A stretch of DNA of 64,000 nt from Mycoplasmatota bacterium (GTDB taxonomy: Bacteria > Bacillota_I > Bacilli_A > Izemoplasmatales > Hujiaoplasmataceae): contig JAEIOE010000006.1 in assembly GCA_016342455.1 (NCBI GenBank), positions 1 to 64,000 on the forward strand. Reading direction: 5' to 3'. Position numbers and translations under genes: made by a program. This document shows positions 1 through 64,000 of the stretch, in pieces. Position 1 is the stretch's first letter. Each line of letters starts with the position of its first letter. The notes under the pieces are model-generated. The model saw only the letters and a program-made list of their open reading frames with translations. It was not told the origin of the DNA and made no database searches.

Positions 1-70
1 TTCAACTAGTCTTTTTAAACCTCAAGAATATATCGCTTAATTCATTCTTCCATTAAACTTTTGACACTAC

Positions 71-571
71 CTAATCTTCTTCAAGCAATGAGTAGAAAAG
101 TTCATCCCACCACTCGTTTTTACGTTCTACATAGATACACTTTTTAAAATGACCCTCTAAACGCAACTTCAATTTTTCACATACCCTTTTGCTAGCTATA
201 TTTTCTGGTTGACAAGTCGCAACGATTCTATGGGCTTTATCAACTTCAAATGCATGTTTAATAAAAGCTTCTCCTAATTCTGTAATGATTCCAAGATTTT
301 GATACTTTTTATTTAAAACCCAACCTATTTCATAGGTATCTCTCATAAACCAATTGTGATAAACAAAATGACCTATGAGCTTATTGTTTTCTTTTAAGAT
401 AATACCATGTACAGGATCTTTTGATTTTATTAACTCTAAAATTCCTGCTTCATCCAATACTCCATGATCAAAGAATCTCATTGTAAACTCATCTTCTAAA
501 TATTCTTTTAGATTAGACGTATCTGTTTCATTTATCGCTCTAGTATATACTTTCTTTGAATCTATCCTCAT
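71..571 (-). CDS. GNAT family N-acetyltransferase (RimJ/RimL-like)
   Basis: ORF track; GNAT-like pattern IGWVLNKKYQNLGIITELGEAFIKHAFE...ATCQPENIASKRVCEKLKLRLEG. Confidence 0.85.
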   Translation of the reverse strand: MRIDSKKVYTRAINETDTSNLKEYLEDEFTMRFFDHGVLDEAGILELIKSKDPVHGIILKENNKLIGHFVYHNWFMRDTYEIGWVLNKKYQNLGIITELGEAFIKHAFEVDKAHRIVATCQPENIASKRVCEKLKLRLEGHFKKCIYVERKNEWWDELFYSLLEED

Positions 572-572
572 A

Positions 573-1487
573 TTACTTCTTCCTAGCTCTTGGATGTGTA
601 TTTAAATACTCTGATTTTAACTTTTCTTTTGAAACTCTCGTATATATTTGAGTAGTTGATAAAGAAACATGTCCCAATAATTCTTGAACCACTCTTAAAT
701 CTACTCCATTGTTAATCAAGTGAGTAGCGAATGAATGTCTAAAAGAATGGGGTGATATTTTAAGTGTGGAAGCTTGGTGTTCTAACTCTTTTTCTAAAAT
801 AAGATTGATCCCTCTGTTGCTTATCTTTTCCCCTCGGAAGTTTAGAAAAAGACTTGTTACAGATTCTTTATTTCTTAATGCTAACTCTGGTCTGGCATTA
901 AGCAAATAATCTTGAATAGTTAGAATGGCTGTATCATGAAGTGGAACAACTCTTTCTTTGTTTCCCTTTCCATGAATTAATATTGTTTTTGTTAAAAAAT
1001 CTACATTTCTTATTTCTATGTCTAACAGTTCTTGAGCACGAAGCCCTGAACCATATAACACTTCAAATATAGCTTTGTTTCTTTTTCCCAAAGCCTTAGT
1101 TGTATCTATATTATCCAAAAATTCAATCATTTCTCTTGGGTAAACAAATTTAGGCAACTTACGATTCACCTTCGGTAATACGACGAATTCAAAGGGATTT
1201 TCCTTAACGATTTCTTCTTCATATAAAAACTCATAAAAACTTCTTACGGCCGATATCTTTCTTGATATTGATTTAGGAGAATACTGATTGTATAAATATG
1301 TGATATAGAATTTAGCAATTCTATTAGACACATGCATTAGATCTCCTAATTCTTCTTGATTTAGAAAATTAATGAGATTATTAATATCATTACTATAAGA
1401 AACAACAGTATTTTTTGAATACTGTCTTTGATATTCTAAATAGTCTTGATACATCAATAATAATTCAGTGTTATTCAAGAACACCAC
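573..1487 (-). CDS. xerC: Tyrosine recombinase XerC/XerD-like
   Basis: Catalytic motifs SGLRAQELL, HSFRHSFATHLINNGVDLRVVQELLGH, TTQIYTRVS; immediately downstream of and overlapping trmFO. Confidence 0.85.
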   Translation of the reverse strand: MVFLNNTELLLMYQDYLEYQRQYSKNTVVSYSNDINNLINFLNQEELGDLMHVSNRIAKFYITYLYNQYSPKSISRKISAVRSFYEFLYEEEIVKENPFEFVVLPKVNRKLPKFVYPREMIEFLDNIDTTKALGKRNKAIFEVLYGSGLRAQELLDIEIRNVDFLTKTILIHGKGNKERVVPLHDTAILTIQDYLLNARPELALRNKESVTSLFLNFRGEKISNRGINLILEKELEHQASTLKISPHSFRHSFATHLINNGVDLRVVQELLGHVSLSTTQIYTRVSKEKLKSEYLNTHPRARKK

Positions 1488-2778
1488 TTCCTATCATATC
1501 TTTCACTGCTTCTAAACTTCTATTAGCATATAATTGTTTACGATCGCTTTTTTTATGTTTATCTTCTAATGAAGGAAAAATACCAAAATTAGTATTCATT
1601 GGTTGAAAATCAGATGGATTCGTATTCGCTATGTAATAACTTTGAGATCCTAGAGCTGTGAACTTAGAAAACTCAAACAAATCCATTTCTCTTAGTAATC
1701 TAGACATATTTAATCCAGCGATAAAACCAGAACCAATTGATTCAACATAACCTTCCACTCCACTTAATTGACCAGCAAAAAAAATCTTCGGATTTTTCTT
1801 TGACTGATAACAACTATTAATAGTTGTTGGTGCGTTTATAAATGAGTTTCTATGCATGATACCATACCTAATTATATTAGCATTTTCTAGTCCTGGTATC
1901 ATCCTAATAATGCGTTTTTGTTCAGAAAACGTTAAATGAGTTTGAAAGCCTACGATATTAAACATACTTTTTCTAAGGTCATCTTGTCTTAATTGAACAA
2001 CTGCATAAGGTCTTTTTTCACCTTCTAAGCCTAAACCAACAGGTTTCATTGGGCCATAGGTTAAGGTTTGATATCCACGTCTTGCCATTTCTTCAAATGG
2101 CATACAGCCTTCGAATACTTTTAGTTCAAACTCTTTTAATTCTACCGTTTTTGCATTGATTAGTTTGTTATACCAAATATCATATTCTTCTTTCGTCATT
2201 GGACAGTTGATATAGTCCGCTGTCCCTTTGTCATATCTACTCTTAAAGTAGGCTTTATCCATATTGATAGAATCAAATTCAATAATAGGCGCTATTGCAT
2301 CAAAAAAGTATAGTAAATCTTCACCCACAAATTCTTTTATATTTTCCATTAGCTCAGGACTAGTTAGTGGACCAGTTGCGATAATGGTATAGTGATCAAA
2401 ATCAATACTCGTAACTTCTTCATCAATGATTTGAATCAAAGGATTACTTGTAAGAGCTTCAGTAATGTATCCAGAAAAATTGTCTCTATCAACCGCTAAA
2501 GCACTACCTGCTGGAACTTTATTATTATCAGCGGCTTTAATGACTAAAGAGTCTAACATTCTTAACTCTGCTTTCATTAAACCAGCTGCATTCTTAACAT
2601 CATCCGAACGCAAAGAATTAGAACAAACTAGTTCAGCGAACAAATCACTTTTTTGAGCATCATTTTTGACTAATCTCTTCATTTCATATAAATTTACTTC
2701 TATTCCTCTTTTAGCTAACTGATAAGCAGCTTCAGAGCCAGCCAATCCAGCACCTATTACATTTACAATTGGTTTCAA
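1471..2778 (-). CDS. trmFO: Methylenetetrahydrofolate-tRNA-(uracil-5-)-methyltransferase TrmFO
   Basis: N-terminal FAD motif VIGAGLAGSEAAYQLAKRG; CSNSLRSD; GYVESIGSGFIAGLN. Confidence 0.95.
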   Translation of the reverse strand: MKPIVNVIGAGLAGSEAAYQLAKRGIEVNLYEMKRLVKNDAQKSDLFAELVCSNSLRSDDVKNAAGLMKAELRMLDSLVIKAADNNKVPAGSALAVDRDNFSGYITEALTSNPLIQIIDEEVTSIDFDHYTIIATGPLTSPELMENIKEFVGEDLLYFFDAIAPIIEFDSINMDKAYFKSRYDKGTADYINCPMTKEEYDIWYNKLINAKTVELKEFELKVFEGCMPFEEMARRGYQTLTYGPMKPVGLGLEGEKRPYAVVQLRQDDLRKSMFNIVGFQTHLTFSEQKRIIRMIPGLENANIIRYGIMHRNSFINAPTTINSCYQSKKNPKIFFAGQLSGVEGYVESIGSGFIAGLNMSRLLREMDLFEFSKFTALGSQSYYIANTNPSDFQPMNTNFGIFPSLEDKHKKSDRKQLYANRSLEAVKDMIGSGVLE

Positions 2779-2837
2779 TTTAACACATCCTCTTAAAGTT
2801 TATTATAACATAATTTAAACAATTTAAATAAATAAAA

Positions 2838-2855
2838 GGGCGGTTCACACCGCCC
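2838..2855 (-). terminator. Rho-independent terminator of the GH13 gene
   Basis: GGGCGG-ttcaca-CCGCCC stem, followed on the minus strand by a T-rich tract. Confidence 0.75.
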
Positions 2856-2861
2856 TAAAGT

Positions 2862-4151
2862 TTATTTTTTTAATCTTAAAATGATTGGTTCTAACCCCAA
2901 ATCCATCAATCCATTAGTAACATGTACAATTTTAGAGTTTAGATAATTACGATAACGTCCATCTTCTAAGTCCACAGCTAACTGTCCAAAAGCTAGTCCT
3001 ACATTAAAGATACCAACAAATTTGTCTGTTTCATTTTCAACTGTGTTATAAGCCACTCCATCTATTTCAGGGATTTTTATATCAAAAATACCTTTTGCAA
3101 AAATAGACTTCTTTTTTAGTTTATTTAACTTCTTAATGAATTCTGAAATATTACCATTTCTATGAAATAATTCTTTTTCAAATAAGGAAGGTTTATTTTC
3201 AGCTAAGAATTCTTCTCCAGCATAAAGCATCACCGCTCCTTTTTGAAAATAATTTAAGGCTGTCCAGTTTTTGATTTTATCTAAATCATTTCCTACATAT
3301 TTAGCAATTCTATCAAAATCATGGTTTTCTAAGTTTTTCATTTTAACATAATTAGACGGATAAATTTCTTCTTGTCTCTTTATCGCTTCCAAATAATCTT
3401 TTAAAGGTCTTTTTCCATATAGGTAGTCTTCATAATATGGTTGAACATCATAATCATATGCCATATCGAATACTTCATATATTTCTGATTCAGACATACA
3501 ATCATGTCCTAAGTCTCTTAGGTATTTACAGAATCCCCCATGTACAGACTCACTTAACCAAAAAGTGCCTCTATTTACTCTACTTACTTTCTTTCTTGCT
3601 AGCTTCCAAAAATCTCTAGGAACAAGTGAAGCTACATCACATCTGTAAGCATCCACGCCCATCTCGCTATACATTACTAAAATATCCGTTAGTTCAACCC
3701 ATAGTTCTTTACTATTAGCGTATTCAAAATCACTTACATCAGACCAATCTTCCACTTTATTAGATATTTCACCTAAAGCATTTCTATAGAAATACTCAGG
3801 ATGTTTTTCTAATAATACTGAATCATTAGAACTATGATTATACACCACATCCATCATTATTTTCATTTTGCGTTCGTGAACTTCGTCGATTAATTCTTGA
3901 AAATCTTCCATTGTTCCTAATTCAGAAGCAATCGCTCTGTAATCCTTAATTGAGTAAGGACAACCAAGACTTCCTTTTTTTCCAACTTCACCAATTGGAT
4001 GAATTGGTAATAGATAAACAACATCTACTCCTAAATCTTTAATTCTATCAAGTTCCTTAATAACTTCTTTAAAAGTTCCGGCTTTTGAAAAATTTCTTAC
4101 ATAGATTTGATATATTACTAAATTTCTCAATTTGATTTTTGTATTCTTCAT
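2862..4151 (-). CDS. Alpha-amylase family (GH13) glycosyl hydrolase
   Basis: GH13 motifs: DVVYNHSSNDS, GVDAYRCDVASLVP, SESVHGG, ENHDFDR. Confidence 0.88.
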   Translation of the reverse strand: MKNTKIKLRNLVIYQIYVRNFSKAGTFKEVIKELDRIKDLGVDVVYLLPIHPIGEVGKKGSLGCPYSIKDYRAIASELGTMEDFQELIDEVHERKMKIMMDVVYNHSSNDSVLLEKHPEYFYRNALGEISNKVEDWSDVSDFEYANSKELWVELTDILVMYSEMGVDAYRCDVASLVPRDFWKLARKKVSRVNRGTFWLSESVHGGFCKYLRDLGHDCMSESEIYEVFDMAYDYDVQPYYEDYLYGKRPLKDYLEAIKRQEEIYPSNYVKMKNLENHDFDRIAKYVGNDLDKIKNWTALNYFQKGAVMLYAGEEFLAENKPSLFEKELFHRNGNISEFIKKLNKLKKKSIFAKGIFDIKIPEIDGVAYNTVENETDKFVGIFNVGLAFGQLAVDLEDGRYRNYLNSKIVHVTNGLMDLGLEPIILRLKK

Positions 4152-4239
4152 ATTTCCTCCGTATGGTTGTGTTTTTGATATTTAACTATATACTACTATA
4201 TTTTTCTAATATAATCTATGATTACCAAATGAATAGTTA

Positions 4240-4372
4240 TATGAAAATGTTTACATGTTTATGTGCGTTTTTCGCACATTTTTAGTGTTTTTTTTGATGT
4301 TTATGTAAAAAGTTACATACTTTTTTGTATATTTGCTTTAAAAATACAGAATTTTATGTATAATCTTACATA
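4240..4372. promoter_or_regulatory. Divergent regulatory region with three TATGTA-N6-TACATA-type dyads (4240-4257 degenerate, 4302-4319, 4355-4372) and a hairpin at 4261-4279
   Basis: TATGTAAAAAGTTACATA and TATGTATAATCTTACATA are 6-6-6 dyads; the second contains the TATAAT of the lacI promoter. Confidence 0.65.
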
Positions 4373-4386
4373 TAAGAGGTGATTTT

Positions 4387-5355
4387 ATGTCAACCATCAA
4401 AGATGTCGCAAAGAAAGCTCACGTAAGTGTCGCAACCGTTTCAAGGGTCATTAATTCAAAAGGTTATGTAAATATTGAAACAAGACAAATGGTTCTTGAT
4501 GCAGTAAAAGAATTAAATTATGTTCCAAACGAATTAGCGAGATCTCTTTTTCAAAAGAAATCTCATATTATTGCTGTATTAGTACCACATCTTACTTCTT
4601 ATTATTTTGCAGAACTCTTAGATATCATTGAAGATTTAGTTGTTAATTTGGATTACCGTCTTATGGTATGTAATTCCCATGACGATCCTGAAAAAGAATC
4701 TAAATACTTAAAGATATTTGACCAGTACAATATTGATGGACTAATTCTGATTGCAAATACACACAGAATTGAAGATTATAAAAAACTAGAAATTCCAATA
4801 GTTGAAATAGATCATAATTTATCAGAAGAAATCCCATCAGTAACCTCAAATAACTATCTTGGTGGTAAATTAGCGGCTGAGAAGCTTGTAAATGGCGGCT
4901 GTAAAAAGATTATCCACTTTAGAGGGCCATCTGATCTGGTAACCGTGAAAGAGAGAACAGAAGGATTTAAAAGCGTACTTAAGAAACGTAATATACACAA
5001 TTTTTCATATGACTTAGACTTTATTACACCTAGTGGTGAGGAAATTGAAAACGTAATATTATCTAATCCTGACTGTGATGGTATTTTCTGTGATTCTGAC
5101 GTAATGGCAATTCATGCAATTCAAGCCTTAAAAATAGCAAGAAGACTTGTCCCTGAAGAAGTTCAAGTAATTGGTTTTGATAACATTGAATTAGCACAAA
5201 TATTTAAACCTTATCTTACAACCATTAGCCAAGATAGAGAAAAAATCGGGAGTTACGCTGTAAGAACACTAATGAAACTCATCAATAAAGAGGACTTAGA
5301 ACAAGTCCATCATAAAATTGATGTGACCCTTATCGAGAGAAATACTACAAAATAA
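4387..5355 (+). CDS. LacI-family transcriptional regulator
   Basis: N-terminal HTH STIKDVAKKAHVSVATVSRVINSKGYVN; periplasmic-binding-like C-terminus; RBS aagaggtg. Confidence 0.95.
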   Translation: MSTIKDVAKKAHVSVATVSRVINSKGYVNIETRQMVLDAVKELNYVPNELARSLFQKKSHIIAVLVPHLTSYYFAELLDIIEDLVVNLDYRLMVCNSHDDPEKESKYLKIFDQYNIDGLILIANTHRIEDYKKLEIPIVEIDHNLSEEIPSVTSNNYLGGKLAAEKLVNGGCKKIIHFRGPSDLVTVKERTEGFKSVLKKRNIHNFSYDLDFITPSGEEIENVILSNPDCDGIFCDSDVMAIHAIQALKIARRLVPEEVQVIGFDNIELAQIFKPYLTTISQDREKIGSYAVRTLMKLINKEDLEQVHHKIDVTLIERNTTK

Positions 5356-5377
5356 AAACACCCAATCGGGTGTTTTT
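5354..5377. terminator. Bidirectional rho-independent terminator
   Basis: ACACCC-aatc-GGGTGT with flanking A/T tracts between convergent genes. Confidence 0.85.
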
Positions 5378-5758
5378 TTAATTACTTTCTAATTGTTCCA
5401 TTAGTTTTTCTAGCTTTTCAGCTGTTTCATCTGATATAGAATGCTCTATCCCACAGGCTTCGTGACTCGCTACTTCTTCAGATACCTCTAAGTGATCTAT
5501 TAGGAACCTTTTTAACAGTCTGTGTTTCCATAATATTTTTTTTGATACTTTTTTTCCTTCTTCGGTTAAAGAGATATTTCCATAGTACTCTTTTTCAACA
5601 AGTTTCTTTTCAATTAAAGTATTAATTGCTTTATTTACACTTGCCCTAGATACATTTAAGTGTCTAGCCAACTCAACTGATTTAACGTCTTCGCCGCCTT
5701 TTAAGCAAATTGCTTCTAAATAATCCTCTAATGATTCTGAGTACTTAGTATTATTCAT
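5378..5758 (-). CDS. DtxR/MntR-family metal-dependent transcriptional regulator
   Basis: MNNTKYSESLEDYLEAICLKG...VKSVELARHLNVSRASVNKAINTLIEKKLVEKEYYGNISLTEEGKK; internal start at 5758 preferred over ORF start 5854, overlapping the feoB 3' end. Confidence 0.9.
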   Translation of the reverse strand: MNNTKYSESLEDYLEAICLKGGEDVKSVELARHLNVSRASVNKAINTLIEKKLVEKEYYGNISLTEEGKKVSKKILWKHRLLKRFLIDHLEVSEEVASHEACGIEHSISDETAEKLEKLMEQLESN

Positions 5759-7943
5759 CACTATCTCTCCCTTCAGTTTTTTCTTTATATTTAACAAACT
5801 CGGGTAATCCACAGCTTCCTGTTTTTGCACATTTCTCACAACTACCACAAGCACTTCCTTTGTTTTTTATTAATTTTCTAATCATTAAAATAACAAATAT
5901 TACTACTATCATACTAAAAAATATTGATAATAGTGTTCCTAATTCAATTTGAGCTAACTGATATATTCCTAAAGCAACCACATAAGCTACAATCATTTCA
6001 TAAGAAATAATAAAGATTAACCACTTCCAAGACTTTAACTCTCGTTTCATCGCTGAAACAGCGGCGATACAAGGTGTACTTAGTAATGCAAATGTCATAA
6101 ATGCATAGGCTTGTGCAGTTGTAAAGTGAGCTTGAATAGAAGCATATAATAATGTTCCGTTTTGAATAACATCCCCATTAACTCCATACAATATACCTAA
6201 GGTACCTACAACAGACTCTTTTGCAACGATTCCAGTAAGTATTGAAACGGTAGCTTGCCAATCAGTAAAGCCGATTGGTTTAAATACTGGCAAGATAAAT
6301 CTACCAATACTTCCTAATAGACTATTTCCTATCTCACTTTCAGTTAATAATCTAAATGTTCCATCAACAAATCCAAAATAACTAAAGAACCAAATAACAA
6401 TAAAAGCAGCTAATAAAATTGTTCCTGCTTTTACCAGGAATTCTTTCGATCTTTCCCAAGTATGTCTTAAAGTATTCTTAATTGTAGGAGTACGATATTC
6501 TGGTAATTCCATTATATAGTTCGCAGTTGAACCTCTAAATAATACTTTTTTAAAGAAAACCGCAGATAATATTGCGACCAATAAACCTAATACGTACATT
6601 GAAAATACGACAATGAATGAACCATTTCCAAATAACGCTCCTGCAAACACTCCATAAATAGGAGCTTTTGCTCCACAGGATACAAATGGAACAATCATTG
6701 TTGTTATTTTTCTATCATCATCATTGTCTAATGTTCTTGTATTAGCGATAGCTGGTACAGAACATCCGAATCCAATTAACATTGGAATAAATGATTTGCC
6801 TGATAAACCGAATCTGCTTAAGGCTCTATCCATAATGAAAGCGGCTCTTGCCATATAACCTGAATCTTCTAATATTGCTAAGGCGAAGAAAAGTATTGCT
6901 AACTGAGGTAAGAATCCAACAACAGCGGCTAAGCCTCCAAAAATTCCGTTTGTAATAAGTGATCCAATATAATCAGCCATACCTAAACTGTTTACTCCAC
7001 CAATAATCCATGCAAAGAATTGATTGATCAACCAAACAAATTGATTGGTAATGAAAGTTCCTATTGGACCAAAAGCCAAAAAGAACACAGTAAACATGAT
7101 TAATGCAAATATAGGAATACCGAAAGTCTTACTGGTTAAGATTTTATCTATCTTATCTGTGGAAGATTCTTTCTGTACTGCGTTTTTTAAATAGGTTTGA
7201 TTTACTACCTCTAGAATTTTTTCGTATCTTGCATTTGGTAGAACCATATCAAAATCTAGAATATGTTTTTTCTTTTCTGTAAAATATAGTTCTAGTAAAT
7301 CTTTTGTTTGAATGCCATCTAAATGAATTCCATCAAGTGCTTTCAATCCATCTTCAAAAAATCTTATAGCTACAAATCTGTCATTTACTATTTTATTGAA
7401 TTTACCAATTGTTGATTCAATCTCATCATTATAAACTGTAGTTTTATGTACTTTTTGAATATCTATCTTTTCTATTGCTTGAATTAGATTATCCATTCCA
7501 ATTTTCTTACTAGCAGAAATCGGTATAATAGGAACTCCAATAATTTTAGATAGTTTTTTGTAATCAATACTGTCTAACTTTTTCTCAACAACATCCATTG
7601 CGTTTAACGCAATTAGCATTGGGATATTTGAATCTAATAATTGAAATGTCAAAAAAAGATTCCTCTCTAAATTAGAAGCATCTACAATGTTAATTATTAA
7701 ATCCATTTCTTTATTTACAATATAATTAGAAGCCACTTCTTCTTCCAAAGAAATAGTTGATAAAGAATAAATTCCTGGTAAATCAACTATAGTAGCTTCT
7801 ATATTTTTTGATATTAACTTTCCTGATTTTTTTTCTACTGTAACTCCTGGCCAATTACCAACCGATTGATTACTTCCTGTTAGATTATTGTATAGTGTTG
7901 TTTTACCAGAATTAGGGTTTCCTATTAAAGCAATGTTTAGCAT
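5751..7943 (-). CDS. feoB: Ferrous iron transporter FeoB
   Basis: N-terminal G domain GNPNSGKTTLYN, DLPGIYSL; Feo permease segments; Cys-rich tail CGSCEKCAKTGSCG. Confidence 0.96.
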   Translation of the reverse strand: MLNIALIGNPNSGKTTLYNNLTGSNQSVGNWPGVTVEKKSGKLISKNIEATIVDLPGIYSLSTISLEEEVASNYIVNKEMDLIINIVDASNLERNLFLTFQLLDSNIPMLIALNAMDVVEKKLDSIDYKKLSKIIGVPIIPISASKKIGMDNLIQAIEKIDIQKVHKTTVYNDEIESTIGKFNKIVNDRFVAIRFFEDGLKALDGIHLDGIQTKDLLELYFTEKKKHILDFDMVLPNARYEKILEVVNQTYLKNAVQKESSTDKIDKILTSKTFGIPIFALIMFTVFFLAFGPIGTFITNQFVWLINQFFAWIIGGVNSLGMADYIGSLITNGIFGGLAAVVGFLPQLAILFFALAILEDSGYMARAAFIMDRALSRFGLSGKSFIPMLIGFGCSVPAIANTRTLDNDDDRKITTMIVPFVSCGAKAPIYGVFAGALFGNGSFIVVFSMYVLGLLVAILSAVFFKKVLFRGSTANYIMELPEYRTPTIKNTLRHTWERSKEFLVKAGTILLAAFIVIWFFSYFGFVDGTFRLLTESEIGNSLLGSIGRFILPVFKPIGFTDWQATVSILTGIVAKESVVGTLGILYGVNGDVIQNGTLLYASIQAHFTTAQAYAFMTFALLSTPCIAAVSAMKRELKSWKWLIFIISYEMIVAYVVALGIYQLAQIELGTLLSIFFSMIVVIFVILMIRKLIKNKGSACGSCEKCAKTGSCGLPEFVKYKEKTEGRDSDE

Positions 7944-7944
7944 A

Positions 7945-8172
7945 TTACTCCTCGATTCTATCCACTATAATAGTTCTTGCTTCAGCTTTCCTCAGCGTTA
8001 AAGAATAACCTTTAACCATAATCTCCATAGGGTCTCCAAGAGGTGCAGTTTTTTTGACTAGAACTTTCGTGCCTGTAATTAATCCCATATCGATAATTCT
8101 TTTTCTAAGATTATTCGAATAAACTTGTTTTACAATGCAAGTTTGTCCAGGTAATATTTCTTTTAAAGTCAT
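7945..8172 (-). CDS. feoA: FeoA family protein
   Basis: 75 aa SH3-like FeoA pattern (RIIDMGLITGTKVLVKKTAPLGDPMEI); directly upstream of feoB. Confidence 0.93.
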   Translation of the reverse strand: MTLKEILPGQTCIVKQVYSNNLRKRIIDMGLITGTKVLVKKTAPLGDPMEIMVKGYSLTLRKAEARTIIVDRIEE

Positions 8173-8188
8173 AATACATACCTCCTTT

Positions 8189-8276
8189 GTTAACCTTAGC
8201 TAACTACCTTTATAAAATATAAAGCTATATTGTTAGCTTGTGTTAACATTATAGCTTCTTTTATATTTTTTGTCAA
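8189..8276 (-). promoter_or_regulatory. feo operon sigma-A promoter (-35 TTGACA 8271-8276, N17, -10 TATAAT 8248-8253) with two 16-bp operator-like elements (8232-8247 and 8189-8204)
   Basis: On the minus strand TTGACA-N17-TATAAT. GTTAACACAAGCTAAC abuts the -10 and GTTAGCTAAGGTTAAC abuts the SD. Confidence 0.85.
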
Positions 8277-8279
8277 TCT

Positions 8280-8759
8280 TTATTGCTGAATACTTTCTAA
8301 TTCAAGTAAGGCTTTTTTGATATCTAAACCCCCTTGATATTGTCCGAAAGTTCCATCCGATTTTATCACTCGGTGACAAGGTATAATTATGGGCAAATTA
8401 TTCTTCTTACAAACCGTTCCTACTGCCCTTGCTGCTCCCTCAAAACCAGCTTCTAAACTGAGCTTACTATAAGAGCACTTTTCACCATAAGGTATTTTGC
8501 TCATAACAGTTAAAACTCGCTTGCTAAAATCAGTTCCTACCAATTTATAAGGAATTTCAAAGGTTTTACGAATTCCTGTCAAATATTCATCAATTTGCTT
8601 CATAGTTAATTGAATAATTGGAGTGATATTATCACTAATATAATTTTGTGGATTCAAATCAATTTTGGTAAGAAAGCCATCGTGCTCAAAAATTCTTATT
8701 TTGCCGATTTTACTATCATAAGTACCATTTCCCATTTTTCTATTTTTCACCACTTTCAT
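8280..8759 (-). CDS. ogt: Methylated-DNA-[protein]-cysteine S-methyltransferase
   Basis: Active-site motif IIPCHRVIKSDG and IPYGEKCSYSKLS. Confidence 0.93.
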   Translation of the reverse strand: MKVVKNRKMGNGTYDSKIGKIRIFEHDGFLTKIDLNPQNYISDNITPIIQLTMKQIDEYLTGIRKTFEIPYKLVGTDFSKRVLTVMSKIPYGEKCSYSKLSLEAGFEGAARAVGTVCKKNNLPIIIPCHRVIKSDGTFGQYQGGLDIKKALLELESIQQ

Positions 8760-8807
8760 GTTGATAATTTCTAAAAATATTACTTGATACTAGAAAAATG
8801 CTAAAAT

Positions 8808-9716
8808 TTACTTAACATATTTATCTAAAAATTCTTTAATACTCCATTCATATTTTTCTTGATCAGCATAATAAGATCCAGCATGCTGTGCATTGTTATC
8901 CGCTAAAAAAAGTTGCTTCTCACCTTTATAAGATTCATACATGTCAACTGAGTGTGTATATGGTATATATGCATCCGCTTTTCCATGTACAAACATGATT
9001 GGTACCGAAACGTTATTAATCGCTTTAATAGGCGATATTCCTTTAATATTTATTCCTGTATTTATCTTAAAAACTAATAAAGTAAACCAATAAATAGGAT
9101 ACACTGGTATTTTAAATTTTGACCAACTTAATTGTCTGATTAGCAAGCTAAAATCAGAAAAACTACAGTCACTTACGACAAATTTGATTCTTTTGTCTAT
9201 TTCAGCTTCTAAAAGCACTGTTGCTGCACCCATAGATTCTCCATAAGTACCTATGAAAATATCATCCCCATACCTCGAAATCGTGTCAGAAATCATTGTA
9301 TATAAATCATCTTTTTCCAAGTATCCTAAGCAAGTAAATTCACCACCAGAATCACCATGAAATCTTTCATCATATAGCACAATATTATAGCCGTGTTTCA
9401 TCATCATTCTAGCATACTTTAAACATCCATGATGTGTGTAAGTATGCCCGTGAGCCATGACCATAAACTTTTTAGATTCTATCTTATTTTTAAGAAAATA
9501 CGCTTGCAAATCATAGCCATATTTTGACTTAACGATATACTTAGTCGTTAGATTCTCTTTATAAAATTCCATAATACCAGGGTAATATTCAGACTCTATT
9601 TCCGCAGTTTCAATGAAGTTTCTTTTCTTTGGTTTTATAAGACCGAATGTAAATACTGTTCCTACAATAAATCCGATTAATATTAGTACCACTATAGTAA
9701 TTATTATATAAGGCAT
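8808..9716 (-). CDS. Alpha/beta hydrolase with N-terminal membrane anchor
   Basis: MAHGHTYTHHGCLKYARM; nucleophile elbow GTYGESMGAA; FVHGKADAYIPYTHS. Confidence 0.85.
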   Translation of the reverse strand: MPYIIITIVVLILIGFIVGTVFTFGLIKPKKRNFIETAEIESEYYPGIMEFYKENLTTKYIVKSKYGYDLQAYFLKNKIESKKFMVMAHGHTYTHHGCLKYARMMMKHGYNIVLYDERFHGDSGGEFTCLGYLEKDDLYTMISDTISRYGDDIFIGTYGESMGAATVLLEAEIDKRIKFVVSDCSFSDFSLLIRQLSWSKFKIPVYPIYWFTLLVFKINTGINIKGISPIKAINNVSVPIMFVHGKADAYIPYTHSVDMYESYKGEKQLFLADNNAQHAGSYYADQEKYEWSIKEFLDKYVK

Positions 9717-9733
9717 AAATTCATCTCCTTTTT

Positions 9734-11488
9734 TTATTCACTTAACAAGTTATAATATACACCTTTTAAAGCTACCAATTCATCATGATTACCCATCTCA
9801 ATAATACCATCTTTACCTAAGACAATAATACGGTCTGAGTTTTGAATTGTTGATAATCTATGTGCAATTACGATAGCTGTTTTTTCTTTTACTAAATCAT
9901 CAAAAGCTGATTGAATTAATCTTTCAGTTACATTATCTAACGCACTAGTTGCTTCATCTAAAACAACAATTTTTGGTTTCTTTAAGAATAATCTAGATAT
10001 AGCAATTCTTTGTTTTTGACCACCAGATAACTTAACACCTTTTTCACCAGTATATGTCAAATATCCATCTGGTAAGTCAATGATAAATTCATGTATGTTC
10101 GCTCTTTTTGCTGCAGCTACCACTTCTTCATCACTTGCTTCTGGATTACCATAAAGAATATTATCCTTAAGTGTTCCATAGAATATAAATACATCTTGTT
10201 GAACATGTCCTATTGCTCTTCTAAGAGAGTAAACATCATAGTCTTTGATATTAACCCCGTCAATTGAAATCGATCCTGAGTCCACATCATAGAACCTTGG
10301 AATCAGTTTTGAGATAGTAGATTTTCCTACTCCCGTTTCGCCAATTAACCCAATTTTTTCTCCTGGTTTCACTTCTAAACTAAAATTCTTAAGCACTACT
10401 AAATCACCGTTATTATAAGAAAAGTTAACATTCTCAAACTTAATTCTTCCAGTAGGATTTTCTAGTTTAAGTGCATTTTTATCTGATTTTATCTTAGGTT
10501 CAATTTGCATAATCTTATAGAACTGTTCAAATCCAGCTGTACCTTGTTGGATTTGTTGCATCATTGAAATAAGTCTATTAATTGGTCTTACTAAGAAATT
10601 AATATATAAGAAATAGGTAAATAAATCTACATAATCTATCTTACCAAGATAAACAAATACGCCACCCAATACTAATACTAACAAATTAAGAACTAGAATT
10701 AGAAACTCATTCCCTACGTGGAAAATTGCCATTTCTTTATATGCATCTTTTGAAGAATTTGCATAAGATTCATTTACACCTTGAAATCTTTCTACTTCAA
10801 AATCTTCATTGTTATAAGCTTTAGTAAGTCTTATCCCTGATAAAGAATTCTCGATTTTTGAATTTAATTCTCCGTGCAATTTTCTTACAGATCGTTGTGT
10901 TTCTAATAGTTTCTTTCTTCTCCACCAAGTAAATACAACAATCAATAATACAAAGACAAATAGCATTATCGTTAAGATAAAGTTGATTGTCGATAAGAAA
11001 ATGAATGATCCAATAAAGATAATACCTGAAATAAACAAGTCCTCAGGCACATGATGCGCCATCTCAGAAATATCTCTAAGATGATTTGTAATATAACTCA
11101 TCAATACCCCTGTTTGGAAATCGTCATAGAATTCATAATCTAATTGTTCATATTTTCTAAACAAGTCTTTCCTCATATCTCTTTGAATAAACGTTCCCAT
11201 GATATGTCCGTTATAAGTAACATAAAATGAAAGTCTCGCTCTAAACAAGTAGATAATAAATAAGCCAAGTCCAATATATAAAATCATTCTTAAGCCATCA
11301 TTTGGAATAATAGAATTACCTAATTGAATAACAAAATTAATGTTATCATTTGGAATATAACTATTTAATACTGCTCTTGTAGCTATCGGATATAACAAAT
11401 CTATTACTGACATCCCAAATGCTGATGCTAAATCTAATATGAACACCGTCATATGATTCCTATAATAACTAATAAATTTTTTAACCAT
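9734..11488 (-). CDS. ABC transporter, fused permease/ATP-binding protein (MsbA/LmrA-like)
   Basis: Walker A GETGVGKST, signature LSGGQKQR, VVLDEATSALD; 6-TM N-terminus. Confidence 0.93.
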   Translation of the reverse strand: MVKKFISYYRNHMTVFILDLASAFGMSVIDLLYPIATRAVLNSYIPNDNINFVIQLGNSIIPNDGLRMILYIGLGLFIIYLFRARLSFYVTYNGHIMGTFIQRDMRKDLFRKYEQLDYEFYDDFQTGVLMSYITNHLRDISEMAHHVPEDLFISGIIFIGSFIFLSTINFILTIMLFVFVLLIVVFTWWRRKKLLETQRSVRKLHGELNSKIENSLSGIRLTKAYNNEDFEVERFQGVNESYANSSKDAYKEMAIFHVGNEFLILVLNLLVLVLGGVFVYLGKIDYVDLFTYFLYINFLVRPINRLISMMQQIQQGTAGFEQFYKIMQIEPKIKSDKNALKLENPTGRIKFENVNFSYNNGDLVVLKNFSLEVKPGEKIGLIGETGVGKSTISKLIPRFYDVDSGSISIDGVNIKDYDVYSLRRAIGHVQQDVFIFYGTLKDNILYGNPEASDEEVVAAAKRANIHEFIIDLPDGYLTYTGEKGVKLSGGQKQRIAISRLFLKKPKIVVLDEATSALDNVTERLIQSAFDDLVKEKTAIVIAHRLSTIQNSDRIIVLGKDGIIEMGNHDELVALKGVYYNLLSE

Positions 11489-12875
11489 ACACTACCTCTT
11501 CTTCTGAACTCTTAGTAAGATTTCTAAGTTTAATTTTTTCTAATCTTGAAATGATATATATCGTAGCTATCAACATAACCGTCCCTTTAAATATGGAACT
11601 AATGTTAATCGCCCACCAAATTCCCGTTTCTAACAGTGTCGCAGATAAAATAATTGCTAAAGGTATTCTTATTACGTTACCAATAATACCGTTTGCAGAT
11701 GGAACAGCACTTTTACCCAAACCATAAAACAACCCGGTTCCTACCGCTTCAATCATCATGAATATCTGTGATAAACTTATAATACGTATATATTTAGCTC
11801 CATGTGCTACCGCTTCTGGATCATCCATAAAAATCCTCATAAGCCATTCTGCTTTGAAATATAATAAAGCTGTAACTAAAACAGAATAAGGAATTAAAAT
11901 AGCTGATATGTATATAATCCCTTTTTTTACTCTCTCTAGTTGATTAGCGGCTATATTTTGACCAACAAAGACTGTAATTGCGGCTTGAAATCCTCCGCCA
12001 ATCATCCAGGTTAACTGTTCAACCTGAGATCCAATTCTCTGAGCACCTAGTATTGCATCTCCAAACTTCACAATCATCACTCCAATATAAATTGAAATGC
12101 CAGTAAATAATATGGAATGTACGAACGTAGGGAAGCCAATTCTCGCTATTTGTTTCATTGCTTTCAAATTGAAATTTTTTAAATTAAATATTTTAATGCT
12201 TGGATTATGCGTTTTGTATACAATGATAAATATAATCAAAGTTACAAATTGCGAAATAACTGTAGCTATCGCCGCTCCTTGTATACCCATTCTAAACACT
12301 AATATAAATAAAGGGTCCATAATGATATTCAATATAAACCCTATTGCTAAAATAATTAAATTAATCTTTGTTTGGCCTAAGCCTTCATTAATAGAAGCAA
12401 ATCCGTTATTTAAGAACTGGAAAAATATAAAGCCTCCTACTATAGGAGCGTACATCAAAGCATAATTTACAATGTTTTGATTATCTAAATTAAATATAGC
12501 AAGAAATTCTTCTTTAAATATTAGGATTGTCGCTGATACAAATAAACCAAGAAAAAACTGCATCAAAATACCGTTCGTAGCGTAAGTATCAATATCATCT
12601 ATTCTATTTTTACCAACTGAATGACTAATTTTAACGCTTGTACCTATTTTAGAAATTAAAATAAATCCAAAAGATAACCAAAGCATATAAGAGACAGTAC
12701 CCACTGCAGTGACTGCATCCGACTCTATTAAACCTATTTGATCTACTCTACCAATCCAAAACATATCGGTCAGGTTATATGCCATTTGAGATATTGCAGT
12801 TAATAACACGGGCAATGCTACTAGCAAAAGCTTTTTAAGGATTGATCCTTCTGTCAAATTAAATACTTTTTTCAT
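11481..12875 (-). CDS. MATE family efflux transporter
   Basis: MATE architecture; ALPVLLTAISQMAYNLTDMFWIG start. Confidence 0.92.
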   Translation of the reverse strand: MKKVFNLTEGSILKKLLLVALPVLLTAISQMAYNLTDMFWIGRVDQIGLIESDAVTAVGTVSYMLWLSFGFILISKIGTSVKISHSVGKNRIDDIDTYATNGILMQFFLGLFVSATILIFKEEFLAIFNLDNQNIVNYALMYAPIVGGFIFFQFLNNGFASINEGLGQTKINLIILAIGFILNIIMDPLFILVFRMGIQGAAIATVISQFVTLIIFIIVYKTHNPSIKIFNLKNFNLKAMKQIARIGFPTFVHSILFTGISIYIGVMIVKFGDAILGAQRIGSQVEQLTWMIGGGFQAAITVFVGQNIAANQLERVKKGIIYISAILIPYSVLVTALLYFKAEWLMRIFMDDPEAVAHGAKYIRIISLSQIFMMIEAVGTGLFYGLGKSAVPSANGIIGNVIRIPLAIILSATLLETGIWWAINISSIFKGTVMLIATIYIISRLEKIKLRNLTKSSEEEVVYG

Positions 12876-12890
12876 GTTTTTCCTCTAAAA

Positions 12891-12913
12891 AGAAACTTCA
12901 GATTGAAGTTTCT
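12891..12913 (-). terminator. Hairpin between MATE gene and HD-domain gene
   Basis: AGAAACTTCA-gat-TGAAGTTTCT. Confidence 0.55.
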
Positions 12914-12924
12914 TCCATCTATAT

Positions 12925-13497
12925 TTATTCTTCTAAGAAATATGTTGCTTCCATATCCGCGGTTGATAACGCAAACGCGAGTGGAAATTTACTAAATGCC
13001 TGACTAACATTATTGATATTATCTTTATCCGTGAATCCCATATGATATCTAATGGCAAACGCTTCTTCTCTACTTAACTTCATGAATCCAGAAATAATAT
13101 ATACTGATTTCTCGCCATGACCATAAGGTAGTTCATCATTAAAATCATAACTAGGCACCTTATTCCATTTACCTGAATCATCTTTTACATTTCTAAATGA
13201 TTTTTTATACACATTAACCTTGCATAAATCATGTAACAAAGCTACTATCGCTATTGATTCATCACTTACATTAAGGTTATACACTTCTTTAACTCTTGGT
13301 CTGTCTAGATAATCCTTTAAACATTTATAAACGTTTATTGAGTGTTCTAACAAGCCCTCAGGCTTTGACAAATGATATCTTGTAGAAGCTGGCGCTTCAA
13401 AAAAATCACTTTTACTAGATAATAAAAAATCTAATAGTTCTGCTGAACCGGCTCTCGTAATAAATTTCTTATAAATAGTTAAGAACTCTTCCTTCAT
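12925..13497 (-). CDS. HD-domain hydrolase
   Basis: LLEHSINVYKCL ... ALLHDLCKVNVY ... YHMGFTD. Confidence 0.8.
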   Translation of the reverse strand: MKEEFLTIYKKFITRAGSAELLDFLLSSKSDFFEAPASTRYHLSKPEGLLEHSINVYKCLKDYLDRPRVKEVYNLNVSDESIAIVALLHDLCKVNVYKKSFRNVKDDSGKWNKVPSYDFNDELPYGHGEKSVYIISGFMKLSREEAFAIRYHMGFTDKDNINNVSQAFSKFPLAFALSTADMEATYFLEE

Positions 13498-13929
13498 TTA
13501 AAGCACCGTCCCATAAACAGCAGTACATTCAACATCATATGTCTTATCTTTATAATTAACAGGTAACGTTACATCAACCACTTCTAGTACTTGATATATT
13601 GTGTTGTCGCTTAAATCCTTAATTTGTTGATTCACTTCAAAACTATTTTCTTCTTTACTACCATAGAAAACCAAAATATCATCTTCAATATATCTTTTTG
13701 CATGTCTAGACATAAAACCATCAAACAGTTTTACTCTTATTTTGCTATCTAGCAAAACAAAGCGATAAGGATTTTCTAAATTGAATCTGTGTTTCAATTT
13801 ATCTTTTTTCACTTGTTTTTCGGCACTTGTTACAACATGGTTGTATTCTTTTTTTGCTGCATTAGAAATTTCAATACCTAAGTCTTTTAATCTAACAGAT
13901 AAACTTCTTTTTTCACTCATTTTATTCAC
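13498..13929 (-). CDS. Hypothetical protein
   Basis: 143 aa ORF in the minus-strand gene series; no recognised motif. Confidence 0.65.
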   Translation of the reverse strand: MNKMSEKRSLSVRLKDLGIEISNAAKKEYNHVVTSAEKQVKKDKLKHRFNLENPYRFVLLDSKIRVKLFDGFMSRHAKRYIEDDILVFYGSKEENSFEVNQQIKDLSDNTIYQVLEVVDVTLPVNYKDKTYDVECTAVYGTVL

Positions 13930-13933
13930 CTTC

Positions 13934-15292
13934 CTAATTTAATTCCAAAAGTGTTATGCTCTCAACCGATGCGGTATTTGGGAACATATCAATTGGTGTT
14001 ATTGATTTGATCTTATATTTATTTCCGAGTTTACTTATATCTTTTGCTAATGTTGATGGATTACATGAAACATATACGATTTGTTTTGGTAATGTTTTTG
14101 CTAAAGCGGCAATCACTAGTGGTGCTAACCCGCTTCTTGGTGGATCCAATAATACAACATTAGGTTTAATTCCCTTATTAATTAGTTTCGGCATAGCTGA
14201 TTCAACATGTTCTGCTATAAACTCAACATTTTCAATGTTATTTAGTCTCGCATTCTCAATAGCGTCCTTAATCGAAGCTTCCGAATAATCTATCCCATAT
14301 ACCTTCTTAGCGACTTTAGATAATAAGATACTAGTGATACCTATTCCTGAATATAAATCAAATACAATAGAATCTGGACCTATATCAGCCATATCTATTA
14401 TCTTCTCATACATTTTTTCCATTTGGACTGTATTTAACTGATGAAAAGCGTCTGGAGATATCTTTACTTTTAAGTCTTGGAATTCGTCTTCAATCCACAT
14501 CTCGCCAGCTAATAGATATAATCTATCCGATATTACTAAATTACTCTTTGGATTATTGACAGAATAAGTAACTGATTTAACATTAGAAATAGTTGAAATA
14601 ATTTCTCTACCTATTTTCTTTAAATCTTCTTTGTATTCTCTCACTATAATAGTAACGGAAGCGCTATTCGTTTTTTCTAAGTATCTTGTAACTAGAAAAA
14701 CTAGAATACCATCTGGATTCGCTGAATCATTTGCTTTATAACCATTATCGTTTAATAATTTAACAACTCTACTGTTTATTCTATTTATTTGCTTGTGATG
14801 CACAATACATTCTTCAATTTGAACAAAATGATTTGACTCAGGCTTATAAAAGCCTACAGCTAAACCAAATTTTGTATTCCTAAATGGCATTTGAGATTTA
14901 TTACGATATTTATAAGGATCGTCCATCCCAATTGTTTTCTTAATATCCAATTCTTCTACGTTATAGTCTGTATAACGTTTAAATGACTGTTTAATAATGC
15001 TCTGCTTAATTTTTAGTTGTTCTTTATACTCAATATGCTGCATATGACAACTACCACAGTCTTCATAGTATTTACAAGGAGGATCCATTCTTTTCGTAGA
15101 AGTCCTCATTATCTTAACTATTCTTCCTATTGCATACTTATCAGCAACAAAAGTAACTTCACAAGCTACTTTTTCTTTTACAATGGCACCGGGAACGAAT
15201 ACTAAGGTTTTATTGTAATAACCTACGCCTTCTCCGTTAATGCCTTGTTTTCTGATATCTAATTTTATTTGATCTCCAATTACTAATTTCAT
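13934..15292 (-). CDS. 23S rRNA (uracil-5-)-methyltransferase, RlmD/RlmCD-like (copy 1)
   Basis: TRAM domain; Fe-S cluster Cys CKYYEDCGSCHMQH; SAM motif VFDLYSGIGITSI; LLDPPRSGL; VYVSCNPSTLAKD. Confidence 0.93.
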   Translation of the reverse strand: MKLVIGDQIKLDIRKQGINGEGVGYYNKTLVFVPGAIVKEKVACEVTFVADKYAIGRIVKIMRTSTKRMDPPCKYYEDCGSCHMQHIEYKEQLKIKQSIIKQSFKRYTDYNVEELDIKKTIGMDDPYKYRNKSQMPFRNTKFGLAVGFYKPESNHFVQIEECIVHHKQINRINSRVVKLLNDNGYKANDSANPDGILVFLVTRYLEKTNSASVTIIVREYKEDLKKIGREIISTISNVKSVTYSVNNPKSNLVISDRLYLLAGEMWIEDEFQDLKVKISPDAFHQLNTVQMEKMYEKIIDMADIGPDSIVFDLYSGIGITSILLSKVAKKVYGIDYSEASIKDAIENARLNNIENVEFIAEHVESAMPKLINKGIKPNVVLLDPPRSGLAPLVIAALAKTLPKQIVYVSCNPSTLAKDISKLGNKYKIKSITPIDMFPNTASVESITLLELN

Positions 15293-15340
15293 AATACCAC
15301 CATTCTAATTATAACACTAAAGATACAAAAATGAAATAAA

Positions 15341-15361
15341 TGAGACAGCTTATCTGTCTCA
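15341..15361 (-). terminator. Rho-independent terminator of the FlaA1/CapD-like gene
   Basis: TGAGACAG-cttat-CTGTCTCA overlapping the stop codon. Confidence 0.65.
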
Positions 15362-17224
15362 TTTTTTAATTGTATAGGATGTTACATATTTTTGTACTAA
15401 TTCTTTTACTTGTTGATTGGTCAAATCTTCAAATCCATCAACAATCTCTTTTACATCGCACTCTACATTTTCTGCTTGAGTGATCTTTTCGATAAAGATT
15501 TTTTCATTATCTGTTTTGATATGTCCATTATTTTTATCTACTAATAATTCTTCGTACAATTTCTCACCTGGTCTTAATCCGGTCACATTAATTTTTATGT
15601 CTTCGTGAGGTTTCATACCAGATAATCTAATCATTTTCTCAGCTAAATCATAAATCCTAACTGGGTCCCCCATATCAAGAATGAATATTTCTCCACCTTT
15701 AGCGTAAGTTCCTGATTGTAAAATTAAACTAACAGCCTCTGGTATTGTCATAAAATAACGAGTAATATCTTTATGAGTTACAGTTACCGGACCACCATTT
15801 TCAATTTGGCGTCTAAATAACGGAACTACTGAACCGTTACTTCCTAGAACATTCCCAAATCTAACTGCTGAATAATTTGTTTCTGATTTTGAATTGATAC
15901 ATTGAATGATCATTTCAGCGAAGCGTTTCGTAGCTCCCATTACGTTTGTAGGCCTTACTGCTTTATCTGAAGAAACTAAAACTACTTTTTCTACCTTATA
16001 TATATCTGATAATGAACAAACATTATAGGTTCCTAATATATTTGTTCTAACAGCTTCTACTGAAGAATCTTCCATTAAAGGAACGTGCTTATAAGCTGCT
16101 GCGTGGAAAACTAATTCAGGTTTATAATTTTTAAATAGTTTATCTAATCTTTCATAATTATAAACAGAACCGATTTGTAACTCAAAATCAATTGAATCTA
16201 TATCTTTTTTGGTCATTGCGTGATTTAATTCAGTCTGTAAATCATACACACCGTTTTCGTATATATCAAACAACAATAATTTTTTAGGTTTAAATTTTAT
16301 AATTTGTCTTACCAATTCAGAACCGATAGAACCTCCAGCACCTGTTACCAATACTCTTTTTCCAGAGATAAAGTCTTTGATTCCTTTATTATCTAATTTA
16401 ACAATTTCTCTTGATAATAAATCTTCTACTCTTACTTCTTGAAGTTTTTTGCTTGGAGCATCTTTCTTTAAATTTTTGAACTTTGGAAGACGCTTAATAG
16501 TAACCGCTCTTTTCGCTACTATCTGAATTATTTCTTGAAAACGCTCATTTGTAATATTCGCAATACAAATGATTACCTCTTCAATACCATAATTATCTAT
16601 TATATGTGGAACTTCTTTAATTGGTCCCAAAATAGGGAATCCAGCCATTATATTTCCGATTTTATTTTCATCGTCATCAACATAAGCTATTGGGTTATTA
16701 TAAACTTCTAGGTTATTTCTTATTTCATCAAGAACAAGTTTCCCACCAGCTCCAGCACCTATTAGTAAGGTTCTTTTACCAGATAAATATATTTTTTTTG
16801 GAGATAAATATCTTAAAAAACGTTTGATTATTCTCGGCAATACCATTACAAATACTTCAAATACGTTTGTAAACAATAAACATATTTCTGGAATAAAATT
16901 AAAATTTGGTATTGCAATAGATATCACCGCAATGATAATATTCCCTATTGTCACTGCTAGAGCTAATTTAAATACTTCGTCAAATCCTGCGTTTTGAAAC
17001 ACCAAACGATATACTTGAGAAAATATGTTTACCATAAGTTTAATTACGATCACTACTGGTAAAACATAAAGTGCCATTCTGCGATCAAATCCTGAAACGT
17101 GAGATATAGATAGCGCAGCTATTGCTATACCATATGTTAAACAAATAGCAAAGATATCATATAGAATCATTTGCCATGTTTTCATTTTTCCAACTTTATC
17201 AAAAAAAGTAGCTTTTGGTGTCAT
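15359..17224 (-). CDS. Membrane-anchored polysaccharide biosynthesis nucleotide-sugar dehydratase/epimerase (CapD/FlaA1/PglF-like)
   Basis: N-terminal TM region; Rossmann GAGAGGKLVLDEI and VLVTGAGGSIGSELVRQI; SSDKAVRPTNVMGATKR. Confidence 0.93.
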   Translation of the reverse strand: MTPKATFFDKVGKMKTWQMILYDIFAICLTYGIAIAALSISHVSGFDRRMALYVLPVVIVIKLMVNIFSQVYRLVFQNAGFDEVFKLALAVTIGNIIIAVISIAIPNFNFIPEICLLFTNVFEVFVMVLPRIIKRFLRYLSPKKIYLSGKRTLLIGAGAGGKLVLDEIRNNLEVYNNPIAYVDDDENKIGNIMAGFPILGPIKEVPHIIDNYGIEEVIICIANITNERFQEIIQIVAKRAVTIKRLPKFKNLKKDAPSKKLQEVRVEDLLSREIVKLDNKGIKDFISGKRVLVTGAGGSIGSELVRQIIKFKPKKLLLFDIYENGVYDLQTELNHAMTKKDIDSIDFELQIGSVYNYERLDKLFKNYKPELVFHAAAYKHVPLMEDSSVEAVRTNILGTYNVCSLSDIYKVEKVVLVSSDKAVRPTNVMGATKRFAEMIIQCINSKSETNYSAVRFGNVLGSNGSVVPLFRRQIENGGPVTVTHKDITRYFMTIPEAVSLILQSGTYAKGGEIFILDMGDPVRIYDLAEKMIRLSGMKPHEDIKINVTGLRPGEKLYEELLVDKNNGHIKTDNEKIFIEKITQAENVECDVKEIVDGFEDLTNQQVKELVQKYVTSYTIKK

Positions 17225-17302
17225 TATTTATACCCCCGCTGAAGAATTAGCATATAAATTTTAACATAATTAAAGCACTTTTTCAATCTATTACTAACAA
17301 TT

Positions 17303-17329
17303 AAAAAAGGGTTACAGAGAACCCTTTTT
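17303..17329 (-). terminator. Rho-independent terminator of the histidine kinase gene
   Basis: AAAAAGGGTT-acagag-AACCCTTTTT. Confidence 0.75.
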
Positions 17330-18884
17330 AATTATTATAAATATCAAAGTAAAATTCAATACCATTTTCAGTGTTAATCACACCGTAATCATAGCTCATA
17401 ATATCTAGAATTGTTCGACAAATTGACAAGCCCAGTCCTTGACCACCATAACTTCTCGTTCTCGCTTTATCAACTTTATAGAAGCTTTCCCAAATATGTG
17501 AGATATCTTCCTCTGGAATATTAGGTCCAGTATTAAACACCGATACTCTAATGTAGTTATTTTCTTTCTCCGTTACAGATATCTTTATAGATTTCAAATC
17601 ATCCACGTGATTAATTGCATTATTAATGAAATTTGTTAATACAGTTTGTAAATTATTGTAATCAGAATTAACAATGATCTCTTTAGAATCTAGTTCACAT
17701 ACAATGCCATTTTCTTCAAAAATTAAATTAAACAGTTTTTTTGTTTCGCTGATTAATTCGTGTAAATTCATTTCACCATAAACAAATTGTTTATTTCCAC
17801 TTTCTAATTGCGAAACATTTAATAATTCTTTTACTAGGTTATCCATTTTATTTGTTTCATCTAAAATGATATTTAAATATTCTTCTTTTGTTTCTCCATC
17901 AATATCAGGAATTTTAAGTGCTTCCGTGTATCCCATAATTAGAGTTAGCGGAGTCTTTAACTCATGGCTTGCATTAGCGATAAATTCTTTACGCATTTTA
18001 TCCACATCTGTTTTATGTAGTATCTCTTTAGCCAGTTTCACATTAGATAATTTTAATTCATTAATATTTTCTTCTAATTGCGAGCTCATCTGATTAATAC
18101 TGTTACCTAAATCCTCATATTCATCATCTGTTTTTATGGTGACTCGAGTTGAGAAATTTAATTTTGCAATTTCTTGAGCAATTTTATTAATTTGCAAGAT
18201 TGGGTTTGTAAAAGAGTAACTAATAAAATACATAATGATAAATGATAATACCATAAAGAAGAATCCAACTATAATCGTAAAAGAGTTAAAAATCTTAATG
18301 GAATCATGTATGGATTGGAACGTAACAGTCATAACATAATATATATCGTTTTCTCCGTCAATTGTTCTAGAAACACAAAGAGCAGCTACTTGAGTATCTT
18401 CACCACTATAATTATAATCTGATTGAATATCCATTAAATAAGCACTGTATACACCATCTGATAAATTAGGTACTTCCGTTGCATAACTCGCTTCATCATT
18501 GATACTTTGGCTATTGAAATCATAAATGATTCTTCCCAAAACACCTTCAGGAATACTAAATCTATTTCCATATAGTCTTTCAAATACGCTAGGCATTTCT
18601 TGAAAATTGGTCCAAATATAGTTTTCATCAAAATCGGCTATTTGTTCTAATATTTGAATATCAATATTATTAACATTCTCTATTTCCTGTAGATCATAAC
18701 TTAAACTAGAACTTTCTAAATCCAAGGCTTTCACATCACTAAAAACCTCAACTAGTGAGGCTTTTCTGTTTGTAACATAATAATTTTCTAAAAAAGAATT
18801 ATTTAGTAGGATCAAACCTGCAATAAAAGCCAAAATTATTCCGTAAACAATAAGGAATAATTTGGATCTAATTGAGGATTTCAT
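17328..18884 (-). CDS. Sensor histidine kinase (HAMP, HisKA, HATPase_c)
   Basis: FIANASHELKTPLTLIMGYTEAL H-box; GGQGLGLSICRTI G-box. Confidence 0.95.
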   Translation of the reverse strand: MKSSIRSKLFLIVYGIILAFIAGLILLNNSFLENYYVTNRKASLVEVFSDVKALDLESSSLSYDLQEIENVNNIDIQILEQIADFDENYIWTNFQEMPSVFERLYGNRFSIPEGVLGRIIYDFNSQSINDEASYATEVPNLSDGVYSAYLMDIQSDYNYSGEDTQVAALCVSRTIDGENDIYYVMTVTFQSIHDSIKIFNSFTIIVGFFFMVLSFIIMYFISYSFTNPILQINKIAQEIAKLNFSTRVTIKTDDEYEDLGNSINQMSSQLEENINELKLSNVKLAKEILHKTDVDKMRKEFIANASHELKTPLTLIMGYTEALKIPDIDGETKEEYLNIILDETNKMDNLVKELLNVSQLESGNKQFVYGEMNLHELISETKKLFNLIFEENGIVCELDSKEIIVNSDYNNLQTVLTNFINNAINHVDDLKSIKISVTEKENNYIRVSVFNTGPNIPEEDISHIWESFYKVDKARTRSYGGQGLGLSICRTILDIMSYDYGVINTENGIEFYFDIYNN

Positions 18885-19557
18885 TTTCCGAGTCTAGTCT
18901 ATACCCAATACTTCTAACTGTAGAAATATAATAAGAATAATTACTTAATTTAGCTCTAAGTTGTTTAATATGAGTATCTACTGTTCTTAAATCACCAAAA
19001 TAATCATAATTCCATACTGCATTTAAGATTTTATCTCTTGAAAGAGCAATCCCTTTGTTATCAATAAAGAATTTAAGTAATTCGTATTCTTTTGGTGTTA
19101 ACACTATTTTTTCTTCGTTAATATATACTTCTCTAGCAGCGAGATCCATTTTGATAACTCCAAAGTTTACTTCTTCATGAACTCTTTTATCTTTTTTCAA
19201 TAACTTATTCACTCTAGCCATTAATACACTTGGCGAGAAAGGTTTTGTTACATAATCATCTGCCCCTAATTTAAATCCTTTTAATTGATCATATTCTTCT
19301 GATCTAGCTGTTAACATAATGATTGGTGTATTTAAATAATCTCTAATACGTTCTAAAACGTACCACCCATCATACTTCGGCATCATAACATCCAAAATAA
19401 TCAAATCAACTTTTTGACTTGATTCAAATAGTATATCAAGCGCTTCTTCGCCATCTGCGGCTTCAATTACGCTATAATCTTGTCTTTTCAAAAAGTCAGA
19501 TACCAATCTTCTGATTCTGAACTCATCATCAACAACTAAAACATATGTATTTCTCAT
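18868..19557 (-). CDS. OmpR/PhoB-family response regulator
   Basis: Receiver VLVVDDEFRIR, DLIILDVMMPKYDG; winged-helix C-terminus; overlaps the HK gene by 17 bp. Confidence 0.95.
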   Translation of the reverse strand: MRNTYVLVVDDEFRIRRLVSDFLKRQDYSVIEAADGEEALDILFESSQKVDLIILDVMMPKYDGWYVLERIRDYLNTPIIMLTARSEEYDQLKGFKLGADDYVTKPFSPSVLMARVNKLLKKDKRVHEEVNFGVIKMDLAAREVYINEEKIVLTPKEYELLKFFIDNKGIALSRDKILNAVWNYDYFGDLRTVDTHIKQLRAKLSNYSYYISTVRSIGYRLDSENEILN

Positions 19558-19584
19558 ATTGACATCACATTCCCTTCAAAGAAA

Positions 19585-19635
19585 AATTCAATATATTGTT
19601 CCTGAGGTAGGGGGATAGGATTGATATATTGAATT
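19585..19635. other. Long inverted repeat, 12-bp perfect arms, in the leader of the response regulator gene
   Basis: AATTCAATATAT (19585-19596) and ATATATTGAATT (19624-19635). Confidence 0.7.
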
Positions 19636-19687
19636 AGATTTATTATATTAAACAAATATGAACTTATTGTGATAAAACCATGTAATT

Positions 19688-20380
19688 TTAACTAAGAATT
19701 ACCGAATTATTAAATAATTTATCGGCAATCTCTTTAGAAAATGACGTTTTAACAACATCATAAGCTCTTAATAAATTGCTCATTCTAAAATCATGAATAT
19801 CAGAAGCAACAAAATCCACTAGATTATTCTTGATTGCTTTTAGAACGAATTTTTTTACTTTTCTACCATAATCTCCTGTTAATGATGAAGCGTTTAATTG
19901 AATCAACGCTCCCATTCTTTTTAAATAGGCATAACTATTCAAATCATTTAGATATGGATAACGCTCTGGATGAGCAATGATTGGCAAATAGCCCTTCGCA
20001 GTTAGGTTATGAACAGCTTCTGCAATATCTTCATCCTCTTCAAATAGAGAAAACTCAATTAAAACATATTTAGAATTTCCCAGCGGTTTCGTTAAACCAC
20101 TTTCTAAATCTCTAAGTGTGTGGATATTATAATATATTTCATTCCCTAAATATAAATTTACTTTCAAGCCTTGTTTCTCTATTTCTTCTTTTAAACTATT
20201 AAAACCCTCGATGTTTTCCTTTACCGGAGACAAATACCCTCTTTGCTTAAAATAATGAGGTGTTACAAAAACATCTGTAACACCCTGAGTTATTTCTTCT
20301 TTAATTAAATCAATTGAAGTTTGCATATCGGGTGATCCATCATCAACACAAGGTAATATATGTGTATGTATATCAATCAC
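19688..20380 (-). CDS. cpsB: CpsB/CapC-type PHP-family tyrosine-protein phosphatase
   Basis: MIDIHTHILPCVDDGSPD ... TPHYFK ... IAHPERY ... ASDIHDFRMSN. Confidence 0.92.
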   Translation of the reverse strand: MIDIHTHILPCVDDGSPDMQTSIDLIKEEITQGVTDVFVTPHYFKQRGYLSPVKENIEGFNSLKEEIEKQGLKVNLYLGNEIYYNIHTLRDLESGLTKPLGNSKYVLIEFSLFEEDEDIAEAVHNLTAKGYLPIIAHPERYPYLNDLNSYAYLKRMGALIQLNASSLTGDYGRKVKKFVLKAIKNNLVDFVASDIHDFRMSNLLRAYDVVKTSFSKEIADKLFNNSVILS

Positions 20381-20392
20381 TTAATAACACCT

Positions 20393-21073
20393 CTACTCTT
20401 CGCTTGAATAATAATATCCGTAAATACCGCCAGATTTTCTAACATCAATATTAGCTAGAACCGCTCCAAGAATGTTAGCTCCATTCTCTTTAAGTTGATC
20501 CATTCCAGCTTTTGCATTTTCTTTTTTTGTTTGATTATATGCGGCGACATAAATAACCCCATCAACATACTTAGAAATAATCAATGCATCTGTAACTGAC
20601 AATACTGGTGGTGAATCTACTACGATATAATCGTATTCACTTCTTAATTCATTTACTAAATTAATTACTTTTGAAGATTGTAATACGATATGTGGATAAG
20701 AAAGTTTATTTCCGGTGATTAATAAATCAATTCCTGACTCATCATGAATAATTAAATCATGAATATCTTTATCATCTACGACAAAATCATAGAATCCAAC
20801 ATCATTTGATTTATGGAAAGCTCTGTGAATTTTTGGTCTTCTTAAATCAAAATCAAGGAGAATTACTTTTTTACCTTTTTCTGCATAAACCGCCGCTAAA
20901 TTAATCGCTGTAGTGGTTTTACCATCTTGAGGTGTAGCAGAAGTTGTTTGAATCACCTTGCAAGGAGAATCCAAATTAGACATTCTGATATTAAGCTCAA
21001 GCTTTCTATATGCTTCTGATTCTAGTGAATTTGGATCTTCAATAACTACATTTCTATACTCAAAAAATTCCAT
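20393..21073 (-). CDS. cpsD: CpsD/CapB-family tyrosine-protein kinase (BY-kinase)
   Basis: SATPQDGKTTTAINLA Walker A; LLDFDLRRPKIH; IVVDSPPVLSVTDA. Confidence 0.93.
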   Translation of the reverse strand: MEFFEYRNVVIEDPNSLESEAYRKLELNIRMSNLDSPCKVIQTTSATPQDGKTTTAINLAAVYAEKGKKVILLDFDLRRPKIHRAFHKSNDVGFYDFVVDDKDIHDLIIHDESGIDLLITGNKLSYPHIVLQSSKVINLVNELRSEYDYIVVDSPPVLSVTDALIISKYVDGVIYVAAYNQTKKENAKAGMDQLKENGANILGAVLANIDVRKSGGIYGYYYSSEE

Positions 21074-21817
21074 CTAATCCACCAACTTTCTTTCTCTCAT
21101 TGTTCCTGGAACAGCAGCAATTACTTTTACTCCAAGATGTTTTTCCATTTCTGAAGCTGATTGATATTTATTATTAAATAATTCTTTTACAAATACAATT
21201 GCTAAAGAAACAATTCCTCCAAGTAATACGCTAATAACAATATTTAACATCTTATTTGGAGCGCTTGGAACAGTTGGTACTTCTGCTATATCTAACACTT
21301 TTAGTTTATCTTGTAATAAAACATAACCTACTTCATCATCATTTGCGATTGCAATAGAATTATTTACAAGTGTATTTGCAATCTCAGCTGCTAACTCTGG
21401 AGATTCACTATCTACACTTATATATATAATTAAAACACTTGTTTGTGTTGTAATTGAAATACTATTCGCTAAGCCTGTCAAAGTCTGTCCCTCTGGTAAA
21501 CCATCTACATCTTCTAAAACACTTTCTAAAACCAAATTTGATTTTACAAAAGCTTTATAAGTTGCCATCAAATTTTGCGCAATTGAAATTGCAGATTGTT
21601 CAGAAGTTCCTGTACTATCGAAGTCTACCTGCACAATTATTGATGTTTCTGCAGTATAAGTAGGTGTAATTAATACATAAGTATAAACTGTACCGATTAC
21701 TGCTATCCACATTGTGATAAAAATGATTAATACTCTATTTAACCATACTATTTTGAATAACTCTTGCAGCGTCATTCCTTCTTCTTCAACAAATTGTTGT
21801 TGATCTAATTCATTCAT
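21074..21817 (-). CDS. cpsC: Wzz/CpsC-type chain-length determinant protein
   Basis: N-terminal Wzz pattern EEGMTLQELFKIVWLNRVLIIFITMWIAVIGTVYTYV; start set at 21817 (MNELDQQQF, SD aaggag) rather than ORF start 21859. Confidence 0.9.
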   Translation of the reverse strand: MNELDQQQFVEEEGMTLQELFKIVWLNRVLIIFITMWIAVIGTVYTYVLITPTYTAETSIIVQVDFDSTGTSEQSAISIAQNLMATYKAFVKSNLVLESVLEDVDGLPEGQTLTGLANSISITTQTSVLIIYISVDSESPELAAEIANTLVNNSIAIANDDEVGYVLLQDKLKVLDIAEVPTVPSAPNKMLNIVISVLLGGIVSLAIVFVKELFNNKYQSASEMEKHLGVKVIAAVPGTMRERKLVD

Positions 21818-21973
21818 AAAAATCTCCTTATTAATAAGCAATTTATCATACACTAACATTATATAACACTAAGATACTTAAAACAATAAATATAGTTAAT
21901 AGCTAAAGCTTAATCTTAATTTATAATGTAATCTGTTATCACGATAATTTTACTAGTGATATATATCCACTAA

Positions 21974-22828
21974 TTATTTTATCATAAAATAAAACATTGA
22001 GCCAAGCCCAAGTATAAATAGGTAAAAACTAAAGTATTTTAGTTTACCACTTTTAAAGATGTTAAATATTAGTTTATATGCGAAATAAGTAGCTCCTGCA
22101 GCTCCAATAAACGCTAAGATATAATAAAAAATGTACTCACTGCCTATTAATCCTAAGCCTTCTGAACTTAAATCAGATATATATAATAGTATTGAGGCAA
22201 AAGATAGCGGAATATACATCAAAAAAGAAAAATTCAAAGCTGAATCAATTCCCATACCTCTTTTAATACTAGTAGAACTTGTCATACCAGACCTTGATAC
22301 ACCAGGAAAGACTGCGACAGCTTGAGCTAAACCAATAATTAAAACATCAGCCCAGTTAATCATCGTTTTCCCTCTTTTGATTCTCACTTCTCTAATCAAA
22401 TACAAAACTGTACCTGATAACAAGAAACCAATACCTACAAAGAATGTACCATATTTTGCTAATACGATATTATCAATAGTGTCTCCGAGGATCAAACCTG
22501 TAATTCCAGCAGGTATACAAGCTACAACTATCATTAAAGCATAAATAAAATTGGCTTTTGTTGTTTCTCTACTTTCTTTCTTAAAAATATAAATTAAGAA
22601 ATCTTTTAGAAGTTCTACTAACCTCTTCCAGTAAATAATTAAAAACGTTAATAAAGACCCCGTGTTTACAAGAATCAAGAATAATAAGCCTTCATCTTTT
22701 TGAACATGAAAAATTGCTTGTGCAATTTCTACATGACCGCTTGATGAAATTGGCAAAACTTCTGTAATTCCTTGAATAATTCCAAGTAATAAATACTTGA
22801 TTGCTTCTAAAATGTCCAAGTTTATCAA
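21974..22828 (-). CDS. uppP: Undecaprenyl-diphosphatase UppP/BacA
   Basis: GIIQGITEVLPISSSGHVEIAQ; PGVSRSGMTSS. Confidence 0.96.
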   Translation of the reverse strand: MINLDILEAIKYLLLGIIQGITEVLPISSSGHVEIAQAIFHVQKDEGLLFLILVNTGSLLTFLIIYWKRLVELLKDFLIYIFKKESRETTKANFIYALMIVVACIPAGITGLILGDTIDNIVLAKYGTFFVGIGFLLSGTVLYLIREVRIKRGKTMINWADVLIIGLAQAVAVFPGVSRSGMTSSTSIKRGMGIDSALNFSFLMYIPLSFASILLYISDLSSEGLGLIGSEYIFYYILAFIGAAGATYFAYKLIFNIFKSGKLKYFSFYLFILGLGSMFYFMIK

Positions 22829-22953
22829 TCCTCCTCCTAAAGATTTTACTATATCTCTTTAGTTTTTGCAATGTACTAAAAAAAAGAGCCTGTAAAGAAT
22901 TAGAAATCTGAGAAGATTTTTAAGAACTACAGGTTCTTTCTTTAAAATCAAAC

Positions 22954-22979
22954 AAAAAAGGCACACAACGTGCCTTTTT
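22954..22979 (-). terminator. Transposase terminator inside the IS
   Basis: AAAAAAGGCAC-acaac-GTGCCTTTTT. Confidence 0.8.
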
Positions 22980-23036
22980 GTTTATACAGAAATACACTTC
23001 TAAGAAGAAGTTGAATTTAATGTAGCTTATTCAGTT

Positions 23037-24602
23037 TTAATTAACCGTTCGGAATTTTTTATTGTGAAATTTCTTTAAGTTGTATCCAATAGCTATTAAA
23101 TTTAACTCTAGTTTTATTCCAGAAAACGTGATTCTTGTAAAACGACGGAATTTCATGTCTTCTTTGATAATTCCAAACGCGCCTTCTACTTGAATAGAGC
23201 GTTGTACTCTAAGCGCTATACCAAGTTCAGAGTCTAGGTTCTCAATCACTTTATCTTTCATTTCTTGATATCCATTTAGGACAGAAATCGTTCTGTTGCC
23301 AATCGCTGTTGTACATTTGTTTTTCTTGCGACATCGGTCGCAATATAAACATTCATATTTTGTTTTAGTATGTGGATATTCTATATAGTTACTTTCATAA
23401 TCGTATTGTTTTATGAATTTCTTATTATTAGGACAAATATAATTGCCTTCTCTATCTTGTTTGAAATTTTCTTTTTTGTATATCTGTTTTTTAAACTTGG
23501 AATCTCTCTCTTTTGCCCATAACCCATATTTTTGAAATAACTCCATGTTGTGTTCTATGCAATAGCTATAATTATCATAACTTCCATATCCTGCATCTGC
23601 GACTGGATATTTAGGATAGTTATTATACATGAGATTATATTTCTCAAGGATTGGTTTAAATGTTTTATGATCCGCTCCATTTTGATATGCATCTATTACC
23701 ATAATGTATTCATTACTAACTCCTATTTGTACATTATATCCTGGTTTTAGTTGTGCATTTCTCATATGGTCTTCCTTCATATGCATAAAGGTTGCGTCAT
23801 GATCTGTTTTGGCATAACTATTTCGGTTGGGTCCTATTATTTCTAAGTCTTTTTCATATTCCTTTAACTTTTCATAATACTCTTTGAATGTGTCATATAG
23901 TCTCTGTATTGGGTCTTTTCGTTGTCCTTTACCATAGACACATTTTATACCTAAACAATCGATTAGTCCCACTAATCGATTTACTATCTTTTTGATTTCT
24001 TTTGGTTTATATTTTTCTTTCTCTATGATTTCTTTATATCCATTACCTTTGAACAGTTCATTTAGTTCAGGTAGTGCTTTTGATATTTTTATATATAGTT
24101 TCTCTCGAAACTTTAGTATCGATTTCTTCCATTTAAAAGTGTATTTGTTCGCATCCGCTTCGATCTTAGTGCCATCAATATATAATTTATCTGTCTCGAT
24201 ATCTTCTCGCTTCATTATTTCTTGATTTATCTCCAGTAATAACGAATCTAGTTTATCTTTGATTTCATTCATGACATTATTGATTAATGTATGTGAGGGA
24301 GAGTTTATCCCCTCTATCAAATACATGAATCTTATATCATTTCTACACGCTTCTTCAAGCCTTCTTGTGCTTCTAAAACCAATCATATAGCCAAAAAATA
24401 TGGCATTCATTATCTTGACTCTGTTTTTCGGTAATCGCCCTATATTGCTCTCTCTACCGAAGTATTTTTCTAACTTTATTCCTTTCATGAGTTCAAGATA
24501 GGTATATACTTCTGAATCTTTTTCTAAAATAATTCCTAAATCCAGTGGTAATACCAATTGTTTTGTTGTATAATTTACTGTGTATTTTAGTGGTTCTATC
24601 AT
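23037..24602 (-). CDS. IS1182-family transposase
   Basis: IS1182-like start and DDE-type core: DKLYIDGTKIEADANKYTFKWKKS; CYCxRCxxKxxC-like zinc cluster; VEGAFGIIKEDMKFRRFTRI. Confidence 0.92.
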   Translation of the reverse strand: MIEPLKYTVNYTTKQLVLPLDLGIILEKDSEVYTYLELMKGIKLEKYFGRESNIGRLPKNRVKIMNAIFFGYMIGFRSTRRLEEACRNDIRFMYLIEGINSPSHTLINNVMNEIKDKLDSLLLEINQEIMKREDIETDKLYIDGTKIEADANKYTFKWKKSILKFREKLYIKISKALPELNELFKGNGYKEIIEKEKYKPKEIKKIVNRLVGLIDCLGIKCVYGKGQRKDPIQRLYDTFKEYYEKLKEYEKDLEIIGPNRNSYAKTDHDATFMHMKEDHMRNAQLKPGYNVQIGVSNEYIMVIDAYQNGADHKTFKPILEKYNLMYNNYPKYPVADAGYGSYDNYSYCIEHNMELFQKYGLWAKERDSKFKKQIYKKENFKQDREGNYICPNNKKFIKQYDYESNYIEYPHTKTKYECLYCDRCRKKNKCTTAIGNRTISVLNGYQEMKDKVIENLDSELGIALRVQRSIQVEGAFGIIKEDMKFRRFTRITFSGIKLELNLIAIGYNLKKFHNKKFRTVN

Positions 24603-24618
24603 ACCCTAATTATACCAA

Positions 24619-24646
24619 AAAACCGGTCCCTTTTGGGTCCGGTTTT
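24619..24646 (-). terminator. Strong hairpin at the upstream end of the IS, a potential read-through blocker
   Basis: On the minus strand AAAACCGGACCC-aaaa-GGGACCGGTTTT (one internal mismatch), then a T-rich tract. Confidence 0.7.
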
Positions 24647-24705
24647 GTGTTTTTATTGGCTGTTTACTTAATTTGTTTCTTTACAGGCTCTTTTTTTATA
24701 TTTTC

Positions 24706-25077
24706 TTATAATTCAGTTTTCCATAAACCATGTAAATTACAGAACTCATAAACCGTAACTGGTTTAGAGAAATCTACACAGAATTCAACTACAGGTTCTT
24801 CACCCGGGTTAAATGTTTTAGTATAATATTTATCTCCATTTTCGATAAATATCCATTGAATCCAATGGTCTTCTAACATAGGGTGAGTAACTGAACCCAC
24901 CTTAACTGTGATTTTGCTATCAGATAATTTTTCTACAACAGGCAAATGTTTTTCATTACCTTTGTCTTCTGTTTTTGCTTGTAATAATGTCATTTCGTCA
25001 TTACAACAAACTAAAGTTGAATCAACAGGGTAAGTGTAGCATATTCTCTTACAGTGTTTACAATAATAAATATTCAT
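24706..25077 (-). CDS. dfx: Desulfoferrodoxin / superoxide reductase
   Basis: N-terminal rubredoxin-like Cys set YCKHC...VCCNDEM; SOR motifs EKHLPVVE, VGSVTHPMLEDHWIQWI, CNLHGLW. Confidence 0.92.
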   Translation of the reverse strand: MNIYYCKHCKRICYTYPVDSTLVCCNDEMTLLQAKTEDKGNEKHLPVVEKLSDSKITVKVGSVTHPMLEDHWIQWIFIENGDKYYTKTFNPGEEPVVEFCVDFSKPVTVYEFCNLHGLWKTEL

Positions 25078-25112
25078 ACCTATCTCCTTTCAATTTCTTC
25101 TCAAATCTAATT

Positions 25113-26513
25113 CTATTTGTTTTCCTTTGTTACTTTACTTTTTCTAGCACGTAACATTAAAACAGTAAAAATAACAAAGAAATAAAGCATAATTCCAAAT
25201 AAAGCAATATTCAATAACAGTGATGCATTTGCATTTTCTCCAATGAGAACTCCGTCAACAACATTATATCCTAACGATGGTAACATCAAGAACACAAATA
25301 ACGGTAAGGCAATTGAGATTGCTGTTCCTGAACCGAGAACAAGTTCTTCAGCTACAGGAGTTTCTAAGTTTTTATCTAAGCCTTTTAATAACGCGATACC
25401 AGTTGATGCTGTACCTGTTAACATACCAAATAGTCCAACGAAATACTCGTCGTTGTTTTCATTATATACCTTTTTAGTAATAAATCTCAAGTAAAGTAAT
25501 GTAAATACTGCACCTATGGAAGCTACAACAGCTAATAATACTCCGAAAGAACTTAAGAAATCAAAGGTAATTGTTAATACCGCACCACAAATCATGATGT
25601 TAAAGAAGTAAGAACTTAAATTAGATAATACATAATCGTTTGTCATGAAATTCATATTTTTTCCGTGTTTTTCAATTCTATTAATAATCTTTTTATAGAT
25701 CATTGCATAAAGGATACCTATGATAAAGTTAAATCCTTTAACCAATCCATAAATTGTATCACCAATAGTTCCACCCGCTTCAGTAGTTAATAAAGCTGAC
25801 AGAATATATAAAGTTCCCCAAACAAAGAAGTATATTAAACTAATAATAACTATTTGAATGGTGATACCATCCATAACACTAACTTCTTTTACCGTATCAA
25901 TTTTAATTTCATGAGTAGTAATTGAAGTGTCATAATATCTTTTTGTTTTTGTAATATTTCTTTTACGAGAGATTAAGTTAATAAGTAAGACTCCAATTGT
26001 CCCACCAACAACAAAACCTATTACAGCGTAACTAACTCCTAAAGTAGCTCCGTGGCCTTCTAACATTGCAGTCCACATACTACCAAAACTTTGTGCTAAT
26101 CCAGGGCCTTGACCAAATCCTAATGCAAGTAACATTCCGCTACCAACGAATTTATCACTAAAGAACATTAAAACCAATAACATTCCCAGAAATCCTTGTA
26201 AGGCGTAGGTACTTGTAATAATCATACCAGTTGACCAAATCTTTTTGTTTCCTTTTGCTTGCCCACGTTTTAGTGTTAGTGCGATAAAGCCTAAAGCTAA
26301 ACAGTGATAAACTATTGTTGTCATAATAGAGGTATCAATTGTATATGATCCCGGTATAACAACATCAGAAAATAATAATCCTAATACCCCACCTAATAAA
26401 GCGGTTGGTAAAACGATTCTGTTTAAAAACGGTAATTTCGTTTTTAATATTTTACCTACAAATAACAATACTCCCATAAATAAGAAGTAAACAATGACAG
26501 TCCATTCTTCCAT
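25113..26513 (-). CDS. Sodium/glutamate symporter (GltS-like)
   Basis: Two-repeat membrane topology; LGFGQGPGLAQSFGSMW and GMLTGTASTGIALLKGLD. Confidence 0.8.
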   Translation of the reverse strand: MEEWTVIVYFLFMGVLLFVGKILKTKLPFLNRIVLPTALLGGVLGLLFSDVVIPGSYTIDTSIMTTIVYHCLALGFIALTLKRGQAKGNKKIWSTGMIITSTYALQGFLGMLLVLMFFSDKFVGSGMLLALGFGQGPGLAQSFGSMWTAMLEGHGATLGVSYAVIGFVVGGTIGVLLINLISRKRNITKTKRYYDTSITTHEIKIDTVKEVSVMDGITIQIVIISLIYFFVWGTLYILSALLTTEAGGTIGDTIYGLVKGFNFIIGILYAMIYKKIINRIEKHGKNMNFMTNDYVLSNLSSYFFNIMICGAVLTITFDFLSSFGVLLAVVASIGAVFTLLYLRFITKKVYNENNDEYFVGLFGMLTGTASTGIALLKGLDKNLETPVAEELVLGSGTAISIALPLFVFLMLPSLGYNVVDGVLIGENANASLLLNIALFGIMLYFFVIFTVLMLRARKSKVTKENK

Positions 26514-26514
26514 T

Positions 26515-27645
26515 TTAATGTAATCCTCCAGTTTTATATTTTATCATTTCATAAAGCAACATCGGGTCTTTTAATTTAATAAAATATGTTTCCTCTTCGT
26601 AATCGAATGAAATTTCTTCTTTAAAAGTAAGGGCTAATCCCACCATTTTGTCTAGATCAAAACAATATTCATTTGTTTTATATAATAAGTACAATTTGTC
26701 ATTTATTAATTCGACATCAACATCTCCAAGTTTCTTAGATTTATACTTTACTGTATCTATTTTATATAAAGTTCCATAAGTATAAATCGCTTTTTTACTA
26801 ATTTCCGGTAATACACTTTGTTGTAATTTACCCCAATCAACTAAATTATCAAAATCTAAACCTTCTAAAAAGCAATATTCGTTGAAATGTGCTATTTCGC
26901 CACAATGCTTACAAAACACTTTATTTCCTTTAGTAGATATCGTTTGATGCTTTCCGCACTTAGGGCAGTAATAAATAAATCTTTCTAACCCTAAAGCTCT
27001 TTTTTTAGGATTGTATTTATAAAGTCTTTCCCTATTCCAATCGTAATCATTAAATTTCAAAGCTTCACTTAGGCCATTATATATCTCATCAAGACTTAAA
27101 CTAGCTAGTTCTTCTGCTTTATATAAGGTAGTAAAAATAAGTTCAATCAACCCATTCTTAACTGTTTTACTTCCCCATCTAGCAGCAGATAAATAAGCTC
27201 CATTTGTTTTAACAATTACTACATCTTTTTTCAGTTTTTTTAGTAACTTCACCGTGCTATATGGTATCGGACTTTCCTTACCATAATAGGATGAATTACC
27301 TTCCGGAAAGAGCATGACTCCTTTTCCAGACTTTGTAACCTGCATCATTTTTCTTACAGTAATTATGTCATTTTGCCCTTTTCGTTTAGAAATGGACGGA
27401 TACAATACCGTTAAGGCAAACCTCATAATTGGATTCACAAACATTGTTGCACTTATGACAGGCATTGGCGGTTCTTTTAAATATGTCGAAGTATAAATAC
27501 CATCATGTAAACAAGGATGATTTCCTAGTAAAACATATGCATCTGTCCTCTTTGGATCAAAGTCATTATATTGAACTTCTATGTTAAATCTGCTTCGGAA
27601 TATAGCTTTAACAACTAAACTATATATATCTCTATCTATTCGCAA
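26515..27645 (-). CDS. PlsC-like 1-acylglycerol-3-phosphate acyltransferase with C-terminal zinc-ribbon
   Basis: HX4D motif NHPCLHDG, LFPEGNSSYYG; CPKCGKHQTISTKGNKVFCKHCGEI. Confidence 0.8.
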   Translation of the reverse strand: MRIDRDIYSLVVKAIFRSRFNIEVQYNDFDPKRTDAYVLLGNHPCLHDGIYTSTYLKEPPMPVISATMFVNPIMRFALTVLYPSISKRKGQNDIITVRKMMQVTKSGKGVMLFPEGNSSYYGKESPIPYSTVKLLKKLKKDVVIVKTNGAYLSAARWGSKTVKNGLIELIFTTLYKAEELASLSLDEIYNGLSEALKFNDYDWNRERLYKYNPKKRALGLERFIYYCPKCGKHQTISTKGNKVFCKHCGEIAHFNEYCFLEGLDFDNLVDWGKLQQSVLPEISKKAIYTYGTLYKIDTVKYKSKKLGDVDVELINDKLYLLYKTNEYCFDLDKMVGLALTFKEEISFDYEEETYFIKLKDPMLLYEMIKYKTGGLH

Positions 27646-27786
27646 AATATCACAACCTTTAACAAGATTATATCACAATATTTAATATATATTAAATAAT
27701 GTAATTAGAAAGCAAAAAAAAAATTAATTTTAATTATATAAAGCGATAAGAGCCTGCTAAAGAAAAAGACAAAACTATAATTTAAA

Positions 27787-27811
27787 AAAAAAGCCAACAA
27801 ATTGTTGGCTC
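27787..27811 (-). terminator. Terminator of the MBL-fold gene
   Basis: AGCCAAC-aaatt-GTTGGCT with minus-strand T-run. Confidence 0.8.
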
Positions 27812-28603
27812 TTATATTTCTAATTGATCTCCCGCTTTTAAATCAAAGCATTTATCTTTAAATCTAGTTTTAAAGTATTCAATAGCCTTATCCCCTGTAC
27901 AATGCAATGGAATAATCTTATCGAAATTACATTTTTCAATATAATTTGCTATTTCTTCTATATCGCTGATACTACTAGAGCCTAAATGCATTCCAGCTAA
28001 CAAATTCTTTAATCTCTTTTCTGGAAATTTTTCCTGAACTTTTTTGATACCATTCATAACATTAAAATGAGAACATCCCATAAATAAACTTAATTCGTTT
28101 TCTTCTTCTAAAATCAGAATGATTTCATCATGAAAATCATCAAGAGCACCGTCTAAATAGAATTTTGTGTTTGTGTTTTTATGAACTATATCCCCTAATA
28201 CGGAGAAAGAAGGGGCTATTCTTTCATATCCGACAATCTCCTTGGACACTCTATTAATCCAAGGAATTGACCCTTTAACAAAAGGCACACCATTAAATCT
28301 CAAGTAACTTTCTTTTGCATATTTAGGAAAGTAAGCGTCTTGATGAATAATAAGTTGTTTTACCGAATTACCAGCGGGATAGTATCTTACTCCGCCGGTA
28401 TGGTCATAATGACCATGGCTTAACACTATATAATTAATGGTTGATAAGTTTATTCCTAATTTTTTAGCGTTTTGAAGATATACGTTTGTATATCCTGTAT
28501 CAAATAATATTTGGTATATAGGATGGTTAATATGCACGGATAACCCGTGTTCGCTTTTAAAATCAGGCAAAGCTTTATCATTAGCTAGGATAGAAATCTT
28601 CAT
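27812..28603 (-). CDS. MBL-fold metallohydrolase (RFA-P synthase-like)
   Basis: LSHGHYDHTGG motif; LAGMHLGSSSI; PLHCTGDKA. Confidence 0.9.
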   Translation of the reverse strand: MKISILANDKALPDFKSEHGLSVHINHPIYQILFDTGYTNVYLQNAKKLGINLSTINYIVLSHGHYDHTGGVRYYPAGNSVKQLIIHQDAYFPKYAKESYLRFNGVPFVKGSIPWINRVSKEIVGYERIAPSFSVLGDIVHKNTNTKFYLDGALDDFHDEIILILEEENELSLFMGCSHFNVMNGIKKVQEKFPEKRLKNLLAGMHLGSSSISDIEEIANYIEKCNFDKIIPLHCTGDKAIEYFKTRFKDKCFDLKAGDQLEI

Positions 28604-28743
28604 AATAGCTCCTAGGTTCTTATTTGCGAAAAGTCATAAACTTTTCTGTGACAGATACATTCATATCTATATATATAATATGCTTAAATTTGTCATATGT
28701 CAATTATTATTTATATAATTTCCTCTTTAAACAATTCAAAAAA

Positions 28744-28763
28744 AAGCAGACCGAAGTCTGCTT
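28744..28763 (-). terminator. Terminator of the lipoprotein/ABC operon
   Basis: AAGCAGAC-cgaa-GTCTGCTT. Confidence 0.75.
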
Positions 28764-28773
28764 AGTAATTATA

Positions 28774-31074
28774 TTAGTACTTTTCTTGGTCTCCAAAATA
28801 TATTGCCATTACAGCTGTCTCAACTTCTGTTTTAAAAGCTTCTATATCAGCTAAATCGCCTGCATTTAAATTAGTATAATCTAAATCTTTAAGATTAGCA
28901 AAGTCTTCATTGAATAAATCAAGAACATCCGCAATTGCAGTTTCCATATCAGTTACTTCTTGAGTGCTAAGCCCAGTGATTTCTAATAAGTCTGCATCTC
29001 CTAAAGTATCAAACACTACAACTAGTATATCATCTAAAGTACCTCGATTTCTACTAGTCATGAAGTCATCATAAACGCCTGCCACAAAAATTAATTCTGC
29101 ATTTGAACTATAATCATCCATATACATATCAAGATTATAATCGCTATCATAATCACTTCCATACTCGGTTGCATAATAGCTATGAATATTTCCTAATACA
29201 ACTTTGTATTGTTGCAATACTTCTTCATCAACCATATACTCCACTAAATTTTGTGAGAAAGTTAATATATCTTGATTCGCCGCTTCTAATCCTACCGCGA
29301 TAGCGTCTTTAGCAGCTGTTATTTCTAAAGTTGTAAATGGTAGTTCTGCGCCTCTCATATCAGTCATCATTCCAAATTGTGCTAGGATTGACTCAAATAT
29401 CGAATCTAATAAGAAACTTGTCATTTCATTTAAACCATCTGCATCTAATGATTGCAAGAAAGCATCTACTAAGTATAAGGCTTCTGACATAACATCAAGA
29501 TTTGTAAGTTCTCGAGCTTCATAAACTCTCGTTCTATTAGCATACGTTTCGCCTGTTGCTTCATTAACTAAATCATAAGCATAATAAGTATTTGATATTG
29601 CTATTTGACGAACTATTTCTCCATCACTTTCTACGAAAGCATCTAGAACAACTCCAAATGAATCTTCAAACATCATTTGTAAATCAAGTAATTGTTGGAA
29701 ATCCATTGAAGTGAACATAGCTTCCATGTCTTCTTGACCTTCCATGTTTGATAATACTGTAATATATTCATCAAATAAAGCTTCTTGTTCTTCTTCTGTG
29801 AATATTTCTCCTATCGTATCAAATAAATCTTGATTATCATCATAGAATGTATTGAAATATTCAACTATCATGATAAACATTTCAGCACTCATCATTTCAT
29901 CTGACATTTCTTCGTCTGAAACAAAACCTAAGAACTCTTCAAAGAATGCTTCATCAAATACATCTAAGAAATTAGTGAAAGCTTCAACAGAATACAATGT
30001 TTGAGCTGCCATTTTACCTTTGTAATTTTCAACTGCTGTATCATAATTAAGCGTTGTTCCTGAAAGGCTAGATACTAAATCAACTAATTCCATAACTAAT
30101 GTTACTTCTTCTTCTGTAGGCATTGTTTCTCTTAAAACATATACGATTTCAGTTTTGACATTTAGTAATTCAGCTGCTGATAAATCTGATGGACTATCTG
30201 TTTCAGCTAACCCGTCGATTAATGAGATTAAATCATCGCTAATCATTGCTTCTACAGAAATAAAGTAATTAATTGTTGAAGTGATAGCTAAAACAATACT
30301 ATCTGGATCTGCTTCAATTTCATCAATCAAATCTTCGTAAGCATCAATTTGCATTTGAATAGAATCAATTTTTTCTTGAACGTATTCTTCATCATACCAA
30401 TTATAAGGATCGTCAAATTCGTTTTCCCACATGTCAATATTGCTTTCTTCCATTTCAATTAGTTCCTCTAAATAAGGTACTAATTCTGTTTTAACAAAAG
30501 CAGAAACGACAGCTTCAATGTTGTCCATTTCTCCAACTAAAGCTCTTAAAGCTAACATCATTCCTTCAAAAGAATCAACATCATCCATAGAATCCCCGAA
30601 ATTATCCATTTCATCTACTAAAGCTTGAACCTCAAGAGATAACATTCCTTTGTTAACTAACTCTTCTGCAAATTCATCACTTAAAGGCATGTTGCTTTGA
30701 GCCAAAGCAGTTCTAACTGAAGCTACTTCTTCTGTTTTATTAACAACATAAGCTAATTTAACACTTAATGGCGAATCTTGCATTCCTCTTGGTGCTCTTG
30801 TACGAACCTGAAATACTAAAACGTCTCCTGTTAAAGAACTAAAATCAAAACTGTTTGTTTTAATTTTGTCTACTTCTTCATCATTGGCATATACAATATA
30901 GCCAGATGCATCTTCTACTTCATTCCAACTTAAAGTTGTTCCCACAATAGTGAGATTAGTTGGTTTAGCGATAAACTCATCTAAATTGATATCCATCTCT
31001 GAACCATCCGAGTTACATCCTGCAATACCCAATACAAGAAATAACCCTAAAATAATTACAATAATTTTTTTCAT
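28774..31074 (-). CDS. Acidic lipoprotein with N-terminal Fn3-like segment and long helical region, unknown function
   Basis: Lipobox VLGIAGC; LSWNEVEDASGYIVYANDEEVDKIKTNSFDFSSL; D/E-rich body. Confidence 0.75.
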   Translation of the reverse strand: MKKIIVIILGLFLVLGIAGCNSDGSEMDINLDEFIAKPTNLTIVGTTLSWNEVEDASGYIVYANDEEVDKIKTNSFDFSSLTGDVLVFQVRTRAPRGMQDSPLSVKLAYVVNKTEEVASVRTALAQSNMPLSDEFAEELVNKGMLSLEVQALVDEMDNFGDSMDDVDSFEGMMLALRALVGEMDNIEAVVSAFVKTELVPYLEELIEMEESNIDMWENEFDDPYNWYDEEYVQEKIDSIQMQIDAYEDLIDEIEADPDSIVLAITSTINYFISVEAMISDDLISLIDGLAETDSPSDLSAAELLNVKTEIVYVLRETMPTEEEVTLVMELVDLVSSLSGTTLNYDTAVENYKGKMAAQTLYSVEAFTNFLDVFDEAFFEEFLGFVSDEEMSDEMMSAEMFIMIVEYFNTFYDDNQDLFDTIGEIFTEEEQEALFDEYITVLSNMEGQEDMEAMFTSMDFQQLLDLQMMFEDSFGVVLDAFVESDGEIVRQIAISNTYYAYDLVNEATGETYANRTRVYEARELTNLDVMSEALYLVDAFLQSLDADGLNEMTSFLLDSIFESILAQFGMMTDMRGAELPFTTLEITAAKDAIAVGLEAANQDILTFSQNLVEYMVDEEVLQQYKVVLGNIHSYYATEYGSDYDSDYNLDMYMDDYSSNAELIFVAGVYDDFMTSRNRGTLDDILVVVFDTLGDADLLEITGLSTQEVTDMETAIADVLDLFNEDFANLKDLDYTNLNAGDLADIEAFKTEVETAVMAIYFGDQEKY

Positions 31075-31086
31075 AATATCTCTCCC

Positions 31087-33531
31087 CTAATATATTTTTA
31101 TTTCATCTATTATATCTGTCTTGTATATATTTATAAAGTAATAAATATAGCTTAACAATAGTACCAAACTAACAATAACACAACCATAAATGATAGTCAA
31201 CGGAGTGCTAGTGATATCCTTATAATAATTAGTCAATAAAACCATATATTTCATGTTTTCTGACAAAATAACAACTTCTAAGAATCCTACACCTAAAATT
31301 ATGATTAGAATTAAAAAGTATTCCTTTAATAATGTTTTTATAAAATCTCCCCGATTAGCTCCTAACACTTTAATTTTAGCTAACTCGTTTTTTAAACTAT
31401 AAAAAACTAGTAATGTATTATTAAATATTACAATAATAAAACAGATAATCATAAAAGAAGTAAAAACAGAAAAGAAATCTGTAATTCTAATTGCTCCTTG
31501 AATCATTTCTTCAAAATAAACATCCGGATCCAATACATAATACATTTTACTACTATAATCTGTAATCAAATCATTAAATAGCTGTTCTTTATTATCTGTA
31601 TTTATAAATAAAGCATTTGGAATGGCTAATTCTTCATATTGCGGCAGATAAGCAATATTTGAAAATATAAAATTATCAAAATTCATATCTAAGAATCCAG
31701 CAATTTTAACATCAATATTTTTTAAATTGTAATTTAAATCAACCGTTACTGTATCTCCTACTTCTAAATTATATACTATTCCATAATTTTTAGGAAGTAA
31801 TACATAGGCTACTTCATTGTTTAAATAGCTTTCATCAAAGTCCAACTCTTCAATGCCAAAATAGTTTTCTATCCTGTCTTGTTCCATTGAAACGAAGAAC
31901 TTACAAGGTTGACTATCTGTTTCGTTAAAGTGAACATATATATTTTGATAAAATACAGCTTCGTCCACACTAACTACATCATATTCTTCTATTTCAGTCT
32001 TTAAAGCGTCATCATAATCATAAACATTTGCTATTGTTAGATCATAATCCATAATACCATAAAACTCATTTATCTCACTAGATATGAATGTTCTAACAGA
32101 GAAAATCATGACAATAGTTATTAAACATATTAATACAACCCTTAAAGATTGATGTAAATGTTTATTATCTTTCAAATATTTTAATTGGAAAATAGTAAAT
32201 AAAGATTTTCTCTTTGTTTTTCTAATTAGATTAGATAAGATAACAACAAGATAGCTTAAAACATTAAATGATAAATACACAGATAAGAAAACTATGATTG
32301 TTGCATGAATCTTTAATTCAAAGAATACAAAGACATATTCAACTAACAACAAAACAGCCGCTATTATTATATTCAATCCTTTTGTATGGTACAATTTATA
32401 CCTTTTGCTACTTGATAAAGAAACAGAAGACTTCTTATACTCTTTTCGATAACTTATATACGCTCTCAAAATGACATATAGTAATACCACTAGCAAAGAA
32501 AGTAATGTAGGTAAGAATTTCAATGGTATCAATCCATTAATACCATAAACATGTAATCCTAGATTAATAACTACTAAAGCTAATATTATTCCAAATATAA
32601 ATGAAATTGCTGTATAGACTAACCATTGAATCAAACTAACATGCCAAATAAATTTCTTTTCTCCTCCCAAAATGCTAACAACACCTTGTTGCTGGGAAAT
32701 ATCCTTACTAATCATTGGGAACAAAGAGTCTAAAACCATAAAAATAGCTAAAACAACAATTAAACCTACGGATAACATCATGGAAACTAAATCCATGGCT
32801 CTCGATTCAATATAATCCCAGTTTACTGTGGGGAATATATTGTAATCGCTGAAATCATCATTGTTGTTTAATGCTTCAATTACTTCATTTATGCTATAAT
32901 CATCATTTATATCTAAATACAGTGTGTTACCAAAATTTGTTAGATTTATACCATAGATAGCTTGTAGAAGTTCTTCTTTATCCATATAGAATGTAAGGCC
33001 TGAAAATAAACCCTCATCTGGAAAGATATCTCCTACTGTGTAATCTAATACATCATCAAATACATAAAAACTGAAAGTATCTCCTATTTGTAAATTATGT
33101 TTCTCGGATAAGGTTTTAGTAATGATTATCTCGTTATCTTTTATCAAAACATCTTTATCAACCAAATATTCAAACTCGTGAGGTAATGAAGACATCATTT
33201 TTGTATAAAATATATCCGTACCTTCTGCAAGAACATCTAAATTAAAGAAAGACATTGAATAGTAGATATAATCAGCATACTCATCATTCACTTCTCTTTT
33301 ATTTATCAGTCTTGAACTAGAGTACTCATCATAAGTCATTACGATATCTATTTGATTGTATGTATCAACAGCTTGTAACTCATAAATTTTAGAAAAAGTA
33401 AACTTCATTCCAAACAATAGCATCATCAAACAAAAAATCAGCGATAATGTTAGTATTATCACTAAAGAACTTTTTTTATTCGAATTTATGTTTCGGTAAG
33501 CAAATAGAAATTTGAATTTGTTTGTTTTCAT
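31087..33531 (-). CDS. FtsX/MacB-like ABC transporter permease
   Basis: N-terminal TM, large extracytoplasmic domain, C-terminal TM block (FNNTLLVFYSLKNELAKIKVLGANRGDFIKTLLKEY). Confidence 0.85.
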   Translation of the reverse strand: MKTNKFKFLFAYRNINSNKKSSLVIILTLSLIFCLMMLLFGMKFTFSKIYELQAVDTYNQIDIVMTYDEYSSSRLINKREVNDEYADYIYYSMSFFNLDVLAEGTDIFYTKMMSSLPHEFEYLVDKDVLIKDNEIIITKTLSEKHNLQIGDTFSFYVFDDVLDYTVGDIFPDEGLFSGLTFYMDKEELLQAIYGINLTNFGNTLYLDINDDYSINEVIEALNNNDDFSDYNIFPTVNWDYIESRAMDLVSMMLSVGLIVVLAIFMVLDSLFPMISKDISQQQGVVSILGGEKKFIWHVSLIQWLVYTAISFIFGIILALVVINLGLHVYGINGLIPLKFLPTLLSLLVVLLYVILRAYISYRKEYKKSSVSLSSSKRYKLYHTKGLNIIIAAVLLLVEYVFVFFELKIHATIIVFLSVYLSFNVLSYLVVILSNLIRKTKRKSLFTIFQLKYLKDNKHLHQSLRVVLICLITIVMIFSVRTFISSEINEFYGIMDYDLTIANVYDYDDALKTEIEEYDVVSVDEAVFYQNIYVHFNETDSQPCKFFVSMEQDRIENYFGIEELDFDESYLNNEVAYVLLPKNYGIVYNLEVGDTVTVDLNYNLKNIDVKIAGFLDMNFDNFIFSNIAYLPQYEELAIPNALFINTDNKEQLFNDLITDYSSKMYYVLDPDVYFEEMIQGAIRITDFFSVFTSFMIICFIIVIFNNTLLVFYSLKNELAKIKVLGANRGDFIKTLLKEYFLILIIILGVGFLEVVILSENMKYMVLLTNYYKDITSTPLTIIYGCVIVSLVLLLSYIYYFINIYKTDIIDEIKIY

Positions 33532-34184
33532 ACAACTCTTCCATCTAATAATCTATATACTTTACTACAATAAGTTAAGTATTCCTCATTATGAGTTACC
33601 AAAACGATGGTAACTTTTTTTTCTTGATTTAATTTCTTTAATAAAGTCATTATTTCAGAACCGCTTTTTTGATCTAAATTTCCTGTGGGTTCATCCGCAA
33701 AGATAATTTTTGGTTGATTAATCAAAGCTCTCGCAATAGCAACACGTTGTTGCATACCCCCTGATAATTGATTAGGATAATAATCTTTATATTCTGACAT
33801 ACCAACTGTCTCTAACATATCAACAATATCATCCTCTTGTTTATTTGCTAAAATTTTAGCTAAGAGAACATTCTCGTATACTGTTAAGTTTGGTATCAGA
33901 TTATAAAATTGAAAAATAAAGCCTAATTCTGTTTTACGTAAATTGGCTATTTCTTTATCAGTATATTTAGTTATATCCTTGTTATTAAAGATAATTGTAC
34001 CTGAAGTGATCTTCTCTAAAGAACTTAAACAATACAAAAGAGTAGTTTTACCGGACCCCGACGGTCCAACAATACCTGCAAAGTCTCCTTCATTAATTTC
34101 AATTGAAATTTGTTTTAACACATCTTGTTTAAGTAAGTCATTCGAAAAACTTTTTGTTAAATTCTTAGTTTTAATTACAGTCAT
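33528..34184 (-). CDS. ABC transporter ATP-binding protein (LolD/MacB-like)
   Basis: GPSGSGKTTLLYCL; LSGGMQQRVAIARAL; IFADEPTGNLD; 4-bp overlap with permease. Confidence 0.95.
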   Translation of the reverse strand: MTVIKTKNLTKSFSNDLLKQDVLKQISIEINEGDFAGIVGPSGSGKTTLLYCLSSLEKITSGTIIFNNKDITKYTDKEIANLRKTELGFIFQFYNLIPNLTVYENVLLAKILANKQEDDIVDMLETVGMSEYKDYYPNQLSGGMQQRVAIARALINQPKIIFADEPTGNLDQKSGSEIMTLLKKLNQEKKVTIVLVTHNEEYLTYCSKVYRLLDGRVV

Positions 34185-34300
34185 AGAATCTCCTAAAAAA
34201 AAAGATATTATTGATTATTCAATAATACCATTTATACTATAGTTTTTCAATAGAACTAGATGCTTGAATACATCTATTTGTTAAATTACATAAAGTTTAA

Positions 34301-34777
34301 TTAATCCTTTTTTACTTTACATTTCACATGATTTGACTCATATCTTAACCAGATAAAACCTAAAAGCAATAAAGCCAAAGCAATAAACTTATAAGGAAGA
34401 CCTGCAAGTGGTAAAACAGCTACTGTAAAAGTCAATCCAATTGTTGAAAATAACGCAATCACACAAGGAGTGCAACCATATGTTAACATTCCAAAAATAT
34501 AAGCAAAGCCAGAAGCAAACGAACCCTTGCCTTCTTTACCAGTTAACTTCACCAAGGCAGTAGAAATGTTCCACATGAATGCACTTGTAAAAGCCATTAC
34601 AATATTTACTAGAATATTAATAACAACCAAATAAATTCCATAAGTACTAATCATTTCTGCATATCCAATATTCAAATAATCTAAAACAAAATACATAATT
34701 AAGAAAACAAAAAATACAATGAACCCTTGAATTATATATCTTTTTTCCTTTTGCATAGACAAAATAGTAGTAAACAT
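34301..34777 (-). CDS. Hypothetical membrane protein with YGCTPCV motif
   Basis: 158 aa, multiple predicted TM segments, TYGCTPCVIALFSTIG. Confidence 0.7.
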   Translation of the reverse strand: MFTTILSMQKEKRYIIQGFIVFFVFLIMYFVLDYLNIGYAEMISTYGIYLVVINILVNIVMAFTSAFMWNISTALVKLTGKEGKGSFASGFAYIFGMLTYGCTPCVIALFSTIGLTFTVAVLPLAGLPYKFIALALLLLGFIWLRYESNHVKCKVKKD

Positions 34778-34780
34778 AAA

Positions 34781-34827
34781 AATCTCTCCCTTTTTTGATA
34801 GTTTATTATAACATATCGGGAGAGATT
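34781..34827 (-). promoter_or_regulatory. 10-bp inverted repeat enclosing a -10-like element and covering the Shine-Dalgarno of 34301-34777
   Basis: Minus strand AATCTCTCCC-N27-GGGAGAGATT; SD AAGGGAGAG lies in the 3' arm and TGTTATAAT in the spacer. Confidence 0.6.
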
Positions 34828-34842
34828 AACTATATTATTTGC

Positions 34843-35700
34843 TTAGCTATTTAAAATTTTAATTGTTTGTTTATATATTGATTTTACCGCTTTTGAAACT
34901 TCTAAATCTTCATCCACAAACATTTTTCCACGGTTTGTAAATTCAGTCACTAATTTATCGTAAGGAATTTTACCTACATAATCTATATCTAGCGGTAATA
35001 TGTAGTTTTCAATTTTTCGAGTTAAGGCTATATTTGTATCAAATTTGTTAACACAAACAGCGATTTTTACCTGAAATATTCTTGCTGTTTTGATAATTCT
35101 TTCCATGTCAGAAATTCCAGAAAGAGAAGGTTCAGCTACAATTAAAACCATGTCAACACCACTTAAAGATGCAATAACAGGACAGCCTATACCGGGTGAA
35201 CCATCAATGATAGTCAACTCCTGATTTGTTAAATTCTCTTCTAATTGATTTTTAACTGCTATTACTAACTTGCCTGAGTTACCACTACCCATCTTTAACT
35301 CAGCAGTAGAAAATACTGAATTACCTTTATATACGGTCATTTCCCCGTTTTCATTATCCACCATTTTTATTGCGTTTACTGGGCAGACAAATTCACAAAC
35401 CGAACATCCTTCACAACCGAATTCATCAATAGTGTATGTTCCATCAAAACTAATAGAATTAAAGTTACAACTCTCTTTACATAATCCGCATTGAATACAT
35501 TTTTCTTGATCAATTATTGCTTTTTTCATTCCAAAATATGGCTTTGAAATCTTTGTTCCTTCATGCTTAAGTAAATGTAAGTTAGGTGCTTCAACATCAC
35601 AATCAGCGAATGCTCTTGCTTTAGATAGTTCTATAAACGAGCTAGCAATTGTTGTTTTTCCAGTTCCACCCTTACCACTTAAAATAAGTAATTGTTTCAT
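34843..35700 (-). CDS. MinD/Mrp-like ATPase with inserted 2x[4Fe-4S] ferredoxin domain (copy A)
   Basis: SGKGGTGKTTIASS; CIQCGLCKESC...CEGCSVCEFVCP. Confidence 0.92.
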   Translation of the reverse strand: MKQLLILSGKGGTGKTTIASSFIELSKARAFADCDVEAPNLHLLKHEGTKISKPYFGMKKAIIDQEKCIQCGLCKESCNFNSISFDGTYTIDEFGCEGCSVCEFVCPVNAIKMVDNENGEMTVYKGNSVFSTAELKMGSGNSGKLVIAVKNQLEENLTNQELTIIDGSPGIGCPVIASLSGVDMVLIVAEPSLSGISDMERIIKTARIFQVKIAVCVNKFDTNIALTRKIENYILPLDIDYVGKIPYDKLVTEFTNRGKMFVDEDLEVSKAVKSIYKQTIKILNS

Positions 35701-36530
35701 TAATTTACCTCCTTAAAAACAGTCTCTAAAATGTTAAAAAAGAGTTCTTTATACTTTGGAATTTTTGATACAATTTCCCCCTCTGAATTTAACTTACCAA
35801 GTTCAAAATCCATAGGTATTTCAGTTAAGATTTTTAAGCCTTTTTCTTTCGCATAATTATTAATAATAGGGTCACCTGTAGTCTTATTAATTACCAAACC
35901 TATTTTCTTTTTAAAAACAGTTGCTAGATTATAAACCATGTTCAAATTATGTAAACCAAATATAGAAGGTTCAGCAACCAAAATACAATAATCAGCATTT
36001 GATATACTTTCCATTACCGTACAACCATTACCTGGCGGTGAATCAATAAATACAGTTTTATTGAGCTTACTTGATTCTTCTAAAAGTCTATTAATAATAG
36101 GTACACCAGATTCTTCTCCGACTTTTAATTCTCCAGATAGTACAAAGGTATCTTCATATTGCCCTGATTTAATTACCCCAATAGCATTATCTATTTCCGT
36201 AATTGCTTTTTGAGGACATACTAATTTACAGCCTCCACATGAATGACATAAATCATTGTATACTTTTATTTTCCCTTTTATAAATGCCAAAGCATTGAAT
36301 TTACAAAAATCAGAACAAATTCTACAACCATCACATAAGTCATTATTAATAACAGGAATTTTAGTTAAAACTGATTCCTGTTCTAAATTGTCTATTTTAT
36401 AATATAATAATCCATTTGGTTCTTCTACATCGCAATCTACATATACTGAATTTTCGGCAAGATAAGATAAATTAACACTAAGTAGTGTCTTTCCTGTCCC
36501 GCCCTTTCCACTAAGAATAGCTATATTCAT
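35700..36530 (-). CDS. MinD/Mrp-like ATPase with inserted 2x[4Fe-4S] ferredoxin domain (copy B)
   Basis: SGKGGTGKTLLSVNL; CDGCRICSDFC...CHSCGGCKLVCP. Confidence 0.92.
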   Translation of the reverse strand: MNIAILSGKGGTGKTLLSVNLSYLAENSVYVDCDVEEPNGLLYYKIDNLEQESVLTKIPVINNDLCDGCRICSDFCKFNALAFIKGKIKVYNDLCHSCGGCKLVCPQKAITEIDNAIGVIKSGQYEDTFVLSGELKVGEESGVPIINRLLEESSKLNKTVFIDSPPGNGCTVMESISNADYCILVAEPSIFGLHNLNMVYNLATVFKKKIGLVINKTTGDPIINNYAKEKGLKILTEIPMDFELGKLNSEGEIVSKIPKYKELFFNILETVFKEVN

Positions 36531-36862
36531 TAAAACAATTCCTTTAATTCTCCATTTAAGAAGCTTTCTATATTTACTTTAACGATTTTTTCTATAGATT
36601 TATATATCTTAACTTCACCTTCATTAAGAACTCTTAAAGATTTTTCACCCACACTTGGTGTTATTAGAACTTCGACGTTCTTATTTATTATAAACTCAGA
36701 TGATTTGACTCCTACTCCGCCTTGTCCATCTTTATTTGCATTAATATATGCTTCCCCTAATTTTGTTTCTGTATTGTAAATATAGAAATAATTGGTTCTT
36801 CCAAAATGATCTGATATAAAAGATTTTTCTCCACTTGTTTTTGTTGGTAATGCAATAATCAT
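36530..36862 (-). CDS. NifX/NifB-type dinitrogenase iron-molybdenum cofactor-binding family protein
   Basis: ALPTKTSGEKSFISDHFGRTNYFYIY...; associated with Mrp-like ATPases. Confidence 0.85.
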   Translation of the reverse strand: MIIALPTKTSGEKSFISDHFGRTNYFYIYNTETKLGEAYINANKDGQGGVGVKSSEFIINKNVEVLITPSVGEKSLRVLNEGEVKIYKSIEKIVKVNIESFLNGELKELF

Positions 36863-36890
36863 AATACTTTCCTCCTAATTTTATTTAAAA

Positions 36891-36909
36891 AGCGGCTATT
36901 CTAGCCGCT
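36891..36909 (-). terminator. Intra-cluster terminator/attenuator
   Basis: AGCGGCTA-ttc-TAGCCGCT with T-run on the minus strand, after the DUF5320-like gene. Confidence 0.8.
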
Positions 36910-36913
36910 TTTT

Positions 36914-37129
36914 TTATTTGTCCAATTCTGAATTGATAATTTTTAGTCTTTCTTCTAGAGCTTTCTTTTCATCGGCTAAAGATTCATTAGAGTTATCATT
37001 TACATAATATCTTCTTCTTAATCCTCTACCGTAGAAATTTGCATTTCTAGTTGCTGGACTACAATTACCCATTCCTCTACCTGTATATGGTCCCATTCCT
37101 CTTGGTCCTGAACTATCTCTACCTGGCAT
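36914..37129 (-). CDS. DUF5320-like small protein
   Basis: MPGRDSSGPRGMGPYTGRGMGNC; start reset to 37129 with SD GGAGGTG. Confidence 0.8.
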   Translation of the reverse strand: MPGRDSSGPRGMGPYTGRGMGNCSPATRNANFYGRGLRRRYYVNDNSNESLADEKKALEERLKIINSELDK

Positions 37130-37147
37130 ATAACTCACCTCCGTATT

Positions 37148-37209
37148 TGACATATGTCATTTATAATTCCATTATACTACTTTTTTAACATAATGCAAAT
37201 ACTTTGCAT
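37148..37209 (-). promoter_or_regulatory. Promoter of the DUF5320-Mrp-NifX cluster flanked by two perfect palindromes
   Basis: Minus strand TTGCAT-N16-TATAAT; TGACATATGTCA (37148-37159) downstream of the -10; ATGCAAA-TAC-TTTGCAT (37193-37209) over the -35. Confidence 0.65.
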
Positions 37210-37210
37210 A

Positions 37211-38443
37211 TTATTTTAAATTTCCTCTTACAAAAGGCATACTCATACACCTTGGCCCACCTCTACCACGCGATAATTCGCTTGATGGAATGGTGTGAAC
37301 TTTGATACCGTGTTCTTGAAGCAAATTGTTTGTAATATGATTCCTTTCATAAACAATTACTTCTCCAGGTCTTAAAGCTATTGTGTTAGCTCCATCATTC
37401 CACTGTTCGCGAGCAGCAGCTATACTATCTTCGCCCCCACATGGAATCAATGTTACTTTCATACCTAAATGCTTAGACAAAATTTCATCTAATTTGCCTT
37501 CAACAGGAAGTACTGTGAGCTTTCCTTTCAATAAAGGATTCCTTCTAATCTCATAAGCTTTTATAATTGTTTGAACATCATGATGAATTAAAAATTTATC
37601 ATAATCAACTTGTGTGAATACAGTATCTAAATGCATAAATGATCTAATCTTTGGAATATCGAATGCTAATATTACTTCATAGTTTGTTTTATTATCATAG
37701 AACAAACTCTTCGCTAATTTTTCGATACTAGCTGGGTGAGTTCTTTGAGATACTCCTAATGCTAGTACTTTTTCAGATAAAACCAACACATCTCCGCCCT
37801 CTATAGCAGATAACATATTTCTATCATAATACTTAGGAATCGATTTGTCACTGTATATTGGATGATATTTAAATATATACTCTCCGTAAATAGTTTCTCT
37901 ACTTCTCGTTTGAGAAAACATTTTTGAAATTGCTACTCCACCATTAATAACTGCAAATGGGTCTCTAGTAAAATATAGATTAGGCATAGGATCTGTAACA
38001 AAAGGATAATCTCTTATATAATCCGATAGTGTCCTTTTCTCAAAGTTCGGGATTTCTATTTTTTTTACTCCTGCCATTGTTCTAGAAACTAATTCCTTGT
38101 TTGAAGGTATCGAAAGTAAATATTCTGCAAGTTTTTCCTTCAACGTATCACTTGTTACTAATGATTCTTCAATGAACTGTTCAATAAACTGTAATTTTAT
38201 TTCTTTAGAAACTGCTAATGATTCAGCAACTAAATCTGTTAGGTATAATACTTCTACCCCGTTATCTTTAAACACTTTAGCAAAAGCATCATGTTCTTTT
38301 TGAGCTAAATCTAGCCAAGGAATATCGTCAAAAAGTAATTCCGCTAGGAATTTAGGTGTTAAATTTTCAATTTCTCTTCCTGGTCTGTGTAAAAGAACCT
38401 TCTTCAGTTCTCCAATTTCAGATGTTACATTAAGCAAATTCAT
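37211..38443 (-). CDS. arcA: Arginine deiminase
   Basis: EIGELKKVLLHRPGRE; EGGDVLVLS; RGRGGPRCMSMPFVR. Confidence 0.97.
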   Translation of the reverse strand: MNLLNVTSEIGELKKVLLHRPGREIENLTPKFLAELLFDDIPWLDLAQKEHDAFAKVFKDNGVEVLYLTDLVAESLAVSKEIKLQFIEQFIEESLVTSDTLKEKLAEYLLSIPSNKELVSRTMAGVKKIEIPNFEKRTLSDYIRDYPFVTDPMPNLYFTRDPFAVINGGVAISKMFSQTRSRETIYGEYIFKYHPIYSDKSIPKYYDRNMLSAIEGGDVLVLSEKVLALGVSQRTHPASIEKLAKSLFYDNKTNYEVILAFDIPKIRSFMHLDTVFTQVDYDKFLIHHDVQTIIKAYEIRRNPLLKGKLTVLPVEGKLDEILSKHLGMKVTLIPCGGEDSIAAAREQWNDGANTIALRPGEVIVYERNHITNNLLQEHGIKVHTIPSSELSRGRGGPRCMSMPFVRGNLK

Positions 38444-38451
38444 ATATTCTC

Positions 38452-39834
38452 CTATTCTACGGGTTTAAATTCCGCAGTAAAATGTCTTAATATTGGCGAT
38501 TCATAGGTGAATTCTAAACCTTTAAGATCTTTCCTGTTTTTATAAACACTAATAAGGCATTCTGCCACATATCTTAAATGTTCCATTGTATAAGTTCTTC
38601 TTGGAATAGTTAAACGCATAAACTCTTTATCCGCTTTTATATTTTTTCTAGTATCGGGATCTCTTCCTAGCAATAGCGATCCAATTTCAACGGGACGTAT
38701 TCCACCTTCTATATACAAAGCGTTACTAACAGCTTGTGCTGGAAATTGATCAAATGGTATGTGAGGAGCAATCTCTCCGCAATCAACAAATACTGCATGC
38801 CCCCCAGTAGGATATTGAATAGGAATTCCTGCTTCTCTTAGCAAATCTCCTAAATATCTCACTTCGTCAATTCTATATGCTAAATAGCTTTCTTCTAAGG
38901 CTTCTTGTAACCCAACTGCTAAGGCATCCATGTCTCTACCGGCTAATCCGCCGTATGTAGGGAAACCTTCTTTAGGAACGATGTTTGTTTGGCACTTTTG
39001 AAATAATTCAAAATTATCTTTAATTGCTATAATTCCGCCTATATTCACTAAGCCATCTTTCTTAGCACTCATTAAAAAGATATCAGCTAAGTCAAATACT
39101 TCTTTTGCGATTTCTCTTATTGTTTTATTTTCATAACCAGCTTCTCTTTTTTTAATAAAGAAGCTATTTTCAGCATATCTAGCACCATCAATGAGTAGAG
39201 TAATACCATATTTTTTTGCAATCACATTTACAGCTCTCATATTTTCCATTGATACCGGTTGTCCACCCGCTGAATTATTTGTTATTGTCATAATAATTCC
39301 GGCTATGTTTTTTGCTTCCTTCTCCAAAATAATTTGTTCTAATTTTTTCAAATCAAAGTTACCTTTAAAAGGATGATACTTGCTTATTTCAAAGCACTCC
39401 GGGATCACACAATCAATTGCTCTAGCTCCTGCTATTTCAACATGTGCCCTAGTAGTATCAAAATGAATATTTGAAATAAAACACATATTGTCATGTACTA
39501 CTAATTCCGGAATTACAACTTGTTCCGCGCCTCTACCTTGATGCGCTGGCAATATATAGTTATAACCCGTAATATCCTTAACAACCTTCTCTAATCGATA
39601 ATAACTTCTTGAACCAGCATAAGATTCATCGCCTTGCATTAAGGCTGCCCATTGAAAATGAGACATGGCTCCTGTACCGGAATCAGTTAATAAATCTATA
39701 TAAACATCTTCACTTCTTAACCTGAAGGGATTATATCCAGCTTCTTTTAGACGTTTAACTCTTTCATCCTTACCGATTAAACTAATCGGTTCCACCATTT
39801 TAATTTTATAGGGTGGAAGCGCATATTTTTGCAT
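38452..39834 (-). CDS. tnaA: Tryptophanase (beta-eliminating lyase family)
   Basis: YIDLLTDSGTGAMS, AGSRSYYRLE, SAKKDGLVNIGG; FDTT and RPVEIGS favour tryptophanase over tyrosine phenol-lyase. Confidence 0.88.
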   Translation of the reverse strand: MQKYALPPYKIKMVEPISLIGKDERVKRLKEAGYNPFRLRSEDVYIDLLTDSGTGAMSHFQWAALMQGDESYAGSRSYYRLEKVVKDITGYNYILPAHQGRGAEQVVIPELVVHDNMCFISNIHFDTTRAHVEIAGARAIDCVIPECFEISKYHPFKGNFDLKKLEQIILEKEAKNIAGIIMTITNNSAGGQPVSMENMRAVNVIAKKYGITLLIDGARYAENSFFIKKREAGYENKTIREIAKEVFDLADIFLMSAKKDGLVNIGGIIAIKDNFELFQKCQTNIVPKEGFPTYGGLAGRDMDALAVGLQEALEESYLAYRIDEVRYLGDLLREAGIPIQYPTGGHAVFVDCGEIAPHIPFDQFPAQAVSNALYIEGGIRPVEIGSLLLGRDPDTRKNIKADKEFMRLTIPRRTYTMEHLRYVAECLISVYKNRKDLKGLEFTYESPILRHFTAEFKPVE

Positions 39835-40054
39835 TTTTTCCTCCTAATGTAAAAGAAACATAACTCAATTAATTAAAGCATAAACAAAACAAATATTCTC
39901 CAAATAAAAAGGTTTGTTAATATTTATTTCAATTATTTAATTAAATATCTTTGTTTCTTCATCAATTCAATTATACTATATATCTTTGATATAGTAAACA
40001 TAGAATAGGAGTAATACAAAAAGAAAAAGAAGCATAAAACGCCTCTTTTAATCT

Positions 40055-43000
40055 TTATTTTAATAAGTCTCTAATATTCTTCATTTCCTTATTCGAATCC
40101 GAATACCAATTTGATGCAAATACACGATATAATTTCCAGTTTCTTGACTGTAAATATTTGTCTTGATGCAATAAGTCTCTTCTAGAATCAATATTTTCAT
40201 TATCGCTCATATCACAGATAATTCCTAATTTATATTCTGAAATCTCATTGTCATAAATAGCTAAATTTATATTATAATCTCCAACTCCAATAGAAGTTTT
40301 AACATTAAAGTTATTTCTTTCGAGACGTTTTTTAATATCTATTGCTAATTCTGACTCATCTCTTACCGTTCTTTCTTCTTTTACATATAGCCTATTTAGC
40401 AATTCTTTCGCTAAATCAATTTGATTCGTTGAGATATATTTGCAATAACTCATATATTCTTTTAATAATTTAGGACCCGTACTATTTAAATCTTCAACTT
40501 TAAACTCTTCAGGATACATAGAACTTACAAAGTATATTTTCTTTTTAGCTCTACTGATAGCTACATTTAGTCTATTTTGACCACCATCATTATTTAACCA
40601 ACCAAACTGTCTCCTAAAGATTCCGTCAGGGCCTGTTGCATAACCCATTGAAAAAATAATAATATCTCTTTCGTCCCCTTGAACATTTTCAATGTTTTTG
40701 ATGAATAAACTCTTATCTTCATCTTCATCTTTTCTAAATAACTCTTCTTCAAATATTTTTTGATATTTACTGCGTTTATACAGTTCTTCATCAATTAGAT
40801 TTTCAATCAAATCTCTTTGTGTACTATTAAAGGTAATTACTCCAATAGATTCATTATTTTTTCTTTCTTTTAGTATCTTTCTTAATAATTTAACAACTTC
40901 TATTCCTTCTTGTAAGTTTCTTCTGTTTTCGAAAACACCATCTTTTACATAAATGTATTCAATAGGTGGTTTAGAGGGTTTTACTTGATTTGGTGAAACT
41001 ATTAGTTTTCCATTATAGAAAGCATAATTAGAAAAAGCGATTAACTCTTCAAAATCTGAACGATAATGGAAATTAAGAATTGTTTCCTTGTATTTGTATC
41101 TCGCTAAGTCTAGTAAACTCTTAGCGTCGACTGATATATCTCTTAATAGTTCACTTTCATAATAGATATCTTCATCTTCAACTCGGCCAACACCAAGACT
41201 AGATGGTCTTAACTGTTTTGTATCTCCTGCAATACATACTTTCTTAGCGCGATATATTGCTGGTATACCTTTCTCTACATACATCTGAGATGCTTCATCA
41301 ATTACAACTAAATCAAACATTCCATATACTAAAGGCATAATAGCACTAACAACTTCAGGAGTCATCATCCAAACTCTTACCGAATTCATAAGCTCTAACT
41401 GAAAAACATCGATAAATGCTTTAATACTAATTTTTCTATTACTTTCTAGAATTCTCTTGATATCCATTATCCTTTTGGTATTAGAAAGATTCAATGCATT
41501 CTTATAAAGTTCCATTTCAAATGATTCTATATTTACTTGTTTTTTCTTATCTATTAGATTATATAAATCCTTAAGTTTTTCTTCATATTTATCCAATATG
41601 TATAAATATTCTTGATTCTTAGTTTTAAAATCTTCTAAATACCCCGTGTAATAAGCGCTAAATAAATATTGATTATACTTCGCTATGTCTTCTATATCTT
41701 TTAACAAAGGATTATATATTAACATATCTAGATATTTAATTTCATTTTCAGTTAAAAGACTATATTTCGTTTCAATTTTATTTAATGTAGTTACATTAGC
41801 GCTAATATATTCATGTAAAGTAGCATCTTTAAATAAAAGGTCAAAATATAATTTGTTTATCGGTTTTTTCTGAGTTAAGAAATCAATTTTATCTTTATAT
41901 TTAGAAATAAAGTCTCTTTTAACCTGTCTTTTCTTAAAAAACCAAGCCTTATCGTATTTCTTCTTAAAGAATATATAGTTATTTGTAAAGCGTTCTAAAT
42001 CCAACTTATTTGATCGAGAAATTTTTGTGTTTAATTTAGAAAAAACAGGATATTCTTTAATAATCTTTCTATATCCAAGATAATCTTCTAAATTTGCTTT
42101 CTTTTCAAAAGTTTCTTCTATTTTAGATAGTTCTTTAAATGTAATACTTCTATACTCATCTAAAAACATCCTTAAGACTGCTAAAGGATTGATTTCTTTA
42201 TGAACATCTTTGTCTCTCAAATATCTAGAATATAGCTCGTGAATAGGTGCCCCTTGAATCTTTTGATTATATAATAAATCCATAGATTTATTTAAAGTCT
42301 CAATTAATTTTTCGATTTCTTTTTCAATCTCAAATATGTCATTATTTATGGTTCTATGAGGCGGGATTGGATCGACGAAATTGTTAAGTTTGTAGTAGAA
42401 GTCTTGTTTATTCTCAGCGTCATCTATAAACATAGAATATTTAGAAGCGTTACCAAGTCTCGTATTAATGACGTCTAAAGCTACTTTTTTCTCACTTATC
42501 ACTAATACATTTTCACCTTTTAACACACTTGTCGCTATTAGATTCGTTATTGTTTGGCTCTTACCAGTACCTGGTGGACCCCAGATAACTAATTTTCTCT
42601 CTGTATTAATCATCTGTATTACTTTTTCTTGAGAGTAATTGATTTCATTAATATAGGATAAATCAGACTCTTTAATTTTCTTATCCTTAATTAAAAATTC
42701 AGCCGTTTTTTCTTTATCAAACAAATTAGTTTCATCTACAAGTCCTTCTAATAAATCATTATATTTATTAGACTTCAAAATAGAATTTATATCCTTTTGA
42801 ATCATAGAGGAATATAGTTTATACCTACCAAGAGTAATGTATTCTTTGATTTTAAATACATCTTTTCTCTGTTTTATAAACTTAAAGCGTAATTCACTTT
42901 TGTATGTTACATATTCATGTTCAATTGTTTCGTTTTTTATTACTAAACCGATTTTCTTATAAAATGGAAGAACCACCTTTTCTATTGTCGATTTTGTTAC

Positions 43001-43768
43001 ATCTTCAATATAAGGCATTTTGTCTTCTTTATCTACTTTTCCTTTTTTAGACATAGTAAGTATTAAATCACGATTAAAGACAATATCTTTTTCTTTATCT
43101 TTTTTGATGCTGAAATCTCTTTTATTTCTTTTAAATTTTACAGGAATAAATACAAGCGGTGCTTTTATAGAAAAATTATCTTTCTTTAACACACCTTCCA
43201 CATAAGGATAACCAATATATAAATCATAAGAACCAGTTTCTTTTTCAGCTTTATTAACATTTCTATATAAAGTAATAATATCTCTTTCTAAAGAATCAGC
43301 GTCTTTCAAATGTTCAAGATTAAAATCTAATACTTTCAATCGTTTATTTGTTAAGAACTCCACAATTTCTTCATTTAAGTCTAAAAGTGCTAAATCAAAA
43401 TTCTTTTGTTTTACAATTTTACCCATATAGATATTATGATTTCTTTTAGAAATATTTGTTAACCTATCTTTATAATGGTCTAATACTTTGTAGGCATTAA
43501 CCGATACATCTACTTCTTTAACTGAGTTATTTTGAAACTTGTATATTGTTCTTAAAAAACGGGTAGCGTATTTATTAATAAATTCTTCGTCTACGCCAGA
43601 AATAGCTAAGAAGTCAAGTTGCTTCAAGGGTTTTGTATTAGCAATATCTTTCAATACTTTATCAGAACAAATAACAGGAATAATTCCTGTGTTTTGATAT
43701 TCCTCTTCAATTAGGTTATCTCTTAGTAAATCCAGTTCTTCTAATAAAATATCTTTCTCTATTGGCAT
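40055..43768 (-). CDS. Large SF1 (DNA2/UPF1-like) helicase with N-terminal HRDC-like and C-terminal restriction-endonuclease-like domain
   Basis: Walker A VIWGPPGTGKSQT; LVVIDEASQM; NRLNVAISRAKKKIYFV; N-terminal HRDC-like SDKVLKDIANTKPLKQLDFLAISGVDEEFINKY; C-terminal RRDLLHQDKYLQSRNWKLYRVFASNWYSD. Confidence 0.88.
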   Translation of the reverse strand: MPIEKDILLEELDLLRDNLIEEEYQNTGIIPVICSDKVLKDIANTKPLKQLDFLAISGVDEEFINKYATRFLRTIYKFQNNSVKEVDVSVNAYKVLDHYKDRLTNISKRNHNIYMGKIVKQKNFDLALLDLNEEIVEFLTNKRLKVLDFNLEHLKDADSLERDIITLYRNVNKAEKETGSYDLYIGYPYVEGVLKKDNFSIKAPLVFIPVKFKRNKRDFSIKKDKEKDIVFNRDLILTMSKKGKVDKEDKMPYIEDVTKSTIEKVVLPFYKKIGLVIKNETIEHEYVTYKSELRFKFIKQRKDVFKIKEYITLGRYKLYSSMIQKDINSILKSNKYNDLLEGLVDETNLFDKEKTAEFLIKDKKIKESDLSYINEINYSQEKVIQMINTERKLVIWGPPGTGKSQTITNLIATSVLKGENVLVISEKKVALDVINTRLGNASKYSMFIDDAENKQDFYYKLNNFVDPIPPHRTINNDIFEIEKEIEKLIETLNKSMDLLYNQKIQGAPIHELYSRYLRDKDVHKEINPLAVLRMFLDEYRSITFKELSKIEETFEKKANLEDYLGYRKIIKEYPVFSKLNTKISRSNKLDLERFTNNYIFFKKKYDKAWFFKKRQVKRDFISKYKDKIDFLTQKKPINKLYFDLLFKDATLHEYISANVTTLNKIETKYSLLTENEIKYLDMLIYNPLLKDIEDIAKYNQYLFSAYYTGYLEDFKTKNQEYLYILDKYEEKLKDLYNLIDKKKQVNIESFEMELYKNALNLSNTKRIMDIKRILESNRKISIKAFIDVFQLELMNSVRVWMMTPEVVSAIMPLVYGMFDLVVIDEASQMYVEKGIPAIYRAKKVCIAGDTKQLRPSSLGVGRVEDEDIYYESELLRDISVDAKSLLDLARYKYKETILNFHYRSDFEELIAFSNYAFYNGKLIVSPNQVKPSKPPIEYIYVKDGVFENRRNLQEGIEVVKLLRKILKERKNNESIGVITFNSTQRDLIENLIDEELYKRSKYQKIFEEELFRKDEDEDKSLFIKNIENVQGDERDIIIFSMGYATGPDGIFRRQFGWLNNDGGQNRLNVAISRAKKKIYFVSSMYPEEFKVEDLNSTGPKLLKEYMSYCKYISTNQIDLAKELLNRLYVKEERTVRDESELAIDIKKRLERNNFNVKTSIGVGDYNINLAIYDNEISEYKLGIICDMSDNENIDSRRDLLHQDKYLQSRNWKLYRVFASNWYSDSNKEMKNIRDLLK

Positions 43769-43803
43769 TTTCTTTTATCCTTCCAAAAACACTTACATCT
43801 ATA

Positions 43804-43821
43804 TTATCACTTAAGTGATAA
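43804..43821. promoter_or_regulatory. 18-bp perfect palindrome upstream of the helicase gene
   Basis: TTATCACTTAAGTGATAA. Confidence 0.6.
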
Positions 43822-43858
43822 ATTTCATAGACTGATTACATAGTTTCGTCAGAAAAAA

Positions 43859-43882
43859 AAGGCGCTTTTTTTTAAGCGCCTT
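43859..43882 (-). terminator. Terminator of the hydrogenase operon
   Basis: AAGGCGCTT...AAGCGCCTT with T/A tracts. Confidence 0.85.
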
Positions 43883-43890
43883 CTGAAAAC

Positions 43891-45609
43891 TTATTTCTTT
43901 CTTGCGTGATAATATGTATGTAGTAAATGGTGAGCTTTATGAGAATTTGGTTTTTCTAAGTAATCTTCATATAAAGCTAATATGTCTGGATTTTTGTGTG
44001 ATTTTCTAATCTCCATATTTTCATCAACTGAATAGATTGCATCTATTCTTTTTTGTCTAACTTCCTTAGTTGTTCCATATGGTTGGCCACCACCACCAAT
44101 ACATCCTCCAGGACAGCACATTACTTCAATGAATGTATAAGGTGACGTACCTGCTTTAACTTGTTCACACATCAATTTAGCGTTTTCTAAGGTGTGCGCT
44201 ACAGCTACTTTAACTTTCTGTCCGCCTAATTCTACTTCAGCTTCTTTTAAACCTTCTAATCCTCTAACAGATTTAAAATCAAGATTTGTAAGTTCTTCTT
44301 TATTAACAATTTCATAAACTGTTCTTAAAGCGGCTTCCATAACTCCTCCGGTAGCCCCAAATATAGCTGCAGCCCCCGTAGTGATTCCAAATGGTTTATC
44401 AAAAGGTACTTCTTCGATACTTTCAAAATTAATCCCCATTTGTTTTATCATTTTACTTAATTCTCTTGTTGTTAAAACAACATCAACATCAGGATTTACA
44501 TTGTCTATACGCATTTCTACTCTTTGAGACTCATATTTTTTAGCTGTACATGGCATAATTGAAACTACAAAAATATCTTTTGGTTTTAATTCCATTTTTT
44601 CAGCATAATATGATTTTGCTAAGGCGCCAAACATTTGTTGAGGAGATTTACATGTTGAAAGATGATCCAGTATTTCAGGATATCTTTGCTCAGCAAAACT
44701 AATCCAACCCGGACAACAAGAAGTCATCATAGGTAATGTTCCGCCAGTAGTAACTCTAGTAATTAATTCGGTTCCTTCTTCCAAAATTGTTAAATCGGCA
44801 GTGAAATCAGTGTCGTAAACTGCATCAAACCCCAAATATTTAAGAGCAGCAACCACTTTACCAGTAACAATAGATCCTGCTTCCATACCCATTTCTTCAC
44901 CTAATGATACTCTAACTGCTGGTGCAACTTGAACCACAACATGCAAATGAGGATTATTAATTGCTTCCCAAACTGGATCTGTATCATCTTTTTCAATAAT
45001 TGCCCCAACAGGACAAACACTTGCACATTGACCACAGTATACGCAGTATTCATCAGATAAAAATTTACCATAAGCTGGTGTTATTTCAATATCTTTACTT
45101 CTACCCATTACATCCAAAACACTCATTGATTGAACGTTTTTACATACATCAATACAACGACCGCACTTAATACAGCGATTGATGTTTCGAATTAAAACAG
45201 GATTCTTATTGTCTAGCGGTTTTACTTCTAAAACCGTAGGGAATCGATTGTCATCAATCCCTAGTTTATTAGCAAGTGATTGCAATTCACAGTTTAAGTT
45301 TTTAGGACAAGCTGTACAACTTGCATCATGGTTCGCTAATATTAGCTCTATAATTGTCTTTCTTGCATTTAAAACCTTAGGAGAGTTCGTATTAATTATC
45401 ATTCCTTCGGTAGCTATGGTAGAACAAGAAGTAAATAATTTCTTTCTTCCATCTATTTCTACTACACAAACTCGACATTCTGATTTGATTTCCAAATCCG
45501 GATAATTACATAAAGTAGGTATATCAATGTTATGTTGTCTAGCCGCAGCTAAAATTGTAGTATTTTCTTCACAAGCTATATCAATATTATTTATTTTAAA
45601 ATTAATCAT
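43891..45609 (-). CDS. hydA: [FeFe] hydrogenase catalytic subunit HydA
   Basis: H-cluster motifs TSCCPGWISF, MPCTAKKYE, VMCCPGGCIGGGGQP; ferredoxin domains CIKCGRCIDVC, CVYCGQCASVCP; N-terminal 2Fe-2S domain. Confidence 0.97.
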   Translation of the reverse strand: MINFKINNIDIACEENTTILAAARQHNIDIPTLCNYPDLEIKSECRVCVVEIDGRKKLFTSCSTIATEGMIINTNSPKVLNARKTIIELILANHDASCTACPKNLNCELQSLANKLGIDDNRFPTVLEVKPLDNKNPVLIRNINRCIKCGRCIDVCKNVQSMSVLDVMGRSKDIEITPAYGKFLSDEYCVYCGQCASVCPVGAIIEKDDTDPVWEAINNPHLHVVVQVAPAVRVSLGEEMGMEAGSIVTGKVVAALKYLGFDAVYDTDFTADLTILEEGTELITRVTTGGTLPMMTSCCPGWISFAEQRYPEILDHLSTCKSPQQMFGALAKSYYAEKMELKPKDIFVVSIMPCTAKKYESQRVEMRIDNVNPDVDVVLTTRELSKMIKQMGINFESIEEVPFDKPFGITTGAAAIFGATGGVMEAALRTVYEIVNKEELTNLDFKSVRGLEGLKEAEVELGGQKVKVAVAHTLENAKLMCEQVKAGTSPYTFIEVMCCPGGCIGGGGQPYGTTKEVRQKRIDAIYSVDENMEIRKSHKNPDILALYEDYLEKPNSHKAHHLLHTYYHARKK

Positions 45610-45612
45610 AAG

Positions 45613-46857
45613 TTAATACCTCACTTTCGAGAAGTAATCATCACGGAAATATCTAAGTGATGAAATAATTGATGTCATAGATGATTGTCCTAAACCACAT
45701 AATGAAGTTTGTTGGATAACATTAGCCAAGTTTTCTAAAGACATCAAATCTTTTTCAGTTGCTCTGTGATTTATAAACTTATTTAATAAATTGACTATTT
45801 GCACATGCCCTTCTCTACAAGGAGCGCACTTACCACATGATTGATTCACAAAGAATTTCATATTTATCAATAAAATATCAAATAAATCAAATCTATCATC
45901 AATCACTATAATTGCCCCTGTGCCTGTTTTAGAATCAAAATTTTCGAATCTATCAAAATCAATAGACATATCTAACATGTACTCAGGAATAATCGGCCCT
46001 GCTGCTCCACCTAATTGTACCATCTTTATTTTTCTGTTATTTTTCACACCTTTTCCAAGTTTAAAAATAACATCTCTAATTGATGTACCAAATGGAACTT
46101 CATATAACCCTTTATTTTTTACGTTTCCTGATAAACTTATCAGTTTTGTTCCTGTTGATGATTTTGTACCTATTTTTGCAAATTCATCTCCGCCCATAAG
46201 AATTATATGTGAAAAATTCGCAAATGTTTCAACATTATTTATTAGTGTAGGTAAATTATGTATACCCTTTTCTGTAGGATATGGAGGTTTTGTCCTTGAT
46301 CGACCCGGTTTTCCTTCAATCGATTCAATCAATGAAAATTCCTCTCCACAAACATAAGACCCTGCACCTGACCTTACTTCTATTTTAAAATCGAAGCTTT
46401 TATTCTGTATGTTCTCTCCTATTAGTCCTTTTTCTTCTGCAGCTTTAATCGACGCTTTCATTATCATAATGGCATTTTGATATTCTCCACGGATGTAAAT
46501 AATTCCTTTACTAGCTCCCGTAGCATAAGCTAATATAATCATTCCTTCAATTATCGCATGTGGATCATTTTCCATGATACTGCGGTCTTTAAAGTTTCCA
46601 GGTTCGCCTTCATCGGCATTACATACAATATATTTATCCCCTGATTGTTTTGATAGTGCTCTTACTTTAGTGTGAGCTGGGAAGCCAGCTCCTCCTCTAC
46701 CTCTAATACGAGATTTTTCTAATTCATCAATAATTTTATTTGGATGCATTTTTAAAGCCTTTTCTAAGCCTTTATATCCATCAGCATTCATATAACTATC
46801 AATCGAAAGTGGATTAATACTTCCGAATCTCTTAGATATGAGTTTCATTTGAATCAT
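45613..46857 (-). CDS. hydB: NuoF/HydB-like NAD(P)H/flavin-binding hydrogenase subunit
   Basis: IRGRGGAGFPAHTK, CNADEGEPGNFKDR, CGKCAPCREG, LCGLGQS. Confidence 0.94.
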   Translation of the reverse strand: MIQMKLISKRFGSINPLSIDSYMNADGYKGLEKALKMHPNKIIDELEKSRIRGRGGAGFPAHTKVRALSKQSGDKYIVCNADEGEPGNFKDRSIMENDPHAIIEGMIILAYATGASKGIIYIRGEYQNAIMIMKASIKAAEEKGLIGENIQNKSFDFKIEVRSGAGSYVCGEEFSLIESIEGKPGRSRTKPPYPTEKGIHNLPTLINNVETFANFSHIILMGGDEFAKIGTKSSTGTKLISLSGNVKNKGLYEVPFGTSIRDVIFKLGKGVKNNRKIKMVQLGGAAGPIIPEYMLDMSIDFDRFENFDSKTGTGAIIVIDDRFDLFDILLINMKFFVNQSCGKCAPCREGHVQIVNLLNKFINHRATEKDLMSLENLANVIQQTSLCGLGQSSMTSIISSLRYFRDDYFSKVRY

Positions 46858-47318
46858 TTTTTCTCACCTCGCAAATCATTAATAATCTTTTCAACTTTTG
46901 CTGGTGTTAAACTTACGTAAACTAAGTTGTTCACTCTCATTGCTGGTGCTTCATTGCATCTTCCTAAACACTCAGTAATTTCTAAAGTAAATAAATTGTC
47001 CTTAGTTGTTTCTCCATCATTAATTTCAAGTATTTCTACTAACTTATCATAGATACTAGTTGAATCATTAACAAAACAAGGAACATCGTGACAAACTTGT
47101 ATCACGTATTTTCCTTTTGGTTTCATTGATAGTAAACTATAAAAAGATATGACTGAACATACCTGACTTTCAGGAACACCTAAATACTTTGATATACTTG
47201 CAACATCCTCCGACGATATATAGTGGTTCTTTTTAGATGTTTGATATTCAAGTAATATTTCTATAAGGTATTCTTGTTCTTTTGGATACTTTGAAAGTAT
47301 CTCATTAAGTAATATCAT
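46854..47318 (-). CDS. hydC: NuoE/HydC-like [2Fe-2S] subunit
   Basis: KYVIQVCHDVPCFVNDS...ITECLGRCNEAPAMRVN. Confidence 0.94.
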   Translation of the reverse strand: MILLNEILSKYPKEQEYLIEILLEYQTSKKNHYISSEDVASISKYLGVPESQVCSVISFYSLLSMKPKGKYVIQVCHDVPCFVNDSTSIYDKLVEILEINDGETTKDNLFTLEITECLGRCNEAPAMRVNNLVYVSLTPAKVEKIINDLRGEKK

Positions 47319-47487
47319 TGTTCCTCCTTGTGTTTTTTGCCTGATAATTTTTGCGTCTATAACTCCGAGATTTAAAAAATAATATTATAGATAGTAATAC
47401 ATGGTGCAAAACACTAATAATTTATATTTAAAATATAAATGTAATGAAACAAACTTTAAATATAGACCTCCTTTTTTTAGTTATCTC

Positions 47488-47517
47488 ATTATATCAAAAT
47501 AGATTTGTTTGTGTCAA
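47488..47517 (-). promoter_or_regulatory. Hydrogenase operon promoter
   Basis: Minus strand TTGACA (47512-47517) N18 TATAAT (47488-47493). Confidence 0.75.
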
Positions 47518-47551
47518 CGCTATGTAGGATATACGTCTGAAAAAAGCTTAA

Positions 47552-47584
47552 AAAAGAGAGAAAATTACACATTTTCTCTCTTTT
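47552..47584 (-). terminator. Terminator downstream of the DUF1801 gene
   Basis: 14-bp perfect stem AAAAGAGAGAAAAT-tacac-ATTTTCTCTCTTTT. Confidence 0.8.
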
Positions 47585-47664
47585 CAACTCGTTTTTTTTA
47601 ATAGATATTGACATAGGTCAATATCGTCTAAATTTTCTAATAATTAACTATCATTTATAGCCCT

Positions 47665-48063
47665 TTATTTTCCTTTATAACTTATTTGAATCATCTTCTT
47701 TATAACAGTAATATCCAAGCTATCTATATCTTTTATGTAGACACAGCCTTTACCATGTTTTAAACCAGCTTTGTCTGCAAGTGAATAAATATCTTCTGAG
47801 TAAGCAGTTAAATATAAAGTTAAAGCATTTTTTCTCGGTGAGAACCCAAATTGAAACCAATCATATTCTTTCTTTGTTGAATTTGTATATGTAATATTAC
47901 CATAACCTACAATTGACTTTCCCCACATTTTAGGTTTGGATATTGTAAGCGTTGAAATAATACTCATTAAATTTAAGGAATCTCTTTTTCTCTTAGAGTC
48001 CTCTATACTATTTATGAATTGTTCTACACTATCCGAACTTAATTTTGTCTTCAGTTCATACAT
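47665..48063 (-). CDS. DUF1801 domain-containing protein
   Basis: KPKMWGKSIVGYGNITYTNSTKKEYDWFQFGFSPRKNALTLYL. Confidence 0.85.
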   Translation of the reverse strand: MYELKTKLSSDSVEQFINSIEDSKRKRDSLNLMSIISTLTISKPKMWGKSIVGYGNITYTNSTKKEYDWFQFGFSPRKNALTLYLTAYSEDIYSLADKAGLKHGKGCVYIKDIDSLDITVIKKMIQISYKGK

Positions 48064-48068
48064 ATAAT

Positions 48069-49076
48069 CTATTCCGCCTTCATGCCTATGATATCCTCTA
48101 AACCGTCTAGTACTTCTAGAGATAATTTTACAGATTCTTCTATTGCTGAAATGATATCATCTTCAGGGACATTATACTCATCTATATAAGATTTATCTAT
48201 GTACGCATTTCTTGACATTATTTCAGCTAAACCAACCATATTTAAACCAGGTTCAAGACCTCTTTTTTTATAGTCTTTTGATACTCTTGATAAAGCGATT
48301 TTATATATCCATTTTGGTAGAGAAACTATCCTCCTATCAATACCCATTACTCTGTGAAATACTTCTAACATTTCAGTCCAAGTTAAATTGTAATATCCAA
48401 CAGGAATAATTTTTGATCCATCAGGTTTTTCTAATACGTTAGCTATCAATTTTCCAACCTGATTTGCTGTAATCATTGTAGTTCCTCCAGATGGATAGTA
48501 AGTTTTTCTTTTCATGCTCCTAAGTTGTTCAACTAAGAAAACCCACACTGGTTTACGTCCAGGTTGTACTCCAAATATGTATGGTAACTCCAAAATCGAT
48601 AGCGACATATTCGTGTCGCTATAAGAGAGAGAAATTTCTTCTTGATCGACTCTACTTCTTATATATGGATGGTTATCATAGAGATTTAAATCCTTCCATT
48701 CTCGGTTAAAATAGCTAAAATATGAACCCAAAACAATAGAATGTTTGACTCCAGCACGTTTTGCTAGTGGCAAAAGGCGTTTTAATGGGTCAATATTGTA
48801 TTTCTTATAAATGTCGTATATTGGCGCTTTTCCTTCTAATCTTTCATCAATTCCAGCTTCAAAAACGAAACCTTGACAGTCTTTAAACAAATCAGACAGC
48901 TCAGCGTCATTCATTTTCGTAAAATCTTTTAGTATTAACTTCATTTCCTTAGGTATAAAACTCCCTTTAGGTATTGGTGGCAATGCTAATGAAGTAACAA
49001 AATGACCATTAGAAATCATCTCTTTTGCTGCCAAGGAACCTAAAAGTCCTGTTCCACCTATCATAAATACTTTCAT
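48069..49076 (-). CDS. NAD-dependent epimerase/dehydratase
   Basis: MKVFMIGGTGLLGSLAAKEMISNG Rossmann start. Confidence 0.85.
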   Translation of the reverse strand: MKVFMIGGTGLLGSLAAKEMISNGHFVTSLALPPIPKGSFIPKEMKLILKDFTKMNDAELSDLFKDCQGFVFEAGIDERLEGKAPIYDIYKKYNIDPLKRLLPLAKRAGVKHSIVLGSYFSYFNREWKDLNLYDNHPYIRSRVDQEEISLSYSDTNMSLSILELPYIFGVQPGRKPVWVFLVEQLRSMKRKTYYPSGGTTMITANQVGKLIANVLEKPDGSKIIPVGYYNLTWTEMLEVFHRVMGIDRRIVSLPKWIYKIALSRVSKDYKKRGLEPGLNMVGLAEIMSRNAYIDKSYIDEYNVPEDDIISAIEESVKLSLEVLDGLEDIIGMKAE

Positions 49077-49093
49077 AAATACCTCCGTAAATT

Positions 49094-50113
49094 CTATAAT
49101 AAATCTTTAAACAAATCCAAGTTTTTCCACTCAGAACGATATTTCTTCTTTTCTATCTCGTGTGTAATCTTCACTACCCTATCATTCACTGGAGTTTCAA
49201 TACCTACCTTATTTCCATAGTTACATACCACTCCATTTATAGCTTCTATTTCACAATTTCTTCCTTTTTCAAGGTCACCTAGCATGCTCGATTTTATCAA
49301 TTTATGCTTCTTCATAGCCAATGGAATTATCATAAAACTTAGCCACCTTTTTATTGGGTTGTTATAGTCCATTAATTTGCCAATATTTTTACCTTGAATA
49401 GGCTCAATTTTTATCCCATCTTTTCTACAAACATCTATACATTCTTTCATGATCATTTGAGCAAGTTTCCTCGATTTTTTATTCTTAGAAATCTCACCAA
49501 AGTTTCCGCCAGTCACAACTGATAATCCACTAAAGGCAGCATTAACTAAAAGCTTCGCCCACCTAGCTCCGACAAAGTTTTTTTCTATTACAACTTCGCC
49601 CATAGTATTTAATAGTTCAACTACATAATTAAATTTAGTATCGTCATTGTCTCCAAACTTTCCAATGCTGAAAGTTAAAGATTCTCTAGTTGCTTCTGAA
49701 GTCAATTCTGAAGTTCCACTTTTAATTAGTGTAGCTCCCCAAGACATTGCACAACCAAATGTTCTATCCTTGCCAATCACTTCTGAAACAGAAATTTCAG
49801 GTAATCCATTTTGCATGGTACAGATAACTCCATCAACTTCTAAATAAGGTAGTAAACTTTTGGTAATTGCTTTATTATCTAATTGTTTTGTCATTAATAA
49901 AATAATGTCGTACTTCTCCATCATTTCCTCAGGCAAAAGCGCCGTCACTTGTTGAGTGAACACTGTCTTACCAACTATATTAGCTCCATATTTTTTTAAG
50001 CTGTCGATATGTTTAGTATTTCTGCTTACTAAATCTATTTGATATCCCGCTTTACTTATATATGCTCCTAAGATTGTACCCATAGAGCCTGCACCATAAA
50101 TTGCTACTTTCAC
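49094..50113 (-). CDS. 2-dehydropantoate 2-reductase (ApbA/PanE family)
   Basis: MKVAIYGAGSMGTILGAYISKAG; KYDIILLMTKQLDNKAI; KLLVNAAFSGLSVVTG. Confidence 0.88.
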   Translation of the reverse strand: MKVAIYGAGSMGTILGAYISKAGYQIDLVSRNTKHIDSLKKYGANIVGKTVFTQQVTALLPEEMMEKYDIILLMTKQLDNKAITKSLLPYLEVDGVICTMQNGLPEISVSEVIGKDRTFGCAMSWGATLIKSGTSELTSEATRESLTFSIGKFGDNDDTKFNYVVELLNTMGEVVIEKNFVGARWAKLLVNAAFSGLSVVTGGNFGEISKNKKSRKLAQMIMKECIDVCRKDGIKIEPIQGKNIGKLMDYNNPIKRWLSFMIIPLAMKKHKLIKSSMLGDLEKGRNCEIEAINGVVCNYGNKVGIETPVNDRVVKITHEIEKKKYRSEWKNLDLFKDLL

Positions 50114-50204
50114 ATTTTCCTCCTATATTTATATTTAACTTTTTACTATTTAGATTATATCATAATAGAAAACCTATTATCACTCCATTTATGTAATAAA
50201 TAAA

Positions 50205-50231
50205 AAGCCAACTGAATATATCAGTTAGCTT
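50205..50231 (-). terminator. Terminator-like hairpin near the 3' end of RNA methyltransferase copy 2
   Basis: AAGCCAACTGA-atata-TCAGTTAGCTT (one mismatch). Confidence 0.6.
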
Positions 50232-50237
50232 GTTTAA

Positions 50238-51590
50238 TTAGTTTAATGTTAACAAAGTAACAGACTCAACATGTTGAGTTTGAGGGAACATATCAACAGG
50301 AGTAACTCCCTTAACACTGTATCCACCCTTAATCAAAAATTCTAAATCTCTTGTAAGTGTTGCAGGATTACAAGAAATGTAAACTATTTTTTCTACCTTC
50401 ATGTTAAGTAAGGTGTTTAAGAACGCTTTTGAACAACCTTTTCTCGGTGGATCCACAAATACACAATCAAATTTGTACTTCTTCCACTTTTGAATAACGC
50501 TTTCCACATTACCAGCTTCAAAAAATGCATTTCTTATTCCGTTTATTTCCGCATTCTTTTTAGCATCAGTAATAGCTGAAGATATCACTTCTATACCAAA
50601 GACCTTATATACTTTCTTAGCTAGAGATAAGGCTATTGAACCAATACCACAATATGCATCAATTACTTTGTCTTTCTTTTTCAATCTAGCATATTCCATA
50701 GCTTTATTATAAAGTCTTTCGGTTTGTATTGTATTTACTTGGAAGAATGATCTAAAGCCAATTTCAAAATTGATGCCTAATAATTCTTCATTTAAGAAAC
50801 CTTTACCATATATTAATCTTATTTCATCTGAAGAGTAAGTTGATTCATCCTGTGCATTCACAACACCGATACCTTTAACCAAAAGAGATTTAGTCGATAT
50901 TTTTTCAACAAAGGCTGCTTCTTGTTCAAATGAGTCTTTCGCTAAATTTAATAAAATTACTATTTCTTTATTCCTAGTAGATTCTCTAATAACACAAGAT
51001 TTCAGTATTCCAGTTTCATCTTCTGGGTTATATGCTTTAATCCCTAATTCATTACATACATTCTTAATTAACGTAAGTAACTCAAAAGATTTCTTTCCCA
51101 TTGTATAACATTCATTTAAATCTACAACATGATGAGATTTTGCTCTAAAAAATCCTGCTTTAATACCTTTTTCACCTTGAGCAAATTTAATTTCCACTTT
51201 ATTACGATAATAATATGGATTAACCATACAAATGATATCATCTACTAATGATGGATCTTGGTTTAATTTCTTCATCATAAGCTCTAAACGGTATTTTTTA
51301 AATTGAATTTGAACATCGTAATCCATATGCATTAAACGGCATCCGCCACATTCATCAAAATGTTTACACTTTGGTACTAATCTAAAAGGACTTTTTTGGA
51401 TAAACTCTACTACTTTTCCAAATCCAAATTTTTTTCTTCTTTCTGTAATTTCAATACTCGCAACTTCACCTTTAAGCATATTTTCTACAAAAACTGTATA
51501 TCCATCTTCTAATCTCACTACACCCAATCCATCGTGTGTAAGATCAACTGCTTTTACTATTAAGTTTTGAGTAATCGTCTCTTGATCCAT
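50238..51590 (-). CDS. 23S rRNA (uracil-5-)-methyltransferase, RlmD/RlmCD-like (copy 2)
   Basis: TRAM; CKHFDECGGCRLMHMDYD; VIDAYCGIGSIALSL; FVDPPRKGCS; VYISCNPATLTRD. Confidence 0.93.
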   Translation of the reverse strand: MDQETITQNLIVKAVDLTHDGLGVVRLEDGYTVFVENMLKGEVASIEITERRKKFGFGKVVEFIQKSPFRLVPKCKHFDECGGCRLMHMDYDVQIQFKKYRLELMMKKLNQDPSLVDDIICMVNPYYYRNKVEIKFAQGEKGIKAGFFRAKSHHVVDLNECYTMGKKSFELLTLIKNVCNELGIKAYNPEDETGILKSCVIRESTRNKEIVILLNLAKDSFEQEAAFVEKISTKSLLVKGIGVVNAQDESTYSSDEIRLIYGKGFLNEELLGINFEIGFRSFFQVNTIQTERLYNKAMEYARLKKKDKVIDAYCGIGSIALSLAKKVYKVFGIEVISSAITDAKKNAEINGIRNAFFEAGNVESVIQKWKKYKFDCVFVDPPRKGCSKAFLNTLLNMKVEKIVYISCNPATLTRDLEFLIKGGYSVKGVTPVDMFPQTQHVESVTLLTLN

Positions 51591-51685
51591 AATAAATCCT
51601 TTCTACTAAGGCGTTTAAAATTCACAAAGCCCACATTTTATTATATCACAAATGTAATAGAAATGATTATTTTACTGCAAATATA

Positions 51686-51706
51686 AAACTCGCATTAAGC
51701 GAGTTT
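51686..51706 (-). terminator. Terminator of the MFS/microprotein operon
   Basis: AAACTCGC-attaa-GCGAGTTT. Confidence 0.8.
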
Positions 51707-53050
51707 TTAGATTTCTTTTGCATATTTATTATTTAAATACCATATAATAACTACCGTTACTCCAATGGAACAAAATATATATAAAGATAAAATACCTACT
51801 TTAGATATTAATATACCTGCAATTAATCCAGCAATAGGGATTAAGGCTTGTGATAAAACACCCGTAACGCTCTGAACTTTCCCTAAATGTTCTGCATCTA
51901 CTGTCTTCTGTATCGTTACACCTACAGGAACATTGAAGCCAACACTTGCGAAGCCCATAATAAACAATAATAATACAATTGCTATTAGCAATACGTTTAC
52001 ATTTAGTAATTCTAGATAATACAAAATCATCACTGTACTAATAAGTACTAAAACCAAAATAAATACAACCAAATACTTAGACATTTCTTTAAAATACTTT
52101 TTTTTCGGCTCGCGTCTAGATAAAACAATTGCCATTATTATTCCAGATATCGATGCAGAAATCATAATTACAGAATACCAATTTTCTACTGTCATGAAGT
52201 TATCAAATAAAAATGATGTTTCCGATGAGAGCCCAAACTCTATAAAATACGGAAGTCCATTTTGAAATATTGGGACTGTAAAAAAGTTTAAAAATAAGGC
52301 CATCATTAATAAAACAAAAATAGGTTTAAAATTATATACATATTTTACTCCAACAACGATATCCTTTACTATTCCTTTTAACGTCATTTTTCCAATTGCG
52401 GCTTTGACATTATACTTGATAAACATTTCTGTTATCGCAGAAATCAAATATGCAATACCACAAATGAAAAAAATCACATAAATCCCTAATATAGCGTATA
52501 ATATTCCCCCAAATATCAAGCCTATGATATTTTGAAGATTCCTGGATCCATTTAAATAACTAGAAGCTTGCTGCAATTCTTCATCTTTCACAATAAACTT
52601 TAACAAAGATCCTGCAGCGGGATTAAAGAACGCTGAATTAATACCTAAAATAATTGCTAGGCAAAAGATAATAAGTATCTTTGTTTCGGGACTATTAGAT
52701 AGATATAATACAAATCCAGCAGATAAGATAATCACACCTCTAATGTAATCTGTTATATACATCGTTTTTGCTTTATTAAATCTATCTGCTAAAGCTCCAC
52801 CAAATGGCATTAAAATCAATAATACAATGCCGGAAACTAATAAATAGTAACCTTGAATCAAAGGTGCTTCTTCTGCTCCAAACGCTTCCTTAGCTATTCT
52901 TAATATGTATAGACTCATTACGAAATTAAAAAGCATAAAAGCTATATTCGAAACTAAAACTCCGCTAAATAATAAAGCGAAGTTTTTATTTTTAAATACG
53001 TTTTGTCTTGGTGCTATTTGATTATCCACGTAATGTCTCCTCGGTCGCAA
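51707..53050 (-). CDS. MFS transporter
   Basis: 12-TM-type sequence, MPFGGALADRFNKAKTMYITDYIRG MFS loop motif. Confidence 0.9.
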   Translation of the reverse strand: MRPRRHYVDNQIAPRQNVFKNKNFALLFSGVLVSNIAFMLFNFVMSLYILRIAKEAFGAEEAPLIQGYYLLVSGIVLLILMPFGGALADRFNKAKTMYITDYIRGVIILSAGFVLYLSNSPETKILIIFCLAIILGINSAFFNPAAGSLLKFIVKDEELQQASSYLNGSRNLQNIIGLIFGGILYAILGIYVIFFICGIAYLISAITEMFIKYNVKAAIGKMTLKGIVKDIVVGVKYVYNFKPIFVLLMMALFLNFFTVPIFQNGLPYFIEFGLSSETSFLFDNFMTVENWYSVIMISASISGIIMAIVLSRREPKKKYFKEMSKYLVVFILVLVLISTVMILYYLELLNVNVLLIAIVLLLFIMGFASVGFNVPVGVTIQKTVDAEHLGKVQSVTGVLSQALIPIAGLIAGILISKVGILSLYIFCSIGVTVVIIWYLNNKYAKEI

Positions 53051-53051
53051 A

Positions 53052-53438
53052 TTATTCTACTACTATTCTAACTACATCTCCGTCGGCTGATTTAACATTA
53101 ACTATTTCGCCTACAACTCCTGTATTAATCATTTGAATTAACATATCGATATCAATGTCTAAATCATCTGAATCAAAATGAGTCATCTTACTATTCTTTA
53201 AAAGTTTAGCAAATTCAATTGGCAATTCTACTCTAACTTCGTCCCCATCAGCTGAATCAACTAATATTTTTAACATTTTAAATTGATTCTTCTTTTTAGC
53301 TGGCATAATAACTTCTGGTTCTACTTCGTTAGCACCAATAGAAGCTAAAAGTTTTTCTGCTTCGTCTGCAGTAATTACTCCCTTAGAAAGTAATTCTAAT
53401 ATTTTCATTCTTTCTTCTTTAAATTCATTTTTTCCCAT
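53052..53438 (-). CDS. SHOCT/YvlB-like short-helix domain protein
   Basis: MKILELLSKGVITADEAEKLLASIG; true start may be the internal MKILELL. Confidence 0.75.
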   Translation of the reverse strand: MGKNEFKEERMKILELLSKGVITADEAEKLLASIGANEVEPEVIMPAKKKNQFKMLKILVDSADGDEVRVELPIEFAKLLKNSKMTHFDSDDLDIDIDMLIQMINTGVVGEIVNVKSADGDVVRIVVE

Positions 53439-53449
53439 GATAATCCCCC

Positions 53450-53920
53450 TTATCTAACCTTCGCTAATAATTCAGAAGCTTCTGAAACCGTAATTTCTCC
53501 GCTATCTATTTTTTGTAATATTTCAACTCTAGTTGGTCCATTGTATTCTTCTTTTACAACTTCTTTTTCTTCTTCGGCATTTGTTGTATATCCAAGCTGT
53601 TCAATTACTTCATCAAGCATTTTTTTAATTGTTGGATAAGATAATCCCATTTCTTTTTCGATCATCTTAATGTTTCCTCTATTTTTAACAAACACTTCAA
53701 TAAAGAAAAGTTTTTCGGTATCTAAATAGTTGAACTTAGATAATGTAAATTTTCCCTTAAACTCTGTTTCACAATTTGTACATTTGAGTTCTGTAACAAA
53801 TAAATCATTGTGACAAATTGGACACTCAGAGATAACTGGATATTTAGCTACTCCCTTAGTTGCTGATTTTGTTAGTCTTTTTAGGATATCTAAATCCTTA
53901 TCAATTTTAAATTTAGCCAT
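53450..53920 (-). CDS. DUF2089-like zinc-ribbon/HTH protein
   Basis: CPICHNDLFVTELKCTNCETEFKG...MGLSYPTIKKMLDEVIEQLGY; C-terminal VEILQKIDSGEITVSEASELLAKVR. Confidence 0.85.
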   Translation of the reverse strand: MAKFKIDKDLDILKRLTKSATKGVAKYPVISECPICHNDLFVTELKCTNCETEFKGKFTLSKFNYLDTEKLFFIEVFVKNRGNIKMIEKEMGLSYPTIKKMLDEVIEQLGYTTNAEEEKEVVKEEYNGPTRVEILQKIDSGEITVSEASELLAKVR

Positions 53921-53933
53921 ATTAAATCTCCTT

Positions 53934-54725
53934 CTATATAGTTTTCACTACAATCTTTTCTCCAGATTTAGTGTTTACATCAATATTTATTCCTTTGCTT
54001 GTGATCAATTTTAATATTTCAGCTTTATCAAGTGAAATATTATCTTTGTATTTTTCCTCTTTCACAAACATCAATATAAATCTTACAATAAATATTGGAA
54101 ATGGAAAGAAAAACAATACTTTTAATATTCGATTCGCGGTTTTATCTTCCGGAACATTAATTTTCAATTTAATAAAGTGCGCTTTTCTTGTTAATTGCAT
54201 TTTTCTTCTTTTTTTCTTGTATAACTCTTTGTATGCTGCTTCTGTTGAAATTTCATTTGTCTGAAGCCTTGCTAATGTGTTTGAAGTCATCTCTGTTTTT
54301 CCCCTTCTATTATTTATTAAAAATAGTAATAAGCTAGAGATTGTATAAGGTACAAAATCATATAAGATCGCATCAAATACACTTGGTCCCCTGTTTTCTG
54401 CATATATTTGTATTGCTTCATCTGAAAAAGCAACTATCATTCCGATTATCAGTATTCTAAAATATGATAAGTTCCATAATTTCCCTGTTATGAACCAAGA
54501 TATCCCTAAAACGAAATATTCAAACATATGCGCTGATTTTCTTATTACTATATGTAAATCTGCTATTAGGATACTATTGTTTGGAAATACATCGGTTATT
54601 ATATTTAAAATAAAATTTGATATTTCCAAGCTCAATGATCCTGATTGTTCTCCGGTTGCGAAGGAAAATGAAAATACGATAAGTGTTAAAACTGATGATA
54701 CTATTAAACTAATTTTTTTCATCAA
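53934..54725 (-). CDS. VanZ-like membrane protein fused to a short-helix/YvlB-like C-terminal domain
   Basis: N-terminal HIVIRKSAHMFEYFVLGI VanZ-like; C-terminal LARLQTNEISTEAAYKELYK...INIDVNTKSGEKIVVKTI. Confidence 0.75.
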   Translation of the reverse strand: MMKKISLIVSSVLTLIVFSFSFATGEQSGSLSLEISNFILNIITDVFPNNSILIADLHIVIRKSAHMFEYFVLGISWFITGKLWNLSYFRILIIGMIVAFSDEAIQIYAENRGPSVFDAILYDFVPYTISSLLLFLINNRRGKTEMTSNTLARLQTNEISTEAAYKELYKKKRRKMQLTRKAHFIKLKINVPEDKTANRILKVLFFFPFPIFIVRFILMFVKEEKYKDNISLDKAEILKLITSKGINIDVNTKSGEKIVVKTI

Positions 54726-54797
54726 ACCACCCCTTTATATGAATTATAAAATAATTCATAAGTTGTACTTTCAAATCCCTTGCATTTCCAGAAGAAT

Positions 54798-54920
54798 TTA
54801 ATTGAATTTTTGTTGTGAATAAAAGCTTTGCCAATAATTGTTTGGACCAGAATAGTCATAACATTTATTACAATCCTTATTATTCTCTGCTATATGTTGA
54901 ATTTTACTTGATCTTTTCAT
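54798..54920 (-). CDS. Unannotated 40-aa microprotein MKRSSKIQHIAENNKDCNKCYDYSGPNNYWQSFYSQQKFN
   Basis: Manual minus-strand translation; SD-like AGGGG upstream of ATG; paralogous to 54976-55113. Confidence 0.8.
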   Translation of the reverse strand: MKRSSKIQHIAENNKDCNKCYDYSGPNNYWQSFYSQQKFN

Positions 54921-54975
54921 CTTTAAATCCCCTTTCTGAATCTTTTTAATAATTGTTTCTTTTTATGCAATAAAT

Positions 54976-55113
54976 TTATCCCTTGATTGTGTGTTGTATT
55001 TCATTTTGTGCGAAAAAGCTTTGCCAGTAATTTGTTGGGCTTGAATAGTCATAACAATTACCACAGTTTTTTTTCGTTTGTTCCATGCTTTGTAGCTTTC
55101 TTATATTTCTCAT
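54976..55113 (-). CDS. Unannotated 45-aa microprotein MRNIRKLQSMEQTKKNCGNCYDYSSPTNYWQSFFAQNEIQHTIKG
   Basis: Manual minus-strand translation; strong SD GGGAGGGGG upstream of ATG; paralogous to 54798-54920. Confidence 0.8.
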   Translation of the reverse strand: MRNIRKLQSMEQTKKNCGNCYDYSSPTNYWQSFFAQNEIQHTIKG

Positions 55114-55156
55114 TTCAAATCCCCCTCCCGAATTCTATTTTCCCTTTTTAAATGTG

Positions 55157-55187
55157 ATTGAATTATAACCCTGAAATATAATTCAAT
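55157..55187. promoter_or_regulatory. 11-bp perfect inverted repeat upstream of the microprotein operon
   Basis: ATTGAATTATA-accctgaaa-TATAATTCAAT. Confidence 0.65.
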
Positions 55188-55371
55188 TATTATATTGATT
55201 TCGCATTTAAATTCGAACTTTTAAATTGATTTTGTTAACTTACACCTTAATTATATCAATATTTTTAATAATGTCAAGGGGTTTTTTAATTTATTTTACA
55301 AATTTATTAAAAAAAGCCAATAAAATTGACTTTTTCCTTAATATTATTAATAATTTTATTGATTTTGTTGA

Positions 55372-57339
55372 TTATCTCTTTAAATATCCCTTTAATTCGA
55401 ATATTACATCTCGTAACTCTGCAGCCTTCTCAAAATCTAATTCCTTGGCATAAACATACATTTGTTTTTCTAACATGTCTATATTTTCTTGCAGTTCTCT
55501 TTGAGATAATTTATTAAAATCATCTACATCTTCTTTCGCATCTGATTTAATTGATATTCTATCATGTATATCTTTAAGGATAGTTGTTGGTTCTATATTA
55601 TGATCTATATTATATTGTTTTTGAATAGTTCTTCTACGATTAGTTTCATCTATCGCCTTAGTCATAGAGTCTGTTGTCTTGGATGCGTACATAATTACTT
55701 TACCATTACTGTTCCTTGCTGCTCTACCAATAATTTGAATTAATGATTTTGCAGATCTTAAGAAACCTTCTTTATCTGCATCCAATATCGTAATTAAGGA
55801 AACCTCTGGTAAATCCAATCCTTCTCTTAGTAAGTTTATCCCAACTAAGATATCATAAGTTCCAAGTCTTAGCTTTCTAATTACTTCCATTCTATCAAGT
55901 GATTTGATTTTAGAATGCAAATACGCAACCTTATAACCCAGACCTTTTAAATATTCAGTTAAATCCTCACTCATCTTTATGGTAAGTGTTGTAATCAGTA
56001 TTCTTTCATTTCTTTGTATTGTTTTATCTACTTCTATAAGAAGATCATCTATTTGGTTTTCTGTTTTTCTAACAAAAACTTGAGGGTCTAATAGCCCTGT
56101 AGGCCTAATAATTTGTTCTATTACATCAGGTGCTCTTTCTAATTCATAATCACCAGGAGTAGCTGAAGCATAGATAACTTGATTAATCTTGTCTTTAAAT
56201 TCGCCAAAATTTAGTGGCCTATTGTCTAATGCACTAGGTAATCTAAAACCATAATTAACCAAAGATTGCTTACGAGCTCTATCTCCATTATACATTCCTC
56301 TAACTTGAGGCAAGGTTACGTGAGATTCATCTACAACCAGTAAGAAGTCTTTTGGGAAGAAATCCATTAGTGTAGAAGGTGTTTCCCCTTCTCCCCTTAA
56401 AGAAAGATGTCTTGAATAATTCTCAACCCCTGGACAACGGCCCATTTCTTTTAGAAGCTCTAAATCATACATAGTTCTTTGTTCAATTCTTTCAGCTTCT
56501 AATAAGTGGTTTTGATCTTTAAAGTGCTTAATGCGGTCTATTAACTCTGATTTGATTCTTCTTAAGGCTTCATCCATTTTAATTGGGTCTGTTAAAAAAT
56601 GAGATGCAGGAAATAAGGAGAACACATCATACTCTTTAATAATTTCACCCGAAACAATATGAAATTCTCTAATTCTATTGATTACATCAAAATCAAATTC
56701 AACTCTAATAGCGATGGTTTTATTATAAGGCGGCAATATTTCTACAACATCTCCCCTTACTCTAAAACTACCTCTAACGAAGTCTAAATCATTTCTAACA
56801 TACTGGATATCAACCAAACGGTCAAGGAGCTCTTTTCTAGTGATTTCATCATTTTTTCTTAAGGTTACCATTCCTGATTTATAGGTATCAGGATCTCCAA
56901 TACCATATATACAAGATACAGAAGCTACGATAATTACATCTCTTCTTTCAAACAAGCTTGATGTAGCGGCGTGTCTCATCTCATCTATTTCATCATTAAT
57001 TTTAGCATCTTTTTCTATATATATATCCGCACCGGGTATATATGCTTCTGGTTGATAATAATCATAATAGGAGATAAAATATTCAACTCTGTTTTCTGGA
57101 AACAGTGATTTTAACTCTGAATAGAGTTGCCCCGCTAAGGTCTTATTATGAGCTAAGACCAATACCGGTCTATTAACCTCATTAATAACGTTAGCTATTG
57201 TATAGGTTTTACCTGTACCAGTAGCTCCTAAAAGTACCTGTTCTTTTACGTTATTATTTAAATTATTAATCAGTTTTTTAATTGCAGACGGTTGATCACC
57301 TTTAGGCAAGTATTCCGATACAAGTTTGAATTTATCCAT
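55372..57339 (-). CDS. uvrB: Excinuclease ABC subunit UvrB
   Basis: [47 protein letters not shown]-terminal UVR domain. Confidence 0.98.
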
Positions 57340-57421
57340 ATTTTATCACCATAATAAGTATATCATAGATAAATAGATTTATTCGTTTAAACTATGATAA
57401 AATATATACGAGGTATATAGC

Positions 57422-59035
57422 ATGAAAGTAATTTTAATCGGAATAAACTCTAAGTATATTCACACAAATCTAGCTATTCGATACTTGAAAGTTAATTGTG
57501 ATTATCCAGTAACACTTAAAGAATTTACAATTAAGGATAGTATCTCTAAAATAATGGATGGTATTATGGAAGAAGAGCCTGATATCATCGGTTTTAGCGT
57601 ATATATTTGGAATATAGAAATAATAAAAGAACTTTTAAATATTATCAAAACGAAATATAAAAACAAAACTGTTATATTGGGTGGTCCTGAAGTAAGTTAT
57701 GAATATAATGAGTTTCTTGATTTAAAACTGGCAAAGTATATTATCTTTAATGAAGGTGAAATAGCCTTCAATAAACTAATAGATGCTTTGGTCAATAATA
57801 AGGACATTTCTGGAATACCAAATCTATCTTATTATAAGGATAATAATATAATAAGGAATCGCGCGCAAGAAATACAAGACTTAAACAGCTTAAAAAATCC
57901 TTACAAATTAGATAATGAAGATATAAAAAACAAGATACAATATATTGAATTATCTAGGGGTTGCCCTTATAGTTGTTCTTACTGTATGGCTTCATTAGAA
58001 AAAACTGTAAGATTTTTTGATATAAATAGAGTTAAACAAGATATTCAATTTTTATATAAGAATGGAGCGAAAACTTTTAAGTTTTTGGATCGAACCTTTA
58101 ATCTAAAAGCAGAAATGGCACTCGATATTTATAAATTTGTTATTGAGAATGATTTTAAAAACGCTGTCTTTCAATTTGAAATTAATGGTGATATTTTAAA
58201 AGAAAGTGTATTAGATTATTTAGTAGAAAAAGCTCCAAAGAATCGTATCCGTTTTGAAATTGGGATTCAATCAACTAACAATTCAGTCAATTTAGCAGTT
58301 GATAGACAACAAGATAATGGAAAACTATTTAAAAACATTCATAAATTAAACACTTCTATGGTCGACATGCATTTAGATTTGATAGCTGGCTTACCTTATG
58401 AAGACTATGACAGCTTCAAGAATACCTTTAATACAGCGTTTAAGCTTTATGCTAAAGAACTACAACTAGGATTCTTAAAACTGCTTAAGGGGACGAAATT
58501 ATACTATCAAGCGCGAGAATTTGGTTACCGAGTACATGAAGTTGCACCATATGAGCTAATTGATAACCAATTTATCACAAAAGAGGAACTCTATAAGATA
58601 CATATCGTTGAAGAAGCGTTAGAAATATATTGGAACAAAGGTTTTCTAAATAGAACAACCGCCTTAATAACGAAAGACTTAGCGTCTCCTTTTGATTTCT
58701 TCTTAGAATTAGGAAATCATTTCATACAAAATGATTTGTCATTCCATCGATATCAATTATTTGACATCTTTCAAACCTTAGAAGATTTCCTTGGAGATAG
58801 TTATAAGTATGATATACGCTATGATTATTTAGATTACAATAATATAAAACCTAAAATTTACTGGGACAACCCGGTCAAGAAAAATGATGTCATTAGACTT
58901 TTCCATAAAGAAAACCCTCATTACAACATAGATGTATTATATAAATATTCCGTTGTTATTGAATATATGTTTGATTACTTAATCGTTTTATACCTGCCAA
59001 ACAAAAAAGAAATGCATATATTTAAAAAGAACTAA
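57422..59035 (+). CDS. B12-binding-domain radical SAM protein (DUF4080-like)
   Basis: Cobalamin-binding-like N-terminus; radical SAM Cys motif SRGCPYSCSYCMAS; C-terminal DUF4080-like region. Confidence 0.9.
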   Translation: MKVILIGINSKYIHTNLAIRYLKVNCDYPVTLKEFTIKDSISKIMDGIMEEEPDIIGFSVYIWNIEIIKELLNIIKTKYKNKTVILGGPEVSYEYNEFLDLKLAKYIIFNEGEIAFNKLIDALVNNKDISGIPNLSYYKDNNIIRNRAQEIQDLNSLKNPYKLDNEDIKNKIQYIELSRGCPYSCSYCMASLEKTVRFFDINRVKQDIQFLYKNGAKTFKFLDRTFNLKAEMALDIYKFVIENDFKNAVFQFEINGDILKESVLDYLVEKAPKNRIRFEIGIQSTNNSVNLAVDRQQDNGKLFKNIHKLNTSMVDMHLDLIAGLPYEDYDSFKNTFNTAFKLYAKELQLGFLKLLKGTKLYYQAREFGYRVHEVAPYELIDNQFITKEELYKIHIVEEALEIYWNKGFLNRTTALITKDLASPFDFFLELGNHFIQNDLSFHRYQLFDIFQTLEDFLGDSYKYDIRYDYLDYNNIKPKIYWDNPVKKNDVIRLFHKENPHYNIDVLYKYSVVIEYMFDYLIVLYLPNKKEMHIFKKN

Positions 59036-59055
59036 TACTTTGCGTATTAGTTCTT
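59027..59055. terminator. Bidirectional terminator between convergent genes
   Basis: AAGAACTAATAC-tttgc-GTATTAGTTCTT, 12-bp perfect stem. Confidence 0.85.
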
Positions 59056-59062
59056 ATTTTAT

Positions 59063-60013
59063 CTAATTAAGTTTTTGTAAGTAAGAATATAAATCAGTAA
59101 CTTCTCCTTTAACATCCAAGGCTTCTTGGATAGGACAATTACCTATTTCTAAACTATCTGTATAAACAGCTTGTCCACTTTCTCCTGCAATCAGTAACTC
59201 AACGGCTCTTACACCCATTTTACTCGCTAAGATTCTATCAAATGAGCTTGGTGTTCCACCTCTTTGAATATAACCAAGGACAGTCGCTCTTGAATTAAAG
59301 TTAGAATTGTTCTCAATATCTTTTGCTAATTCAAATACATTTGTAATATTCTCGGCTACTACTAAAATTAAATGTCTTTTACCTAAGTTTTCTGCTACTT
59401 GAACTTGGCGTAGTACATAGTCTTTATCGTAACCTGTTTCTTTCGTTATTACAATTTCAGCTCCACAAGCAATTCCAGAATAAATTGATAGATCACCACA
59501 ATCTCTTCCCATTACCTCGACTACAGTACATCTTTGATGAGAAAATGAAGTGTCTCTAAGTTTATCAATTGCATCAATAGCTGTATCTAAGGCAGTAAAG
59601 AATCCAATCGAGTATTCTGTAGAAGCAATATCATTATCAATAGTTCCCGGTATCGCAACTACATTGATTCCCATTTTATCTAAAGCCATACCTCCTCGGT
59701 ATGTTCCATCTCCACCGATTACTACTAAAGCATCGATACCAATATTTTTTAAATTATCAACCGCTTTTTGTCTTACTTCTTTTTCTCTAAATGAAGGTAA
59801 TCTTGAAGAACCTAAAATAGTTCCACCACGATTTAATATTTGCCCTACATCATTTCTTTCAAGTTTATGGATATTATTTTCTACTAAGCCTTTATAACCA
59901 TCATAAACACCATAAGCTTCATGCCCATAATGTATCGCTGATCTAACAACAGCTCTCAAACATGCGTTCATTCCCGGCGCATCTCCACCGGATGTTAAAA
60001 CTCCTATTTTCAT
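59063..60013 (-). CDS. pfkA: 6-phosphofructokinase
   Basis: GVLTSGGDAPGMNACLRAVVRSA; GGDGTYRGG; PGTIDNDI; YIQRGGTPSSFDR. Confidence 0.98.
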   Translation of the reverse strand: MKIGVLTSGGDAPGMNACLRAVVRSAIHYGHEAYGVYDGYKGLVENNIHKLERNDVGQILNRGGTILGSSRLPSFREKEVRQKAVDNLKNIGIDALVVIGGDGTYRGGMALDKMGINVVAIPGTIDNDIASTEYSIGFFTALDTAIDAIDKLRDTSFSHQRCTVVEVMGRDCGDLSIYSGIACGAEIVITKETGYDKDYVLRQVQVAENLGKRHLILVVAENITNVFELAKDIENNSNFNSRATVLGYIQRGGTPSSFDRILASKMGVRAVELLIAGESGQAVYTDSLEIGNCPIQEALDVKGEVTDLYSYLQKLN

Positions 60014-60019
60014 ATGTAA

Positions 60020-63000
60020 CTAATCAATCCTTTCAATCTTTTTAAGAATGACCTGTACTTTATTGCGTCTTAATTCTCTTTGACCACTAAATAAATAGAC
60101 TTGGCCAACTTTTAAGATATTCATATAACTAGTATATTCATTAGGGAATAATACACAATCAACTTGATTAAATACATCTTCCACTTCCACAAAAGCCATT
60201 TCTTCTTGTTTTTTAGTAAGAATGGTTTTAATTCTTGAAATCATTCCCACAAAATAAACTCCATTTGATTTACTTTCTAGTATATCAGAAACTAAATCTA
60301 GGTTATTTTCCCCAATTATTTTATCATACTTGTGAATAATATGATACTGAAAATTAATCCCAATCAACTCTTTTTCTTTTGTGTGAAGGGTTTCATAATC
60401 ATACTCTTCATATTCCAAGAAATTGAAGTTTTCATTTTGATAATTAAAATCAACGAAGTTCATTAATTTAGGTAGATTTTCAATCATTGTCTTTTTATTT
60501 TGTTTAAAGTCATCAAATGCACCAGCGTAAATCATCGCTTCGATAATATTCATTGGAACATCCATTCTTCTTGTAATAAAATCAACAAGGCCAGTAACTT
60601 CTTTTTCTTCTTGAATCTCGACTATTCTTAAAGCAGCTTTCGGTCCGATACCTTTAATTCCTTTAATTGGAAATCTTAAGTTTTCTCCCTCAGCTACATA
60701 ATCTACTCCTGACTTATTAATTCTTGGAGGTAATATTTTTAATCCCATTTTTTGACATTCCATAATATACTTTTTAGTTCCATAAACAGAACCTATTTGT
60801 GCATCTAATAATACTGATAAAAAATACATAGGATAATTTGCTTTTAAATACGCCATCCAATAACCAACTAAAGCGTAAGCTACAGCATGAGATTTATTAA
60901 ATCCATAATTAGCGAATTTAACAATGTAATCATAAATGACATCAGCAACTTCTTCTGAATAACCTTGTTTAATAGATCCAGAAACAAACTTTTTTCTTTC
61001 CTTCTCTAAGATAGCCTTTTTCTTTTTACTAACAGCTCTTCTTAAAACATCAGCTTCTCCTAAAGAATAACCAGCAAACTTAGAAGCAATTTCCATAATT
61101 TGTTCCTGATAGATAATGATTCCATTCGTAGACTTCAATATTGGCATTAAATCAAGATGGGGATACGTTATTCTTTCCTCGTTATTTCTTCTTCTTAAAT
61201 AGGAAGGAATGTTTTCCATAGGTCCAGGTCTATATAGAGAAATACAAGTAGCTATTTCAGAAAATTCAGCTAACTGCATTCTGCCTGCTAAATCCATCAT
61301 GCCCTCTGATTCAAGTTGAAAAACTCCAAGCATTCTAACTTCTTTTAACAAATCGAAGGTAGCTTTATCGTCTAATGGTATTCGGTAGATGTTTATGTCT
61401 TTATTTTCATATTTTTTAATAAGATTTAGGGTGTCCTTAATCAAACTTAAGTTTCTGATTCCCAAGAAATCAAATTTTAAAAGACCGATTTCTTCTAAAT
61501 CAGATGCTTCATATTGAGTTTGATAAGCTCCCATCAATCCAGGCTGTGTTGGCGAATAATTTTTAATGTCTTCACCAGATATAATAATACCAGCCGCATG
61601 AGTTGAAATATGTTTTACAAGTCCAGTTATCTTTTCGGCTATCGTAACTAGTTCTTTAATATTATCTATATTTGTATAGTATTGATACTCTTTTGGAAAA
61701 TCTTTTCTAAATACTTCAATAGAATTATCAGCTACCGCTAAATTCTTTGAGAGTTCATCAAGAACCACTGTATCTATTTCTAATATTCTACCGACATCTC
61801 TGATAGCTGACTTCCCTTGGAATGTACCAAATGTAATAATTGATACTACCTTGTCTTTTCCGTATTTATTAATAACGTATTGAATAACTTCTTCTCTTTT
61901 ATCGTCTGGAAAATCCATATCGATATCCGGCATTGTTATTCTTTCAGGATTTAAAAATCGTTCAAAATACAAATCGTGTTGTAAAGGATCCACATCAACG
62001 ATTCCAAGTACGTAAGCAACTAATGAACCAGCAGCTGAGCCTCTACCAGGACCTACTAAAATACCGCTTTTTTTTGCATGCAAAACAAAGTCCCAAACAA
62101 TTAAGAAATAATCTTCATAACCCATTTTCTTAACAATTCCTAGTTCATAATCAAGTCTTTCTTTATAGTTGCTATATTCATCCTTATATAGTTCGCTTTG
62201 CATGAGTCTTCTTGTTAAACCTTTTGATGATAGTTCAACCAGTTTTTCATAAGCGCTACCTTCATCCATGGGAAATTTAGGCAAATGTCTTGTCTTAAAA
62301 TCAATCACTAAATCCGTTGCACTTATGAAATCTAATGTATTTCTTATCGCCTTTGGATAAGCTGAATACATTCTGTCTAATTCGTTTAACTCTTTAAAAT
62401 GATAATACACTTCTTCCGATTGAAATAAACCAACTTCATCAACTTCCTCTTTTAATATCTTGCTTAAAATTGTCGAGGTTCTTTTATCTTCTTTATTTAA
62501 ATATTGAACTTTATTTATAATGAAACTTTCACCGATTTCATCTAACTTAGGAGCTACTTTCATTTCGATTGCGTAATCATTTACATCCAAACCAAGATAA
62601 GTTTCCTTTATTTGTTTTTTAAGGAAAGCATATATTTCTTTGGCTTTTTCAAGTTGATTATCATATACCAATTTCGAGAATTGTCCTGTGTCCGTTCTTA
62701 GAATTACAATGACATCTTTGCTATAAGGATTTAAAGCATCGATACTTATTTTCCCGAATTCAGAAATATATGAGCTTATTTGTATCAGGTTCTTATACCC
62801 TAAGTTACTTTTAGATAATAAAACCACTTCTAAAACACCAAAAAAATCAGATTCGAGTAATACTCCTAATCCGATAATTGGTTTGATTCCTGAAATAAGA
62901 CATTTCTTATAAAATTTTAAAGCTCCATACATATGATTTTGATCGACTAAAGCTAAAGTCTTATATCCTAGCTCTTTTGCCCTATCAACTAGTCTATTAA

Positions 63001-63061
63001 CATCTAATAAACTACCATTCATAGAATATGTACTTTCAACAAATAAGTTAAAATTAATCAT
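60020..63061 (-). CDS. dnaE: DNA polymerase III subunit alpha, DnaE type
   Basis: VGPGRGSAAGSLVAYVLGI; PDIDMDFPDDKREEVIQYV; HAAGIIIS; NYGFNKSHAVAYALVGYWMAYLKA; likely start MINFNLF at 63061. Confidence 0.95.
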   Translation of the reverse strand: MINFNLFVESTYSMNGSLLDVNRLVDRAKELGYKTLALVDQNHMYGALKFYKKCLISGIKPIIGLGVLLESDFFGVLEVVLLSKSNLGYKNLIQISSYISEFGKISIDALNPYSKDVIVILRTDTGQFSKLVYDNQLEKAKEIYAFLKKQIKETYLGLDVNDYAIEMKVAPKLDEIGESFIINKVQYLNKEDKRTSTILSKILKEEVDEVGLFQSEEVYYHFKELNELDRMYSAYPKAIRNTLDFISATDLVIDFKTRHLPKFPMDEGSAYEKLVELSSKGLTRRLMQSELYKDEYSNYKERLDYELGIVKKMGYEDYFLIVWDFVLHAKKSGILVGPGRGSAAGSLVAYVLGIVDVDPLQHDLYFERFLNPERITMPDIDMDFPDDKREEVIQYVINKYGKDKVVSIITFGTFQGKSAIRDVGRILEIDTVVLDELSKNLAVADNSIEVFRKDFPKEYQYYTNIDNIKELVTIAEKITGLVKHISTHAAGIIISGEDIKNYSPTQPGLMGAYQTQYEASDLEEIGLLKFDFLGIRNLSLIKDTLNLIKKYENKDINIYRIPLDDKATFDLLKEVRMLGVFQLESEGMMDLAGRMQLAEFSEIATCISLYRPGPMENIPSYLRRRNNEERITYPHLDLMPILKSTNGIIIYQEQIMEIASKFAGYSLGEADVLRRAVSKKKKAILEKERKKFVSGSIKQGYSEEVADVIYDYIVKFANYGFNKSHAVAYALVGYWMAYLKANYPMYFLSVLLDAQIGSVYGTKKYIMECQKMGLKILPPRINKSGVDYVAEGENLRFPIKGIKGIGPKAALRIVEIQEEKEVTGLVDFITRRMDVPMNIIEAMIYAGAFDDFKQNKKTMIENLPKLMNFVDFNYQNENFNFLEYEEYDYETLHTKEKELIGINFQYHIIHKYDKIIGENNLDLVSDILESKSNGVYFVGMISRIKTILTKKQEEMAFVEVEDVFNQVDCVLFPNEYTSYMNILKVGQVYLFSGQRELRRNKVQVILKKIERID

Positions 63062-63103
63062 ATATTTCACCAAAAATATTATAACATAATAAATTATAAA
63101 TAA

Positions 63104-64000
63104 CTATTTTTTACGCAAAATAAGTATTGCTCCTAAAACGATTAAAAAGTAAAAAATATAGTTGTAATTAAAATCTGATTGTTCATTATCTATAATCTCA
63201 AATGAGTCTCCCCTTATTGTAAAATCATAACTTTTATATAAGTTATTTTGCATCATTAATTCTAACTTATAGACACCCGGAGTCTCTAAATGGTTGTCCC
63301 CAGTAACGGTTTCTCCATTTAATTTGGCTTCACCAAAAACATAAAACGATACTTCATCATATATGGCTTCATCCTCAATACCCATTACACTGGGATAAAT
63401 ACTAAAAGAAAGAAAATATTCCATTCCATTTACTCCATATATTATTAAACTATATACGCCTGTATTCGTTATCCATTCTGAATTGTATATTTCATTATCT
63501 ACTAAAATTGTATTTGCATTAGAATAAATAGCTATCGCTTCATACACAACTAAGTCCTCAATAAAATCATAACTTACATCTTTCAAAGAATAGGTAATAT
63601 ATGGAAACACAACAATATCTTTTGTATAAATATAACCATTAGCCCCATAGATTACTATCTGATAATATCCTGGGTCATTTATTGGAGTTTTACTAACATA
63701 TGGCTTTCCCTCCACTTGGATTTCACCTTTAGCTATAATTGCAATACTACCTCTATAAGCGTCATTGAACTCTTCTCCAACAATTAACAATTCAGGATGA
63801 ACTATAATCGAATAACTAAAAGTGTATTGTTTGTTTTGAATGATAATATCATAATTTCCAGGATATTGTATTTCTAAACTATCCACTTGAATATCATTAA
63901 TGAAAGCAACTCCTTGGTATTGTGTATAATATTTGTCTATATATTCAACTTCTAGAATGATTTCTTCGACATATTCCATATCATTATTAATATACTCCAC
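63104..64000 (-). CDS. C-terminal part of a repeat-containing surface protein with C-terminal TM anchor (5' end beyond window)
   Basis: Repeated beta-rich units ending GxYxxxIYGxNGxxY; C-terminal NYIFYFLIVLGAILILRKK; ORF open at the window edge. Confidence 0.7.
   Translation of the reverse strand: MEYINNDMEYVEEIILEVEYIDKYYTQYQGVAFINDIQVDSLEIQYPGNYDIIIQNKQYTFSYSIIVHPELLIVGEEFNDAYRGSIAIIAKGEIQVEGKPYVSKTPINDPGYYQIVIYGANGYIYTKDIVVFPYITYSLKDVSYDFIEDLVVYEAIAIYSNANTILVDNEIYNSEWITNTGVYSLIIYGVNGMEYFLSFSIYPSVMGIEDEAIYDEVSFYVFGEAKLNGETVTGDNHLETPGVYKLELMMQNNLYKSYDFTIRGDSFEIIDNEQSDFNYNYIFYFLIVLGAILILRKK

Follow-up and report, generated by a model that had tools for sequence, protein, structure and literature searches.

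What is encoded in the 646 bp that separate uvrB from a VanZ-like gene, a gap that standard annotation, skipping ORFs this small, leaves empty? Read on the minus strand of the window (the whole stretch of 64,000 nucleotides that was analysed), this gap holds two unannotated microORFs, which we refer to as YW microproteins A and B (Table 1). The first-pass annotation had described them as tandem paralogues, each with its own purine-rich Shine-Dalgarno sequence (SD); the translations were exact, both ORFs start with ATG, both SDs were found and are strong, and the ungapped identity of 13 of 17 residues over positions 17-33 was reproduced. A genome-wide search with one window copy returned the other as its sole match (E 1.5e-10), so the similarity between A and B is not due to chance. 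The pair gave a pS of 0.64, a pN of 0.31 and a dN/dS of 0.27 (Nei-Gojobori method, as for the other pairwise values below), which bears out the proposed selection at the protein level, and tandem paralogy extends across the whole family. Judged by their sequences, both microORFs are real, look translated and are selected as protein.

Table 1. Features of the microORF locus and its operon (positions in the window)
Feature	Position	Strand	Description
YW microprotein A	54976..55113	minus	45 aa, ATG start, MRNIRKLQSMEQTKKNCGNCYDYSSPTNYWQSFFAQNEIQHTIKG
YW microprotein B	54798..54920	minus	40 aa, ATG start, MKRSSKIQHIAENNKDCNKCYDYSGPNNYWQSFYSQQKFN
Shine-Dalgarno of A	55121..55129	minus	GGGAGGGGG, purine-rich
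Shine-Dalgarno of B	54929..54935	minus	AAAGGGG, purine-rich
Core motif of A	55015..55038	minus	P26-F33 = PTNYWQSF; basis: family position counts
Core motif of B	54822..54845	minus	P26-F33 = PNNYWQSF; basis: family position counts
Operon promoter	55250..55277	minus	TTGACA-16-TATAAT, 12/12 consensus matches
Promoter-proximal element, candidate operator	55235..55255	minus	TATAATTAAGGTGTAAGTTAA, single in the window's genome
Hairpin	54739..54759	minus	ATGAATTAT-TTT-ATAATTCAT, just 5' of the VanZ SD
VanZ-like gene	53934..54722	minus	ATG at 54722; C-terminal SHOCT-like/membrane half; first gene after the microORFs
DUF2089 protein	53450..53920	minus	zinc ribbon-HTH-SHOCT-like
SHOCT-like protein	53052..53438	minus	
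MFS transporter	51707..53050	minus	best NCBIfam match TIGR00900, below cut-off; in some family loci only
uvrB	55372..57339	minus	constant upstream neighbour, synteny marker

All four other genomes of the same genus have homologues, as do two more genera within a single family. A profile built from A and B retrieved orthologues in G002, G003 and G004, each with a single copy in the same place as in the window, while the fifth genome of the genus, G001, carries a diverged copy at the uvrB-VanZ locus (a match at G001:C88 proved false). In other genera the same slot contains two ORFs in G009, G017, G021, G023, G027, G028 and G031, three in G030 and four in G014. With a 26-sequence profile we also found copies outside the uvrB-VanZ slot: one to three head an MFS-ArsR operon in G021, G023, G027, G028 and G032, and G030 has two copies before a truncated VanZ gene and two ABC exporters, beside a LytTR/histidine-kinase pair, as well as one further copy that closes an unrelated operon and has no gene downstream. 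The 40 copies collected, 30-50 aa each, form arrays of one to four, and nearly all of them follow a promoter and precede the operon's first gene for a polytopic membrane protein. In three genera the main locus has been inherited vertically and keeps its syntenic site, and orthologues of two distinct paralogue types are shared by five species of one genus. The first-pass annotation had named three checks, for homologues in relatives, for frameshifts or stops and for dN/dS near 1, and none of them refuted the proposal; beside these orthologues and arrays we found frames intact across many genomes, and dN/dS was 0.15-0.62 in ordinary homologue pairs.

Presence of the microproteins is optional. 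The SHOCT/DUF2089 operon of sister genera g2 and g8 begins without a microORF, in genera g3, g7, g9 and g10 the slot is filled by unrelated or barely related small ORFs, and the MFS-ArsR operons of G014 and G008 have none. All carriers with named records belong to Ca. Izemoplasmatales (Izemoplasmatales/Tenericutes genomes). Two class scans of about 400 genomes returned only weak, unconvincing matches beyond this bacterial family; a match in G116 was inspected and rejected, and a viral origin was discarded, no relative being present among viral contigs. Searches of Pfam, NCBIfam, PHROG, PDB and Rfam gave no relative of the YW microproteins, only isolated weak matches, and the family appears to be undescribed in these libraries.

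The first-pass annotation had placed a conserved CxxC in the core. CxxC is indeed present in both A and B, but the Cys pair is absent from G003 and G004 and CxxC is missing from most of the wider family. The family core is instead [C/S/N]-P-x-E-Y-W-x-Q-[F/V/L], also P-x-x-Y-W-x-[QS]-[FVL], with W at 37 of 39 sequences, Y at 34 of 39 and a hydrophobic residue at W+3 in 37 of 39. Pooled dN/dS was lowest in the core (0.20), rising to 0.28 for the N-terminal part and 0.40 for the tail; single values are rough because the sequences are short, and one near-identical pair within G030 differs too little to be assessed. The highest value, 0.71, belongs to the G030 copy without a downstream gene. AlphaFold2, run on eight sequences, gave two helices, 3-15 and 26-43, the second beginning at the conserved Pro, with a pLDDT of about 86 in the core and a mean of 70.8, so that with modest confidence the predicted fold suits a capped aromatic helix. 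The copies are strongly hydrophilic (median GRAVY -1.23, no 15-residue stretch above 0.9), carry a median net charge of +3 and have no signal-like hydrophobic stretch.

In the window the microORFs lead an operon whose sigma-70-type promoter matches the consensus perfectly and lies ~140-165 bp upstream of the first microORF. Directly downstream of its -10 lies the element TATAATTAAGGTGTAAGTTAA, a candidate operator of the DUF2089 operon; its AAGGTG[TC]A motif is kept at most loci, with or without microproteins (L033-L035, L077, L084, L085), and occurs just once in the window's genome; the element therefore appears to be a control site belonging to the operon itself rather than a part of the microproteins. 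Its use as a regulon marker was rejected, as there is one site in the whole genome. With its DUF2089/SHOCT genes the operon downstream of the microORFs resembles lia/PSP-like membrane-stress operons, which likewise encode a zinc ribbon-HTH-SHOCT DUF2089 protein, SHOCT-like proteins and membrane proteins; the text consulted on these operons (PMC11237479) mentions no operon-leading microproteins. At most VanZ loci with microproteins the operon has no exporter, an MFS or ABC transporter being present at some loci of the family. Palindromic ATTAGATA-N-TATCTAAT-like repeats surround the promoter of the MFS-ArsR operons (L038, L198, L202, L207, L208) and are likely an ArsR-type operator.

How might peptides of this kind act? 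We tentatively favour, at somewhat less than even probability, the explanation that the YW microproteins are soluble, helical accessory microproteins acting on the envelope or efflux output of their own operon. They would be the first products translated from an envelope-stress or efflux mRNA, and their core, beginning with cap residue-Pro-x-Glu, would start a helix that bears Tyr-Trp and the hydrophobic residue at W+3. This aromatic helix may dock on a protein or a membrane-proximal surface, and the docked microprotein would tune, in either direction, the amount or activity of the envelope or efflux proteins encoded just downstream. A protein acting as such is favoured by the constant peptide in a changing RNA context, by selection along the entire chain, by the joint maintenance of paralogue types and by the one copy without a downstream gene. 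The predicted helix starting at the conserved Pro, the hydrophobic W+3 and the resemblance to lia/PSP-like operons count in its favour too. Against it, no common protein partner is evident across the differing VanZ, MFS and ABC loci; the arrays keep to the operon's 5' slot, as cis-acting leaders do; the slot is empty or holds unrelated small ORFs in sister genera; the copy lacking a downstream gene has the highest dN/dS; and the mean pLDDT is modest. The small protein AcrZ, likewise tied to efflux, offers a functional analogy only: AcrZ is a membrane protein that modulates an efflux pump, in contrast to the hydrophilic YW microproteins.

The arrays could alternatively be cis-acting leader peptides, where a ribosome slowed or arrested by its nascent YW peptide, or a need for the leader to be translated, sets translation or stability of the downstream envelope/efflux mRNA, with tandem copies adding sites. 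The erm and cat leaders and BmrB of bmrCD are the models for such control. We regard this as possible but rather unlikely. The fixed 5' position in unrelated operons, the coupling to the next gene and the relaxed isolated copy favour it: all but one copy (translation being predicted) lie 5' of the putatively regulated gene on the same mRNA, the host operons each have a different control element, and in G023 and G028 the MFS start follows the microORF stop by 10-11 nt with a weak or absent SD. A hairpin also overlaps or flanks the VanZ SD in 5/5 genomes of the window's genus. In three of them the SD region is paired with differing complementary partners (CACCUC/GAGGUG in G002, UCAUUCC/GGGAGUGA in G004, CACUCU/AGAGUG in G001), and these pairing-preserving changes of partner are suggestive; the window's own hairpin involves the SD only in part. 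SD complementarity is, however, clearly above shuffled sequences in G004 alone (P 0.006; the MAFFT alignment placed the SD hairpins out of register).

Furthermore, the hairpin begins ~40 nt past the microORF stop, which would leave a ribosome at YW too distant to open it, and we found no RNA switch within ribosome reach: no intrinsic terminator was detected in the window, and no common RNA fold emerged across the other loci compared, where the microORF runs up to or into the start of the next gene (several loci at which the automatic start choice failed were given no weight). Selection on the tail after the motif also speaks against a leader. A terminator-like hairpin in G032 adds to the variety of RNA contexts. 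A known RNA leader or riboswitch was rejected, there being no Rfam match up to E 1. In B. subtilis the small leader ORF bmrB controls a multidrug exporter and, like the YW microORFs, lies between a promoter and exporter or envelope membrane-protein genes, but its terminator is within its own coding region (PMC4191407), and the YW loci differ by their several paralogues, conserved peptide motif and variable RNA context.

It also seems improbable that the copies are leaderless-bacteriocin-like or signal peptides, i.e., unmodified peptides active as translated, exported by the neighbouring MFS or ABC transporter, with the VanZ, DUF2089 and SHOCT proteins providing immunity. As an analogy the gene layout is striking, the DUF2089 protein included: leaderless class II clusters such as those of enterocin DD14, thucin A and bawcin have one to four tandem genes for small basic peptides near those for an exporter, membrane proteins and a DUF2089-family protein, and in one of them a hairpin follows the peptide genes (PMC7332713, PMC9484092, PMC10707071). 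The YW genes likewise head their operons as one to four tandem copies for cationic peptides that lack a leader, are 30-50 aa by sequence and are putatively unmodified, and at one G030 locus the kinase/LytTR pair and two ABC exporters stand beside them. The peptides are nevertheless far more hydrophilic than those of enterocin DD14 (GRAVY 0.20 and -0.11; same papers), and despite their positive charge their hydropathy does not fit a cationic amphipathic, membrane-active peptide. No sequence relation to these bacteriocins was found, most VanZ loci with microproteins lack an exporter in the operon, and the stable syntenic locus, inherited vertically, is unlike the sporadic occurrence of bacteriocins.

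The suggestion of RiPP precursors or CxxC metal-binding peptides, prompted by an aromatic-rich core behind a variable N-terminus and by the CxxC of both window copies, has become very improbable: YcaO was found in 0/12 carrier genomes and SPASM in 2/12, the window's genome G000 (98% complete) having none, the operon contains no modification gene, as the first-pass annotation had noted, and the loss of the Cys pair from close orthologues speaks against a metal site. Of the first-pass proposals, that of microproteins stands. A possible likeness to ComX or AgrD was also considered; no ComQ/AgrB-like gene was noticed among the genes of the listed loci. That the ORFs are untranslated or functionless, as their restriction to one lineage might hint, is hardly credible given the range of dN/dS, the SD of each ORF and the intact frames in many genomes.

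The YW microproteins thus form a family under selection that has a defined motif and follows a clear rule of placement, standing optionally and in one to four copies at the head of envelope and efflux operons in free-living relatives of Mollicutes. We hold it possible, though doubtful, that they are peptide modules repeatedly installed in variable copy number in front of envelope-stress and drug-efflux operons that have their own transcription control, sharing a peptide-level control, by nascent chain or small protein, through the PxxYWxQF helix motif. If such peptides control or modulate VanZ, MFS and ABC operons, they would add a new level to the control of the envelope or of drug responses, and the contrasts in presence and absence between sister species make this directly testable.

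Several minor observations concern the loci themselves. A B12-binding radical SAM protein (DUF4080; 57422-59035 in the window) is almost invariably encoded next to uvrB, in divergent orientation, across the family, whether or not microproteins are present. At the G001 locus (L084:5399-5570) VanZ has apparently lost its N-terminal half, the SHOCT-like half alone being kept, and in G027 two YW microORFs ahead of the MFS gene are separated by a putative transposase ORF, IS110-like by eye (L197:4346-5509). In genus g9 (L086:1685-2030, L088:4129-4290), ORFs of 50-54 aa in or near the slot end in NNYWQR, NMFWNK or DSFWNH; two of them share an IPxxPRLLPxGIxN stretch, and they make up another microprotein family, possibly related to the YW microproteins.
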